From Acidovorax sp. NCPPB 4044 (GTDB taxonomy: Bacteria > Pseudomonadota > Gammaproteobacteria > Burkholderiales > Burkholderiaceae_C), in contig NZ_JAMCOS010000001.1 in the NCBI RefSeq assembly GCF_028069655.1, positions 2,944,001 to 3,008,000 of the forward strand: a stretch of DNA of 64,000 bases, in the 5' to 3' direction. The position numbers and the translations under genes are program-made. The notes under the pieces were generated by a model, which was not told where the DNA came from, ran no database searches, and saw only the letters and a list, made by a program, of their open reading frames with translations. Shown here piece after piece: positions 1 through 64,000 of this stretch (position 1 is its first letter; every line of letters begins with the position of its first letter).

Positions 1-1167
1 ACCGGCGAGCGCATCCGCCGCACCCACCACTACGACGTCTTCGGCCGCCGCATCGCCAGCCGCATCGAGCGCTCTTCGCCCGCAGGCCAGGCCAGCACCG
101 AACAGCGCTGCCACGGCTGGCAGGGCGACGCCCTGACCCTCACCGAACTGCGCGATCCGCGCCGCCCCCAGGACGCCCAGCGCGTCCACACGCTCTACGC
201 CCCCGGCTCCTTCGTTCCGCTGCTGCGCATCCAGACCCGCGCCAGCGCCGAGCCCCCGACCCTGGCGCAGCTCTTGGGCGCCGCCGACCCCGGCGACCGC
301 GAACAGCCCGAGCCCCTGCAAACCCTGCAGGAGGAACTGCTCCACGGCACCGCCAGCGACCACACCCGCCGCCACCTCCAATCGATGGGCCTGGACGTGC
401 AGCGCCTGCAGCAGCAACTGCGCGGCGACGGCGCAGAGATCGTCCACCTGCACCTCTACCACTGCGACCACCTGGGCACCCCGCTCGCGCTCCTCAACGC
501 ACGCGGCCACATCGACTGGCACATCGAACTCGACCCCTGGGGCAACACCGTGGCCGAGCACAACCCGCTGGGGCTGCACCAGCCCATCCGCATGCAGGGG
601 CAGCACGACGAAGGCGCCGGCGCGGGGTTGTTCTATAACCGGCACCGGTATTACGACCCGCAGTTGGGGAGGTATGTGTCGCAGGATCCGATCGGGTTGG
701 CGGGTGGGGTGAATACCTATGCTTACGCAAACTCAGACCCTCGTAATCAGATAGACCCCCAAGGGCTCCGTGGTTTTGGTTACTCAGCGCCAGGAACTTA
801 CTACCCCAGGGGAACCCCTCCTAGACCGCTGCCGCGAAACGACTTGCCGACTAGGGCCGCATATGAAGCAGCAGCAAATATGACCCAGACCCCCAATCCC
901 TCATATCCAGGCGATCCACTGGATATGCCATGCGTCCAATGGAATTGCTCGAGCGGTATTACTTGCAAACCCAATGACTACAGAGCCCCTTCTGACTTCC
1001 TCCCCCCAGCCACCTCTACTGCGGACGCGCCGAATGGCTGCAAATGCGTCAAGGCAGGAAGAGATCCAGCATATCAGCCATTCTTCGACCCAAATGTCGA
1101 CCCATACGCCAACATAAATGACACCAAAGACAATTGGCGAAAAGGCACAAGGATATTTAAAAAATGA
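1..1167 (+). CDS. Rhs-family polymorphic toxin, C-terminal part (5' end outside window)
   Basis: The frame is open from base 1, so the gene enters from upstream; 388 residues are visible. Residues 1 to about 250 are the conserved Rhs/YD-repeat shell end: YDVFGRR near the start, then HLGTPLAL, YNRHRYYDPQLGRYVSQDP, IGLAGGVNTY and finally the DPxGL border motif near residue 252. In this family the border is cut autoproteolytically and the tip that follows is the toxin. The tip (about 135 residues) is unrelated to toxin families I recognise. It has a cluster of five cysteines (CVQWNC, TC, GCKC) and ends RKGTRIFKK. Base composition drops sharply to AT-rich exactly at the border, typical of exchanged tips. 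The stop overlaps the ATG of the next gene. Delivery would be by a type VI or similar system that is not in this window. Confidence 0.93.
   Translation, partial: TGERIRRTHHYDVFGRRIASRIERSSPAGQASTEQRCHGWQGDALTLTELRDPRRPQDAQRVHTLYAPGSFVPLLRIQTRASAEPPTLAQLLGAADPGDREQPEPLQTLQEELLHGTASDHTRRHLQSMGLDVQRLQQQLRGDGAEIVHLHLYHCDHLGTPLALLNARGHIDWHIELDPWGNTVAEHNPLGLHQPIRMQGQHDEGAGAGLFYNRHRYYDPQLGRYVSQDPIGLAGGVNTYAYANSDPRNQIDPQGLRGFGYSAPGTYYPRGTPPRPLPRNDLPTRAAYEAAANMTQTPNPSYPGDPLDMPCVQWNCSSGITCKPNDYRAPSDFLPPATSTADAPNGCKCVKAGRDPAYQPFFDPNVDPYANINDTKDNWRKGTRIFKK
483..719 (+). repeat. Rhs core direct repeat, copy 1
   Basis: These 237 bases, the end of the Rhs core up to the codon for VNTY, recur without a visible difference at 1484-1720, an offset of 1001 bases. 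Upstream of it similarity continues back to about position 412, but the second copy lacks 29 bases (454-482). Confidence 0.95.
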
Positions 1168-1421
1168 AGGCCATACTTTTTATATTGGGATGCAGCTTGA
1201 TCGCACTGGGAATGAAATACATTCCAAGCGAGCTATCAACCAATGCAAACGGGGCAAAATCAGCAATACCTCATATAGTTTACTGGATGCTATTACCCTT
1301 GGAGAAATACCTTGGCAGATATGCCATACCATTCATAGGATTGATCATGGTAATAGCATCAATATTATTGAAGAAAAGAAAAACAGAGCCTGAGGAAAAA
1401 GAAAAAATCTCATCCAAATGA
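1164..1421 (+). CDS. small two-helix membrane protein, candidate immunity protein for the Rhs tip
   Basis: 85 residues. The ATG overlaps the rhs stop in an ATGA arrangement, so translation is probably coupled. Two hydrophobic segments are visible: residues 3-17 (ILFILGCSLIALGMK) and about 54-70 (YAIPFIGLIMVIASILL). A charged C-terminal tail KKRKTEPEEKEK follows. There is no cleavable signal peptide, so an inner-membrane protein is likely. I recognise no family. Position directly behind a toxin tip, small size, low GC and the coupled start are what immunity genes of Rhs systems normally show; the immunity role is inference. A membrane immunity protein would fit a toxin acting in or through the envelope. 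Confidence 0.7.
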   Translation: MKAILFILGCSLIALGMKYIPSELSTNANGAKSAIPHIVYWMLLPLEKYLGRYAIPFIGLIMVIASILLKKRKTEPEEKEKISSK

Positions 1422-1483
1422 GACGCGCACAGCGGCTGCAGCAGCGACTGCGCGGCGACGGCGCAGAGATCGTTCACCTGCAC

Positions 1484-1720
1484 GCTCGCGCTCCTCAACG
1501 CACGCGGCCACATCGACTGGCACATCGAACTCGACCCCTGGGGCAACACCGTGGCCGAGCACAACCCGCTGGGGCTGCACCAGCCCATCCGCATGCAGGG
1601 GCAGCACGACGAAGGCGCCGGCGCGGGGTTGTTCTATAACCGGCACCGGTATTACGACCCGCAGTTGGGGAGGTATGTGTCGCAGGATCCGATCGGGTTG
1701 GCGGGTGGGGTGAATACCTA
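1484..1720 (+). repeat. Rhs core direct repeat, copy 2
   Basis: Second copy of the 237-base Rhs core end (see 483-719). Crossing over between the copies would remove 1001 bases, that is the present tip plus its immunity candidate, and join the downstream tip to the main gene in frame. Confidence 0.95.
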
Positions 1721-2174
1721 CCAATACGGCAATGCCAATCCGACCAACTACAAAGATCCGGTAGGTTTAGCCACACAGTCCGACTTTGATCTTGCCATTT
1801 CTTTAATCAAAGACAAGGCGCCTGAAGTCTTCCCAAGCAACCCTGCTTCCATTACAGCAATACCTGACCTCTCAAGCGTCTTTGGTGCTCCGGTACAGGG
1901 CTATACCGACCTTGCAAACAACATTCAGATCAACGCGAATCTCTACGGCGACTGTCGAACCCCTGTAGATGAATTTCTGATAACAGAATTCCTTCAGACT
2001 GTTGCTCATGAACTACAGCACGCACAACAAAGTACTTTTGAGAAACTTCTCACGCATGGCCCGCTACATGAGCAACTGGACAGGAATGCAGAAATTATCG
2101 CCAACCAAACCAAAGATGAATTCAAAAAACGCCGCCCAAAATCACCAACCATTTCATGCAAATGCTCGCCGTGA
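1551..2174 (+). CDS. displaced (orphan) Rhs C-terminal cassette with HExxH metallopeptidase-like tip
   Basis: The frame is open from 1422, directly behind the preceding stop. The first usable in-frame start is GTG 1551, which gives 207 residues. Residues 1 to about 72 repeat the Rhs core end (YNRHRYYDPQLGRYV ... VGL). A new tip follows, TQSDFDLAISLIKDK onward. It contains VAHELQHAQQ, with HELQH at residues 153-157 matching the HExxH zinc ligand motif. A downstream RNAEIIAN holds Glu181 as a possible third ligand. A 29-base deletion in the core fragment (compared with 454-482) puts the frame out of register with a normal Rhs core, so this is probably a silent reserve tip. It may not be expressed. 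The metallopeptidase assignment rests on the motif only. Confidence 0.75.
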   Translation: MAEHNPLGLHQPIRMQGQHDEGAGAGLFYNRHRYYDPQLGRYVSQDPIGLAGGVNTYQYGNANPTNYKDPVGLATQSDFDLAISLIKDKAPEVFPSNPASITAIPDLSSVFGAPVQGYTDLANNIQINANLYGDCRTPVDEFLITEFLQTVAHELQHAQQSTFEKLLTHGPLHEQLDRNAEIIANQTKDEFKKRRPKSPTISCKCSP

Positions 2175-2602
2175 GAACCAATTTCAAACTTCCCGCAATA
2201 CTTGCGATCTTATTATTCATTGCCATTGCTGCAGGATTGATTAGCTATAGAAGCGACGCCATTTCCGAGCAAAAAGCGTCTTCCATAATAATTATTCAAA
2301 CCCTTTCCCCAACAAGAAATGCTGCCGACAGGTGCTGGACAGAGAAAAATATCAGCGCCACCGAATGCAAACAGGCGACAGATAATCTATCAAAAATCAA
2401 AGACAGTCATAGAATTTATTTCATCTCAGATCAAGGACTTATAGGAATTGACCACGAACATCAAAACCTCATTATCTTGACCCCCGAAATAAAGGATGGG
2501 CATATCGCATGGAAATGCTCGGGACATCCAGAGAAAGCATTACCAAAATCATGCACATCTGTTGCCAGCAGCATCCAACGCTCGAATGATAAGGAAGACT
2601 GA
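2156..2602 (+). CDS. membrane-anchored protein with pilin-like C-terminus, candidate immunity gene
   Basis: 148 residues from ATG 2156 (an alternative ATG at 2162). It overlaps the end of the displaced Rhs tip by 19 bases. One N-terminal hydrophobic helix (KLPAILAILLFIAIAAGLIS) is followed by a periplasmic domain. Its end, NLIILTPEIKDGHIAWKCSG then PEKALPKSC, resembles the last strands and disulfide loop of type IV major pilins (W-x-C-S-G ... LP-x-x-C). It lacks the pilin GFTLIE processing motif, so it is not a normal pilin. The position behind an HExxH tip suggests an immunity partner. The pilin resemblance is by eye and the function is unproven. Confidence 0.6.
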   Translation: MQMLAVRTNFKLPAILAILLFIAIAAGLISYRSDAISEQKASSIIIIQTLSPTRNAADRCWTEKNISATECKQATDNLSKIKDSHRIYFISDQGLIGIDHEHQNLIILTPEIKDGHIAWKCSGHPEKALPKSCTSVASSIQRSNDKED

Positions 2603-2606
2603 ACGG

Positions 2607-3065
2607 ATGAAAGCAATAAAAACTTATTTACCCATCATCGCCCTGCACTCCACTCTGGCTCATGCGAATGGGTGCCTTGATTGGAAAGAAAGCCTTGAAA
2701 GACTGAATTCAGTCGAAACAAAATACACAGCCAGCAGCCTGACCAATCGAGCCGTTGACGATATTTTTCTGAAGAAACACGGGAACATCGTCACATATGC
2801 AGAGAAAGACGAGATACGCACAATATCTTTAAGAGAAGCACGCACCAACCTGAGACTTTATTTCCTTGAGTTTTACTTCCCTGTCGCAGAAAATGATTGC
2901 CTGAAGATTAACGGGCAAACCCATAAACCCATGGGCGACCACTCGCTGACAATTTCTCATCCGTCACCGGGCATTCTCATTTCTGAATTTTTCAAGAACA
3001 AAACACTTGAGGCACGGATATTCTTGCAGTGCTTTTGCTCGTTTATCTATCGCAAGCCTGACTGA
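2607..3065 (+). CDS. secreted hypothetical protein
   Basis: 152 residues. ATG 2607 lies 4 bases after the previous stop and gives a good signal peptide (MKAIKTYLPIIALHSTLAHA, then NGC); longer in-frame starts lie inside the preceding gene. The mature protein holds four cysteines (NGC, NDC, then QCFC near the end) and is strongly charged in the middle (EKDEIRTISLREAR). I recognise no family. Low GC and close spacing place it with the neighbouring cassette genes. It could be a periplasmic immunity or accessory protein of the displaced tip. Confidence 0.6.
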   Translation: MKAIKTYLPIIALHSTLAHANGCLDWKESLERLNSVETKYTASSLTNRAVDDIFLKKHGNIVTYAEKDEIRTISLREARTNLRLYFLEFYFPVAENDCLKINGQTHKPMGDHSLTISHPSPGILISEFFKNKTLEARIFLQCFCSFIYRKPD

Positions 3066-3134
3066 ATTTCCACAAGATTCATTCGCTTGCAGGCGAAATC
3101 CCCAGTGCACATTCGGATATCCAATAGATAATCA

Positions 3135-3527
3135 ATGAAAACAAGAATAAAGCCCTTTGCCATGGCCACATCAGGCTTCATCTTTCTTCTCATCGCCGGT
3201 TGCTACCCCATCCACGATGAAAGCAATTGTGAAGACGAAGTTCTGTCGTCAAAGAAATCGCTCGATGGCGAGAATCGAGCCACTCTCACACTACGCAGTT
3301 GCGGCAGCACCACCCCAGCTTCGAAAATCATCCGTCTCCAGAAAATCGATCCCGAAAACACGAACAACCAAGGACATGGGGAGAGGATCTATATCACTAC
3401 AGCGGAGGGCGATTTGCCTTTCCATTGGGAAGGAAATCTTCTAAGAATAGAAGCGCCCGAGACGGGCCAACACATCTTCCTCAGCAAGGGCAAATGGGGA
3501 AATACCGATATCGCTTACTTTCGGTAA
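3135..3527 (+). CDS. small lipoprotein of the Rhs cassette island
   Basis: 130 residues. The N-terminus is basic, then hydrophobic, then lipobox LIAG-C with Cys23, so it should be a lipid-anchored periplasmic protein. The body (ESNCEDEVLSSKKSLDGENR, then ATLTLRSCG) contains two more cysteines and looks like a small beta-rich domain ending GKWGNTDIAYFR. No family is recognised. It sits 69 bases after the previous gene and has the same low GC. Lipoproteins of this size often serve as periplasmic immunity proteins beside Rhs and T6SS effectors; here that is inference from position. Confidence 0.6.
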   Translation: MKTRIKPFAMATSGFIFLLIAGCYPIHDESNCEDEVLSSKKSLDGENRATLTLRSCGSTTPASKIIRLQKIDPENTNNQGHGERIYITTAEGDLPFHWEGNLLRIEAPETGQHIFLSKGKWGNTDIAYFR

Positions 3528-3914
3528 TCAGAGAGGGGCTTCCATCCATCCCTTCGCATGGATTGGAAACCGCACCGCGCTGAGCTGCGTCTGAGCGCAC
3601 GATCTGCCACCACCCCCAGTGGCAGAGGGCGCCTAAAAACAAGCCCGTCACCGCATCTGGTGGCCATCCACAGTTCGCCACCGCCAGACCCTCCACCCAA
3701 AGTCAATGCGCGCGCCGGCACACCGCACAGCGCCGCCCTCCCCTCCACCCCCTCGATTTCCATCAATCGCATAACCGGAATTTCCGCTTATGCGAGGAAG
3801 AACGTCGCGCGCCGGCCGGGGATGCGCGCTGCGGCCCGGATGGGCCCATAGTCCGGCGCAGGCAGCGTCGACACTTCCACACACCCTTTTCACAACCCTT
3901 TTGCAGATCTCAAC
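3528..3914 (+). other. intergenic region at the end of the Rhs island
   Basis: No convincing gene. GC returns to the chromosomal level here, marking the island border. It holds a perfect 8-base stem (3603-3610 with 3619-3626, TCTGCCAC/GTGGCAGA) without a T-tract and a near-perfect 29-base palindrome at 3767-3795. The sequence just upstream of the next gene repeats CCTTTT around CACAAC. Confidence 0.6.
3767..3795. promoter_or_regulatory. 29-base near-perfect palindrome
   Basis: TCGCATAA at the left and TTATGCGA at the right enclose CCGGAATTTCCGC, itself almost palindromic. Only one base pair (positions 9/21) and the central base break the symmetry. It lies 119 bases before the exported-protein gene at 3915. 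With no T-run after it, an operator is as likely as a terminator. Confidence 0.5.
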
Positions 3915-4604
3915 ATGCAGCACTCTTTCGCTCTGAAATCTCTTTGGCTGGGTATTCCGGCGCTGTCCCTGGCGTTCTCGGCGGTGGCCGATGAGCCTGC
4001 GCCGCTGACGTTGCCGCTGGGCCCTGCCGTGTCGGCCTATCTGGCCAGTTCGGGCACGCAGGCCGTCTCGGGCAGCGGCACGGTGAACAACCAGGCGGGC
4101 ACGGGCACCGGCACCGCCGTGCGCGATGCCGCCGTCACCGTGACGTTCGAAGGCCAGCCCGCGCTGCGCAAGAGCACGGTGATCACGCTGAACTTCCAGA
4201 CGAGCAGCGGTTCGTCCACGGTCGACAGCACGCTGATCAACTACTACGACTCGGGCTACACGGTCCCGCGCGGCGCGGTGATCAGCGGCCTGTATTCGGT
4301 CACGAACACCGCCACGCCGCTGCCGGCCACGGCCAAGGCCGGCGACTCGGGCTCCTGGTACACGCTGAGGGTCTACAGCGATTCCGGCAAGTGGCTGCAA
4401 CTGGGCACGGCGACGGTGAATTACTCGGTGCAGGCCGATACCGATTCCACGCTGCTGCTGTCCGTCGTGACAACGGCCACGCCGGTGCTGGGCACCCCCA
4501 TCGTCAACACCTCCACCTACCGCCTCGCCGCGACGGGCGCCGCGGTGCCGCTGACCGAGACCGCGACCAGCTCCGGCACGGACCTGCAGATCACCTACGA
4601 GTGA
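3915..4604 (+). CDS. exported hypothetical protein
   Basis: 229 residues with a clear signal peptide (QHSFALKSLWLGIPALSLAF, cleavage probably after SAVA). The mature chain is rich in Thr, Ser, Gly and Ala, with alternating beta-type patterns (VTVTFEGQPAL, VITLNFQTSSG, YTLRVYSDSGK, VNYSVQADTDSTLL) and no cysteine. This suggests an all-beta extracellular or periplasmic protein. It has no obvious pilin or autotransporter motif. GC is that of the chromosome, unlike the Rhs cassette upstream. It is transcribed alone, between the palindrome-bearing spacer and modA. I do not recognise the family. Confidence 0.7.
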   Translation: MQHSFALKSLWLGIPALSLAFSAVADEPAPLTLPLGPAVSAYLASSGTQAVSGSGTVNNQAGTGTGTAVRDAAVTVTFEGQPALRKSTVITLNFQTSSGSSTVDSTLINYYDSGYTVPRGAVISGLYSVTNTATPLPATAKAGDSGSWYTLRVYSDSGKWLQLGTATVNYSVQADTDSTLLLSVVTTATPVLGTPIVNTSTYRLAATGAAVPLTETATSSGTDLQITYE

Positions 4605-5648
<1,044 letters not shown>

Positions 5649-5658
5649 CGCGCGGGAC

Positions 5659-6336
5659 ATGCCTTTCTCGGCGGACGATCTCGCGGCCATCGGCCTCACG
5701 CTGCGGCTCGCGGGGCTGACCACGCTGCTGCTGCTGGTGCTGTGCACGCCGCTGGCCTGGTGGCTGGCGCGCACGCCCTCGCGCTGGCGCGGGCCGGTGT
5801 CGGCCGTGGTGGCGCTGCCGCTGGTGCTGCCGCCGACGGTGATCGGCTTCTACCTGCTGCTGCTGATGGGCCCGCACGGCGCCGTGGGGCGCCTCATGCA
5901 GACGCTTGGCCTCGCCACGCTGCCGTTCACGTTCGGCGGGCTGCTGGTGGGGTCGCTGGTGTATTCGCTGCCGTTCGCGGTGCAGCCGCTGCAGCGCGCC
6001 TTCGAGGCGGTGGGCGACCGGCCGCTGGAGGTGGCGGCGCTGCTGGGCGCGGGGCCGCTGGACCGGTTTTTCACCGTGGCGCTGCCGCTCGCGCGGCCGG
6101 GCTTCCTCACGGCCGGTGTGCTGAGCTTCGCGCACACCGTGGGCGAGTTCGGCGTGGTGCTGATGCTGGGCGGCAACATCCCGGGGGTGACGCGCGTGGT
6201 GTCGGTGCAGATCTACGACCACGTGGAGGCGCTCGAATACGTGCAGGCGCACTGGCTCGCGGGCACGATGGTGGTGTTTTCGTTCGCGGTGCTGCTGGCG
6301 CTGCACTGGCTGCAGCCGGCCCGGGGGCGCACGTGA
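5659..6336 (+). CDS. modB: molybdate ABC transporter, permease
   Basis: 225 residues, a usual length for ModB. Five or so hydrophobic segments are visible, beginning LAAIGLTLRLAGLTTLLLLV. The ABC-coupling EAA loop is present as EVAALLGAGPLDRFFTVALP, then LARPGFLTAGVLSFAHTVGE with the ModB/CysTW-type GEFGVVLMLGGNIPG segment. It forms the membrane channel that takes molybdate from ModA. Its stop overlaps the GTG start of modC, so the two products are probably made in a coupled way. Confidence 0.93.
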   Translation: MPFSADDLAAIGLTLRLAGLTTLLLLVLCTPLAWWLARTPSRWRGPVSAVVALPLVLPPTVIGFYLLLLMGPHGAVGRLMQTLGLATLPFTFGGLLVGSLVYSLPFAVQPLQRAFEAVGDRPLEVAALLGAGPLDRFFTVALPLARPGFLTAGVLSFAHTVGEFGVVLMLGGNIPGVTRVVSVQIYDHVEALEYVQAHWLAGTMVVFSFAVLLALHWLQPARGRT

Positions 6337-7478
6337 CGGCGCATATGACGGCGCACATGGCGACGCCATCGCACGCGGCCCCGGACGGCCCCGGCGCGCA
6401 GGCCATCGCCGTGCGGCTGCAGTTGCCGCGGCCCGGGCGGTTCACGCTCGATGTGGACCTGTCCCTGCCGGGCCAGGGCATCACGGCGGTGTTCGGGCCG
6501 TCGGGCTGCGGCAAGACCAGCCTGCTGCGCGCGATGGCCGGGCTGGAGCGCGGCGCGGGCCGCGTCGCCGTGCCGGGCGACGTGTGGCAGGACGATGCCC
6601 GGGGCCTGTGGCGCCCGCCGCACGAGCGCGCGCTGGGCTATGTGTTCCAGGAGCCCGGCCTGTTCACGCACCTGGACGTGCGCGGCAACCTCGACTACGG
6701 CCTGCGGCGCACGCCGGCGGCGCGGCGCCGGGTGCCCCTGGAGCAGGCGGTGGAGCTGCTGGGCATCGGCCCGCTGCTGGCGCGGCGCACCGATGCGCTC
6801 TCCGGCGGCGAGCGCCAGCGTGTGGCGATCGCGCGGGCGCTGGCGGCCAGCCCGCGCGTGCTGTTCATGGACGAGCCGCTCGCCGCGCTGGATGCCGAGC
6901 GCAAGGCCGAGGTGATGCCCTACCTGGAGCGGCTGCAGCGCGGCCTGGATATTCCCGTGCTGTACGTGAGCCATGCGCACGACGAGGTGGCGCGCCTGGC
7001 CTCGCAGCTGGTGCTGCTGCGCGAAGGCCGCGTGCTGGCCAGCGGCCCCATCGCGCAACTGATGGCGCGGCCCGACCTGCCGCTCGCCCACGGCGAGCTG
7101 GCCGCCACGCTGGCCGAGGGCGTGGCCGAGCACCACGATGCGGCCGACCAGCTCGCCACGGTGCGTTTGCCGGGCGGCCAGGCCCTGGACCTGGCGGCGG
7201 AACGCGCACTGCCGCCCGGCACCCCGGTGCGGCTGCGCGTGCAGGCGCGCGACGTCAGCATCGCGCTGGCGCCGCCGGCCGCCAGCAGCGTGCTCAACGT
7301 GCTGCCGGCGCGCGTGGTGGAGCTGCGCGAGGACCGCGCCGGCCAGGTGCTGGTGGTGCTGGATGCCGGCGGCACCCCGCTGCTGGCGCGCATCACGCGC
7401 CGCTCGGCCCGCCTGCTGGCGCTGGCACCGGGGCTGGCGGTGCACGCGCAGGTGAAGGGCGTGGCGCTGCTGGGGTGA
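6333..7478 (+). CDS. modC: molybdate ABC transporter, ATP-binding protein
   Basis: 381 residues if GTG 6333 is used (overlapping the modB stop); ATG 6345 or 6357 would shorten it by 4 or 8 residues. Walker A GPSGCGKTS lies at residues 55-63, Q-loop VFQEPGLF, signature LSGGERQRVAIARAL near 155 and Walker B VLFMDEPLAALD near 170-181, then H-loop SHAHDE. The C-terminal 90 residues form a Mop/TOBE-type molybdate-binding domain (SVLNVLPARVVEL ... LARITRRSARLLAL), characteristic of ModC. It energises molybdate import at the inner face of the membrane. Confidence 0.93.
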   Translation: MTAHMTAHMATPSHAAPDGPGAQAIAVRLQLPRPGRFTLDVDLSLPGQGITAVFGPSGCGKTSLLRAMAGLERGAGRVAVPGDVWQDDARGLWRPPHERALGYVFQEPGLFTHLDVRGNLDYGLRRTPAARRRVPLEQAVELLGIGPLLARRTDALSGGERQRVAIARALAASPRVLFMDEPLAALDAERKAEVMPYLERLQRGLDIPVLYVSHAHDEVARLASQLVLLREGRVLASGPIAQLMARPDLPLAHGELAATLAEGVAEHHDAADQLATVRLPGGQALDLAAERALPPGTPVRLRVQARDVSIALAPPAASSVLNVLPARVVELREDRAGQVLVVLDAGGTPLLARITRRSARLLALAPGLAVHAQVKGVALLG

Positions 7479-7596
7479 GCCGGGGCGCGGCTACAGCTGG
7501 CACACGTCTGCGAGTCAGCGCAGCAATTGATGCAATTCATATGCAACGACAAATAGTCGATGCGGCCAACGGCTCCACACCGTGTTGGGACTTTTA

Positions 7597-8468
7597 GAGT
7601 GGCTAACACGACTTGCCAAGAGCATGGTCAAGAGCGGTTAGGCTTGCTCGTTCATGTCCAGACGCCCTGTTAGCACAGAGCTGTGGAAACAGCTCCAGCC
7701 CCTGATTCCTGTTTTCACGCCTTCAACCAAGGGCGGCCCACGCCGCCTCAAGGTCAGTGACGAAGCTGCTCTCAACGGCATCTTGTTCGTGCTGCACACA
7801 GGCATCCCGTGGGAAGACCTTCCGCAATCTCTGGGCTGGGGCAGCGGCATGACCTGTTGGCGACGGCTGAGGGATTGGAATGCTGCAGGCGTGTGGGACA
7901 AACTGCACCAAGCCATGCTGGTGCGTCTACGTGAGCACGACCAAATCGATTGGAGCCGAGCCAGCATCGACGGCTCATCGGTGCCAAGCCCCCGGGGGGC
8001 CAGGAAACAGGCCCCAACCCCACGGACCGGGGCAAGCTCGGAAGCAAACGGCACATCGTTGTAGATGCCCGAGGCATTCCACTGGTGGTACTGGTCAGTG
8101 GAGCTAACCGGCACGACTCCATCATGTTCGAGAGGTGCATCGATGCACTCCCGGCAGTCAAAGGGTTGAGCGGCAGGCCGCGCCGCTGGCCATCGAAGCT
8201 GCATTCCGACAAGGGCTACGACTACGCGAGATGCAGGGCGCATCTACGCAGCCATGGCATCAAGAGCAGGATTGCCAGGCGGGGCATGGAAAGCAGCCAG
8301 CGCCTGGGCAAACACCGCTGGGTGGTGGAGAGGACTCACGCATGGTTTGCTGGCTTCGGCAAACTGCGCGTTCGATTCGAGCGCAGGCTCGACATTCACC
8401 GCGCGCTGCTCACGTTGGCTGCCGCAATCATCTGCTCGCGCTTTGTCGAGCGGTCGTGTTAGCCGCTC
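7597..8468 (+). mobile_element. IS5-family insertion sequence (IS427-like group)
   Basis: 872 bp. Terminal inverted repeats GAGTGGCTAACACGAC (left) and GTCGTGTTAGCCGCTC (right) differ at one position. They are flanked by a direct TTA duplication (7594-7596 and 8469-8471). A 2-3 base TNA target duplication and a two-frame transposase are typical of the IS427 group. The right flank is a copy of the dispersed repeat described at 8475-8510. Both ends look intact, so the element may still be able to move. Confidence 0.9.
7654..8462 (+). CDS. IS5-family DDE transposase, two frames joined by a programmed -1 frameshift
   Basis: The first frame runs 7654-8064 and the second is open to 8462. In the first frame the N-terminal domain reads LWKQLQPLIPVFTPSTKGGP, with GIPWEDLPQSLGWGSGMTCW typical of IS5 transposases and the first catalytic region around SRASIDGSSV. 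The second frame continues GAKPPGGQETGPNPTDRGKL, HIVVDARGIPL, DKGYDYARCR (second Asp) and HRWVVERTHAWF (catalytic Glu). The shift probably occurs in the run GCCCCCGGGGGG near 7987-8000. A fusion of about 269 residues would result. Both halves appear undamaged. Confidence 0.88.
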
Positions 8469-8474
8469 TTATTT

Positions 8475-8510
8475 GATAGCAAACTATTGAATGAAACCGG
8501 CGGCATGAGG
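8475..8510 (+). repeat. dispersed intergenic repeat, copy a
   Basis: Reads GATAGCAAACTATTGAATGA then AACCGGCGGCATGAGG. The same unit occurs at 21875, 22822, 41800, 45746, 53300 and 63923. This copy abuts the IS5-family element by a few bases. Confidence 0.85.
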
Positions 8511-8603
8511 CCGGAATGATCCATGGAATCCGCCCCGGCACGGCTCGACCGTTGCCGGCATCGGCTGACAGACCCGGGCCGCGTCCGTCACCACACTGCC
8601 CGG

Positions 8604-10223
8604 ATGCCGCTCTCCCCGCCATCCCCGCCGCCATCCGCTCCATCCCCCCCCCCGGCGGCCGGCTCGCCGCTCTCCCGCGCCTGGCGCGCTGCCGGCAGCA
8701 ACCTGCAACTCACCGCCTCTGCCGGGCTGATCGCTTCGATCGTGCTCTGGGGGCTGGCCTCGCCGGCCACGCTGGGCACCTTCTTCGGCACGCTGCTGGC
8801 CAGCATCACGCGCAATTTCGGATGGCTGTACCTGTGGGTGGTGCTGGGGCTGGTGGGGCTGGCGCTCTTCCTGGCGCTCAGCCGCTACGGCGACCTGAAG
8901 CTGGGCGACGAGGACGAGGAGCCCCAGTTCTCCACCGCCACTTGGTTCGCGATGCTGTTCGCGGCGGGCATGGGCATCGGGCTGGTGTTCTGGGGCGTGG
9001 CGGAGCCGGTGTCGCACTACGGCCTGCCGCCGCCGGGCGTGGCGGCGCAGACGCCGGAGGCCGCGGGCGCGGCGATGCGCTATGCCTTCTTCCACTGGGG
9101 GCTGCACCCCTGGGCGATCTACGGCGTGGTGGGGCTGGCGATCGCGTTCTTCCAGTTCCGCCGGCAGGCCCCGGCGCTGGTCAGCTCGGCCACCGAATCG
9201 CTGCCCTGGCGCGGCATGCGCCACCTCTCGCCGCTCGTGAACGTGCTGGCGGTGGTGGCCACGGCCTTCGGCGTGGCGGCCTCGCTGGGCATGGGCGCCG
9301 CGCAGATCAACGGCGGCCTGCAGGCCGTCTTCGGCATCCCGGTGGGGCCGTGGCCGCAGGCCGCGATCATCGTGGTCACCACGGCGATGTTCATCACCTC
9401 GGCCGTGAGCGGCGTGGACCGCGGCATCAAGTGGCTCTCCAGCGCCAACCTGCTGCTGGCGGCGCTGCTGGCACTGGCGGTGTTCCTGATCGGCCCCACG
9501 GTGTCGCTGGTGAACACGTTCACCAACACGCTGGGGTCCTACCTGAGCGAGTTCGTGCGCACCAGCCTGCGCATGTCGCCGTTCCGGGACAGCTCCTGGG
9601 TGGGCGACTGGACGATCTTCTACTGGTCGTGGTGGATCGCGTGGTCGCCCTTCGTGGGCCTGTTCATCGCGCGCGTCTCGCGGGGCCGCACGATCCGCGA
9701 GTTCGTGCTGGGCACGGTGATCGCGCCCAGCCTCGTGGGCTTCATGTGGTTCTCGATCTTCGGCGGCACCGCGCTGCACCTGGAGATCTTCCAGCAGGTG
9801 CCGCTCTCGGCCGCGGCGCAGGCCGACCCGGCCACGGCGATGTTCGCGATGTTCTCGGCCATGCCGCTCGGGATGGCGATGTCCATCGTGGCGACGGTGC
9901 TGGTGGTGGTGTTCTTCGTCACCTCGGGCGATTCGGCCACGCTGGTGCTGGGCACCATGAGCACGCGCGGCGACCCGGACCCCTCTGCCCGCGTGAAGAT
10001 CGCCTGGGGCCTGCTGGTGGCGGGCATCGCGCTGTCGCTGCTGTTCGCGGGCGGGCTGCAGGCGGTGCAGACGGCCACCATCGTGTTCGCCCTGCCCTTC
10101 GCGCTGGTGCTCGTGCTGATGGCCGTGGCGCTGCTGCGCGCCGTGCGCGAGGACCACGAGGCCGAGCGCCTGCGCGAGCGCGCACTGCGCCGCCGCATGC
10201 GGGAGATGGTGATGCGCGAGTGA
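8604..10223 (+). CDS. BCCT-family transporter (betaine/choline/carnitine type)
   Basis: 539 residues from ATG 8604. The frame is open further up to 8523, but that stretch is not BCCT-like and overlaps the repeat. About 12 membrane helices are visible. Family signatures include GMGIGLVFWGVAEPVSHY (helix 3), FAMLFAAG, GVDRGIKWLSSANLLLA and the tryptophan-rich FYWSWWIAWSPFVGLFIAR followed by SRGRTIREF. Such carriers take up quaternary ammonium osmolytes with sodium or protons. The next operon handles trehalose and alpha-glucan, also linked to osmotic stress, but the 180-base gap argues for a separate transcript. The exact substrate cannot be told from the sequence. Confidence 0.88.
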   Translation: MPLSPPSPPPSAPSPPPAAGSPLSRAWRAAGSNLQLTASAGLIASIVLWGLASPATLGTFFGTLLASITRNFGWLYLWVVLGLVGLALFLALSRYGDLKLGDEDEEPQFSTATWFAMLFAAGMGIGLVFWGVAEPVSHYGLPPPGVAAQTPEAAGAAMRYAFFHWGLHPWAIYGVVGLAIAFFQFRRQAPALVSSATESLPWRGMRHLSPLVNVLAVVATAFGVAASLGMGAAQINGGLQAVFGIPVGPWPQAAIIVVTTAMFITSAVSGVDRGIKWLSSANLLLAALLALAVFLIGPTVSLVNTFTNTLGSYLSEFVRTSLRMSPFRDSSWVGDWTIFYWSWWIAWSPFVGLFIARVSRGRTIREFVLGTVIAPSLVGFMWFSIFGGTALHLEIFQQVPLSAAAQADPATAMFAMFSAMPLGMAMSIVATVLVVVFFVTSGDSATLVLGTMSTRGDPDPSARVKIAWGLLVAGIALSLLFAGGLQAVQTATIVFALPFALVLVLMAVALLRAVREDHEAERLRERALRRRMREMVMRE

Positions 10224-10402
10224 CCGCCCCTCAGGCCGGCGCCCACGCGGCGCCGTCCTACAGACCCAGTCGCCGCTGCCGCGCGAGCTCGACCGCGGCA
10301 CGCGTGCGCCAATGGTCCCTTGCCGACGGGGTCGTGCAGGAAGCCGTTGTTCCCCCTTCGCCTTGCTTTCGTCCTTCCACGACCATTTCCAGGATCTCCA
10401 CC

Positions 10403-12358
10403 GTGCCGTCCAATGCCTCCCCCCTGCTGACCGCCCACGACGCCTACCTGATGCGCGAAGGCACGCATGCGCGCCTCTACCAGTCCCTGGGCTGCCACCT
10501 GCGGGGCGACGGCGGCGCCGCGGCGCAGGACGCGCGCGGCGCGGACTTCGCCGTGTGGGCGCCGAACGCGGCCTCGGTCTCGGTGATCGGCGACTGGAAC
10601 GGCTGGAACCCCGACGCCGACCGGCTCGCCCGCCGCACCGACGACAGCGGCGTGTGGGAAGGCTATGTTCCGCACGCGGCGCACGGGCAGGCCTACAAGT
10701 ACCGCATCGTCTCCAACCACGGCGGCCGCGTGCTGGAGAAGGCCGACCCCTTCGCCACCTGCGCGGAGCTGCCCCCGGCCACGGCGTCGCGCGTGTGGGC
10801 GCTGGACGGCTACGCATGGCAGGACGCCGAGTGGATGGCCTCGCGCGGGCCGCGCAACGCGCTGGATGCGCCGATGTCGATCTACGAGGTGCATGCCGGT
10901 TCCTGGCGCCGCAAGGACGGCCGGTTCATGAACTACCGCGAGCTGGCCCATGCGCTCGCCGACTACGTGCACTCCATGGGCTTCACGCACGTGGAGCTGA
11001 TGCCCATCACCGAGCACCCGTTTTACGGCTCGTGGGGCTACCAGACCACGGGCTACTTCGCGCCCACGTCGCGCTACGGCACGCCGCAGGATTTCATGTA
11101 CTTCGTGGACCACCTGCACCAGCGCGGCATCGGCGTGCTGCTGGACTGGGTGCCCTCGCACTTTCCGGTCGATGGCCACGGGCTGGCCGAATTCGACGGC
11201 ACGCACCTCTTCGAGCACTCCGACCCGCGCCAGGGGTTCCACCCCGAGTGGAGTTCGGCCATCTTCAACTACGGCCGGCACGAGGTGCGCAGCTTCCTGA
11301 TCTCGTCGGGGCTGTTCTGGCTCGACAAGTACCACCTGGACGGCCTGCGCGTGGATGCGGTGGCCTCGATGCTCTACCTCGATTACGCGCGCAAGCACGG
11401 CGAATGGATCCCCAACCGCCACGGCGGGCGCGAGAACCTGGAGGCGATCGACTTCCTGCGGCTGCTCAACCGTGCCGTCTACCGCGACCACCCGGACACG
11501 GTGAGCATCGCGGAAGAGTCCACGGCCTGGCCGATGGTCTCGCGGCCCGTGGAGATGAACGGCCTGGGCTTCGGCATGAAATGGAACATGGGCTGGATGA
11601 ACGACACGCTGTCGTACCTGAAGGAAGACCCCATCAACCGCCGCCACCACCACCACAAGCTCACGTTCTCGCTGATGTATGCGTTCAACGAGAACTTCGT
11701 GCTGCCGCTCTCGCACGACGAGGTGGTGTACGGCAAGGGATCGCTCGTCAACAAGATGCCGGGCGACGAGTGGCAGCAGTTCGCCAACCTGCGCGCGCTG
11801 TTCGGCCTCATGTGGGCCCACCCCGGCAAGAAGCTGCTCTTCATGGGCGGTGAGTTCGGCCAGCGCCGCGAGTGGACGCACGAGGGCGAGCTCGAATGGT
11901 GGGTCTGCGACGGCCCGCTGCACGGCGGCGTGCAGCGCCTGGTGCGCGAATTGAACCGCGTGCTGCGCAGCGAGCCCGCGCTGCACGACATCGATTTCTC
12001 GGCCGACGGCTTCCAGTGGGTCGAGGCCGACGATGCCGGCCAGAGCGTGATCGCCTTCCTGCGCCAGCCCGCCGAACGCTCGCGGCAGCAGGGCGCCACG
12101 CCCGTGCTGGTGGTCTGCAACATGACGCCGGTGCCGCGCGAGAACTACCTCGTCGGCGTGCCCGGCGACGGCTACTGGCGCGAGGTGATCAACACCGACG
12201 CGCGCGAATTCGGCGGTGCCGGCTGGGGCAACCTGGGGGGCGTGGAAGCCGCCCCCGTGCGCTCGCACCACTGGGCGCAGTCGATCTGCCTCACGCTGCC
12301 GCCGCTCTCCACCCTCATCCTTCGACAGGAGCCTGCACGCCATGCCTTCACCGCCTGA
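10403..12358 (+). CDS. glgB: 1,4-alpha-glucan branching enzyme
   Basis: 651 residues from GTG 10403; the frame is open far upstream but runs antisense-like across the BCCT gene. N-terminal CBM48 domain: DFAVWAPNAASVSVIGDWNG. The GH13 barrel follows, with HVELMPITEHPFYGSWGYQ, GLRVDAVASMLYLDY (nucleophile Asp near residue 318), SIAEESTAWP (acid/base Glu near 371) and PLSHDEVVYGKGS (transition-state Asp). The enzyme makes alpha-1,6 branches in glycogen-like glucan. Here it is the first gene of the operon with glgE, and its stop overlaps the glgE start. No glgA or glgC is in the window, consistent with GlgE supplying the linear chains. Confidence 0.95.
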   Translation: MPSNASPLLTAHDAYLMREGTHARLYQSLGCHLRGDGGAAAQDARGADFAVWAPNAASVSVIGDWNGWNPDADRLARRTDDSGVWEGYVPHAAHGQAYKYRIVSNHGGRVLEKADPFATCAELPPATASRVWALDGYAWQDAEWMASRGPRNALDAPMSIYEVHAGSWRRKDGRFMNYRELAHALADYVHSMGFTHVELMPITEHPFYGSWGYQTTGYFAPTSRYGTPQDFMYFVDHLHQRGIGVLLDWVPSHFPVDGHGLAEFDGTHLFEHSDPRQGFHPEWSSAIFNYGRHEVRSFLISSGLFWLDKYHLDGLRVDAVASMLYLDYARKHGEWIPNRHGGRENLEAIDFLRLLNRAVYRDHPDTVSIAEESTAWPMVSRPVEMNGLGFGMKWNMGWMNDTLSYLKEDPINRRHHHHKLTFSLMYAFNENFVLPLSHDEVVYGKGSLVNKMPGDEWQQFANLRALFGLMWAHPGKKLLFMGGEFGQRREWTHEGELEWWVCDGPLHGGVQRLVRELNRVLRSEPALHDIDFSADGFQWVEADDAGQSVIAFLRQPAERSRQQGATPVLVVCNMTPVPRENYLVGVPGDGYWREVINTDAREFGGAGWGNLGGVEAAPVRSHHWAQSICLTLPPLSTLILRQEPARHAFTA

Positions 12359-14582
12359 CTCCGCGCCTTCGGCCCGCGGTGCGCCGCCTTCGCCGGCCAC
12401 CGCTTCCTCTGCCCCGGCTTCGCCTGCGCAGGCTCCGGCGGCCTCCGCCGCCGGCCGGCAGTTTCCCGTGGCCACCGCACCGCGCACGGAAGGTGCCGCG
12501 CCCGCCGCGCGCCCCGGGCCTGCCTGCGCGATGCCGTCCGGCGACGCGGGCCGCGCGCGCGCCATGATCGATGCCGTGCTGCCCGCCGTGGACGGCGGCC
12601 GCTTCGCGGTCAAGCGCGTCGCGGGCGAGCCCGTGCGCATCACCGCGCACTGCTACACCGACGGGCACGACGTGCCGCGCGCGATGCTGCAGTGGTGGCG
12701 GGACGAAGGCGACGCGGCCGCGCCCGCCGGGCCTGCAGCGCCCGCCGAGGTGCCCATGCACCCCGAGCCGAACGACGAATGGTGGGCCGAGTTCACGCCG
12801 CCCGAGCCGGGCCTCTACCGCTACACCGTGGTGGCCTGGGTGGACGGCTTCGAGTCGTGGCGCCGCGACATGGAGCGCCGCGTGGACGCGGCCGACATCC
12901 GCGTGGCGGCCCGCGTGGGCGCGGCCGAGGCACGGGCGGCCGCCCTGCGCGCCGCCGCCCGCTCCGCGCCCGCCGATGCGCGCCTGCTGGAAGGCTGGGC
13001 CGAGACCCTCGAACGCGAGGCGCTGGGCCAGGACAACGCGCAGCCGCTCAAGGCCCTCGCGCTGCAGGAGGCCGCGGCCGAGGCCATGCGCCGCCACCCG
13101 GACCGCAGCCTGGAGACGCGCCACGCCACCGCGCTGCCGCTGCGCGCGGACCGCGAGCGCGCGCGCTACAGCACCTGGTACGAGCTCTTCCCGCGCTCCA
13201 CGGCGCCGGTGGCCGGCATGCACGGCACGCTGCGCGACGTGGAATCGCGCCTGCCCGCCATCGCGGAGATGGGCTTCGACGTGCTGTACTTCCCGCCCAT
13301 CCACCCGATCGGGCGCGTGCAGCGCAAGGGCCGCAACAACACGCTCACGCCGGAGCCCGGCGACGTGGGCAGCCCCTGGGCCATCGGCGCCGACGAGGGC
13401 GGGCACCAATCGATCCTGCCGGAGCTGGGCACGGCCGAGGACTTCCGCCACCTGGTGGCCCGCGCGCGCGAGCACGGCATCGAGATCGCGCTGGACATCG
13501 CCTTCCAGTGCGCGCCCGACCACCCCTACGTGCGCGAGCACCCCGACTGGTTCCGCTGGCGGCCCGACGGCACCGTGCAGTACGCCGAGAACCCGCCCAA
13601 GAAATACCAGGACATCTACCCCTTCCACTTCGAGACCGGGGACTGGCAGGCCCTGTGGCAGGAGCTGCGCAGCGTGTTCGCGCACTGGATCGGCGAGGGC
13701 GTGCGCATCTTCCGCGTGGACAACCCGCACACGAAGTCCTTCGCCTTCTGGGAATGGGTGATCGCGGACATCCAGCGCGAACACCCCGACACCATCTTCC
13801 TGGCCGAGGCCTTCACGCGGCCCAAGGTGATGCACGGCCTGGCCAAGCGCGGCTTCACGCAGTCGTACACCTACTTCACCTGGCGCAACGGCAAGCAGGA
13901 ACTGGCCGACTACTTCACCGAGCTGAACACCGCGCCGGGGCGCGACTACTTCCGCCCCAACGCCTGGCCCAACACGCCGGACATCCTGCACGAGCAGCTG
14001 CAGGGCGGCCAGCCCGCGATGTTCGCGCTGCGCTTCGTGCTGGCGGCCACGCTCTCGGCCAACTACGGCATCTACGGCCCGGCCTACGAGCTGCTGGAGC
14101 ACGTGCCGCGCGAGCCCGGCAGCGAGGAATACCGAGACTCCGAGAAGTACCAGCTTCGCCACTGGGACCTGGACCGCCCCGGCCACCTGCGCCCGCTCAT
14201 CGCGCGCGTGAACCGCATCCGCCGCGAGCACCCGGCGCTGCAGGCCGACCACAGCCTGCGCATCCTGCCGGTGGACAACGACATGCTGCTGGCCTACCTC
14301 AAGCGCTCGCCCGACGGGCGCGACGTGGTGGTGACGGTGGTGAACCTCGACCCGCACCACGCGCAGTCGGGCTGGATGCGCCTCACGCCGGCCGACATCG
14401 CCATCGCCGCCGGCGACCCGCCCGCCGCCGACTGGCTGATGCACGACCTGCTGAGCCAGCAGCGCTTCGTCTGGCAGGGCGAGCGCCACTACATCCTGCT
14501 GGACCCGCACCGCGCGCCCGCGCACATCTTCGCCGTGCGGCGCCGCGTCGCGGGCGCCGGCGACTCCGATCCCTTCCAGTGA
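12342..14582 (+). CDS. glgE: alpha-1,4-glucan:maltose-1-phosphate maltosyltransferase
   Basis: 746 residues. ATG 12342 lies inside the end of glgB (17-base overlap). The first ~65 residues are a low-complexity Ala/Pro/Ser tail absent from shorter homologues, so the true start could be further in. Then an N-terminal beta domain (VRITAHCYTDGHD) and the GH13 barrel: RYSTWYELFPRS, LYFPPIHPIGRVQRKGRNN, IALDIAFQCAPDHPYVREHP, RIFRVDNPHTKSFAFW (nucleophile Asp near 460) and FLAEAFTRPKVM (acid/base Glu near 489). It extends linear alpha-glucan with maltose units from maltose-1-phosphate, made by the maltokinase half of the next gene. Confidence 0.95.
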   Translation: MPSPPDSAPSARGAPPSPATASSAPASPAQAPAASAAGRQFPVATAPRTEGAAPAARPGPACAMPSGDAGRARAMIDAVLPAVDGGRFAVKRVAGEPVRITAHCYTDGHDVPRAMLQWWRDEGDAAAPAGPAAPAEVPMHPEPNDEWWAEFTPPEPGLYRYTVVAWVDGFESWRRDMERRVDAADIRVAARVGAAEARAAALRAAARSAPADARLLEGWAETLEREALGQDNAQPLKALALQEAAAEAMRRHPDRSLETRHATALPLRADRERARYSTWYELFPRSTAPVAGMHGTLRDVESRLPAIAEMGFDVLYFPPIHPIGRVQRKGRNNTLTPEPGDVGSPWAIGADEGGHQSILPELGTAEDFRHLVARAREHGIEIALDIAFQCAPDHPYVREHPDWFRWRPDGTVQYAENPPKKYQDIYPFHFETGDWQALWQELRSVFAHWIGEGVRIFRVDNPHTKSFAFWEWVIADIQREHPDTIFLAEAFTRPKVMHGLAKRGFTQSYTYFTWRNGKQELADYFTELNTAPGRDYFRPNAWPNTPDILHEQLQGGQPAMFALRFVLAATLSANYGIYGPAYELLEHVPREPGSEEYRDSEKYQLRHWDLDRPGHLRPLIARVNRIRREHPALQADHSLRILPVDNDMLLAYLKRSPDGRDVVVTVVNLDPHHAQSGWMRLTPADIAIAAGDPPAADWLMHDLLSQQRFVWQGERHYILLDPHRAPAHIFAVRRRVAGAGDSDPFQ

Positions 14583-14597
14583 GCGAAGAAGCCCTCC

Positions 14598-18053
<3,456 letters not shown>

Positions 18054-18129
18054 CGGCGCCCCGGCCCGCGGCCGCCCCGCACCCGCAGCCCGCCCGCGGG
18101 CCCCACCCCACACGAGGAGGTTTCACCCC

Positions 18130-18927
18130 ATGGACAACTTAGCCATCCACCTGGAGCCGGCGCGCGCCATGCTGTTCCAGCTCGGCGCCTACCTGCCGCG
18201 CATCCTGGTCGCCCTGCTCGTCATCGCCGGCGGCTGGCTGGTCGCCAAGGCGGCGCGCTTCGCCGTCACGCGCGGCCTGCGGGCCATCAACTTCCAGGTG
18301 CTCACCGAGCGCGCGGGCCTGGACGGCTTCCTGCGCCAGGCCGGCGCGCGCGGCGACACCACGGCCCTCTTCGGCCTGCTGGCCTATGGCCTGGTGCTGC
18401 TGGCCGCGCTGCTGATCGCCTTCAACGGGCTGGGCCTGTCCTACGTGACCGCGCTGCTGAGCCGCGTGCTCTGGTTCATCCCCAACCTGTTCATCGCGCT
18501 GCTGATCCTGGCGCTGGGCACGTATTTCGCGCGCTTCGTGGGCGACATGGTGTCCGCCTACTGCCGGCGCGCCGGCATGGCCGACACGGTGCTGCTGGGC
18601 AAGGCGGCGCAGTACGCCATCGTGCTGTTCTCGGTGCTGATCGCGCTCGACCAGCTGCGCATCGGCGGCGACATCGTGCGCCAGAGCTTCCTGATCGTGC
18701 TGGGCGGCATCGTGTTCGCGCTGGCCCTGGCCTTCGGCCTGGGCGGGCGCGACCGGGCGGCCGAATGCATCGAGGAATGGTGGCCGCGCAAGCGCCCGGC
18801 CACACCGCCACCGCACACGCCACCGCACACGCCCCCGCACACGCCACCGGCCCACCCTCCCGGGGCGGCGACGCACACGCCGCCGGCCGGCGGCCACCGG
18901 CCGCCACCGCGCCATCCCCTGCCGTAG
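18130..18927 (+). CDS. small mechanosensitive-channel-like membrane protein (TM-helix repeat family)
   Basis: 265 residues. A ribosome site (GAGGAGG) lies just before ATG 18130. Five or so helices are seen: PRILVALLVIAGGWLVAKA, FGLLAYGLVLLAALLIAF, FIPNLFIALLILALGTYFA, YAIVLFSVLIALDQL and FLIVLGGIVFALALAFGLGG. The last ends in the GLGGRDRAAE motif typical of MscS-related TM-helix proteins; the large cytosolic vestibule domain of true MscS is absent. The last 50 residues are a Pro/His/Thr repeat (PPHTPPHTPPHTPP) encoded by 12-base repeats near 18805-18845, likely length-variable. It follows treS after 76 bases, suggesting a link to osmotic stress. Confidence 0.8.
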   Translation: MDNLAIHLEPARAMLFQLGAYLPRILVALLVIAGGWLVAKAARFAVTRGLRAINFQVLTERAGLDGFLRQAGARGDTTALFGLLAYGLVLLAALLIAFNGLGLSYVTALLSRVLWFIPNLFIALLILALGTYFARFVGDMVSAYCRRAGMADTVLLGKAAQYAIVLFSVLIALDQLRIGGDIVRQSFLIVLGGIVFALALAFGLGGRDRAAECIEEWWPRKRPATPPPHTPPHTPPHTPPAHPPGAATHTPPAGGHRPPPRHPLP

Positions 18928-19113
18928 GGCGGAATCTCCGCAGGGGCCGGCGGCCCCCACGCCCTGCCGCCGCCCCTGCGCACGGGAAAACCCCACCCCC
19001 GTGCGTCAGCCTTTTCTCAGCCCAGGCGCCGTACGATCCGCTTTAATCCCGGGCGGACGCGGCGCCATGGTTTTCTGCCGCGCGCTCCCCACGAACGACA
19101 GGAGACAGCAAGC

Positions 19114-19653
19114 GTGACAGGACTCCTCCAACTGGCCAGCGGCATGGACTGGATTTCCACCAAGCTCAGCAAGGTCGCGGGCTGGGCCGTATTGGCCGCC
19201 GCATTGATTTCCGCAGGCAACGCGCTCACGCGCTACGGGCTGGACCTCAGCTCCAACGCGTGGCTCGAGATCCAGTGGTACCTCTTCGGCACCACCGTGA
19301 TGCTGGGCGCCCCGCTGGTGCTCAAGCTCAACGAGCACGTGCGCGTGGACATCATCTACGGCAAGCTGCGCGGCCGCGGCCCGGTCTTCGTGGACCTGTT
19401 CGGCCTCATCTTCTTCCTGCTGCCCGTGATGGGCCTGCTCACCTGGCTCACCTGGCCCTTCTTCTGGAACATGTTCGTGACCAAGGAGATGTCGGGCAAC
19501 ATCGGCGGCCTGATCCGCTGGCCCGCGGCGCTGCTGCTGCCCGTGGGCTTCGGCGCGGTCTTCCTGCAGGGCGTGGCCGAGATCATCAAGCGCGTGGCCT
19601 ACCTCACGGGGCACATCACGACCAGCCCCCATTACGAGAAGCCGGTGCAATAA
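19114..19653 (+). CDS. TRAP transporter, small permease subunit (DctQ family)
   Basis: 179 residues from GTG 19114, preceded by an AGGAGA-type ribosome site. Four membrane helices are visible, starting WAVLAAALISAGNALTRYGL. The DctQ hallmark LEIQWYLFGTTVMLGAPLVL is followed by NEHVRVDIIYGKL. It pairs with the large subunit gene 60 bases downstream to form the sodium-driven membrane part of a TRAP carrier. The substrate-binding subunit is not upstream as is common; a matching one lies convergently at 22932-24011, beyond the giant palindrome. Confidence 0.9.
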   Translation: MTGLLQLASGMDWISTKLSKVAGWAVLAAALISAGNALTRYGLDLSSNAWLEIQWYLFGTTVMLGAPLVLKLNEHVRVDIIYGKLRGRGPVFVDLFGLIFFLLPVMGLLTWLTWPFFWNMFVTKEMSGNIGGLIRWPAALLLPVGFGAVFLQGVAEIIKRVAYLTGHITTSPHYEKPVQ

Positions 19654-19713
19654 GGGCGCGCAGCGCCCGAGCCCACCGCCCGCCTCCCCGACTTCTCCAG
19701 GAAGACACCCCCC

Positions 19714-21314
<1,601 letters not shown>

Positions 21315-21318
<4 letters not shown>

Positions 21319-21857
21319 CGGCGGCCCCGGGCGACCACGGCGGCGGCAGCCAGGGCGACAACGGCGGCGCCGGAGCCGAAGCCGAAGCCGCTTTTGCCCC
21401 CGCTCCGGCGCTCGAAAGCGCCGCCTTCCCGCCCCTGGTGCGCGCGCTCGCCGTGGTGATCGTCGCCGGCCTGGCGGCCTTCGCGCTCTGGTCCCTGCCC
21501 GCGCTGCAGGGCGCGCAGTGGACCTTCGCCAGCCTGGCCACCTTCGGCCTTGCCGGCGTGCTCATCGCCTGGGTGGGGTGGTGGATGGTGTTCAGCCGCA
21601 CGCGGTTCATCGCGGACGACGGGCTGCTGGTGCAGACCTGGCTGTGGGACAAGCGCGTGCGGGCGGCGGACGTGGCCAGCTTCAAGATCGTGCACTGGCC
21701 GTGGCTCTCGGGCGTGATCGCGCCGCGGATCCTGCTGCGCCGGCGCGGCGGGGGGATCACTTGGGTGCATGCGGCGGATGCGGGGTTGTTGGTGGGGTTT
21801 GGGGAGTGTGTGGTGAGGCAGGGGGCGGGGGTGGCTCCGGGTGCGCCGCGTGGGTGA
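21315..21857 (+). CDS. small membrane protein downstream of the TRAP permease
   Basis: 180 residues, start ATGA-overlapped with the DctM stop, so co-translated. A charged low-complexity N-terminus is followed by two helices (LAVVIVAGLAAFALWSLPAL and FGLAGVLIAWVGWWMVF). A domain with a PH-like look comes next (SRTRFIADDGLLVQTWLWDK, then VRAADVASFKIVHWPW), reminiscent of small bacterial PH/YdbT-like proteins. The last ~26 codons are strikingly G/T-rich with rare codons (TTG, AGG, TGT, GGG), unlike the rest of the gene, and abut the giant palindrome. The function is unknown. Confidence 0.7.
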
Positions 21858-21874
21858 TTTTGGAACCCTGGGGG

Positions 21875-21911
21875 CTTCATGCCGTCGGATTCATTGAATA
21901 GTTTGCTATTG
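21875..21911 (-). repeat. dispersed intergenic repeat, copy b
   Basis: Reverse-oriented copy of the 8475-8510 unit forming the left tip of the giant palindrome (ATTCATTGAATAGTTTGCTA). Confidence 0.85.
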
Positions 21912-22749
21912 TTTTTGTAGTTGATTTTTGGTTACGTTGGGCTCTGCGGCTCTGCGCCGTGGCGGGGTTTTGTTTTTGGTTTTTTTCCCGGGGCCGGGTC
22001 TCGGCCCGGCGGCCGAGGCACTTTTCTTTGCTTCGCCAAAGAAAAGTGCCCAAAAGAAAGGCGACCCTGCTGGCTGCGTCCCCCTTCGCCCGATGGGCGA
22101 AGGGGGCAACCTGCGGTGCTCGGTCACGGGGCGCGGCTGCGAAACTCGCTACGCGCTGGCGCGCTGCGCTCGGACATCGCAGCCAGTCAGTTCACGAAGC
22201 GTGCGTGTCCTTCGGCACGCCCGCGCGCCCCGCGCCCTGTGCTCCTCGGCGCATCCAGAAGGGAAGCTGCCGCACACGGGCCATCGCTGCGCTCGGCCTG
22301 GAGTGCGCGAGTGCTTCGCACCGCGCACCCATTTTCTTCGGAGGAAGCGGCGCTCTGCCGGGCCGAGCGCAGCGACGGCCCCCCAGGCCGAGCAAAGCAA
22401 TGGCCCGAGGGGCTTGCGCAGGCCGAGCGGAGCGACGGCCCGGAACGCCCCTTCTGGATGCGCCTGGGGCGCGCAGGGCGCGGGGTGGCGGGTGTGCCGC
22501 AGGACACACCCGCTTCAACATCTGGCTCGCCGTGGCTGTCCGAGCGGAGCGCGCCAGCGCGCAGCGAGTTCCACGGCGCACCCCGCGACCGAGCACCCCA
22601 GGTCGCCCCGCAGCGCAGCGAAGGGGTCGCAGACAGCAGGGTCGCCTTTCTTTTGGGTACTTTTCTTTGGCGAAGCAAAGAAAAGTGCCTCGGCCGCCGG
22701 GCCGAGACCCGGCCCCGGGAAACAAACAAAAAACAAATCCCCGCCACTG

Positions 22750-22791
22750 CGCAGGGCGCAGGGCGCGAGGCGCGAGGCGCGAGGCGCGAGG
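22750..22791 (+). repeat. heptamer tandem repeat in palindrome copy 1
   Basis: Two CGCAGGG units followed by four CGCGAGG units. The same site in the second palindrome holds fifteen CGCAGGG units, so the array varies in both number and sequence. Confidence 0.9.
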
Positions 22792-22821
22792 CGCAACGTA
22801 ACCACCAATCAACTACAAAAA

Positions 22822-22858
22822 CAATAGCAAACTATTCAATGAACCCGCCGACATGAAG
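22822..22858 (+). repeat. dispersed intergenic repeat, copy c
   Basis: Right tip of the giant palindrome: CAATAGCAAACTATTCAATG then AACCCGCCGACATGAAG, in inverted orientation to copy b. Confidence 0.85.
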
Positions 22859-22867
22859 CCCCCAGTA

Positions 22868-22901
22868 CCCAAAAAGAAAAAGGGCGACCGAGGCCGCCCT
22901 T
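22868..22901 (-). terminator. rho-independent terminator of the TRAP binding-protein gene
   Basis: On the minus strand AAGGGCG, an 8-base loop, then CGCCCTT and TTTCTTTTT. It lies 31 bases past the stop of the minus-strand gene ending at 22932 and just outside the palindrome. Confidence 0.75.
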
Positions 22902-22931
22902 GAAGGAAAACGTTGCTTCTTCTTGTGAAGA

Positions 22932-24011
22932 TCAGAGCTTCTGCGCCTGCATGAACCGATCGAACGTCCCTTCCGTGAACCGGAACCAAGCGTTCTGGTC
23001 CGCCAGGAACTTGGAATAGTCCGAATACACCTTCTTCCACTCCGGATTGGTGTTGTTCAGGTCCGCATAGATCTGCTGCGCCGACTTGAACGCCGCGTTC
23101 ATCACGTCCTGCGTGAACGGACGCAGCTTCGTGCCCGAACCCACCAACTGCTTGATCGCCACGGGGTTGCGCGCGTCGTACTTGGCCAGCATGGAGATGT
23201 TGGCGTGCGAGGCCGAGGCCTCGACCACGGCCTTGTACTCGGCCGGCAGGCCTTCCCAGGCCTTGGTGTTGATATAAAAGTCGAGCTGCGGGCCGCCTTC
23301 CCACCAGCCGGGGTAGTAGTAGAACGGCGCGACCTTGTTGAAGCCCAGCTTCTGGTCGTCGTAGGGGCCGACCCACTCCAGCGCGTCGATGGTGCCCTTC
23401 TCCAGCGCGGGGTACAGGTCGGCGCCGGGGATGGATTGCGGGATCACGCCGAAGGGCTCGAGCACCTTGCCCGCGAACGGGTTGGTGCGGAACTTCAGGC
23501 CCTTCAGGTCGGCGACGGACTTGATCTCCTTGCGGAACCAGCCGCCCATCTGCGCGCCCGTGTTGCCGCCCGGCAGGTTGATGATGTTGTACTTGGCGTA
23601 GAAGTCGCGCATGAGCTTCAGGCCGTTGCCTTCGTACATCCATGCGTTCATCTGCCGCGCGTTCAGGCCGAAGGGCACCGCGCAGCCCAGGCAGAACGTC
23701 GGGTCCTTGCCGTAGAAGTAGTAAGGCGCCGTGTGGGCCATCTCGACCGAGGCGTTCTGCACGCCGTCCACCACGCCGAAGGCGGGCATCAGTTCGCCGC
23801 CCGCGTGCACCGAGATCTGGAACTTGCCGCCCGTGGCTTCGCTGACCTTCTTGGAGAACACTTCCGCCGTGCCGTAGATGGTGTCCAGCGACTTGGGGAA
23901 GCTGGATGCAAGGCGCCAGCGGATGCTGGCCTGGGCGTGCACAGCGGGGGCTGCGCCGGCCGCCAGCACGCCGGCGATGCCTGCGTGCTTGAGGATGGAA
24001 CGACGATCCAT
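22932..24011 (-). CDS. TRAP transporter substrate-binding protein, TakP-like (2-oxo acid type)
   Basis: 359 residues. The start has a GGAG ribosome site. An RR-containing signal peptide (DRRSILKHAG ... AVHA-QA) could be Tat-dependent. The mature chain follows the TakP subfamily closely: WRLASSFPKSLDTIYG, YYFYGKDPTF, AVPFGLNARQMNAW, GGNTGAQMGGWFRKEI, YPALEKGTIDALEWVGPYDD and FYYYPGWWEGGP. TakP binds pyruvate and other 2-oxo acids with sodium, so a similar ligand is likely. The only TRAP permease genes in the window are dctQM at 19.1-21.3 kb, convergent with this gene and across the palindrome; I infer that they work together. Confidence 0.9.
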   Translation of the reverse strand: MDRRSILKHAGIAGVLAAGAAPAVHAQASIRWRLASSFPKSLDTIYGTAEVFSKKVSEATGGKFQISVHAGGELMPAFGVVDGVQNASVEMAHTAPYYFYGKDPTFCLGCAVPFGLNARQMNAWMYEGNGLKLMRDFYAKYNIINLPGGNTGAQMGGWFRKEIKSVADLKGLKFRTNPFAGKVLEPFGVIPQSIPGADLYPALEKGTIDALEWVGPYDDQKLGFNKVAPFYYYPGWWEGGPQLDFYINTKAWEGLPAEYKAVVEASASHANISMLAKYDARNPVAIKQLVGSGTKLRPFTQDVMNAAFKSAQQIYADLNNTNPEWKKVYSDYSKFLADQNAWFRFTEGTFDRFMQAQKL

Positions 24012-24321
24012 GGACTTATCTCCGGTAATGATTGCTTCGCTCGAGAGCGCTGGTGTGCGAGTGGCCGGTGCCCCGGATCACGGAGCCGGGGCGGCCCGCA
24101 CGGACTGTTTCAGCCGGAAACGATTGTAGGAACGGCCCCCACGGCGCCGTTGGGGGTTTTCCCGCGAAGGGCCGCCAGGGGCCGCGCGGGATTCAGGCTT
24201 CTGCAAGCTTTCCCGCAGGCAGGCAGGCAGGCAGGCATGCAGGCAAGGAGGAACGGCCGATCGGCGTGCGGCGCTCATCCCCCTGCGAGAGGAGAGGGAG
24301 GATGGGGGTCGATGGTCGCGG
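24012..24321. other. spacer between dxs and the TRAP binding-protein gene
   Basis: 310 bases with no supported gene. It should contain the promoter of the minus-strand gene at 22932-24011 and the end of the dxs transcript. Its one clear feature is a GCAG tetranucleotide run at 24215-24234. Confidence 0.6.
24215..24234 (+). repeat. GCAG tetranucleotide run
   Basis: Five exact GCAG units followed by degenerate GCAT, GCAG, GCAA units. It is about 200 bases upstream of the TRAP binding-protein start, where slippage could alter promoter spacing but not a reading frame. Confidence 0.8.
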
Positions 24322-26190
24322 TCACCCGCCCACGGGGCCGAAGCGCGCCGTGATGGACCGCACGAGGCCTTCCGCGTCCAGGCCCTGCAGCGCGAGCAGC
24401 TTCGCGGGATCGCCGTGTTCGATGAAGGCATCCGGCAGGCCGAGCTGCAGCAGCGGACGGGACACGCCGGCCGCGTTGAGCGCCTCGCCCACGGCACTGC
24501 CCGCGCCGCCCATCACGGCGCCCTCTTCCACCGTCACGATGGCATCGTGCGTGGCCGCGAGTTCCAGCAGCAGGGCCGTGTCGAGCGGCTTGGCCCAGCG
24601 CATGTTGGCCACGGTGGCATCCAGCGCCTCGCCGGCCTGCAGGGCCGGGTAGAGCAGCGTGCCGAAGGCCAGGATCGCGATGCGCCGGCCCGTGCGGCGC
24701 ACTTCGCCCTTGCCGAAGGGCAGGCCCTCGAGGCCGGGCAGCGGGGCCACGCCGGCGCCGCTGCCGCGCGGATAGCGCACGGCGACCGGGTGGTTCTGGG
24801 CGAACGCGGTGGACAGCAGCTGGCGGCACTCGCGCTCGTCCGCCGGGCAGGCGATGCTCATGTTCGGGATGCAGCGCACGAACGGGATGTCGTAGGCGCC
24901 CGCATGCGTGGCGCCGTCCGCGCCGACGAGGCCCGCCCGGTCGAGCGCGAACACCACCGGCAGGTTCTGCAGCGCCACGTCGTGGATGAGCTGGTCGTAG
25001 GCGCGCTGCAGGAAGGTGGAATAGATCGCCACCACGGGCTTCACGCCTTCGCAGGCCATGCCGGCCGCGAAGGTGACGGCATGCTGCTCGGCGATGCCCA
25101 CGTCGTAGTAGCGGCCGGGAAAGCGCTTTTCGAACTCCACCATGCCCGAGCCCTCGCGCATCGCGGGCGTGATGCCGACGAGGCGCTCGTCCTGCGCGGC
25201 CATGTCGCAGAGCCACTGGCCGAAGACGTGGGTGAAGGTCTGCTTCGGGGGCGTGGCGGGCGGCGTGATGCCCACGCTCGGGTCGAACTTGCCGGGGCCG
25301 TGGTAGGCCACGGGGTCGGCCTCGGCGAGCTTGTAGCCCTGCCCCTTCTTCGTGACCACGTGCAGGAACTGCGGCCCTTTCAGGCCCTTGATGTTCTCCA
25401 GCGTGGGGATGAGCGAATCGAGGTCGTGCCCGTCGATGGGGCCGATGTAGTTGAAGCCGAACTTCTCGAACAGCGTGGCCGGCACCACCATGCCCTTGGC
25501 CTGCTGCTCGAAGCGCTTGGCCAGCTCCAGCAGCGGCGGCACGGGTTTGAGCACCGTCTTGCCGACGTTCTTCGCGGCCGCGTAGAAGTGGCCGCTCATG
25601 AGCTGCGCGAGATAGCGGTTGAGCGCGCCCACGGGCGGGCTGATGCTCATGTCGTTGTCGTTCAGGACCACGAGCAGGTTGGCATCGGCCACGCCCGCGT
25701 TGTTGAGCGCCTCGAAGGCCATGCCGGCCGTCATGGCGCCGTCGCCGATGATGGCCACCGCGTGCCGGTCCTCGCCGCGCTGGCGGGCGGCCAGCGCCAT
25801 GCCGAGCGCCGCCGAGATGCTGGTGCTGGAATGCGCGGTGCCGAAGGTGTCGTACTCGCTTTCGGTGCGCAGCGGAAAGCCCGAGAGCCCGCCCAGCTGC
25901 CGCAGCGTGGGCATGCGCTCGCGCCGGCCCGTGAGGATCTTGTGCGGGTAGGTCTGGTGGCCCACGTCCCACACGAGGCGGTCGCGCGGCGTGTCGAACA
26001 CCGCGTGCAGCGCCACGGTGAGTTCCACCGTGCCGAGGTTGGAACTCAGGTGCCCCCCCGTCTTGGAGACGCTGTCCAGCACGAACGCGCGCAGTTCCAC
26101 GGCCAGGTCTTTCAACTGGGCGCGCGACATGCGGCGCAGGTCGGCCGGTTCGTTCACGGTCTGCAGGAGGGGAAAGGGTGTCGTGGGCAT
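24322..26190 (-). CDS. dxs: 1-deoxy-D-xylulose-5-phosphate synthase
   Basis: 622 residues from the ATG at 26190; the frame is open far beyond but that part is antisense to ispA. Condenses pyruvate and glyceraldehyde-3-phosphate, the first step of the MEP isoprenoid pathway. Visible are [19 protein letters not shown] (active-site His), the thiamine-diphosphate motif [18 protein letters not shown] ... NDNDMSISP, the transketolase-like [18 protein letters not shown] (catalytic Glu) and [15 protein letters not shown]. Third gene of the xseB-ispA-dxs group, with 167 bases between ispA and dxs. Confidence 0.96.
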
Positions 26191-26357
26191 ATGCTCTGAT
26201 TCTGATAGCTGCCGAGGTCCATCGGGCGACGGCATGGGGCGGGATCCACCGGATTCCGGCACCCGGGCGGCGGGAAGTCCGGCGCTTCCGCCGGTGGCGC
26301 GGACGGGGCGGCGGCGTGGCGCATGGGGGTTCGCATGCGCCGCCACGCCCGCCAGTG

Positions 26358-27278
26358 TCAGCGCGAGCGGTCGATGACCATGTCGGCCAAGTCCGCCAGC
26401 GCACGCGTGCGCGGCAGGCCGCTGCCGCGCAAGGCGGCGTGCGCCTCGTCGCGCAGCGCGGCGGCATGGGCGCGCGCGCGCTCCAGGCCCAGCAGCGAGA
26501 CGTAGGTGGGCTTGTCGCTGGCCGCGTCCTTGCCGGCCGTCTTGCCGAGCGTGGCGGAATCGGCCACCACGTCGAGCACGTCGTCCACCACCTGGAAGGC
26601 CAGCCCCAGCGCCGCGCCGTAGCGCGACAGCGCCTCCCAGGCGGCCGGCGCCACGGGTCCGCAGGCCGCGCCCATCAGCACGCTGGCCTGCAGCAGCGCG
26701 CCGGTCTTCAGGCGGTGCATGCGGCGCAGCTCGTCCTCGGTGAGCGCGAGCCCCACGCTCGCGAGGTCGATCGCCTGGCCGCCGGCCATGCCGTCGGCGC
26801 CCGCGGCGCGCGCCAGCAGGCGGCACAGCTGTGCCTGCACGGCGTCGGGCACCACGGCTTCGGGGGTGAGCAGTTCGAACGCCAGGGCCTGGAGCGCGTC
26901 GCCCGCCAGCAGCGCCTGCGCCTGCCCGAACTGCACGTGCACCGTGGGCTTGCCGCGGCGCAGCACGTCGTTGTCCATGCAGGGCATGTCGTCGTGCACG
27001 AGGGAATAGGCATGGATCAGCTCGACCGAGCAGGCGGCGCGCAGCGCGGCCTCTGCGTGGCCGCCCACCGCCTCGGAGGCGGCCAGCACCAGCAGCGGCC
27101 GCAGGCGCTTGCCGGCGCCCAGCACGGCGTAGCGCATGGCATCGCCCAGGCCGCCGGGCGCATCGGCGGGCACCCAGGCGCCGAGGGCATCCTCCACGTG
27201 CTGCAGCGCCTGGGCGCTCCACGCGGAGAGGTCGAAGCCCGCCTCGTCGGCGGGCGGGGAAAACGAAGCGGTGCCCAT
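26358..27278 (-). CDS. ispA: farnesyl/geranyl diphosphate synthase
   Basis: 306 residues. The start shares one base with the xseB stop (TGATG), so translation is coupled. It makes geranyl and farnesyl diphosphate from IPP and DMAPP. Both aspartate-rich motifs are intact: [11 protein letters not shown] (first, DDxxxxD) and [10 protein letters not shown] (second, DDxLD). Other family signs are [14 protein letters not shown] and [19 protein letters not shown]. With dxs just downstream the operon supplies prenyl precursors for quinones and undecaprenyl carriers. Confidence 0.95.
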
Positions 27279-27526
27279 CAGTCTTGCGTCCACGGTTGCA
27301 GCGTGCCGTTCTCCAGCACCTTGATCTGGTCCTGCACGGCCTCCAGCCGGCCGCGGCAGAACGCCAGCAGCTCCGCGCCGCGCTGGTAGCCGGCCAGCAT
27401 CTGCTCCAGCGGCAGCTGGCCCGACTCGATGCGGCCCACCAGCTGCTCCAGCTCCTCCAGCGCGGCTTCGTAGCTGGCGGGTTCGGCGGGCTGGGGGGCG
27501 GGAGCGGTGGGGGAAGCCTTGGGCAT
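27278..27526 (-). CDS. xseB: exodeoxyribonuclease VII small subunit
   Basis: 82 residues, normal for XseB. After an Ala/Pro-rich head, the family core reads [40 protein letters not shown] and [12 protein letters not shown], an all-helical coiled coil that binds the large subunit XseA. xseA itself is not here. The arrangement xseB-ispA-dxs is common in proteobacteria. Confidence 0.93.
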
Positions 27527-27799
27527 GGAGGGCGGCGCAGGAAAGCGCAGGTAAAACGGGCCATTTTAGGCGCAGCCCCCGATGCCCCCGCAGCGCCCGG
27601 CCGCGTCCCATGTCCCGCACGCGGCTGCACCTTCTTGCGCAATACACGCATGCAGGGCGCGGAAATAACCCCATTGGCTACAATCCCATTTCTTTCGTCG
27701 AACCGGCTGTGGGTAATTTGCTCGGCCGGTTTCGTTTTTTCCACGTCCCCCGTGCGCCCGCGCACCCTCCCTGTGGGGAGTCTTTAGGTCAGGTCACCC

Positions 27800-28939
27800 A
27801 TGTCTGATTTAAGTCTTCAACTGCAGCAGGCCGCAAGCCAACTACCAGTTTCAAGCTATTTCGATGATGCGTTGTTCCAGCGCGAGCTGAGCACCATCTT
27901 TCAGCGCGGGCCCCGCTATGTCGGGCACCGGCTGAGCGTGCCCGAGCCGGGCGATTACTACGCGCTGCCGCAGGAAGGACAGGGCCGTGCCCTGGTGCGC
28001 AACGCGCAGGGCGGCATCGAACTGGTCTCCAACGTGTGCCGCCACCGGCAGGCCGTGATGCTCCAGGGCAGCGGCAACCTGCAGGCCAGCGGCAAGGGCC
28101 ATGCGGCGGGCAACATCGTCTGCCCCCTGCACCGCTGGACCTATTCGCCCCAGGGCGAACTGCTGGGCGCGCCGCATTTCTCGCACGACCCGTGCCTGAA
28201 CCTGAACAACTACGCGCTGCGCGAGTGGAACGGCCTCCTCTTCGAGGACAACGGCCGCGACATCGCCGCCGACCTGGCCGGCATGGGCCCGGTGGCCGAG
28301 CTATCGTTCGACGGCTACGTGCGCGACAAGGTCGAACTGCACGAGTGCAACTACAACTGGAAGACCTTCATCGAGGTCTATCTGGAGGACTACCACGTGG
28401 GCCCGTTCCACCCGGGGCTGGGCAACTTCGTCACCTGCGACGACCTGCGCTGGGAGTTCCAGAAGCACTACTCCGTGCAGACCGTGGGCGTGGCCTCGAC
28501 CTTCGGCAAGCCGGGCTCGGATGTCTACCGCAAGTGGCACGAGGTGCTGCTGAACTACCGCGAGGGCCGCATGCCCGAGCGCGGCGCGATCTGGCTCACC
28601 TACTACCCCCACATCATGGTGGAGTGGTATCCGCACGTTCTCACGGTGTCCACACTGCACCCGGTCAGCCCGACGAAGACGCTCAACATGGTGGAGTTCT
28701 ACTACCCCGAGGAAATCGCGGCCTTCGAGCGCGAATTCGTCGAGGCGCAGCAGGCAGCCTACATGGAAACCTGCATCGAGGACGACGAGATTGGCGAGCG
28801 CATGGATGCCGGCCGCAAGGCGCTGCTGGAACGCGGCGACAACGAGGTCGGCCCCTACCAGAGCCCCATGGAAGACGGCATGCAGCACTTCCACGAGTGG
28901 TACCGCGATGCCATGGGAGACGCCGTTCCGCAGCGCTGA
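27800..28939 (+). CDS. Rieske non-heme iron oxygenase, alpha subunit
   Basis: 379 residues. The Rieske [2Fe-2S] site is CRHRQ ... CPLHRWTYSPQGELLG (C-x-H then C-x-x-H). The catalytic domain carries the mononuclear iron ligands in EVYLEDYHVGPFHPG (D/E-x-x-H-x(4)-H) preceded by CNYNWKTFIE. Such proteins hydroxylate or demethylate aromatic or similar substrates and need a separate reductase. None is beside it, and there is no beta subunit, so it resembles single-component-type oxygenases (choline-, vanillate- or stachydrine-demethylase-like). The substrate cannot be told. It lies alone between xseB (divergent) and a terminator. Confidence 0.85.
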   Translation: MSDLSLQLQQAASQLPVSSYFDDALFQRELSTIFQRGPRYVGHRLSVPEPGDYYALPQEGQGRALVRNAQGGIELVSNVCRHRQAVMLQGSGNLQASGKGHAAGNIVCPLHRWTYSPQGELLGAPHFSHDPCLNLNNYALREWNGLLFEDNGRDIAADLAGMGPVAELSFDGYVRDKVELHECNYNWKTFIEVYLEDYHVGPFHPGLGNFVTCDDLRWEFQKHYSVQTVGVASTFGKPGSDVYRKWHEVLLNYREGRMPERGAIWLTYYPHIMVEWYPHVLTVSTLHPVSPTKTLNMVEFYYPEEIAAFEREFVEAQQAAYMETCIEDDEIGERMDAGRKALLERGDNEVGPYQSPMEDGMQHFHEWYRDAMGDAVPQR

Positions 28940-28989
28940 AGCAACGGTTTCGACGCAGGGCCGCGCCGCCCTGCCCCACCATCCTGCCG

Positions 28990-29025
28990 AGCCGGCCCGG
29001 GAGTCCCTCCCCGGCCGGCTTTCTC
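28990..29025 (+). terminator. probable terminator after the Rieske oxygenase gene
   Basis: AGCCGGCC (28990-28997) pairs with GGCCGGCT (29013-29020), followed by a short TTCTC tail. A strong stem with a weak T-run. Confidence 0.55.
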
Positions 29026-29348
29026 ATGCCCGCCGCATCCCCTCGCCCGCGAGGCCGCCTGCGAGCAGGACGCTTAGCCGGGCACCGCAGGGCATGCAAA
29101 AGGTGAATGCGCCATATAGCGGTCGATATTCGATTCCGGCATATATGACGCCGACGCATGGCAGATGCCTATTGGCGCATAACCAAAAATGATGCCATCC
29201 CAACGATAAACGGACGCATGGGAAAATCAGGGAAATCACCCATTACCCCACCCTAGAATCGCCGGCAGCAACAAAAGAATATTGCGCGGCGATTATTTTT
29301 CACCCGCGTGCACCAGGAGACACCACCCACCATTCCAGGGAAATCCTC
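29026..29348 (+). other. AT-richer upstream region of the APC permease gene
   Basis: No gene is supported. The stretch is notably AT-rich for this genome and carries repeated GCGCCAT/GCGCAT/GACGCATGG-type words (29110-29220), which could be binding sites for a regulator. TAGAAT at 29254-29259 is a possible -10 box. An AGGGA ribosome site lies just before the GTG at 29349. Confidence 0.4.
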
Positions 29349-30638
29349 GTGCAATTGCAACGCCATATCGGCAGCCGAGAGCTGCTGGCTTTCTATATCT
29401 CTTCCGTGGTCGGCGCCGGGGTGCTCATCATCCCCGGCATCGCAGCCCAGATCGCAGGCCCGGCCTCGGTGGTGGCGTGGGGCCTGCTGGCCCTCATCAC
29501 GGCACCCGTGGCGGTCTGCTTCGCCAAGATGGCCATGCTGGCGCCCGAGAGCGGCGGTGTGCCCGCCTTCATCGAAAAATCCCTCCATCCGCGCCTTGGC
29601 AAAACCCTTTCGCTGCTGCTCACCCTCTCGATCGTGGTGAGCGACCCCATCATGGGACTGGCCGCGGCGCATTATCTCCATTCGCTGTTGCATTTCGACC
29701 GGCAATGGATCCCCCTGGTGGGTTATATATTTCTGCTGGCCGCATTGGGATTCAATGCCATGGGCATGAAAATCGGCGGAAAAATCCAGTCCGCCGCGGT
29801 GTTCATTCTCGTGGCCGGGCTGATCGCGGTCGTCGCCATCGCCCTGCCCCAGGGCAGCGCCCACACCATGACACCCTTCATGCCGCAGGGCTTCGGTTCC
29901 ATCGGCAGCGCCATGGTGGTGTGCTTCTTCGCCTTCCTGGGGTGGGAGAACGTTTCCTCCATCGCCGGAGAAGTCCGCGACCCCGAGCGCACCTTCCGCC
30001 GCGTCATTCCCTGGGCCGTGCTGATCGTGAGCGGCCTCTACGGGCTGATCGCGCTGACCTATGTATCCGTCGTGCCGGCGTCCGAGCGCGCCACGGCGCC
30101 CACGGTGCTCACACCCATCCTGCGCATCGCGGTCGGCGAGCAGGCGGCGGCCGTGGGCAGCGTGGTGGCGATCGTGCTGCTGCTGCTGGCGGTCAATTCG
30201 TGGGTGATGGGGGCTTCGCGGCAGATCTTCTCGCTGGCCCGCAAGGGCCTGCTGCCGAGCGCGCTGGGCCGCTGGAGCGCACCGCAAGGCGCTCCGCGCA
30301 ACGCGCTCGCCGTGCTGGCCGTCATCTACGGCGTGTTCACGCTGTGCCTCACGTTCTTCCACATCCCCGAAGAGGGCCTGATCCAGTTCGCCAATGCGAA
30401 TTTCATCGTGATCTACCTCTTCGCGTTCGGCGCGGCGCTCAAGGTCTTCCGTTCGGCGCGCATGCGCGCCTGCGCCTGGGTCGCCATCCTCGCGAGCGCC
30501 GCGCTGGTGCCCCTGCTGGGCACGATGGTGCTGGTCTCCCTCGGCATTGCCGCCGTACTGTTCATCGGGCTGGCATGGCGTGAAAGCCATCTGGCGCGCC
30601 GCCCTTCCTCGGCCGACGCCTTGCCGAGGCTGCGCTGA
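29349..30638 (+). CDS. APC-superfamily amino-acid permease/exporter (YjeH-like)
   Basis: 429 residues from GTG 29349. Twelve or so helices. The family-typical first helix reads LLAFYISSVVGAGVLIIPGI, followed by GPASVVAWGLLALITAP, SGGVPAFIEKSLHPRLGK, then FFAFLGWENVSSIAGEVRDP and the cytoplasmic RQIFSLARKGLLP. The overall pattern is closest to YjeH, which exports methionine and branched-chain amino acids in E. coli; this is by eye. Its neighbours downstream are another small-molecule carrier and sulfur genes, but spacing indicates separate units. Confidence 0.8.
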   Translation: MQLQRHIGSRELLAFYISSVVGAGVLIIPGIAAQIAGPASVVAWGLLALITAPVAVCFAKMAMLAPESGGVPAFIEKSLHPRLGKTLSLLLTLSIVVSDPIMGLAAAHYLHSLLHFDRQWIPLVGYIFLLAALGFNAMGMKIGGKIQSAAVFILVAGLIAVVAIALPQGSAHTMTPFMPQGFGSIGSAMVVCFFAFLGWENVSSIAGEVRDPERTFRRVIPWAVLIVSGLYGLIALTYVSVVPASERATAPTVLTPILRIAVGEQAAAVGSVVAIVLLLLAVNSWVMGASRQIFSLARKGLLPSALGRWSAPQGAPRNALAVLAVIYGVFTLCLTFFHIPEEGLIQFANANFIVIYLFAFGAALKVFRSARMRACAWVAILASAALVPLLGTMVLVSLGIAAVLFIGLAWRESHLARRPSSADALPRLR

Positions 30639-30841
30639 AGCGGGCGGCATGCTCCGGTCGGGAGGGAATTTCTTTGCGGCCTTTCCGAACAACGGCCCGC
30701 CCTTGGCCTAACATCGGACGAGGCGCCCTCCGCTCCCTGCCGGTACCGGCACGGCAAGGCCTGCAGGGCGCCGCGCTCCGGCCCTCCGGAGCCCCGCACC
30801 GCCGATTCCTTTCTTCTTCTTCCGCATTCGCCCTACGCCCC

Positions 30842-31753
30842 ATGCAAGCTCTCTGGATGGTCCTGGCCGCTTTTCTGTTCGCGACCATGGGGGTGTGCGT
30901 GAAGCTCGCTTCGGCCCATTTCAATGCCGCCGAGCTGGTGTGCTACCGGGGCCTCATCGGCATGGCGATCCTCTGGGCGCTGGCACGGCGCCAGGGCGTG
31001 GGGCTGGGCACCCGCTACCCCGGCATGCACGCCTGGCGCAGCCTGATCGGCGTGGCATCGCTGGGCGCGTGGTTCTACGCCATCGCCCACCTGCCGCTCG
31101 CGACCGCCATGACGCTCAACTACATGAGCAGCGTCTGGATCGCCGCGTTCATCGTGGGCGGCGCGCTGCTGGCGTGGCGGCCCACGGCGGGGGCGGCACG
31201 GCCGCCGCTGCAGGCCCCGCTGGTCGTGGCCGTGCTCGCGGGCTTCGTGGGCGTGGTCATGATGCTGCGCCCCAGCCTGGACGCCCACCAGATGTTCGCC
31301 GGCCTGATCGGCCTGTTGTCGGGCCTGTCCGCCGCCTTCGCGTACATGCAGGTGATGGCGCTGTCGCGCATCGGCGAGCCGGAGACGCGCACGGTGTTCT
31401 ATTTCGCCGTGGGCTCGGCCTTGGGGGGAGGTGGGGCCATGGTGCTCACCGGCACCTCGGACTGGCCCGGCTGGCCGGCCCTGTGGCTGCTGCCCATCGG
31501 CGTCCTGGCCGCCCTCGGCCAGCTCTGCATGACGCGCGCCTACGCCCGCGCCCTCACGCAGCGCGGCACGCTCGTGGTGGCGAATCTGCAGTATTCGGGC
31601 ATTGTGTTCGCCGCCCTCTACAGCCTGCTGCTCTTCGGGGACGACATCCCCCCCATCGGCTGGGCCGGCATGGCGCTGATCGTGGGCAGCGGCATCGTGG
31701 CGACCGTGCTGCGCGCCCGCGCGGCCCCCGGGGCCCCCGCCGAAGAACACTGA
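30842..31753 (+). CDS. EamA/DMT-family permease
   Basis: 303 residues from ATG 30842. Ten helices in two repeats of the EamA type: MVLAAFLFATMGVCVKLAS, ELVCYRGLIGMAILWAL, LATAMTLNYMSSVWIAAFIV, then the second half LSGLSAAFAYMQVMALSRIG ... ALGQLCMTRAYARALTQRGT and VVANLQYSGIVFAALYSLLL. Members export metabolites such as amino acids or nucleosides. The ligand is unknown. It is followed at 129 bases by the sulfurtransferase gene on the same strand. Confidence 0.85.
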   Translation: MQALWMVLAAFLFATMGVCVKLASAHFNAAELVCYRGLIGMAILWALARRQGVGLGTRYPGMHAWRSLIGVASLGAWFYAIAHLPLATAMTLNYMSSVWIAAFIVGGALLAWRPTAGAARPPLQAPLVVAVLAGFVGVVMMLRPSLDAHQMFAGLIGLLSGLSAAFAYMQVMALSRIGEPETRTVFYFAVGSALGGGGAMVLTGTSDWPGWPALWLLPIGVLAALGQLCMTRAYARALTQRGTLVVANLQYSGIVFAALYSLLLFGDDIPPIGWAGMALIVGSGIVATVLRARAAPGAPAEEH

Positions 31754-31882
31754 GACCCTGCATGCGGCATGCGCCGACGCCGCAGGCCCGCGCGTGCGCT
31801 GCACAATGGCTCCGCCGGCGGCGCCTGGGACCCACAGCCCGCAGCGCGCCCGTCCCTCCGGCTTTCACTTCCTGACCGCACC

Positions 31883-32782
31883 ATGGCCTACACCACCCTC
31901 ATCTCCGCCCAAGAACTGAAGGCATTGCGCGCGAGCGGCGCTCCCGTGATGGTCTTCGATTGCACCTTCGATCTGTCGCAGCCCTCGCGCGGCGCGCAGC
32001 AGTACCTCGAATCACACATCCCCGGCGCGGTGTACGCGCACCTCGACGAGGCGCTGAGCGCCAGGCACGGCGCGCCCGGCGCGGGCGGCGTGCTCGTGGC
32101 CACCGAAGGCGACGGCCCCGCCTCGGGCGGGCGCCACCCGCTGCCCAACCGCGAGCGCTTCGCCACGTGGCTCTCGTCCGTCGGTTTCTCGAACGGCATG
32201 CAGGCCGTGGTGTACGACCGCAACGGCGCCAACTACTGCGGCCGCCTCTGGTGGATGCTGCAATGGGCCGGGCATGAAGCCGTGGCCGTGCTGGACGGCG
32301 GTCTGCAGGCCTGGGTGGAAGCCGGCGGCGAGGTCGCGACCGGCGAGGAGGCCGCGCACTTCCAGGCCAACTTCGCGGTGGGCGAGCCGCTGCAGCGCCT
32401 GGCCACCGCGGCCGACGTGCAGGCCGCCCTCGGCCAGCCCGGCCAGACGGTGGTGGATGCCCGCGCTCCGGCGCGCTACCGCGGCGAGGTCGAGCCCCTC
32501 GACCCCGTGGCCGGCCACATCCCCGGCGCGCTCAACCGCCCCTTCACCGAGAACATCGGCCCCGACGGGCGCTTCAAGCCCGCCGCGCAGCTGCGCGCGG
32601 AATTCGACGCGCTGCTCGCGGGCCGCGACCCCGCCACCGTGGTGCACCAGTGCGGCAGCGGCGTGAGCGCCGTGCCCAACCTGCTCGCGATGCAGCTCGC
32701 GGGCCTGGGCAAGAGCACGCTCTTCGCCGGCAGCTGGAGCGAATGGTGCAGCGACGCTTCGCGCCCGGTGGAGCGCGGCTGA
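31883..32782 (+). CDS. sseA: thiosulfate/3-mercaptopyruvate sulfurtransferase
   Basis: 299 residues forming two rhodanese domains. The first, inactive one has VMVFDCTFDLSQP and ESHIPGAVYAHLD. The second has TVVDARAPARYRGEVEP, GHIPGALNRPF and the active loop CGSGVSAVPNLLA with the catalytic cysteine. The CGSGV-S/T-A loop is usual for mercaptopyruvate sulfurtransferases. It moves sulfane sulfur to cyanide or other thiophiles. It sits directly upstream (193 bases) of the sulfur-compound uptake operon, though a functional link is inference. Confidence 0.9.
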   Translation: MAYTTLISAQELKALRASGAPVMVFDCTFDLSQPSRGAQQYLESHIPGAVYAHLDEALSARHGAPGAGGVLVATEGDGPASGGRHPLPNRERFATWLSSVGFSNGMQAVVYDRNGANYCGRLWWMLQWAGHEAVAVLDGGLQAWVEAGGEVATGEEAAHFQANFAVGEPLQRLATAADVQAALGQPGQTVVDARAPARYRGEVEPLDPVAGHIPGALNRPFTENIGPDGRFKPAAQLRAEFDALLAGRDPATVVHQCGSGVSAVPNLLAMQLAGLGKSTLFAGSWSEWCSDASRPVERG

Positions 32783-32975
32783 AGCCCCCCACCGCGCCCG
32801 GTGCCCCGCTCCGGCGCGGGCCCGGGCAGCCGCCCCTCTCCGATGAAAACGGCATAACCTAGTCCGGAAATCTTCGATCCCACGGGGAAAACCCGTCGCC
32901 AGAATGGCTGCAGCACCGCCCGCCCTGCCCCCCGGCAGCACCGCGTGGCGGCACCCGCAGCCCGAGGATCGAACG

Positions 32976-33809
32976 ATGACCGTCCCCCTTTCCCGCCGCC
33001 GCCTGATCGCGGCCGCAGCCACCGCCGCTTCACTGGGCGTGGCCTCGCTCTCCCCGGCCTTCGCGGCCGACAAGCTGCGCATCGGCGTGGTGCCCGGCGC
33101 CTACGCCGATTCCGTCAACGTGGCCGCCAAGGAGGCGCGCGCGCAGGGCCTGCAGGTCGAGGTGATCGAGTTCACCGACTGGACCACGCCCAACGTCGCG
33201 CTGAACGCGGGCGACATCGACATCAATTACTTCCAGCACCAGCCCTTCCTGAGCAACGCGATCAAGAAGCAGGGCTTCAAGCTCGCGAGCGCGGGCACCG
33301 GCATCCTCGCCAACGTGGGCCTCTACTCCCTGCGGCACAAGAAGGTCGAGGACGTGCCCACGGGCGGCAAGGTGGGCATCGCCAACGACCCGGTGAACCA
33401 GGGCCGCGGGCTGCTGCTCCTGCAGAAGGTGGGGCTCATCCAGCTCAAGCCGGGCGTGGGCTACCTCGGCACGCTGAACGACATCGCCGAGAACCCGAAG
33501 AAGCTCACCTTCGTGGAGGTCGAAGGGCCGCAGCTCGTGCGCATCACGCCCGACGTGGACATCGCGCAGGGCTATCCGCATTTCATCGTGGCGGCCAAGG
33601 CGTTCGATCCGTCCAGCGGCCTCGCCTACTCGGGCATCGAGGACGCGCAGTTCGCGATCCAGTTCGTGGTGCGGCAGGACCGCGTGAACGACCCGCTGGT
33701 GCAGCGCTTCGTGCGCATCTACCAGAACTCGCAGGCCGTGAAGGGCGAGACGCGGCGCGCGTTCTCGAACGATGAGCGCCTCTACACGCTGGCCTGGACG
33801 CGTTCATGA
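32976..33809 (+). CDS. MetQ-family ABC substrate-binding protein (first of two)
   Basis: 277 residues. Signal peptide with RRR ([20 protein letters not shown], cleaved near AFA-AD), perhaps Tat. The mature part is NlpA/MetQ-like: [69 protein letters not shown] and [19 protein letters not shown]. MetQ proteins bind methionine, but the gene opens an operon with SfnB and NtaA/DszA-type enzymes, so an organosulfur ligand is more likely. Its stop overlaps the start of a second, divergent paralogue. Confidence 0.88.
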
Positions 33810-34663
33810 CAGCGGGCGTTCCAACGATGGCGGCGTCCACCTCGTCCGCACGGCGGCACCTGCTGCGCGGTATCGCGGGCCTCGGGCTGGCCCTGGGCCT
33901 TGCGACCGGCGCCCACGCGCAGAGCGTGGTGCGCGTGGCCTCCACGCCCGGCGTGACCTCCGATGCCGTGCAGGCGCTCGTCGAAGAGGGCCGGCGCAAC
34001 GGGCTGGACATCCGGCTCGTGGAGTTCACCGACTGGACGCTGCCCAACGAAGCGGTGAACCACGGCGATGCCGACCTCAACTTCTTCCAGCACCAGGCCT
34101 TCCTGGACAATGCCGTCAAGGAGCGCGGCTACCGGCTGCAGGTCATCGGCCTGGGCCTGCTGCAGAACATCGGCCTCTACTCGGACCGGCACACCACGCT
34201 CGATGCGCTGCCGCGCGGGGCGAAGGTGTCCGTTCCCAACGACCCGGTGAACCAGGGCCGCGGGCTGCTGCTCCTGCAGAAGGCGGGGCTCATCCAGCTG
34301 CGCCAGGGCGCCGCCGCGGATGCGCGGCTGGACGACGTGGTCGAGAACCCGAAGGGCCTGAAGTTCTTCGAGATCGAAGGGCCGCAGCTGATCCATTCGC
34401 TGCGCGACGTGGACCTGGCCGTCGTCTGGCCCAGCTACTTCGTCAACGCCGGGCGCAAGGAGCAGGCGGGCAAGGGGCTGCTGTACTCGGGCATCGACGA
34501 CACCTTCTACGCCATGGGCTTCGTGGCCCGCACCGACCGGGCGCAGGACCCCGCGCTGCGCAAGTTCGTCGCGCTCTTCCAGCAGTCGGCCGCGGTGCGC
34601 CAGACGATCAGCGACCGCTTCGGCGGCAACCCCAACCTCTACACGCTGCCCTGGCAGCGCTGA
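33806..34663 (+). CDS. MetQ-family ABC substrate-binding protein (second of two)
   Basis: 285 residues, starting in an ATGA overlap with the first paralogue. Signal peptide ends GAHA-QS. It shares the MetQ scaffold ([56 protein letters not shown]). It differs where ligands bind, for example [14 protein letters not shown] in place of [15 protein letters not shown] ~60-base stretch (34237-34299) matches the first gene (33383-33445) almost perfectly although the rest has diverged, suggesting gene conversion or strong constraint. Two binding proteins for one MetNI pump imply two related ligands. Confidence 0.88.
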
Positions 34664-34680
34664 ACCCGGGAGTGCATCGC

Positions 34681-35904
34681 ATGGCCTATTCCTCCGTGCT
34701 GCGCCGCAGTCCGGCCTCGTTGCCGCCGGCCCCGGCGGCAGCCCGCAACGCCGCGCCCTCCCGGCCGCAGCCTTCGCCCGGCACCGCGGCGAAGAACCCG
34801 CTGCCAGCCGGCGCCGGCTCCGTCGCGCTGCGCGGCGTCGGCAAGGTCTATGCCTCGCCCGCGGGCGAAGTGGCCGCGCTGGACGGCATCGACCTGGACA
34901 TCCCGGCCGGCAGCATCTTCGGCATCATCGGCCGCAGCGGTGCCGGCAAGTCGAGCCTGCTGCGCACCATCAACCGGCTGGAGAACCCCACCAGCGGGCA
35001 GGTGCTGGTGGACGGCGTGGACATCGGCACGCTGGACGAAAACGCGCTGGTGGGCCTGCGCCGGCGCATCGGCATGGTCTTCCAGCACTTCAACCTGTTG
35101 TCGGCCAAGACGGTGTTCGACAACATCGCGCTGCCGCTGCGCGTGGCGGGCGTGCGCCCGGCGGAGGTCACGCAGCGGGTGCACGAGCTGCTGGCGCTCG
35201 TGGGCCTGGAGGACAAGCACCGCGCGTACCCGGGCCGGCTCTCGGGCGGGCAGAAGCAGCGCGTGGGCATCGCCCGCGCCCTGGCCACGCACCCGGAGAT
35301 CCTGCTGTGCGACGAGGCCACCTCGGCGCTCGACCCCGAGACCACGCATTCCATCCTGCAGCTGCTGCGCGGCATCAACCGGCGCCTCGGGATCACGGTG
35401 ATCCTCATCACCCACGAGATGAGCGTGATCCGCGAGATCGCCGACCAGGTGCTGGTGCTGGAGCAGGGCCGCATCGCGGAGCTGGGCCCCGTGTGGCAGG
35501 TGTTCGGCGCGCCCCGGCACGATGCCACGCGCGCACTCCTGGCACCGCTGCGCCAGGGCCTGCCCGACGACCTGCGCGCGCGGCTGCACGCGCAGCCGCC
35601 CGCGGGGGCGTACGAGCGCATCCTGCAACTGGGCTACAGCGGCGAAGGCGGCCTGGAGCCCGACCTGGCCCGCATCGCCCAGGCGCTGCCGCCCGGCGTG
35701 CGGCTGCTGCACGGCGGCGTGGACCGCATCCAGGGCCATGCGCAGGGCCACCTGCTGCTGGCCGTGGGCGGCGACAACCCGCTGCCCGACTTCGCCGCGC
35801 TGGTGCACGGCCCCGGCGCCATCGCGCATTCCATCGAGGCGATCGGCTATGCCGCCGCCGAGGCGGCAGTGCCCCCCGCCCTCCCGGACCACGCAACCGT
35901 ATGA
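34681..35904 (+). CDS. metN: MetN-type ABC transporter ATP-binding protein with C-terminal NIL domain
   Basis: 407 residues. An unusual ~48-residue Pro/Ala-rich N-terminal extension precedes the ATPase (ATG 34681 is the only good start nearby). Walker A GRSGAGKS near residue 82, Q-loop MVFQHFNLL, signature [15 protein letters not shown], Walker [17 protein letters not shown] and H-loop ITHEMSV. The last ~100 residues ([20 protein letters not shown] ... [18 protein letters not shown]) resemble the NIL ligand-sensing domain of MetN, which inhibits the pump when substrate is plentiful. The symbol denotes family; substrate here is probably an organosulfur compound. Confidence 0.88.
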
Positions 35905-36563
35905 GCCTGTCCCTGTCCATTCCCGCCGAGCGCTACGGCCAGGCCCTGGCCGACACCCTGCTGATGGTAGGCGTCTCCGGCACGGCCGCCTTCCTGGCGG
36001 GCATTCCGCTCGCCGTGCTGCTGATCGTGACCGCGCCGGGCGGCTTCCTCGCCTCGCCGCGCGTGCACCGCGTGGCCGGCAGCGTGGTCAACGGCTTCCG
36101 GGCCACGCCCTTCATCGTGCTGCTGGTGGCGCTGATCCCGTTCACGCGCATCGTGGCGGGCACCACCATCGGCGTGTGGGCGGCCATCGTGCCGCTGTCC
36201 ATCAGCGCCACGCCGTTCTTCGCGCGCATCGCCGAGGTCAGCCTGCGCGAGGTGGACAAGGGCCTCATCGAGGCCGCGCAGGCCATGGGCTGCCGCCAAT
36301 GGCACATCGTGCGGCACGTCTACCTGCCCGAGGCGCTGCCCGGCATCGTGGGCGGCTTCACGATCACGCTGGTGGCGCTGATCGGCGCCTCGGCCATGGC
36401 CGGCGCCGTGGGCGCGGGCGGCCTGGGCGACCTGGCCATCCGCTACGGCTACCAGCGCTTCGACACGCAGGTGATGGTGATCGTCATCGCGGTGCTGATC
36501 GCGCTGGTCACGGTGGTGCAGTCCACCGGCGACGCCTTCGTGCGCCGGCTGCGCGCACGCTGA
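35901..36563 (+). CDS. metI: MetI-type ABC transporter permease
   Basis: 220 residues, ATGA-overlapped with metN. Five helices with the MetI patterns [40 protein letters not shown] and [20 protein letters not shown]. The coupling loop is [20 protein letters not shown], followed by [20 protein letters not shown] and [20 protein letters not shown]. It forms the channel for the two upstream binding proteins. The following enzyme gene begins 15 bases after its stop, so import and catabolism are one transcript. Confidence 0.9.
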
Positions 36564-36578
36564 AGGGCCGGGCACAGC

Positions 36579-37829
36579 ATGGAACCGCTCCCCTCCGAAG
36601 ACCTGTCCGCCCACGCACGGCTGCCGCTGCCGCCGCGCCCGCCGCACCGTATCGCCAGCGAGGCCGAGGCGCTCGGCGTGGCCCGCGCGCTGGCCGGCGA
36701 CTTCCGCCGGGAAGCGGCGCTGCGCGACCGCGAGCGCCGGCTGCCCTGGGACGAGATCGAGCGCCACACCGCCAGCGGCCTGGGTGCCATCAGCGTGCCG
36801 CGCGCCTACGGCGGGCTGGGCGCGTCGTTCCGCACGCTCATGGAGGTGTTCGCCATCCTGTGCGCGGCCGACGCCTCGCTCGGACAGATCCCGCAGAACC
36901 ACTACGCGCTGGTCCGGCACCTGGTGGAGTTCGGCAGCGAATCGCAACGCCGGCGGTTCTTCGCCGACGTGCTGGCCGGCCACCGCCTGGGCAACGCCGG
37001 GCCGGAGCGCAAGGCGCGCGCCGCGCTGGTGAACCAGGCCACCGCGCGCGTGGAGCGCGATGCGCAGGGCGTGCTGCGCGCCAGCGGAACGCGCCACTAC
37101 TCCACCGGCGCGATGTTCGCCCACTGGATGCCGTTCCGCGCCGTGGACGCGCTCGACCGGCCCGTGCAGGTCTGGGTGCGCCGCACGGCACCGGGCGTGC
37201 GCGTGATCGACGACTGGGACGCCTTCGGCCAGCGCACCACCGCCAGCGGCAGCGTGGTGCTGGAGAACGTTCCCGTGGGCGACGACGACGTGGTGGCCCT
37301 GCACGCGGGGCAGGACCGGCCGACGCTGGCCGGCCCGTTCTCGCAGCTGCTGCAGGCCTCCATCGACCTGGGGATCGCCGAAGGCGCGCTGGAGGATGCC
37401 CTGGCCTACGTGCGTGACCAGACCCGCCCCTGGATCGACTCGGGCCTGGAGCATGCCCACGACGACCCGCACATCCTGCACGAGGTGGGCGCGCTGGCCA
37501 TCGACGTGCACGCCGCGCGCGAAGTGCTGGCCGAGGCCGCGGACCTGCTGGATGCGCTCGCGCAGCGCCCGCTCACGGAGGCGGACAGTGCCGAGGCCTC
37601 GGTGGCGGTGGCGCGCGCCAAGGTGCTCACCACCGGGGCCGCGCTGCGCGCCGGGGAGCACCTGCTGGAGCTGGCGGGCACCTCCTCGGTGCGCGCCGCG
37701 CACAACCTGGACCGCCACTGGCGCAACGCGCGCGTGCACACGCTGCACGACCCCGTGCGCTGGAAAGTCCACCTGATCGGCCGCTTCGTCCTGAACGGCG
37801 AGGCCCCGCGCCGCCACCAGTGGAATTAG
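36579..37829 (+). CDS. SfnB-like acyl-CoA-dehydrogenase-fold flavoprotein (first)
   Basis: 416 residues. The fold is that of acyl-CoA dehydrogenases/FMNH2-dependent monooxygenases: RDRERRLPWDEIERHTASGL, GAISVPRAYGGLGASFRTLM, ADASLGQIPQNHYALVRHLV, TRHYSTGAMFAHWMPFRAV, and the C-terminal NLDRHWRNARVHTLHDPVRW. These match the SfnB sulfur-acquisition family, made in sulfur starvation and acting on sulfones or related compounds with reduced flavin supplied by a reductase. No reductase gene is in this operon. A paralogue follows immediately. Confidence 0.85.
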   Translation: MEPLPSEDLSAHARLPLPPRPPHRIASEAEALGVARALAGDFRREAALRDRERRLPWDEIERHTASGLGAISVPRAYGGLGASFRTLMEVFAILCAADASLGQIPQNHYALVRHLVEFGSESQRRRFFADVLAGHRLGNAGPERKARAALVNQATARVERDAQGVLRASGTRHYSTGAMFAHWMPFRAVDALDRPVQVWVRRTAPGVRVIDDWDAFGQRTTASGSVVLENVPVGDDDVVALHAGQDRPTLAGPFSQLLQASIDLGIAEGALEDALAYVRDQTRPWIDSGLEHAHDDPHILHEVGALAIDVHAAREVLAEAADLLDALAQRPLTEADSAEASVAVARAKVLTTGAALRAGEHLLELAGTSSVRAAHNLDRHWRNARVHTLHDPVRWKVHLIGRFVLNGEAPRRHQWN

Positions 37830-37834
37830 CCCCC

Positions 37835-39103
37835 ATGACCGCCAACAGCCCGCAAGAACAGCACTCCCTCCACCAGGCGCATGCGGCCCTGCCGCTGCCC
37901 CCGCCGCCCGCGCGGCGCCCGCCCGTGCTGGCCACGCCCGAAGCGGCGCTGGCCGCCGCCCGCGCCCTGGCAGACGCCTGGGCGCCGCAGGCGCTGGCCC
38001 GCGACCGCGAGCGCCGTCTGCCCTGGGCCGAGATCGAGGACTACAGCGCCAGCGGCCTCTGGGGCATCACCGTACCGCCGGCCCACGGCGGGCCGGGCGC
38101 GGACGCCTGGACGCTGGCCCGGGCCATCGCCACCGTCTCCGCGGCCGACGGCTCGCTGGGCCACATCCCGCAGAACCATTTCTATGCGCTCGAAGTGCTG
38201 CGCGTGGGCGGCAGCGCCGCGCAGCAGCGCTTCTTCTACGGGCGCGTGCTGGAGGGCGAACGCTTCGGCAACGCGCTCTCCGAGACCGGGCACCGCGACT
38301 ACCGGCGCCGCACCCGCCTTGAACGCGCGGGCGGCGGCTGGGTGCTAGAGGGGCGCAAGTTCTATTGCACCGGCGCGCTCTTCGCGCACTGGATTCCCAC
38401 GCAGGCCATGCAGCAGCGGGACGACGGCAGCGAGGCGAGCGTGATCGTCTTCGTGCCGCGCGGCGCGCCCGGCGTGGCCGTGGAGGACGACTGGGACGGC
38501 ATGGGCCAGCGCGTGACCGGCAGCGGATCGGTGCGGCTGGAGGGCGTGCGCGTGGAGCCCGAGTGGATCGTGCCGTTCCAGGCCAGCTTCGACCGGCCCA
38601 CCCCCATCGGCCCGTTCGCGCAGATCATGCACGCGGCCATCGACCTGGGGATCGGCGAGGGCGCGCTGCAGGCCACGCTGCCCTTCCTGCGCACCCGCGC
38701 GCGCCCCTGGATCGACGCGCAGGTGGAGCGCGCCACCGACGACCCGCTCACGCTGCATGCCGTGGGCGACGTGGACGTGCGCCTGCACGCGGCCCGCGCG
38801 CTGCTGCGGCGCGCGGCCCGCTTCGTCGATGCCGCGCAGCAGGCGCCCGGCGAAGACACCGTGGCCGCCGCCTCGGTGGCCGTGGCCGAGGCGCGCGCCC
38901 TCGCGCACCGCGCCGGCCTGCTGGCGGCCAACAAGCTGCTGGAGCTGGGCGGCACATCGGCCACCACGGCCGAGCACGGGTTCGACCGCTACTGGCGCAA
39001 CGTGCGCACCCATACCCTGCACGACCCCGTGCGCTGGAAGTACCACGCGGTGGGCAACTACGTGCTGAACGGCACCCGCCCGCCGCGGCATGGAGCGCTG
39101 TGA
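37835..39103 (+). CDS. SfnB-like flavoprotein (second, paralogue)
   Basis: 422 residues from ATG 37835, 5 bases after the preceding stop. It follows the same plan as its neighbour: RDRERRLPWAEIEDYSASGL, WGITVPPAHGGPGADAWTLA, SLGHIPQNHFYALEVLRVGG, GRKFYCTGALFAHWIPTQAM, DDWDGMGQRVTGSGSVRLEG and FDRYWRNVRTHTLHDPVRWK. The two are a tandem duplication that has diverged, suggesting either different substrates or a heteromer. Its stop shares a base with the next ATG. Confidence 0.85.
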   Translation: MTANSPQEQHSLHQAHAALPLPPPPARRPPVLATPEAALAAARALADAWAPQALARDRERRLPWAEIEDYSASGLWGITVPPAHGGPGADAWTLARAIATVSAADGSLGHIPQNHFYALEVLRVGGSAAQQRFFYGRVLEGERFGNALSETGHRDYRRRTRLERAGGGWVLEGRKFYCTGALFAHWIPTQAMQQRDDGSEASVIVFVPRGAPGVAVEDDWDGMGQRVTGSGSVRLEGVRVEPEWIVPFQASFDRPTPIGPFAQIMHAAIDLGIGEGALQATLPFLRTRARPWIDAQVERATDDPLTLHAVGDVDVRLHAARALLRRAARFVDAAQQAPGEDTVAAASVAVAEARALAHRAGLLAANKLLELGGTSATTAEHGFDRYWRNVRTHTLHDPVRWKYHAVGNYVLNGTRPPRHGAL

Positions 39104-40509
39104 TGGGCCGCCCGCCACGCACCCGGCCCATCGTCCTCAACGCGTTCAACATGAACTCGGTGGGGCACATCAACCATGGCCTGTGGACGCACCCGCGCGA
39201 CCGGTCGAGCGAATACCACACGCTGGAGTACTGGACCGACCTCGCGCGCGAGCTGGAGCGCGGCCTGTTCGACGGCCTCTTCATCGCCGACATCGTGGGC
39301 GTGTACGACACCTACCGGCAGTCGGCCGACGTGACCCTGCGCGAATCGGTGCAGCTGCCGATCAACGACCCGCTGCTGGTGGTGCCCGCCATGGCCGCCG
39401 TGACGCGGCACCTGGGCTTCGGCGTCACCGTCAACCTGAGCTACGAGCAGCCCTACCTGCTGGCGCGGCGCTTCTCCACGCTGGACCACCTCACGCGCGG
39501 GCGCGTGGGCTGGAACATCGTCACCGGCTACCTCGACTCGGCCGCGCGGGCCATGGGCGCCCCGCAGCAGCTCGCGCACGACGAGCGCTACGACCGCGCC
39601 GACGAGTTCATGGAGGTGCTCTACCAACTCTGGGAAGGCAGCTGGGAGGACGGCGCCGTGCTGCGCGACCGGGCGCGGCGCATCTACGCCGACCCGGCCC
39701 GCGTGCACCCGGTGCGCCACCACGGCCGCCACTACCGGGTCGAGGGCTACCACCTCGCCGAGCCTTCGCCGCAGCGCACGCCCGTGCTCTTCCAGGCCGG
39801 CAGCTCCGGGCGCGGGCTGCGCTTCGCCGCGCGCCATGCCGAATGCGTGTTCATGTCCACCCAGGACAAGGCCGAGACGCGGGCCCTGGTGCGGGCGCTG
39901 CGGGAGGAGGTGGTGCGCGCCGGCCGCCAGCCGCACGACGTGCAGGTGCTGGTCGGCCTCACCGCCGTGGCCGGCGCCACGCGCCGCGAGGCCGGGGAGA
40001 AATACCGGGACTACTGCCGCCATGCCAGCCCCGAGGCGGCCCTCGCGCACCTGTCGGCCGGCTCGGGGATCGACTTCTCCACCTACCGGCCGGACACCCC
40101 GCTGATCGGGCAGCACAAGAGCAACGGCATGGAGAACAGCCTGCGGCGCCTGACCAACGGCCGCCCGCACTACACGCTGGGCGACCTCGTCGAAGAGCTG
40201 GCCCTGGGCGGCCGCTACGCGACCGTGGTCGGCACGCCGCAGGACATCGCGGACGAGATGCAGTCGTGGGTGGACGAGGCGGGCGTGGACGGCTTCAACC
40301 TCGCGCGCACCGTGGTGCCCGAGAGCTACACCGACTTCATCGACCTCGTCGTGCCCGAACTGCAGGAGCGCGGCCTGCACAAGACCGCCTACGCCGATGG
40401 CACGCTGCGCCACAAGCTGGCCGGCCGCGGCGACCGGCTCGCCGGGCCCCACCCCGGGGCCGGCTTCCGCCGTGCCGCCCCGCAGACGGCCGCGGCACGG
40501 GCCGCCTGA
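39103..40509 (+). CDS. NtaA/SnaA/DszA-family flavin-dependent monooxygenase
   Basis: 468 residues, luciferase-like fold. Family signatures: LNAFNMNSVGHINHGLWTHP, YHTLEYWTDLARELERGLFD, ESVQLPINDPLLVVPAMAAV, TRGRVGWNIVTGYLDSAARA and TPVLFQAGSSGRGLRFAARH, then DLVEELALGGRYATVVGTPQ. Relatives attack dibenzothiophene sulfone, dimethyl sulfide, nitrilotriacetate or pristinamycin with FMNH2 and oxygen. As last gene of a MetNIQ-SfnB operon it should cleave a C-S bond to release sulfite for growth. The exact substrate is unknown. The start overlaps the previous stop (TGATG). Confidence 0.88.
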   Translation: MGRPPRTRPIVLNAFNMNSVGHINHGLWTHPRDRSSEYHTLEYWTDLARELERGLFDGLFIADIVGVYDTYRQSADVTLRESVQLPINDPLLVVPAMAAVTRHLGFGVTVNLSYEQPYLLARRFSTLDHLTRGRVGWNIVTGYLDSAARAMGAPQQLAHDERYDRADEFMEVLYQLWEGSWEDGAVLRDRARRIYADPARVHPVRHHGRHYRVEGYHLAEPSPQRTPVLFQAGSSGRGLRFAARHAECVFMSTQDKAETRALVRALREEVVRAGRQPHDVQVLVGLTAVAGATRREAGEKYRDYCRHASPEAALAHLSAGSGIDFSTYRPDTPLIGQHKSNGMENSLRRLTNGRPHYTLGDLVEELALGGRYATVVGTPQDIADEMQSWVDEAGVDGFNLARTVVPESYTDFIDLVVPELQERGLHKTAYADGTLRHKLAGRGDRLAGPHPGAGFRRAAPQTAAARAA

Positions 40510-40828
40510 GGCCCCGGGGGCTGGAAAAAACCGGTTCAGCCCGTCCCGCACCGAAGATTCCACTTCTGCCGCCAGCACCCGGCCGTCCACGGCCGCGTTG
40601 CCTGGCCCCTCCCCGCGCAGCAGGGACCGCTGGGGAAGAGAGCCGCCCGCCTCTGGCGCGCTTGTAAGGCAAATTCCTACAAACGCGGCGTGCCGGCGAG
40701 ACACGACGCACATCCAAACCCCGACTTAATTTCCGATTGGACCGAATTCACAATCCATTTCAACGGATCACGACACACCGGCAGAACGCCAGGGGCCTCG
40801 GGATCTGGTAATGGAAAAGGATTGCACC
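40510..40828 (+). other. upstream region of flhDC
   Basis: 319 bases without a supported gene. No T-tract terminator for the sulfur operon is evident. The region must hold the flhDC control sequences; the clearest element is the dyad at 40662-40682. AAAAGGA at 40815-40821 is the flhD ribosome site. Confidence 0.5.
40662..40682. promoter_or_regulatory. imperfect dyad upstream of flhDC
   Basis: TTGTAAGGCAAATTCCTACA, then A: the half-sites TTGTA(A)GG and CC-TACAA are inverted around CAAATT. It lies about 150 bases before flhD in a GC-rich stretch, so it stands out. It may be a regulator site controlling motility genes; which regulator is unknown. Confidence 0.4.
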
Positions 40829-41158
40829 ATGACCTCCGAACAACTTCTCGCCGAAATCCGCGAAGCCAACCTCACCTACCTGATGCTGGCCCAAACCCTG
40901 ATCCGTCAGGACAAGGCCGAAGCCGTGTTCCGTCTGGGCATCAACGAAGACGCCGCCGACATCCTCGCGTCCCTCTCGGCCGCGCAGGTGCTCAAGCTGG
41001 CCTCCCGCAACACCCTGCTGTGCAGCTTCCGCGTGGACGACAACCTCGTCTGGAGCCTGCTCACCAACCACAACACCCCAAAGAAGGTCGGCAACGAAGC
41101 CACCAACACGCTGCACGCCAACATCCTGATGGCCAGCCGCGTCTCCGAAGTGCTCTGA
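40829..41158 (+). CDS. flhD: flagellar transcriptional activator FlhD
   Basis: 109 residues from ATG 40829, chosen because AAAAGGA sits 8 bases before it; ATG 40811 would add six residues and has no such site. The helical FlhD fold is evident: LLAEIREANLTYLMLAQTLI, RQDKAEAVFRLGI and LASLSAAQVLKLASRNTLLC then FRVDD. With FlhC it forms the D4C2 activator that turns on class II flagellar genes through sigma-70 promoters. It is the first gene of the flhDC pair; the rest of the flagellar cluster is outside the window. Confidence 0.95.
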   Translation: MTSEQLLAEIREANLTYLMLAQTLIRQDKAEAVFRLGINEDAADILASLSAAQVLKLASRNTLLCSFRVDDNLVWSLLTNHNTPKKVGNEATNTLHANILMASRVSEVL

Positions 41159-41222
41159 GCGGCCGCCCGCCGCTCCCGCTTCCCGCCTTCGCCCTCCCGT
41201 CCACCTGCCCCGAAAGACCGCC

Positions 41223-41774
41223 ATGACCGCAGCCGCCGCCCCCGCCAAGAGCGTCCTCAACGAGTCCAAGCAGATCGAACGCGCCGCCATGCTGATCCAG
41301 ATGGGCGCCCGCATGCAGGTGCTGGAATCGGAGACGACCCTCTCGTACGAGCGCCTGATCCGGCTCTACAAGGAAATCGCAGGCAAGTCGCCGTCCAAGG
41401 GACAGTTGCCCTTCTCGACCGACTGGTTCCTGACGTGGCAGGAAAACATCCACAGCTCGCTGTTCCTGAACATCTACGAATACCTCTCCAAGGGCGTGAG
41501 CCTGGATTCGGTGGAACTGCTGACCAAGGCCTACCGACTCTACAGCGAACAGGTGGCCACCGCCGAGATCGAGCCGCTGCTGTCCTTCACGCGCGCCTGG
41601 CGCCTGATCAAGTTCGTGGACGCCGGCATGCTCACGCGCACCGAATGCTCCACCTGCGGCGGCCGCTTCGTGACCGAGCTGTACGAGAACGCCCGCAACT
41701 ACACCTGCGGCCTGTGCAACCCGCCCGCCCGCGCCGGCAAGAGCAAGTCGGCCGGCGCCCTCATGCTGCACTGA
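41223..41774 (+). CDS. flhC: flagellar transcriptional activator FlhC
   Basis: 183 residues. Features of FlhC include RAAMLIQMGARMQVLESETT, LSYERLIRLYKEIAGKSPSK, GQLPFSTDWFLTW and the zinc site ECSTCGGRF ... CGLCNPP (four cysteines). It binds DNA with FlhD. It lies 64 bases after flhD and is followed by the dispersed repeat and a strong terminator. Confidence 0.95.
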   Translation: MTAAAAPAKSVLNESKQIERAAMLIQMGARMQVLESETTLSYERLIRLYKEIAGKSPSKGQLPFSTDWFLTWQENIHSSLFLNIYEYLSKGVSLDSVELLTKAYRLYSEQVATAEIEPLLSFTRAWRLIKFVDAGMLTRTECSTCGGRFVTELYENARNYTCGLCNPPARAGKSKSAGALMLH

Positions 41775-41799
41775 GCCCGATTCGGCATCGGATTGCCTC

Positions 41800-41831
41800 C
41801 ATGCCGCCGTAAACATTGAATTATTTGCTAT
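41800..41831 (-). repeat. dispersed intergenic repeat, copy d
   Basis: CATGCCGCCGTAAACATTGA then ATTATTTGCTAT, in the orientation of copies b and f. It is followed by ATTCAATAGCAAA, so TTTGCTAT/ATAGCAAA forms an inverted repeat. It lies between flhC and its terminator. Confidence 0.75.
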
Positions 41832-41860
41832 ACATTCAATAGCAAAAGGTATCCCCCTTG

Positions 41861-41886
41861 CCCGGCCCCGTGCCGGGTCTTTTTTT
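41861..41886 (+). terminator. rho-independent terminator of flhDC
   Basis: CCCGGC, a 5-base loop CCCGT, GCCGGG, then TCTTTTTTT. It is 87 bases after the flhC stop and also lies just past the stop of the convergent minus-strand gene ending at 41916, but its T-run serves the plus strand. Confidence 0.85.
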
Positions 41887-41915
41887 GCCCGCTGCACGCC
41901 GGCATGCCTCTGCGC

Positions 41916-42548
41916 TCAGCGCATCGACAGCAGGATGCGCACGTTGTCGTCCACCGGCAGTACGTAGTCGTGCGCGGCGATCACGGCATTGCCCTCGGGC
42001 GCCACGAGCTTCAGGCCCACGAACACCGACTGCGCCGTGGCGGCATACGTGCCCACGACCACGGCCTGCGCCGACTGCGCGCGGCTCGCCTCGCGCACCT
42101 CGCGCGTCAGCAGCAGCTCGCCCTGGCCCGGCACCATCGCCAGGCTCTGGCGCATCTTGAGCTCGGTCACGCGCACGCCGCGCTGCACCAGCCGCCCGGC
42201 GATCTGCTCGGAGCACAGCCGGCCCAGGCGCGACGATTCCTCCAGCCGGTCGATGTGCACCAGGGTGCCCACCAGCACGGGCTGGCGCGGGTCGAGCTGC
42301 GGCGCCTGCTGCAGCAGCGCATCGGTGGCCGCGTAGTTGGCTTCCAGCAAGGCCTGCGCGGGCGAGCTGCCCTGGCCCAGCGCGGCCAGCGCGCCGCTAC
42401 CGCCGCCGGCCGGCGCGGCGGCCTGCCCGTAGTAGTAGCGCGCGCAGCCCGGCAGCAGCACGGCCGCCGCGCCGGCCAGGCCCGCGCGCAGCCAGGTGCG
42501 GCGGGGCGACGAAAGGCGTGCAGCGCCCATCGGATTCGGGCCGCTCAT
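41916..42548 (-). CDS. FlgO-family outer-membrane protein
   Basis: 210 residues. The signal region (RRTWLRAGLAGAAAVLLPGC) ends in a lipobox-type LLPGC. The FlgO-like domain follows: SPAQALLEANYAATDALLQQ, PVLVGTLVHIDRLEESSRLG, SEQIAGRLVQRGVRVTELKM and VVVGTYAATAQSVFVGLKLV. In Vibrio, FlgO assists flagellar stability and motility at the outer membrane. Location convergent to flhDC supports a motility link. Its start overlaps the stop of the preceding lipoprotein gene (ATGA), so the two are co-translated. Confidence 0.8.
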   Translation of the reverse strand: MSGPNPMGAARLSSPRRTWLRAGLAGAAAVLLPGCARYYYGQAAAPAGGGSGALAALGQGSSPAQALLEANYAATDALLQQAPQLDPRQPVLVGTLVHIDRLEESSRLGRLCSEQIAGRLVQRGVRVTELKMRQSLAMVPGQGELLLTREVREASRAQSAQAVVVGTYAATAQSVFVGLKLVAPEGNAVIAAHDYVLPVDDNVRILLSMR

Positions 42549-43300
42549 GGGGACACCACCTGCCAGGTCTTCACCGCCACGGGCGGCGGGCCCACGGGGG
42601 CGGCCGGCGCGGGCAGGTAGAGCGCGGCGTCGGCCTGGTCGATGAAATACACGTCGCTCGTGCGGGCCAGGTAGCGGTCCTCGCTCTCCAGCGAGGTCGT
42701 GACCAGGATCTCGGTGCGGGCGGGCCCGCGGGCAAGCGCCTGCCGGCCCGGCACGGGGCGCATGGCCTCGGCCGGGCTGGTGGCCGAGGCAGCCGGCGCC
42801 CACGCATAGTCGCCGTTTTCCATCGACGCGTTGCGCGCCACGCTCACGCCCTCGCCCAGCAGCACGGGGCGGGCCCCGTCGCCGGGCGGCGCCACGTGCT
42901 GCACCACCTGCACGCCCACGGCCAGCCGCACGCCCGAGGGCTGGGTGGACAGCGTCAGGCCGCGCTCCACCAAGTGGGTGACCAGCAGCGTGCGGAAACC
43001 GGTGCCGAAGCCGCCGTCCTCGCCCGCGCCCGCGGCCGGCACGACATGGATCGGGTGCGACCCCGCGGGCCACTCGCGCAGCCTGGCGGCCGTGCGGGCC
43101 GCCACGTCGGCGGCGAGCACGTCCCAGTGGTGAACGGCGCGCGCGGTCTTCTGCTCCGACGGGGCATGCGCCCGGGGCTGGGGCAGGTCCGGGGGCGCGG
43201 CGCAGCCCGCGAGCGCGGCGGCGCACAGCAGCGCGGCCGCCAGGGCCGGCCGGGGCCGGTGGACAGCAGGGGACGGCGGGGGTCCCGCATCGGTGGTCAT
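42545..43300 (-). CDS. lipoprotein encoded with the FlgO-like protein
   Basis: 251 residues from ATG 43300; longer in-frame starts have no signal peptide at the front. Signal AALAAALLCAAALAGC ends in lipobox LAG-C. The mature part is SEQKTARAVHHWDVLAADVA ... PIHVVPAAGAGEDGGFGTGF, RTLLVTHLVERGLTLSTQ and VGVQVVQHVAPPG, with a late DRYLARTSDVYFIDQADAAL. It resembles the unnamed lipoproteins often found beside flgO-like genes, but I recognise no named family. It was probably duplicated from, or pairs with, the FlgO-type domain at the outer membrane. Confidence 0.7.
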   Translation of the reverse strand: MTTDAGPPPSPAVHRPRPALAAALLCAAALAGCAAPPDLPQPRAHAPSEQKTARAVHHWDVLAADVAARTAARLREWPAGSHPIHVVPAAGAGEDGGFGTGFRTLLVTHLVERGLTLSTQPSGVRLAVGVQVVQHVAPPGDGARPVLLGEGVSVARNASMENGDYAWAPAASATSPAEAMRPVPGRQALARGPARTEILVTTSLESEDRYLARTSDVYFIDQADAALYLPAPAAPVGPPPVAVKTWQVVSP

Positions 43301-43485
43301 GCGCGCGTGCCTTTCCTCGGATTGCATGGCCTGCATGCTAGCGGCCGGGCGCCGGCGGCATGGCCCGAACAGCGGCGGGTTTCCCGCCCTACTCGTGCGG
43401 CCCGCCCGGCGACAGCGCCGCGCCGATGCGCGCGCCGGGTGCCCGCCTACGCCGACAAGGGCACGCGCCGCGCCACAATCCGCGC

Positions 43486-44802
43486 ATGCAGACTTCCGCC
43501 CCCCTCCCGGTCCCGCTCCCTCCCGCCTCCGCCGCACCGCCGGCGGCGGAGGCCCCACCGCCCCCCGCCGGCGATCCGCCGCCCGAGCCCGTCCCGGCCG
43601 GCGACCCGCCGCCCCCGGCCGAGCCGCCGGTGCGCGAGCCGCCCGCGCCGGCCCCCGGGCCGGCCGCCCCCCCGCCCCCGCCGATGGAGGCGGCCGACAT
43701 CCCGCGCGTGATCCTCCACATGCCGGTGGACGTGCGCAACGTCTCCCTCGCCCTGCTCGCCCTCTTCGCCGCCCTGGCGCTGCTGCACTGGGCGAGCGCG
43801 GTGTTCATTCCCCTCATGCTCAGCGTGCTGCTCACCATCGCCCTGCAGCCGCTCGTGACGGCGCTGCGGCGCTGGTACATCCCGCGCTGGCTCGGCGCCG
43901 GCGTGCTGCTGATGGGCATCGTCGGGGGCCTGGGCGGCGCGGCCTGGTCGCTCTCGGACGGCGCGGCCGAACTGGTCGATTCCCTGCCCGTGGCCGCGCG
44001 CAAGGTGCGCGACGCCATGCGCCTCAATGCCCTCGGCCCCAGCCCCCTGGACACCATGCAGAAGGCCGCCAGCCAGATCGAGCAGGCCGCCACCGAGAGC
44101 ATTCCCCCGCAGACGCGGCGCGGCGTGCAGCGCGTGGTGATCGAGCGGCCCCCGTTCAACATCCGCGACTACGTGTGGACCGGCACCGTGGGCCTGGTCT
44201 CCGCCGCCGGGCAGCTCACCGTGGTCGTCTTCCTCACCTTCTTCTCGCTCGCCTCGGGCAACCTGTTCCGACGCAAGCTCGTGCGCATCGCCGGCCAGAG
44301 CCTGGAGCGCCGCAAGATCACCATGGAAGTGCTGGACGACATCACCGCCCAGATCCAGCGCTACATGCTCGTGCAGGCCGGCACCAGCGTGCTCGTGGGC
44401 GTCGGCACCGGCATCGCCTACGCGATGCTCGGGCTGGAGAACGCCATCGTCTGGGGCGTGGTGGCGGGCGTGCTCAACCTCGCGCCCTACATCGGCTCCA
44501 TCGTCGTCACGGGCGCTTCGGCGCTCGTGGCGTTCCTGCAGTTCGGCACCGTGGACATGGCGCTCGCCATCGGCGGCGCGTCGCTGCTGATCCACACCCT
44601 CGTGGGCAACCTGCTCACGCCCTGGCTCACGAGCCGCACGAGCCGCATGAGCCCGGTGGCGGTGTTCGTGAGCGTGCTGGCGTGGGGGTGGCTCTGGGGG
44701 TTGTGGGGGGTGTTGCTGGGGATTCCCGTGATGATGGTGGTGAAGGCGGTGTGCGATCGGGTGGAGGATTTGAGGCCGATCGGGGAGTTGATGGGGGATT
44801 GA
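43486..44802 (+). CDS. AI-2E family transporter (PerM-like permease)
   Basis: 438 residues from ATG 43486. The first ~75 residues are almost only Pro, Ala and Glu. About eight helices follow: NVSLALLALFAALALLHWAS, FIPLMLSVLLTIALQPLV, TGTVGLVSAAGQLTVVVFLT and the conserved block IVWGVVAGVLNLAPYIGSIV ... LLTPWLTSRTSRMSPVAVFV then GLWGVLLGIPVMMVVKAVCD. Members export small molecules or act as antiporters; AI-2 export is only shown for some. The last ~35 codons shift to G/T-rich rare codons (TTG, AGG, GGG), just before the second palindrome. Confidence 0.85.
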   Translation: MQTSAPLPVPLPPASAAPPAAEAPPPPAGDPPPEPVPAGDPPPPAEPPVREPPAPAPGPAAPPPPPMEAADIPRVILHMPVDVRNVSLALLALFAALALLHWASAVFIPLMLSVLLTIALQPLVTALRRWYIPRWLGAGVLLMGIVGGLGGAAWSLSDGAAELVDSLPVAARKVRDAMRLNALGPSPLDTMQKAASQIEQAATESIPPQTRRGVQRVVIERPPFNIRDYVWTGTVGLVSAAGQLTVVVFLTFFSLASGNLFRRKLVRIAGQSLERRKITMEVLDDITAQIQRYMLVQAGTSVLVGVGTGIAYAMLGLENAIVWGVVAGVLNLAPYIGSIVVTGASALVAFLQFGTVDMALAIGGASLLIHTLVGNLLTPWLTSRTSRMSPVAVFVSVLAWGWLWGLWGVLLGIPVMMVVKAVCDRVEDLRPIGELMGD

Positions 44803-45610
44803 TTTCGAGGGTTGTCTTTTTTTTGCGCTGTCGGTGGTTGGCTGCTGATGGCTTTGGCGGGGATTTGTTTTTTGTTTGTTTCCCGGGGCCGGGTCTCGGC
44901 CCGGCGGCCGAGGTACTTTTCTTTGCTTCGCCAAAGAAAAGTACCCAAAAGAAAGGCGACCCTGCTGGCTGCGTCCCCCTTCGCCCGGGGGGCGAAGGGG
45001 GCAACCTGCGGTGCTCGGTCGCGGGGCGCGGCTGCGAAACTCGCTACGCGCTGGCGCGCTGCGCTCGGACATCGCAGCCAGTCAGTTCACGAAGCGTGCG
45101 TGTCCTTCGGCACGCCCGCGCGCCCCGCGCCCTGTGCTCCTCGGCGCATCCAGAAGGGAAGCTGCCGCACACGGGCCATCGCTGCGCTCGGCCTGGGGTG
45201 CGCGAGTGCTTCGCACCGCGCACCCATTTTCTTCGGAGGAAGCGGCGCCCTGCCGGGCCGAGCGCAGCGACGGCCCCCCCAGGCCGAGCGAAGCAAAGGC
45301 CCGGAACGCCCCTTCTGGATGCGCCTGGGGCGCGCAGGGCGCGGGGTGGCGGGTGTGCCGCAGGACACACCCGCTTCAACATCTGGCTCGCCGTGGCTGT
45401 CCGAGCGGAGCGCGCCAGCGCGCAGCGAGTTCCACGGCGCACCCCGCGACCGAGCACCCCAGGTCGCCCCGCAGCGCAGCGAAGGGGTCGCAGACAGCAG
45501 GGTCGCCTTTCTTTTGGGTACTTTTCTTTGGCGAAGCAAAGAAAAGTACCTCGGCCGCCGGGCCGAGACCCGGCCCCGGGAAACAAACAAAAAACAAATC
45601 CCCGCCACGG

Positions 45611-45715
45611 CGCAGGGCGCAGGGCGCAGGGCGCAGGGCGCAGGGCGCAGGGCGCAGGGCGCAGGGCGCAGGGCGCAGGGCGCAGGGCGCAGGGCGCAGG
45701 GCGCAGGGCGCAGGG
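45611..45715 (+). repeat. CGCAGGG heptamer array, 15 units
   Basis: Fifteen exact 7-base units in the right arm of palindrome copy 2. The equivalent site in copy 1 (22750-22791) has six units, four of them changed to CGCGAGG. A clear minisatellite-type locus, probably length-variable between strains. Confidence 0.95.
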
Positions 45716-45745
45716 CGCAACGTAACCACCAATAAACTACAAAAA

Positions 45746-45782
45746 CAATAGCAAACTATCCAATGAATCCGCCGGCATGAGG
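45746..45782 (+). repeat. dispersed intergenic repeat, copy e
   Basis: CAATAGCAAACTATCCAATG then AATCCGCCGGCATGAGG, the right tip of palindrome copy 2. The IS1-family element is inserted 9 bases beyond it. Confidence 0.85.
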
Positions 45783-45791
45783 CCAAAAACC

Positions 45792-46608
45792 GGGATTGCT
45801 AAATAGGTATTTGAACCGGTTCATCCCACAAACGTGTGCTCTCAATGCAGCCCACCTGGGTCTGCAGCACAGCGCCGAACTTGCGCCGCCAGATAAACAG
45901 CAGCGCATCCCTGAGCGCCTGTGCGCTCTTGCTGTACGCATGGGTCTTTCTGCGCAGGCGTGCCAAATAACAGCGCAGCTTGTTGTTCAGGCTCTCAATG
46001 TGATGGGTATGGGCTTTGCCCACCGTATGGCGCCTGCCCGCGAGGACCGCAAGATAGGGCCTGTGGTGGTCGGTGCAGTATTCAATGTGGGCTGCACTCG
46101 CAGAGGGCGGCAATTGCTGCTGCAGTACCCGGGCGGTGGCAGCTCCTCTATCGCCCAGGGCCCAGCCCACGATGCGGTGCGTGCTGCGCTCTATGGCCCA
46201 CCAGAGCCAGATGGGTCTTTTTTGGAACCCGCGTAGCTCCACATCTCGTCGATCTCCACGACCTGCTGGGTCGCAGGTGGTATCGGCTGCAGGGCTTGGT
46301 CTGCCACCTCCTTGCGCACCCAGTTCAGCACGGAGTTGTGGCTCACCCCCACGATGCGCTCGATCGCCCTTGCAGACATGCCTTCGGCATACAGCGCCAG
46401 TGCCCGCTCCCGGGTCTGGCTGTCGATCAGACGGTAGTTCTTGTCGCCGAAGGTTCGCCCGCAGGCTTTGCACGCCCAGCGTCGGTGACCATGTCGGCTC
46501 GTGCCGGCGTTGCGGACTTCTTGGTGCTGGCAGTCGGGGCATTGGAGGGTCATGTGGGCGAGCATGCCTCCGATTGCGTCTTTGGTCCACTACCTGGTTA
46601 GCAATCCC
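45792..46608 (-). mobile_element. IS1-family insertion sequence
   Basis: 817 bp. Ends GGGATTGCTAAATAGGTA (left) and, on the other strand, GGGATTGCTAACCAGGTA (right) form imperfect inverted repeats. They are flanked by an exact 8-base duplication CAAAAACC (45784-45791 and 46609-46616), in the IS1 range. It encodes the two-frame InsA/InsB transposase on the minus strand. Intact ends and duplication suggest a recent insertion at the edge of palindrome copy 2. Confidence 0.92.
45799..46565 (-). CDS. IS1-family transposase (InsA-InsB' fusion through -1 frameshift)
   Basis: First frame 46565-46191: zinc-ribbon CPDCQHQEVRNAGTSRHGHR, WACKACGRTF, then the helix-turn-helix GMSARAIERIVGVSHNSVLN. Second frame ends at 45799: the DDE part includes EIDEMWSYAGSKK at the junction, WWAIERSTHRIVGWALGDRG, YCTDHHRPYLAVL, HHIESLNNKLRCYLARLRRK and the tail RRKTHAYSKSAQALRDALLF. 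The shift is most likely on the AAAAAA run (complement of 46218-46223), and the second frame is reached by one base back, as in IS1. No stop or gap is seen in either part, so it may be active. Confidence 0.88.
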
Positions 46609-46639
46609 CAAAAACCCATAACACTCCCAGAATCCCCCC

Positions 46640-48988
46640 TCACCCCACCCTCACCCCCCACTCCCCCACCACCCCCTCAATCACCCCCACCTGCCGACAC
46701 ACCAACCCCACCTGCGTCTGCAACGTCCTCACCGTCTCCGCACGCGCCGCGCCCCCTCCCTCGGCACCATCCCCTTCCCCCCACGGCCCCATCGCATCCG
46801 CCGCCTGCTCCAGCGCCACCGCCCACCCCTCGGCGCGCACGGCATCGCCGGTGAGCACCCCGTGGCCCCGCGCCCGGAGCGCCGCCGCCACCGCCTCCAG
46901 CCGCCCGGCCGCATACGCCCCCGCCTCCTGCGCCAGGTCGGCCGCGGGCCCCGCAGGCCCGGCCCGGTGCGCGCCCAGCGCCGAGAGGTAGTTCAGCAGC
47001 GTGTGCGATGCCACCAGCATGCGCATGCCCGCCAGCGAGTGCGAGCGCACGTGGCGCGGCTCCTGCAGCAGGTGCGACAGCGTGGTGGAGAGCGCCGCAT
47101 CGGCGTTGTGCGCGTTGCGCCGCGCGAGGCGGTAGTCCAGGTCGTCCACCTTGCCGGTGGCGTACTGCGAGAGGATCTCGCGCAGGTACTGCGCATGCGC
47201 GGCGAGCGCCTGGGCGGCCACCGCCGCGAGCCGCCGGCCCTGCCAGTCGGGCAGCACCCAGAACATGGCCACGGCCGCGATGGCGCTGCCGATCAGGGTG
47301 TCCAGCAGGCGCGGCAGGATCAGCGCGTGCGCCTCGCCCGTGGCCTGGTTGAAGCACATGAGCACCAGCAGCGTGATGGCCGCCGTGGCCGTGAGGTAGC
47401 GCGTGGTGCGCGTCACGAAGAACAGCACGCCGGCCGCCACGGCGAAGAGCGCCTGCAGCGGCAGGCTCGGGAACAGCCGCAGCAGCGCCCAGCCCACCAC
47501 CAGCCCCACCGCGGTGCCCGCGATGCGCTGCGCCACGCGGGCCAGCGTGGCGCCGTAGGTGGGCTGGCACACGAACAGCGTGGCCAGCGGAATCCAGTAG
47601 CCGTGCACCGGGTCGATGAGCTGCATGGAGCCGTGGCCGGCCGCGAGCGCCAGCGACAGCCGCACGGCGTGCCGGAAGAGCGGCGCGCCGGGTCGCAGCT
47701 GCGCGCGCACGCGCTCCCAGGCATCGGCCAGCGAGCGCGGCGAGCGGTCCAGCAGGCTGCTGTCGCCGCCGCGCTCGCCGCCCTCGGGGTGGGCCGCGGC
47801 GTCGAGCTGGCCGTCCAGCGTGGCGAGGTTGCGCGCCAGCGCCCGCAGGCTGCGCAGCGGGCGCTGCCATTCGGCGCGGCGCTGGGCCTCCAGGTAGGCG
47901 ATGGCGCCGAGCAGGTCGTCCATGGCGCGCGCCACGGAACCGTCGCGCAAGAACGGCTGGTGCATCTGCAGCGCCTGCGCGATCCGCGCGCATTCGACGC
48001 CCTGCAGCCGCAGCACGCGCTGGCAGCGGTAGAGCACGTCGCTGTGGAAGAGCACGTCGGCCCACGCGTTGTAGTGGTGGTGCGAGGAACTCGCGCGCTC
48101 GTGGATGTCCTGCGCGAGGAAATAGAGGTTCAGGTGGCGCAGCATGCGGCCCGTGGGCAGTGCGCGCGTTCCGCCGCCCCCGCCCGTGCTCCAGCGGCTG
48201 AAGATGCTCTCCTTGGTGGCGTTGAGGGCCGCCACCACGCGGCCGTTGGTCTGCGCGAGCGCGAGGCGGCGGCGCTCCACGTCCACGCCGCGCACGGGCT
48301 CGAACAGGCTGGCCTTGAGCCGCAGGTAGGCGCCCAGTTGGTCGTAGAGCTGCGCGAGGTTCTGCCGCACCGGCTGGTGCGGGAACAGCGCGCACCAGAG
48401 CAGCGACAGCAGCGCATACCAGGCCGCGCCGGCCAGCAGCAGCAGCGGCACCTGCCAGGCCCCGGCCGCGCCGCCGACGGGCGCATGCGACGACGCGCCC
48501 GAAGCGCTGATCGCCGCGTAGAGCGCCAGGATCACCGTGGCCGAGGCGATGGCGCGGTAGCGCTCGCCGATCGCGCCCAGCATGGTGAAGCCGAAGGTGG
48601 ACAGCGCCAGCCCCGCCACGAACCATGCGGGCCGCGGCAGCAGGATCTGCACGGAAAAAGCCGCCAGCGCGAAGCACCCGAGCATCACCAGCACGGCGCG
48701 CAGCCGGCCGCGCCAGCTGTCGTCTGTCTCGGCCAGCGCGCTCGCGATGATGCCGAGGAAGAGCGGCGTCACCAGCGCCACCTGGTCGCGCCACCAGCAC
48801 ACCGCCATGGCGCCGCTGAGCGCGATGAACACGCGCAGGCTGTAGACGAAGGCGTCCTGCGCCCAGAGCCGGCGCAGCCAGCCGGGGCCCTCCGGGCCCG
48901 GCAGCGCGGGGCCGTCGGCCGTCGCCGCTGGGGTGGTCGTCGTCTTCGCCGTGTACGTTGCCGTTTCCGTTGCCTTTTCCATCACCAC
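46640..48988 (-). CDS. FUSC-family inner-membrane transporter (YccS-like)
   Basis: 782 residues (ATG 48988 or 48982). Two halves, each with about six helices and a cytoplasmic helical part. The first begins FVYSLRVFIALSGAMAVCWW with FLGIIASALAETDDSWRGRL. The second begins LFRHAVRLSLALAAGHGSMQ, then HGYWIPLATLFVCQPTYGAT and RIAGTAVGLVVGWALLRLFP. Length and order match the YccS/YhfK group of aromatic-acid or fusaric-acid-type efflux proteins, but the substrate is unknown. The last ~25 codons are G/T-rich with rare codons (TTG, TGT, AGG, GGG), next to the IS1-family element and palindrome. Confidence 0.85.
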   Translation of the reverse strand: MVMEKATETATYTAKTTTTPAATADGPALPGPEGPGWLRRLWAQDAFVYSLRVFIALSGAMAVCWWRDQVALVTPLFLGIIASALAETDDSWRGRLRAVLVMLGCFALAAFSVQILLPRPAWFVAGLALSTFGFTMLGAIGERYRAIASATVILALYAAISASGASSHAPVGGAAGAWQVPLLLLAGAAWYALLSLLWCALFPHQPVRQNLAQLYDQLGAYLRLKASLFEPVRGVDVERRRLALAQTNGRVVAALNATKESIFSRWSTGGGGGTRALPTGRMLRHLNLYFLAQDIHERASSSHHHYNAWADVLFHSDVLYRCQRVLRLQGVECARIAQALQMHQPFLRDGSVARAMDDLLGAIAYLEAQRRAEWQRPLRSLRALARNLATLDGQLDAAAHPEGGERGGDSSLLDRSPRSLADAWERVRAQLRPGAPLFRHAVRLSLALAAGHGSMQLIDPVHGYWIPLATLFVCQPTYGATLARVAQRIAGTAVGLVVGWALLRLFPSLPLQALFAVAAGVLFFVTRTTRYLTATAAITLLVLMCFNQATGEAHALILPRLLDTLIGSAIAAVAMFWVLPDWQGRRLAAVAAQALAAHAQYLREILSQYATGKVDDLDYRLARRNAHNADAALSTTLSHLLQEPRHVRSHSLAGMRMLVASHTLLNYLSALGAHRAGPAGPAADLAQEAGAYAAGRLEAVAAALRARGHGVLTGDAVRAEGWAVALEQAADAMGPWGEGDGAEGGGAARAETVRTLQTQVGLVCRQVGVIEGVVGEWGVRVG

Positions 48989-49087
48989 GCTTTCAGGGCC
49001 GTTCGCTCCGCAGGCGGCGCACAGAGGCCGCCCGGCGTGGCCTGCAAGAAGCGGACCCGCCCTGCATCCGGCCCGCCCCGGGCGCGC

Positions 49088-51949
49088 TCATCCGGTGTTG
49101 CGCAGGCCCGCCGCGATGCCGTTGATGCAGATGTGGATACCGGTCTGCACGCGCTCGCTGCCCTCGCCCGCGCGCCAGCGGCGCACCAGCTCGACCTGCA
49201 GGTGGTGCAGTGGATCGATGTAGGGGAAGCGGTGGCGGATGGAGCGCGCCAGCGCCGTGTTGTGGGCCAGGCGCTGCCGGTCGCCGGTGATGCGCGCGAG
49301 CGCGTCCACCGTGCGCTGCCATTCGGCCTCGATCGCGCCGAACACCTTGCGGCGCAGGCGCGCGTCGGCCACGAGTTCGCTGTAGCGCGAGGCGAGCGCC
49401 AGGTCGCTCTTGGCCAGCACCATGTCCATGTTGGAGAGCAGCGTGCGGAAGAACGGCCACTGGCGGTACATCTTCTGCAGCAGCGCCATGCGGGCCTTGG
49501 GGCTTTCGCCGGGCGCCTTCACGAAGGCTTCCACCGCGGCGCCGAAGCCGTACCAGCCCGGCAGCGTGAGCCGGCACTGGCCCCAGCTGAAGCCCCAGGG
49601 GATGGCGCGCAGGTCCTCGATCTTCTGGCTGGGCTTGCGCGACGCGGGGCGCGAGCCGATGTTCAGCTCGGCGATCTCGCGGATCGGCGTGGCGTTGAAG
49701 AAATAGTCGGCGAAGCCCGGCGTCTCGTAGACCAGCGCGCGGTACGCCGCCATGCTCGCCTCCGAGAGTTCGGCCGCGGCGTCGTGGAAGGCCGGCGTGG
49801 CCGACTTGGTGGGCTGCAGCAGCGTGGCCTCCAGCGTGGCGGCCACCAGCGTCTCCAGGTTGCGCCGCCCGATCTCGGGGTTGGCGTATTTGGAGGCGAT
49901 CACCTCGCCCTGCTCGGTGAGGCGGATCTGCCCGCGCACGGTGCCCGGGGGCTGCGCGAGGATGGCCTGGTAGCTCGGGCCGCCGCCGCGCCCCACCGTG
50001 CCGCCGCGGCCGTGGAAGAGGCGCAGCCGGATGCGGTGGCGCGATTCGAGCGTGTCGAACAGTTCCACCAGCGCGATCTCGGCGCGGTACAGCTCCCAGT
50101 TGCTCGTAAAGATGCCGCCGTCCTTGTTGCTGTCGGAGTAGCCGAGCATGATGTCCTGCTCGGCGCCGCTGCGCTGCACCAGGGCCGCGAAGCCCGGCAC
50201 CTCGTAGAGCGCACGCATGATCGGCTGCGCGTTGCGCAGGTCGCCGATGGTCTCGAAGAGCGGCACCACGATCAGGTCGGCGCGCGCGTCGGGCGCATCG
50301 AGCGTGCCGTGCATCAGGCCCACTTCCTTTTGCAGCAGCAGCACCTCCAGCAGGTCGCTCACGGTTTCGGTGTGGCTGATGATGTAGTGGCGGATGGCCT
50401 GCGCGCCGTAGCGCTCGCGCATGCTGCGCGCGGTCTCGAAGATCGCGATCTCGCCGCGCGCGTGCTCGGAATATTCGGCGCCCACCACGCGCAGCGGCCG
50501 CGCATCGCACAGCAGGCGCACCAGCAGGGCCTCGCGCTCGGGCTCGGGCAGGGCCGCGTAGTCCTCCTCGAGCCGCGCCGTGGCCAGCAGCTCGGCCACC
50601 ACGCGCTCGTGCTGGTCGGAGCTCTGCCGCAGGTCCACCGTGGCGAGGTGGAAGCCGAACACCTCCACCGCGCGCACCAGCGGGTGCAGCCGCTGCAGCG
50701 AGAGCGCCGTGCCGCCGTGCGAGCGCAGCGACGCCTCGATCACGCGCAGATCGGCCAGGAACTCCTCGGACACCGCATAGGGGTTCTGCGGCGCCACCGC
50801 GTGGCGCGCGGCCTCGCCGCCGGTCAATTCGCGCAGCGTGGCCGCCAGGCGCGCATAGATGCCCGTGAGCGCGCGCCGGTAGGGCTCGTCCTGGCGGTGC
50901 TCGCTGGTGTCGGGCGAGCGCTCGGCCAGCTGCTGCATCTCGGGCGACACCTCCACGAGGCGCGCCGACAGCGACAGCTCGCCGCCCAGGTAGTGCACCT
51001 CGGTCAGGTAGTGGCGCAGCGCCACCTCGGCCTGCCGCCGCAGCGCGAGCGAGAGCGTCTGCGCGCTCACGTTGGGGTTGCCGTCGCGGTCGCCGCCGAT
51101 CCACTGGCCCATGCGCAGGAAGCTGGCCACGGGCTGGCTGCCCAGCGCGCGCTCCAGGTCCTCGTACAGCTTGGGGATCTCGCGCAGGAAGGTCGATTCG
51201 TAGTAGGAGAGCGCGTTCTCGATCTCGTCGGCCACGGTGAGCTTGGAATAGCGCAGCAGCCGCGTCTGCCAGAGCTGGGCCACGCGGGCGCGCAGGCGGG
51301 CCTCGTTGGCGGCCAGCTCGCGCGGCGAGAGCGCATCGCGCGCGGCCTTGTAGAGCTGCGCGCGCGCCTGGATTTCGTCGCGCTCGGCCAGCAGCTCGGC
51401 GATGTCGCGCTCGGCATCCAGGATGCTCTTGCGCTGCACTTCGGTGGGGTGGGCGGTGAGCACCGGCGCCACGTAGCTGCGCGCCAGCGTCTGCGCCACC
51501 GCGCGCGGCGCGATGCCGGCCCAGCGCAGCCGCGCCAGCGCCACCTCGATGCTGCCCTCCTGGGCGCTGCCGGCGCGCTCGTGCACGGTGCGGCGGCGGA
51601 TGTGGTGCCGGTCCTCGGCCAGGTTGGCCAGGTGGCTGAAATACGTGAACGCGCGGATCACGCTCACCGTCTGGTCGCCCGAGAGGCCCTTGAGCCGCTT
51701 CTTGAGCGCCTTGTCGGCCTCCTGGTCGGCATCGCGGCGGAAGGCCACCGAGAGCTTGCGCACCTGCTCGACGAGGTCGTAGGCCGCCACGCCCTCCTGC
51801 TCGCGGATCACGTCGCCCAGGATGCGCCCGAGCAGGCGGATGTCCTGGATCAGCGGCTGGTCCTTGTCGGTGCGGCGCCCGGCGGGCTGGGCGGGCGCGG
51901 CCTCGGGCGGCGCGGGTTCGGTCGTCTTGCGGGATGGCGTCGCATTCAT
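49088..51949 (-). CDS. ppc: phosphoenolpyruvate carboxylase
   Basis: 953 residues, normal length. Adds bicarbonate to phosphoenolpyruvate to make oxaloacetate, refilling the citric acid cycle. Catalytic signatures: [16 protein letters not shown] (active His), [55 protein letters not shown] and the C-terminal [11 protein letters not shown] ending in the expected Gly. The start is ATG 51949, 112 bases from the divergent hemC. Confidence 0.96.
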
Positions 51950-52061
51950 GCGGAAGGGTCTCCTGGAGCGCTCGCGGACGAGGGGTGGGTGCTGCGGCGC
52001 AGCATGCTAGCATCCCCGCCAGGGCCGCAGAGCCTCTGCCCGGCCGGCCGCCAACACCGCG

Positions 52062-53021
52062 ATGCAACCACCCGTCCCCCCCTCCCTTTCCCCCGCTTCT
52101 CCCGCCCTTCCCCCCATCGTCATCGCCACGCGCGAGAGCCGCCTGGCGCTCTGGCAGGCCGAGCACGTGCAGGCCCTGCTGCGCGCACGCGGCCACGACG
52201 TCGCCCTGCTGGGCATGACCACGCGCGGCGACCAGATCCTCGACCGCACGCTCTCCAAGGTGGGCGGCAAGGGCCTGTTCGTGAAGGAGCTGGAAGTCGC
52301 CCTGCAGGAAGGCCGTGCGCACATCGCCGTCCACTCATTGAAAGACGTGCCGATGGAGCTGCCCGAGGGCTTCGCGCTGGCCTGCGTGATGGAGCGCGAA
52401 GACCCGCGCGATGCCTTCGTCTCGCCCCGCTACGCGCGCCTGGCCGACCTGCCGCACGGCGCGGTGGTGGGCACCTCCAGCCTGCGCCGCCAGGTGCTGC
52501 TGCAGGCCGAGCGCCCCGACCTCTCCATCCAGCCGCTGCGCGGCAACCTCGACACCCGGCTGCGCAAGCTGGACGAAGGCCAGTACGACGCCATCGTGCT
52601 CGCGGCCGCGGGCCTCAAGCGCCTGGGGATGCAGGACCGCATCCGCGCGCTCTTCGCGCCGGACGAGATGCTGCCCGCCGCCGGCCAGGGCGCGCTGGGC
52701 CTGGAAGTGCGCACCGAGCGGCGCGACCTGATCGAGGCACTCGCGCCCCTCGCCCACCTGCCCACGTGGCTCACCGTGGCCGCCGAGCGCGCCGTGAGCC
52801 GCGCCTTGGGCGGCAGCTGCTCGGTGCCGCTGGCCGCCCACGGCCGCTGGACCGACGCCGCCACGCTGGCCCTCGACGGCGCCTGGGGCGACCCGGAAGG
52901 CCGCCTGCCGCTGGTGCGCGTGCGCGTCGCGGCCCCCGTCTCCACCCTGGCCGAGGCCGAGGCCCTGGGCACCGCCGTGGCCGCGCAGTTGCGCGCCGCC
53001 GGTGCGCAGGTGCCGGCCTGA
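52062..53021 (+). CDS. hemC: hydroxymethylbilane synthase (porphobilinogen deaminase)
   Basis: 319 residues. Joins four porphobilinogen units in heme synthesis. Seen: [76 protein letters not shown] and [20 protein letters not shown]. The dipyrromethane cofactor cysteine is in [15 protein letters not shown]. The first ~17 residues are Pro/Ser-rich and may not be translated if a later start is used, though ATG 52062 is the best available. First gene of hemC-hemD-hemX-hemY. Confidence 0.95.
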
Positions 53022-53038
53022 AAGCCCCGCCCCCCGCC

Positions 53039-53872
53039 GTGCTCCCCATCGATCCGGACCCCGCCACGCCGCGCCGCGCCATCGTCACCCGGCCCGAGCG
53101 CGACGCCATGCAGTGGGTGGTCCACCTGCATGCGCGCGGCATCGACGCCGAGGCCCTGCCGCTCATCGCGATCCGCGCCTGCGCCCACCCCGAGGCCCGC
53201 GCGGCCCTGCAGGCCGCGCGCGACGGCTGGCGCCAATGGCGCGCGGTGATGTTCGTCAGCAGCAATGCCGTGCACCACTTCTTCGAGCCCCAGGGGCCCG
53301 ATGCCGCCGTATTCATTGAAGAGTCTGCTATCAAAACGAGAGTATGGGCACCCGGCCCCGGCACGGCCCAGGCGCTGCGGCAGGCCGGCGTGCCCGCCGG
53401 GCTGATCGACCGGCCGGCGGCCGATGCCACCCAGTTCGACTCCGAGTCGCTCTGGGAGCAGGTGGCGCCGCAGGTGCGCCCGGGCGACCGCATCCTGATC
53501 GTGCGCGGCGCCCAGGCCGAGAGCGACGGCACGGCCGGCTCGGGCCGCGAATGGCTTGCGCAGCAGATCGCCGCCGCCGGCGGGCACACCGACTTCGTCG
53601 CCGCCTATGAGCGCGGCGCGCCGCAGCTCACGCCCGCGCAGGAAGCCCTGGCGCGCACCGCCGCCGCCGACGGCTCGCTGTGGCTGTTCAGCAGCTCCGA
53701 AGCCGTGGCCCACCTGCAGCAGGCGCTGCCGGACCAGGACTGGGCGCAAGCGCGGGCACTCGCCACCCACCCCCGCATCGCGCAGGCCGCGCAGGACGCG
53801 GGTTTCGGGGCCGTGCGGCAGTGCCGGCCCGCCCTGAGCGACGTGGTCGCATCGATAGAATCCCACCCATGA
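53039..53872 (+). CDS. hemD: uroporphyrinogen-III synthase
   Basis: 277 residues from GTG 53039, 17 bases after hemC; the frame is also open upstream inside hemC. It closes and inverts ring D of hydroxymethylbilane. HemD signs: RRAIVTRPERDAMQWVVHLH, VMFVSSNAVHHFFEPQ, VWAPGPGTAQALRQAG, DSESLWEQVAPQVRPGDRIL and SLWLFSSSEAVAHL. Residues about 88-98 (FIEESAIKTR) are encoded by a copy of the dispersed repeat (53300-53332), inserted in a loop between conserved strands. The stop overlaps the next ATG. Confidence 0.9.
   Translation: MLPIDPDPATPRRAIVTRPERDAMQWVVHLHARGIDAEALPLIAIRACAHPEARAALQAARDGWRQWRAVMFVSSNAVHHFFEPQGPDAAVFIEESAIKTRVWAPGPGTAQALRQAGVPAGLIDRPAADATQFDSESLWEQVAPQVRPGDRILIVRGAQAESDGTAGSGREWLAQQIAAAGGHTDFVAAYERGAPQLTPAQEALARTAAADGSLWLFSSSEAVAHLQQALPDQDWAQARALATHPRIAQAAQDAGFGAVRQCRPALSDVVASIESHP
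53300..53332 (-). repeat. dispersed repeat, copy f, inside hemD
   Basis: GATGCCGCCGTATTCATTGA then AGAGTCTGCTATC. This matches the reverse-oriented unit (compare 21875-21911) at nearly every position. The TAG that the standard unit would present in this frame reads GAG here, keeping hemD open. Confidence 0.85.
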
Positions 53873-54948
53873 GTTCCGAGCCTTCCCTCGCACCCTCCGC
53901 GCCCTCCGCCGCCCCCGCTTCCGGGGCCACCGGCGTGCAGCGCGCCGCGATGCTCCTGCTGGGCGTGGTCGCCGTGGCGGGCCTCGCCACCAGCATCCTT
54001 TTGTGGCAGCGCCTGGGCAGCATCCAGGAGCAGCTGGCGCGCCAGTCGGCCGATGCCGGCGCGCAGTCCATCGAGGCGCGCACGCTGGCCAACCAGGCCC
54101 TCGACATGTCGCGCGACGTGTCCGCCCGCATCGCCGTGAACGAGACCCGCGTGAGCGAAGTCGCGCTGCAGCGCAGCCAGCTCGAGGAACTGATGCAGAG
54201 CCTCTCGCGCTCGCGCGACGAGAACCTCGTGGTCGACATCGAATCCGCCCTGCGCCTCGCGCAGCAGCAGGCCCAGCTCACCGGCAGCCTGGAGCCCGTG
54301 GTGGCCGCCCTCAAGAGCGCCAACCAGCGCATCGAGCGCGCCGCCCAGCCGCGCCTCGCGCCCGTGGCGCGCGCCATCGGCCGCGACATCGACCGCGTGG
54401 GCGCGGCGCAGGTCACCGACACCGCCGGCCTGCTGGCCCGCCTGGACGACCTCATGCGCCAGGTGGACGAGCTGCCGCTGCAGAACGCCGTGGCCCAGGC
54501 CGCCGCCACGCGCCGCATGAACGCCGCCGGCAGCCGCGCGCCCGAAGGCGCCGCCGCCGACACCGCGCCGCTGCCCTGGTGGCAGGCGACGCTGCAGCGG
54601 GGCTGGGAAGTGGTGCGCGACGAGGCGCGGCAGCTGCTGCGCGTGACCCGCATCGACCGGCCCGAGGCGATCCTCATCGCGCCCGACCAGGCCTTCTTCC
54701 TGCGCGAGAACCTCAAGCTCCAGCTCATGAACGCGCGCCTGGCCATCCTGGCGCGCCAATACGAATCGGCGCGCGCCGACCTGGCCTCCGCGAGCCATGC
54801 GCTGGGCCGGTATTTCGACCCCGCCGCGCGCCGCACCCAGTCGGCCGCCACCGTGCTCCAGCAGGCGCAGATGCACCTGAAGGGCGCCGCGCTGCCCACG
54901 CTGGACGAAACCTTCGCCGCGCTGGCCACCGCCGCGGCGGGCCGCTGA
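53869..54948 (+). CDS. hemX: HemX-like protein (uroporphyrinogen-III C-methyltransferase-like, membrane anchored)
   Basis: 359 residues, ATGA-overlapped with hemD. A low-complexity head precedes one membrane helix (MLLLGVVAVAGLATSILLWQ). A long coiled-coil stretch follows (RLGSIQEQLARQSADAGAQS ... VAVNETRVSEVALQRSQLEE) and the HemX domain ESALRLAQQQAQLTGSLEP ... RLARLDDLMRQVDELPLQNA, then ITRIDRPEAILIAPDQAFFL and NLKLQLMNARLAILARQYES. Despite its usual name it lacks methyltransferase motifs; role in heme synthesis is unknown. Followed by hemY at 25 bases. Confidence 0.88.
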   Translation: MSSEPSLAPSAPSAAPASGATGVQRAAMLLLGVVAVAGLATSILLWQRLGSIQEQLARQSADAGAQSIEARTLANQALDMSRDVSARIAVNETRVSEVALQRSQLEELMQSLSRSRDENLVVDIESALRLAQQQAQLTGSLEPVVAALKSANQRIERAAQPRLAPVARAIGRDIDRVGAAQVTDTAGLLARLDDLMRQVDELPLQNAVAQAAATRRMNAAGSRAPEGAAADTAPLPWWQATLQRGWEVVRDEARQLLRVTRIDRPEAILIAPDQAFFLRENLKLQLMNARLAILARQYESARADLASASHALGRYFDPAARRTQSAATVLQQAQMHLKGAALPTLDETFAALATAAAGR

Positions 54949-54973
54949 GACCGCGCAGGAGGCACCCCGACCC

Positions 54974-56251
54974 ATGCGCGCAGCACTCTGGTTCCTGGCA
55001 CTTTTCGGCGTCGCCGTCGCGGCGGCGCTTTTCGCGGGCAACAACCAGGGCACCGTGACCCTGTTCTGGCCGCCCTACCGCGTCGATCTTTCGCTCAACT
55101 TCGTGCTGCTGCTGCTCATCGGCGGCTTCGCCACGGTCTATGCCGCCCTGCGCGCACTCTCGGCGCTGCTCGAGCTGCCGGGGCAGGCCCGCCGCTGGCG
55201 CGTGCAGCAGAAGGAGCGCGCCATGCACGCCGCGCTGCTCGATGCGCTCTCGCAACTGCTGGCCGGGCGCTTCCTGCGCTCGCGCAAGGCCGCCATGGCC
55301 GCGCTCGCCCAGGAAACCGCGCTGGAAGCCGCGGGCGAGGCCGTGCCGCACGGCCGCCAGCTGCGCACGCTCTCGCACCTCGTGGCGGCCGAAAGCTCGC
55401 ACGCGCTGCAGGACCGCGCCACGCGCGAAGCCCACCTGCGCGATGCCCTGGACAACATCCCCGCGCGCGCACCGGTGAGCGAGCTGGAACTGCGCGAAGG
55501 CGCCCAGCTGCGCGCCGCGCGCTGGTCGCTCGACGAGCGCGACGCCGCCACCGCGCTGGAACACCTCGCCGCGCTGCCGCAGGGCGCCGCCCGCCGCACG
55601 CTGGCGCTGCGCGCGCGGCTCAAGGCCACGCGCCTGTCGCACCAGACGCAGGAGGCGCTGGAGACCGCGCGCCTGCTCGGCAAGCACCGCGCGTTCTCGC
55701 CCGCCGCGGCGCAGAGCATCGTGCGGGGCCTGGCCATCGAGCTGCTGAACGGCGCGCACGACCCGGTGCAACTGCAGCAGGCGTGGATGTCGCTGGAGCC
55801 GGCCGAGCGGGCCATGCCCGAGCTGGCCATCCACGCGGCGCAGCGCCTCACGGCCCTCGGCGGCGACCACGGCCAGGTGCGCACCTGGCTGCTGCCGGCC
55901 TGGGAACGCATGGTGGGCGGCACCGAGCCGCTCTCGGACGCCCAGGCGCTCAAGCTGGTGCGGGCGCTGGAGAGCAACCTCGACGCGCTCGACCCCGCCT
56001 GGCTGGCCCGCATCGAGGCCGCCCAGCAGGCCAACCCGCGCGATGCGCGGCTGCAGTACCTCTCGGGCATGGCCTGCCTGCGCCGCCAGCTCTGGGGCAA
56101 GGCCCAGCAACTCTTCACCCAGTCCACCCTGCAGCTGGACGACGCCACGCTGCGCTGCCGCGCCTGGCGCCACCTCGCCGAGCTGGCCGAGCAGCGCGGC
56201 GATGCCGAGGCCGCCGCCACGGCCTGGAAACACGCCGCGCTGGCTTCCTGA
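54974..56251 (+). CDS. hemY: HemY-like protein (TPR-containing membrane protein of the heme operon)
   Basis: 425 residues. Two N-terminal helices (LWFLALFGVAVAAALFAGNN and LNFVLLLLIGGFATVYAALR) are linked by the conserved QGTVTLFWPPYRVDLS. The rest is helical TPR-like: AALDALSQLLAGRFLRSRKA, HLVAAESSHALQDRATREAH, and RDARLQYLSGMACLRRQLWG with KAQQLFTQSTLQLDDATLRC. Proteobacterial HemY of this type is a heme-synthesis-linked protein, not the Gram-positive oxidase of the same name. It closes the hemCDXY operon. Confidence 0.9.
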   Translation: MRAALWFLALFGVAVAAALFAGNNQGTVTLFWPPYRVDLSLNFVLLLLIGGFATVYAALRALSALLELPGQARRWRVQQKERAMHAALLDALSQLLAGRFLRSRKAAMAALAQETALEAAGEAVPHGRQLRTLSHLVAAESSHALQDRATREAHLRDALDNIPARAPVSELELREGAQLRAARWSLDERDAATALEHLAALPQGAARRTLALRARLKATRLSHQTQEALETARLLGKHRAFSPAAAQSIVRGLAIELLNGAHDPVQLQQAWMSLEPAERAMPELAIHAAQRLTALGGDHGQVRTWLLPAWERMVGGTEPLSDAQALKLVRALESNLDALDPAWLARIEAAQQANPRDARLQYLSGMACLRRQLWGKAQQLFTQSTLQLDDATLRCRAWRHLAELAEQRGDAEAAATAWKHAALAS

Positions 56252-56288
56252 GGGCCGCGGCCCTCTCCCGCCCACCGCGCCATGCCCG

Positions 56289-57992
<1,704 letters not shown>

Positions 57993-58244
57993 GGTCGAGC
58001 CGGCTCCTTGCCATCGTGATCGGCCGCGCTGCCCCGGGGCTTGTCTCGGGCAGGTGCGGAACGGACGGGAGGGGGCTCAGTGGCGCAAGGGTGAAGAATC
58101 TCCGGAGGGGATTGGCGACGGGTGCGGGCGGGCAAGCCCGTGGCGGCCCCGACTATAGACCGCCGGGGCGGACGCGTGCAAATCTCCCTAAAAGAAATCG
58201 ATTACGGATAGTACAATTTTCAGAACCATCCGAAGGAGACTTTC

Positions 58245-58874
58245 ATGCATGTCCTTTCCGCGCCGGAACACGCCGCCCTGCCCCAGCCCGCCGCCGTGCA
58301 GCAACTGCACCACTACGCCTACCGCGCGCGGGACGCCGAGGAAACCCGGCACTTCTACGAAGACATCCTGGGCCTGCCGCTCTACCACATCATCCAGAGC
58401 GACTACGTGCCCAGCACGGGCGAGTACTGCCCCTACACGCACTTCTTCTTCCGGCTGCAGGACGGCTCCTTCATCGCCTTCTTCGACCTGGGCGACGACG
58501 TGAAGGCCGAGCCCTCGCCCAACACGCCGGCCTGGGTGAACCACATCGCCTTCCGCGTGAACACGGTGGAAGAGCTCGCCAACACCAAGGCCCGCCTGGA
58601 GGCGCACGGCATCGAGGTGCTCGGCGTCACCGACCACCACATCTTCAAGAGCATCTATTTCTTCGACCCCAACGGCATCCGCCTCGAACTCGCCGCGCAG
58701 CTCGCCGATGAAGAACACATGGCCCGCGACAGCCAGGTGGCCCACGAGCGCCTCGCGCAATGGACGGCGCGCAAGGAGCAGTGGCGCCGCGAGCGCGCCG
58801 AAGGCAAGGGCGCCGCGCCGCTCAAGCCCCAGGCCAACGACCGGCCGGAGTACGTGCCCGGCACGCGCGGCTGA
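58245..58874 (+). CDS. VOC-superfamily (glyoxalase/extradiol-dioxygenase-fold) protein
   Basis: 209 residues. A strong GAAGGAGA ribosome site (58232-58239) and a TACAAT box at 58212-58217 precede it. The single VOC domain starts QQLHHYAYRARDAEETRHFY and goes on EDILGLPLYHIIQ, SFIAFFDLGDDVKAEPSPNT, WVNHIAFRVNTVEELANTKA, then FKSIYFFDPNGIRLELAAQL. Likely metal ligands are His (LHHY), His (NHIAF) and Glu (RLELA). The last ~60 residues are a charged helix and tail. Such proteins are ring-cleaving dioxygenases or lactoylglutathione-lyase-like; the substrate is not clear. Confidence 0.82.
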   Translation: MHVLSAPEHAALPQPAAVQQLHHYAYRARDAEETRHFYEDILGLPLYHIIQSDYVPSTGEYCPYTHFFFRLQDGSFIAFFDLGDDVKAEPSPNTPAWVNHIAFRVNTVEELANTKARLEAHGIEVLGVTDHHIFKSIYFFDPNGIRLELAAQLADEEHMARDSQVAHERLAQWTARKEQWRRERAEGKGAAPLKPQANDRPEYVPGTRG

Positions 58875-59066
58875 GCCTGCGCCTCGGTCCGGTACTGCCT
58901 GCGGGGCGCAGGCAATGCCGTGGCGAGGTGGGTGCGCCGCAGGGCCCGCGCCCGGGGCGTTCGGGCCTGCGCGGGCCGGGCCCGCATGGCCCCGTAGAAT
59001 CGGGCCATCCCCCTTTTACTGCGACAGCGCCCCTGCAGGGCGCGGCACCTTCCTTTGTCCACGCCC

Positions 59067-61982
59067 ATGAGCTCGCCCCTGTCCCAGCCCGGCCTTGAAA
59101 GCCTGTCCAAGTCCTTCGAACCCTCCGCCCTGGAAGCCCACTGGGGCCCCGAATGGGAACGCCGGGGCTATGGCGTGGCGGGCTTCCGCGGCACCTCGGC
59201 GCCCGATGCGGGCGCCGCCGCCCGGCAAGAGAACTTCTCGATCCAGCTGCCGCCGCCCAACGTGACGGGCACGCTGCACATGGGCCATGCGTTCAACCAG
59301 ACGATCATGGACAGCCTCACCCGCTACCACCGCATGCGGGGCTACAACACGGCCTGGATCCCGGGCACCGACCACGCCGGCATCGCCACGCAGATCGTGG
59401 TGGAGCGCCAGCTGCAGGACCAGGGCGTGAGCCGCCACGACCTGGGCCGCGAGAACTTCGTGAAGAAGGTCTGGGAGTGGAAGGAAAAGAGCGGCAGCAC
59501 CATCACCACGCAGATGCGCCGCATGGGCGCCAGCGTGGACTGGTCGCGCGAATACTTCACCATGGACGACAAGCTCTCGAAGGTGGTCACCGACACCTTC
59601 GTGCGCCTCTTCGAGCAGGGCCTGATCTACCGCGGCAAGCGCCTGGTCAACTGGGACCCGGTGCTGCAGTCCGCCGTGTCCGACCTGGAGGTCGAGAACG
59701 AGGAGAAGGACGGCTCGCTCTGGCACATCGCCTACCCGCTGACCGACGGCTCCGGCCACCTCACGGTGGCCACCACGCGCCCCGAGACCATGCTGGGCGA
59801 CGTGGCGGTGATGGTGCACCCCGAGGACGAGCGCTACACCCACCTGATCGGCAAGACGGTGACGCTGCCCCTGGTGGGCCGCGAGATCCCGATCATCGCC
59901 GACGACTACGTGGACAAGGCATTCGGCACCGGCGTGGTCAAGGTCACGCCCGCGCACGACCCCAACGACTACCAGGTGGGCCAGCGCCATGGCCTGCCGA
60001 TGATCGTGGTGCTGACGCTGGCGGCCACCATCAACGACAACGCGCCGGAAAAGTACCGGGGCCTGGACCGCTTCGTCGCCCGCAAGGCCGTCGTGGCCGA
60101 CCTGGAGGCCGCCGGCGCCCTGGTCGAGACCAAGAAGCACAAGCTCATGGTCCCCATCTGCACACGCACGGGCCAGGTGGTCGAGCCCATGCTCACCGAC
60201 CAGTGGTTCGTCGCGATGACGAAAGTGAGCGAGCAGGACCCCACGGGCAAGAGCATCGCGCAGAAGGCCATCGACGCCGTGGCCTCGGGCCAGGTGGAGT
60301 TCGTGCCCGAGAACTGGGTCAACACCTACAACCAGTGGATGAACAACATCCAGGACTGGTGCATCAGCCGCCAGCTCTGGTGGGGCCACCAGATCCCCGC
60401 GTGGTACGACGAGGCCGGCAACGTGTACGTGGCCCGCGACGAAGCCGAAGCGCAGGCGAAGGCCGGTTCCGGCGCGAAGCTCACGCGCGATGCGGACGTG
60501 CTCGATACCTGGTATTCCGCGGCCCTCGTGCCGTTCTCGTCGCTCGGCTGGCCCGAAAGTGCGGAGGCCCCCACGCTCGGCACTGGCGTGTCCTCGCTGC
60601 CCCCCGCCCCCAAGGACTACGACCTCTACCTGCCTTCCTCGGTGCTGGTGACGGGCTACGACATCATCTTTTTCTGGGTCGCCCGGATGATCATGATGGG
60701 CACGCACTTCACGGGCCGAGTGCCGTTCAGGCACGTGTACATCCACGGCCTCGTGCGCGACGCGCAGGGCAAGAAGATGAGCAAGTCCGAGGGCAACGTG
60801 CTCGACCCGGTCGACCTCATCGACGGCATCGCGCTCGAACCGCTGCTGGACAAGCGCTCCACCGGCCTGCGCCGCCCAGAGACCGCGCCGCAGGTGCGCA
60901 AGAACACGCAGAAGGAATTTCCCGAAGGCATTCCCGCCTACGGCGCCGATGCGCTGCGCTTCACCTTCGCGGCGCTCGCGAGCCTGGGCCGCAGCATCAA
61001 CTTCGACTCCAAGCGCTGCGAGGGCTACCGCAACTTCTGCAACAAGCTCTGGAACGCCAGCCGCTTCGTGCTGATGAACTGCGAGGGGCACGACTGCGGC
61101 CTCTCCGACCACACGCAGGCCGACTGCGACGGCGGCACCCTCGCCTTCAGCCAGCCCGACCGCTGGATCGTCTCGGTGCTGCAGCAGGTCGAGGCCGAGG
61201 TGGCCAGGGGCTTCGCCGAGTTCCGCCTCGACCACGTGGCGCAGGCCCTCTATGAATTCGTCTGGAACGAGTTCTGCGACTGGTACCTGGAAATCGCCAA
61301 GGTGCAGATCCAGACCGGCACCGAGGCGCAGCAGCGCGCCACGCGCCGCACGCTGATCCGCACGCTGGAGACCATCCTGCGCCTGGCCCACCCGCTGATC
61401 CCGTTCATCACCGAAGCGCTGTGGCAGAAGGTCGCGCCCGTGGCCGGCCGCGAGGGTGCGTCGGTCAGCATCGCGCCCTACCCGCAGGCCCAGCCCGAGC
61501 GCATCGACGAAGCCGCCATCGCCCACGTGGGCCGCCTGAAGGCCGTGGTCGATGCCTGCCGCACGCTGCGCGGCGAGATAAACGTCTCGCCCGCCACGCG
61601 CCTGCCGCTCTATGCCGTGGGCGACGCCGATTTCCTGCGCACCGCCGCGCCGGCGCTGCAGGCGCTGGCCAAGCTCAGCGAGGTCAAGGTGTTCGACGAC
61701 GAGGCCGCCTGGGCCGCTGCCGCGCAGGCCGCGCCCGTGGCCGTGGTGGGCGATGCCCGCCTGTGCCTGCACATGGAGATCGACGTGGCGGCCGAGAAGG
61801 CCCGTCTGGCCAAGGAGATCGCCCGCATCGAGGGCGAGATCGCCAAGGCGCGCGGCAAGCTCGGCAACGAGGCCTTCGTCGCCAAGGCCCCCGCCGCCGT
61901 CATCGAGCAGGAGCAAAAGCGCGTGGCGGATTTCGGCAGCACGATCGAGCGCCTGCGCGACCAGTTGGCCCGGCTCGGCTGA
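59067..61982 (+). CDS. valS: valyl-tRNA synthetase
   Basis: 971 residues from ATG 59067; TTG 59055 in the same frame would add four. Class I signatures are [15 protein letters not shown] (HIGH) and [15 protein letters not shown] (KMSKS). Editing domain: [56 protein letters not shown]. Catalytic and anticodon parts: [38 protein letters not shown] and [20 protein letters not shown]; ends in the usual coiled coil [20 protein letters not shown]. Charges tRNA-Val and hydrolyses mischarged Thr. Alone on its transcript. Confidence 0.96.
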
Positions 61983-62092
61983 GGCCGTAGGACGGCGGCG
62001 CACCTGTGTGTAAGCAGGTGCACTTCCGGTTGAATGCCCGCGCCCGCGCCCCCACCATGCTCCGATAACGATCAACTCCTCCGAGGAACTTC

Positions 62093-62980
62093 ATGAGCGA
62101 TAACTCCGCGATCCGCAAAGCCGTCTTCCCCGTGGCCGGTCTGGGAACCCGATTCCTGCCCGCCACGAAAGCATCCCCCAAGGAGATGCTGCCGGTCGTG
62201 GACAAGCCGCTGATCCAGTACGCCGTCGAGGAGGCCTACTCGGCCGGCATCCGCCACATGATCTTCGTCACGGGCCGCAGCAAGCGCGCCATTGAAGACC
62301 ATTTCGACACCGCCTACGAGCTCGAGAACGAGCTGGAAGCCGCGGGCAAGAATGAATTGCTGCAACTCGTGCGCTCGGTCGCCCCGAACGACATGGACTG
62401 CGCCTTCGTGCGCCAGCCGCGCTCGCTGGGCCTGGGCCACGCCGTGCTGTGCGCCGAGCCGCTCGTGGGCCGCGAGCCCTTCGCCGTCCTGCTGGCCGAC
62501 GACCTCATGGTCGGCGCGCCTGGCGGCCTGCCCGTCATGGCGCAGATGGCGGCCGCCTTCCGCAAGCAGGGACGTTCGCTGCTGGCCGTGCAGGAAGTCC
62601 CGCAGGACCAGGTCCGGCGCTACGGCATCGTGGCGGGCGAGCCCGCCGGCGGCCCGCTGATCCGCATCGACCGCATCGTGGAGAAGCCCGCGCCCGAAGA
62701 CGCGCCCTCGCGCATGGGCGTGGCCGGCCGCTACATCCTCACGCCGGGCGTGTTCGACGAGATCCGCAACCAGCCCCAGGGCGTGGGCGGCGAGATCCAG
62801 CTCACCGACGCGATCGCCCGGCTCATGGGCCGCGAGGCCGTCTACGCCTTCCGCTACGAAGGCAAGCGCTACGACTGCGGCAGCAAGGAAGGCTTCCTGG
62901 AAGCCACGGTGGAACTAGCGCTGCAGCATCCGCAGGTCGGCACCGCATTCCGCGAGTACCTCAAGACCGTCGAGATCTGA
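62093..62980 (+). CDS. galU: UTP-glucose-1-phosphate uridylyltransferase
   Basis: 295 residues. Makes UDP-glucose for surface polysaccharides and osmoprotectants. GalU motifs: [50 protein letters not shown] [35 protein letters not shown] and [14 protein letters not shown]; ends with [24 protein letters not shown] [20 protein letters not shown]. An AGGAA ribosome site precedes ATG 62093. A strong hairpin follows. Confidence 0.96.
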
Positions 62981-63027
62981 GCCTGGCTCCGGCCCTCCGT
63001 GCCCACTGGGGCCGGCCGCTCCTGAAC

Positions 63028-63056
63028 GACAAAGGCGCCCTATGGGCGCCTTTGTC
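63028..63056. terminator. bidirectional terminator between galU and tusA
   Basis: GACAAAGGCGCCC, loop TAT, GGGCGCCTTTGTC: a perfect 13-base stem. The flanking AAA/TTT in the stem can supply T-runs in both directions for the convergent galU and tusA transcripts. Confidence 0.85.
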
Positions 63057-63093
63057 ATGGGGGGTCTCCGTGCGTTGGCCCGCCGGCTGGGTG

Positions 63094-63321
63094 TCAGCGG
63101 CGCCGCAGCACGTGGATGAATTCGTTGCCTTCGGTCGCCTGCTCCAGCAGCTCGTTGCCGGTCTGCTTGGCGAACGCCTGGAAGTCGCGCAGCGAGCCGT
63201 TGTCGGTGGACACCACCTTCAGCACCTCTCCGCTGGCCATCGCAGACAGCGCCTTCTTGGCTTTGAGGATGGGCAGCGGGCAGTTCAGACCGCGGGTGTC
63301 GATTTCCTGGTGGATGTGCAT
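63094..63321 (-). CDS. tusA: sulfur carrier protein TusA
   Basis: 75 residues. ATG 63321 gives the standard start; longer in-frame starts run through the Nudix gene. The SirA/TusA signature IDTRGLNCPLPILKAKKALS holds the persulfide-carrying cysteine in CPxP. It relays sulfur in tRNA 2-thiouridine and molybdenum cofactor synthesis. It lies 32 bases downstream of the Nudix gene on the same strand. Confidence 0.93.
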   Translation of the reverse strand: MHIHQEIDTRGLNCPLPILKAKKALSAMASGEVLKVVSTDNGSLRDFQAFAKQTGNELLEQATEGNEFIHVLRRR

Positions 63322-63353
63322 CGTCGTCGGCTTCTGGGGCGAAGAGGAGGATT

Positions 63354-63899
63354 CTACGCAGCGGGCGCTGCGCTGCGGCCCGGCCATTCCGCGAACGTGG
63401 GCTCGATGCCGCGCCCGCGCAGCCAGTCGGCCAGCGCCTGGCCCGTGCCCGACGGCCAGCACCGCACCGCCTCCGGCACGATGAGCCGGTAGTCCACCAG
63501 CTCGGGCGAGAGCCGCACCTCGCCCTGCGCCACCGCGTGGTACGCCACGATCACCTGGTTCATGCGCTGGAAGTCATAGACGCCGATCAGCGAAAGCGCG
63601 CTCACCGCCAGGTTCGTCTCCTCCCGGATCTCGCGCACGATGCCGTCCTGCGGCGTTTCGCCGGCCTCCATGAAGCCCGTGATGAGCGCGAAGGCCTTGT
63701 GTTCCCATGCGGCGTTGCGCGCCAGGAGCACGCGGCCGTCCAGCTCCACCACCGCGGCCAGGACGGGCGTGGGATTGTTCCAGTGCGTCCAGCCGCAGGC
63801 CGGGCAGCGCAGCCGCCGGCGCTCTCCGCCATCCTCCAGCGCGGTCACCCACGCCAGGACATCGGCACACTGCGGACAGAAGCGGGGTTCGGGTGGCAT
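63354..63899 (-). CDS. Nudix hydrolase with N-terminal zinc ribbon (NudC/NADH-pyrophosphatase-like)
   Basis: 181 residues. A zinc ribbon FCPQC ... LRCPACGW leads into the Nudix fold, with the box GFMEAGETPQDGIVREIREE then TNL, matching Gx5Ex7REUxEExGU. Smaller than E. coli NudC and lacking its N-terminal domain and the SQPWPFPxS block, so the substrate may be NADH, another dinucleotide or FAD-like; it cannot be decided. tusA follows. Confidence 0.87.
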   Translation of the reverse strand: MPPEPRFCPQCADVLAWVTALEDGGERRRLRCPACGWTHWNNPTPVLAAVVELDGRVLLARNAAWEHKAFALITGFMEAGETPQDGIVREIREETNLAVSALSLIGVYDFQRMNQVIVAYHAVAQGEVRLSPELVDYRLIVPEAVRCWPSGTGQALADWLRGRGIEPTFAEWPGRSAAPAA

Positions 63900-63922
63900 G
63901 CAATCGCCTCGCTATGTTTTTT

Positions 63923-63957
63923 ATAGCAAATAATCCAATGAATCCGGCGGCATGGAG
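63923..63957 (+). repeat. dispersed intergenic repeat, copy g
   Basis: ATAGCAAATAATCCAATGAA then TCCGGCGGCATGGAG. It sits 24 bases upstream of the Nudix start on the opposite strand. Confidence 0.8.
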
Positions 63958-64000
63958 CACATTTGGCATCCAACCCGATGCCGCATGCCGTCAGGCAGGG

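What the first reader, a model, noticed from the sequence alone, without database searches (positions are those of the whole stretch)
21875..22858. A ~980-bp giant palindrome built from collinear inverted arms, present twice in the window
Reading the right arm backwards reproduces the left arm in order: the dispersed repeat tip, GTTACGTT, the GC-rich CCCGGGGCCGGGTCTCGGCC block, the perfect 12-base-stem hairpin at 22019-22048, GGCGACCCTGCTG, AACTCGCT...GCGCTGGCGC, CGGCGCATCCAGAAGGG and further toward a centre near 22366. Copy 2 is at 44856-45782. It encodes no credible protein, is nested (hairpins within a hairpin) and sits between convergent genes both times. It could be a non-autonomous mobile element, a long structured RNA read from either strand, or a two-way transcription barrier. 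I know of no named family like this.
Basis: partly seen in the sequence, partly recalled or inferred. Interest (0 to 1): 0.85.

Follow-up and report, generated by a model that had tools for sequence, protein, structure and literature searches.

The report
Inverted arms ending in triplex RNA pseudoknots
The giant palindrome is a pair of mirror-placed copies of one structured-RNA-like arm, ending in a knot with a predicted three-stranded helix; it is repeated in many proteobacteria, sometimes with a single gene between its arms, and what moves it is unknown.

Summary
The palindrome is real: copy 1 21868-22865 (75% self-inverse over 1051 columns), copy 2 44855-45607 plus a right-hand tip. It is non-coding and lies between convergent genes. 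It belongs to a large repeat family. Each arm carries, from outside in, the same ~96-nt module. Covariation on 131 distinct modules shows a hairpin, a pseudoknot between its loop and downstream bases, and base triples: a third tract follows the hairpin's purine strand (757 of 769 cells; 80% when third strands are dealt among modules; 41-63% in other registers). Read outward (centre to tip) this is an H-type pseudoknot with a U*A-U / C+*G-C major-groove triple helix. The module occurs in 94 of 370 class genomes (78 of 273 genera), with up to 86 matches in one, often as inward-facing pairs; some pairs enclose one gene (Shedu, Schlafen-like, methyltransferase, orphans). In 21 of 63 arm types, not in the window's, the outward strand adds A(N)GGA-loop hairpins (CsrA-site-like); Rfam TwoAYGGAY matches 1 of 44 loci scanned. 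Best reading: a non-autonomous interspersed element whose ends act as outward structured RNA. Mobiliser, transcription and function are not shown. No reverse-transcriptase association; a weak, uncontrolled one with Y1 transposases.

The parts
21868..22865 (.). Copy 1, whole inverted repeat including outer tips
21986..22722 (.). Copy 1 core element shared with orthologous copies
21986..22082 (-). Left-arm module; the proposed outward RNA strand is the minus strand (CM R1, 95.4 bits, model written on the inward strand)
   Evidence: covariation
22017..22050 (-). Left-arm hairpin S1 (purine strand of the triple helix 22022-22029)
22052..22059 (-). Left-arm third strand TTTCTTTT, predicted T*A / C*G triples with 22022-22029
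22033..22064 (-). Left-arm span holding the pseudoknot stem S2 (22060-22064 with hairpin loop 22033-22037)
21990..22016 (-). Left-arm second pseudoknot PK1 (weaker support)
22624..22720 (+). Right-arm module; proposed outward RNA strand plus (CM R1, 93.6 bits); third strand 22647-22654, hairpin 22656-22689, purine strand 22677-22684
21868..21985 (+). Outer tip (dispersed repeat) and spacer; absent from six orthologous copies, present in G005
22721..22865 (-). Mirror tip with a GGCGCGA tandem array at 22762-22794
44855..45607 (.). Copy 2 core inverted repeat
44881..44977 (-). Copy 2 left module (outward strand minus)
45485..45581 (+). Copy 2 right module (outward strand plus)
45609..45780 (.). 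Copy 2 right side: 16-copy GGCGCAG array, then one tip repeat

Best explanation
The palindrome is a non-autonomous interspersed element made of two inverted copies of one structured-RNA arm. Read outward from the centre, each arm ends in an H-type pseudoknot whose pyrimidine-rich first loop lies in the major groove of its long stem as about eight U*A-U / C+*G-C triples, followed by a second pseudoknot and an A/C-rich tail; in some lineages, not the window's, CsrA-type A(N)GGA hairpins precede it. Because the arms are inverted, a transcript leaving the element in either direction ends in this fold. Some copies enclose a passenger gene reading toward an arm, which then lies in its 3' UTR. Shown by sequence: repeat family, covarying hairpin, pseudoknot and triples, location mostly between gene 3' ends, passenger genes, occupied and empty sites. 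Inferred: that the outward strand is expressed, that the triple helix protects or sets RNA 3' ends, that CsrA binds in some lineages, and that an enzyme supplied in trans moves the element.
For: APC-corrected mutual information over the column pairs of 131 distinct modules (effective number 61) ranks hairpin pairs, loop-downstream pairs and triple columns at the top; model R1 had only the hairpin pairs. Structure count: 88.4% paired, 26 of 27 pairs with two-sided changes, covariation score 0.386 against 0.143 shuffled and at most 0.109 slid. Triples: 757 of 769 cells in register; third strands dealt among modules give mean 79.9%, maximum 84.1% of 500; shifted registers 41-63%. 102 of 131 modules have runs of 8 or more. 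Strand: wobble at the stem base 22.5 outward against 1.5 inward (weighted; 18.8 against 1.3 from one pair); A(N)GGA-loop hairpins in 21 of 63 outward against 3 of 63 inward interiors, shuffle mean 4.1, maximum 8, two or more in 14 against 0; TwoAYGGAY on the outward strand in L106 and, below cut-off, L060. Spread. Context: 51 of 79 elements between convergent, 5 between divergent genes. Passengers. Occupied and empty sites.
Against: No mobiliser found; no clear target-site duplication by eye in the edges of 40 copies. The locus of copy 1 is occupied in 8 of 17 species, so copies can be old and inherited. A full transcript folds into one long hairpin (-635 kcal/mol, z -28.6 from 20 shuffles), which would compete with the pseudoknots. 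Nested folding of single arms does not tell the strands apart: z -6.4 outward and -5.3 inward (left), -1.8 and -2.1 (right). No promoter-like site. The inward face is terminator-like. Strand evidence rests largely on one base pair plus hairpins that the window's copies lack on both strands; PK1 wobbles lean inward if anything (39.0 against 28.1 weighted, with 172 mismatches) and PK1 is only 70-80% paired. Most triple variation is at two adjacent columns; the others are nearly always T-A-A. TwoAYGGAY passes its cut-off in only 1 of 44 distinct relative loci scanned. Modules were first gathered with a pattern requiring A-rich downstream sequence.
Confidence: 0.6

Rival explanations
1. A REP/BIME-like element: the outward single-stranded DNA hairpins are recognised by a Y1 (IS200/RAYT) transposase in trans.
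For: Inverted pairs resemble BIMEs; wobble asymmetry also fits ssDNA.
Against: Not controlled for phylogeny or genome size. In nine genomes where the capped lists show both (compared by eye) no Y1 gene was next to a module; the nearest was about 10 kb away. Arms are hundreds of bases, not 20-60 (REP size recalled). CsrA-type hairpins point to RNA.
Confidence: 0.18
2. A two-way intrinsic terminator or transcription barrier between convergent genes, acting on inward transcripts.
For: Terminator-like sites face inward in both arms (5 such sites in the region, shuffle mean 1.9); 125 of 158 flanking gene sides face the element with their 3' end.
Against: The T tract is broken by C and covaries as a triple helix, which a terminator does not need; does not explain the one-strand hairpins or the passenger genes.
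Confidence: 0.12
3. A SINE-like retroelement: the RNA 3' fold recruits a reverse transcriptase encoded elsewhere.
For: Structured 3' end with an A/C-rich tail; telomerase-like fold.
Against: RVT_1 found in 34 of 94 module-bearing against 102 of 276 other genomes (p 1), and not in the window's own genome.
Confidence: 0.04
4. A DNA-level structure (cruciform plus purine-motif H-DNA) with no RNA role.
For: The inward strand holds a purine mirror repeat able to form A*A-T / G*G-C triples; outside the stem base wobbles hardly tell the strands apart.
Against: Wobble asymmetry at the stem base and A(N)GGA hairpins on one strand.
Confidence: 0.06

Closest known systems
TwoAYGGAY RNA (Rfam RF01731)
   Same: Matches the outward strand just inside the module in L106 (60.6 bits, cut-off 43) and, below cut-off, in L060 (41.5). 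Predicted CsrA binder (PMC4333381, two passages seen); listed as a probable RNA (PMC2864571, one table row seen).
   Different: 1 of 44 relative loci scanned passes the cut-off; no match in the window element. The passages I saw do not mention inverted arms, a triple helix or passengers.
Bp1_684 sRNA (Rfam RF02421)
   Same: Starts inside the hairpin of a lone module in Burkholderia cenocepacia and runs outward; its B. pseudomallei source was detected by RT-PCR (PMC3521395, passages and section 17 read).
   Different: Only half the hairpin is inside the family; 1 of 44 loci; the RT-PCR is not strand proof of the module.
H-type pseudoknots with major-groove triple helices (telomerase RNA, SAM-II and preQ1-II riboswitches; recalled)
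   Same: Pyrimidine loop 1 in the major groove of stem 2, U*A-U and C+*G-C triples.
   Different: Here at both ends of an interspersed repeat, with a run of about eight triples; no ligand or protein known.
REP/BIME, ERIC, MITE, mobile insertion cassettes (recalled; REP and cassette papers seen only in search listings)
   Same: Dispersed inverted repeats in intergenic DNA; cassettes carry passenger genes without transposase.
   Different: Ends are covarying RNA-like folds; no partner enzyme found.
BRE, Betaproteobacterial repeat element (PMC3110155; outline, passages and section 14 read)
   Same: Dispersed, mostly intergenic repeat including Comamonadaceae, found through sRNAs.
   Different: About 90 bp, often in tandem; its sequence is in figures and additional files not held, so not compared.

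Membership tests
TwoAYGGAY RNA | Covariance-model match above gathering cut-off | tested here: not met
   None in window 20000-47000; met in 1 of 44 relative loci, L106.
TwoAYGGAY RNA | Two A(N)GGA-loop hairpins on one strand | tested here: not met
   None in the four window arms on either strand; met in 14 of 63 outward arm interiors of relatives, 0 of 63 inward.
H-type pseudoknot with major-groove triple helix | Loop-downstream stem with covariation | tested here: met
   Columns 48-51 with 85-91, 91-95% paired, two-sided changes at all four pairs.
H-type pseudoknot with major-groove triple helix | Third strand covarying as U*A-U / C*G-C | tested here: met
   757 of 769 cells; 79.9% mean when third strands are dealt anew.
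H-type pseudoknot with major-groove triple helix | Structure shown by experiment | not testable with these tools
   Needs probing, NMR or crystallography.
REP/BIME with RAYT | Linked or co-occurring RAYT gene | tested here: inconclusive
   Co-occurrence with Y1_Tnp p 3e-4 without phylogenetic control; no adjacency in nine genomes compared by eye on capped lists.
MITE / mobile insertion cassette | Target-site duplications | tested here: inconclusive
   Edges of 40 fetched copies in three genomes printed; no clear duplication seen by eye.
MITE / mobile insertion cassette | Ends equal to those of a known insertion sequence | not tested
   No insertion-sequence library at hand.
Retroelement | Reverse transcriptase in hosts | tested here: not met
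   34 of 94 against 102 of 276, none in the window genome.
Protein-coding gene | Codon-position bias and frame-keeping indels | tested here: not met
   81 of 90 gaps break the frame; no Pfam match for the 311-aa ORF.

The most novel reading that the evidence does not exclude
A previously unrecognised class of bacterial mobile gene cassette, spread over Gammaproteobacteria (GTDB sense), whose two ends are inverted copies of an RNA with a telomerase-like triple-helix pseudoknot; the RNA end both protects the passenger's mRNA and is the handle by which an unknown enzyme moves the cassette, with defence genes among the passengers.
Probability: 0.25. Interest if true: 0.95.

Novelty: new variant of a known kind. 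Interest (0 to 1): 0.8.

Why it matters
If right, a repeat present in about a quarter of the sampled genomes of a large bacterial class (94 of 370) is a structured RNA with unusually strong natural-sequence evidence for a long triple helix (a comparison from memory). It would tie a candidate CsrA-binding RNA to an interspersed element in some lineages, suggest a new carrier of defence and orphan genes, and make directly testable whether bacteria use triple helices at RNA 3' ends as some eukaryotic and viral RNAs do (recalled).

Tried and rejected
Coding function: rejected. Rfam: no gathering hit in window 20000-47000; E-value hits in the element were miRNA-like (two, E 0.001-0.005, far below cut-off), another miRNA and a CRISPR repeat, taken as chance. 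Reverse-transcriptase link: none. Target-site duplications: none clear by eye. End-to-end palindrome as the constrained feature: rejected (11 of 44 equal stems, random 9.4). The IS1-type gene beside copy 2 as mobiliser: not pursued; it is outside the inverted repeat. Phage records: no match; plasmid records: 7 with a match, none covering 80% of the query. Papers: ten searches; judged from listings (at most 20 shown; 35, 25 and 7 held) plus four papers opened in part; no description of this element seen. The library lacks most subscription papers and preprints, so this is not proof of absence. The one scan of genome contigs used a 47-base exact pattern, too strict, and gave 3 loci.

Dropped rows and biases: of 31 non-redundant ends I left out two (L035, L064 minus) when typing A1. 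A2 used 99 of the 157 loci then held and the best 150 of 290 matches (131 distinct). In one search the own-against-shuffled run length (7.56 against 6.62) is biased, as stretches were chosen by their own best match; one search replaces it. Gene context: 80 two-module elements listed, one dropped for a short flank; several are orthologous or from one genome, so not independent; gene calls were heuristic. The window control (7 convergent of 35 pairs) includes the two palindrome loci. Of 20 pairs about 0.8-10 kb apart that I fetched, 14 had a plausible passenger ORF by my reading; of 16 proteins scanned, 4 had Pfam matches above cut-off.

Full report
OBSERVATION. Copy 1 is a self-inverse stretch at 21868-22865 (75.4% identity, 1051 columns; bit score 559 against at most 33 in 50 mononucleotide shuffles) and copy 2 at 44855-45607 (79.6%). 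A third near-full copy lies at G000:C1:4353807-4354682. The neighbours are convergent both times. The outermost tip holds a separate dispersed repeat: at least 36 other places by my count (40 of 350 candidates scored). At the orthologous site six printed relatives begin directly at the CCGGAGCCGGG block (L200-L205), while the nearest relative G005 has the tip. The common core is about 21986-22722.

NOT A GENE. The element has long open frames in several frames on both strands. In eight comparisons with other copies, substitutions fall about evenly on the three positions of the 311-aa frame and 81 of 90 gaps are not multiples of three. No Pfam match.

SPREAD. All 17 genomes of the genus that were searched, the own included, carry it. 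A covariance model R1 of the ~96-nt outer module, built from 29 typed ends and holding only the hairpin pairs, hits 94 of 370 genomes of the class at E 0.001 or less (90 of 364 good ones; 78 of 273 genera), 25 of 60 in the family and 39 of 299 in the phylum at 1e-4: 33 in the same class or closer, and 6 weak hits (E 2e-7 to 8e-5) in one other family. Counts per genome are capped. Four genomes searched more fully give 86, 22, 28 and 40 matches, a few of them half hairpins. Modules often come as a plus-minus pair 0.3-0.9 kb apart, as in the palindrome: 10 of 20 and 12 of 17 listed modules in two one-contig genomes, G098 and G141, are in such pairs of any length to 1.6 kb; the rest are single at that threshold. 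Copies in one genome are about 76-93% identical (longest matches).

THE FOLD. On 131 distinct modules (effective number 61) I computed APC-corrected mutual information for the column pairs. The top pairs are the hairpin S1, a loop-to-downstream stem S2 (pseudoknot), and triples (columns 40/64/78, 41/63/79, 42/62/80, 43/61/81) in which a third purine tract on the inward strand changes together with the hairpin: T-A with A, C-G with G. 757 of 769 cells obey this; dealing the third strands anew among modules gives a mean of 79.9% and a maximum of 84.1% in 500 trials; six shifted registers give 41-63%. Most of the variation sits at two adjacent columns; the rarer types (CTCT with GAGA 6, CTTC with GAAG 3) follow too. 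The third strand runs parallel to the hairpin's pyrimidine strand, so it cannot be an alternative Watson-Crick helix; on the complementary, outward strand it is a pyrimidine tract parallel to the purine strand, the geometry of U*A-U / C+*G-C major-groove triples. 102 of 131 modules have eight or more consecutive triples; all four window modules have the same eight. The structure count gives 88.4% paired cells, 26 of 27 pairs with changes on both sides, covariation score 0.386 against 0.143 (shuffled) and at most 0.109 (slid). The alignment was fitted to S1 only, so S2 and the triples were not imposed; but the first ends were gathered with a pattern requiring A-rich downstream bases. A second pseudoknot, PK1, is weaker (70 and 80% paired).

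WHICH STRAND. At the base of S1, wobble pairs possible only on the outward strand weigh 22.5 against 1.5, mostly from one pair (18.8 against 1.3). In the triplex part (0.3 against 2.1) and S2 (2.0 against 1.7) there is no lean, and in PK1 a slight inward lean among many mismatches (28.1 outward, 39.0 inward, 172 mismatches). In 21 of 63 non-redundant arms the outward strand of the interior has hairpins with A(N)GGA loops, against 3 of 63 inward and a shuffled mean of 4.1; two or more in 14 against 0. These look like CsrA/RsmA sites (motif recalled). The window's four arms have none on either strand. Rfam's TwoAYGGAY matches the outward strand next to the module in L106 (60.6 bits, cut-off 43) and below cut-off in L060; that is 1 of 44 distinct loci scanned. 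PMC4333381 (passages) predicts CsrA binding for that family; PMC2864571 (one table row) lists it as a probable RNA. Rfam Bp1_684 overlaps half of a lone module in Burkholderia cenocepacia, running outward; its B. pseudomallei source was detected by RT-PCR (PMC3521395, passages and section 17), which is not strand proof. Nested folding does not separate the strands (z -6.4 and -5.3; -1.8 and -2.1).

ARMS EVOLVE APART. In 33 of 44 elements the two arms have different S1 sequences; 11 equal pairs is what random pairing gives (9.4). So the local fold is kept, not end-to-end pairing. A full transcript of copy 1 would still fold into one long hairpin (-635 kcal/mol, z -28.6), an unsolved objection to both arms acting in one RNA.

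WHERE IT SITS. Of 79 elements with heuristic gene calls, not all independent, 51 lie between convergent, 23 between codirectional and 5 between divergent genes; in the window 7 of 35 adjacent pairs are convergent, two of them the palindrome loci. At the locus of copy 1, 8 of 17 genus genomes are occupied (G000, G002-G007, G014; G005 and G006 seen only to a contig end), G010, G013 and G016 have a short intergenic space, G011 about 300 bp and G001 a CRISPR-like array instead; four could not be judged. Copies are thus partly old and inherited, with gains or losses.

PASSENGERS. Of 20 fetched module pairs 0.8-10 kb apart, 14 have a plausible ORF between the arms, usually one gene. Of 16 proteins scanned, 4 have Pfam matches above cut-off: Shedu SduA (PADLOC 2.5e-88), a Schlafen AlbA_2 / RecG-C-like protein (PADLOC's best models there belong to Argonaute systems), a methyltransferase, DUF4760; the other 12 have none. 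Six pairs (L142, L143, L221, L222, L228, L232) had no convincing passenger.

WHAT MOVES IT. Unknown. Reverse transcriptase: 34 of 94 module-bearing against 102 of 276 other genomes, none in the window's genome. Y1 transposase: 73 of 94 against 157 of 276, p 3e-4, without phylogenetic control. No clear target duplication.

VERDICT. The structural claim (covarying hairpin, pseudoknot and triples in a widespread inverted repeat) is strong; RNA on the outward strand is likely but rests on few lines; a passenger-carrying non-autonomous element is likely; the 3'-end role is an inference. The literature searches here found no account of it, in a library that lacks most subscription papers.

Noticed in passing
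window 21868-21935 and 45720-45780: Dispersed repeat containing ATAGTTTGCTATTGTTTTTGTAG, at 36 or more other places in this genome (my count); forms the outer tips here and in G005 but not in six other orthologous elements.
   Followed up: partly
window 45609-45719 and 22762-22794: Perfect 7-bp tandem arrays GGCGCAG (15.9 copies) and GGCGCGA (4.7 copies) just outside the right module: possible variable-number repeats.
   Followed up: no
L206 (G001) within 1900-2700; L209: CRISPR-like repeats GTTTCAATCCACGC... at the locus that the palindrome occupies in relatives.
   Followed up: no
L153 (G265:C1:4627800-4640200): Three modules in the same orientation with equal scores within 11 kb (a fourth elsewhere), unlike the inverted pairs.
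   Followed up: no
outward tails of modules, e.g. L066, L071, L074, L081: A short hairpin with an NNAG loop about 20 nt beyond PK1 in several lineages may mark the true element end (by eye).
   Followed up: no
window 45799-46611: IS1-type transposase gene directly beside copy 2, outside the inverted repeat.
   Followed up: no
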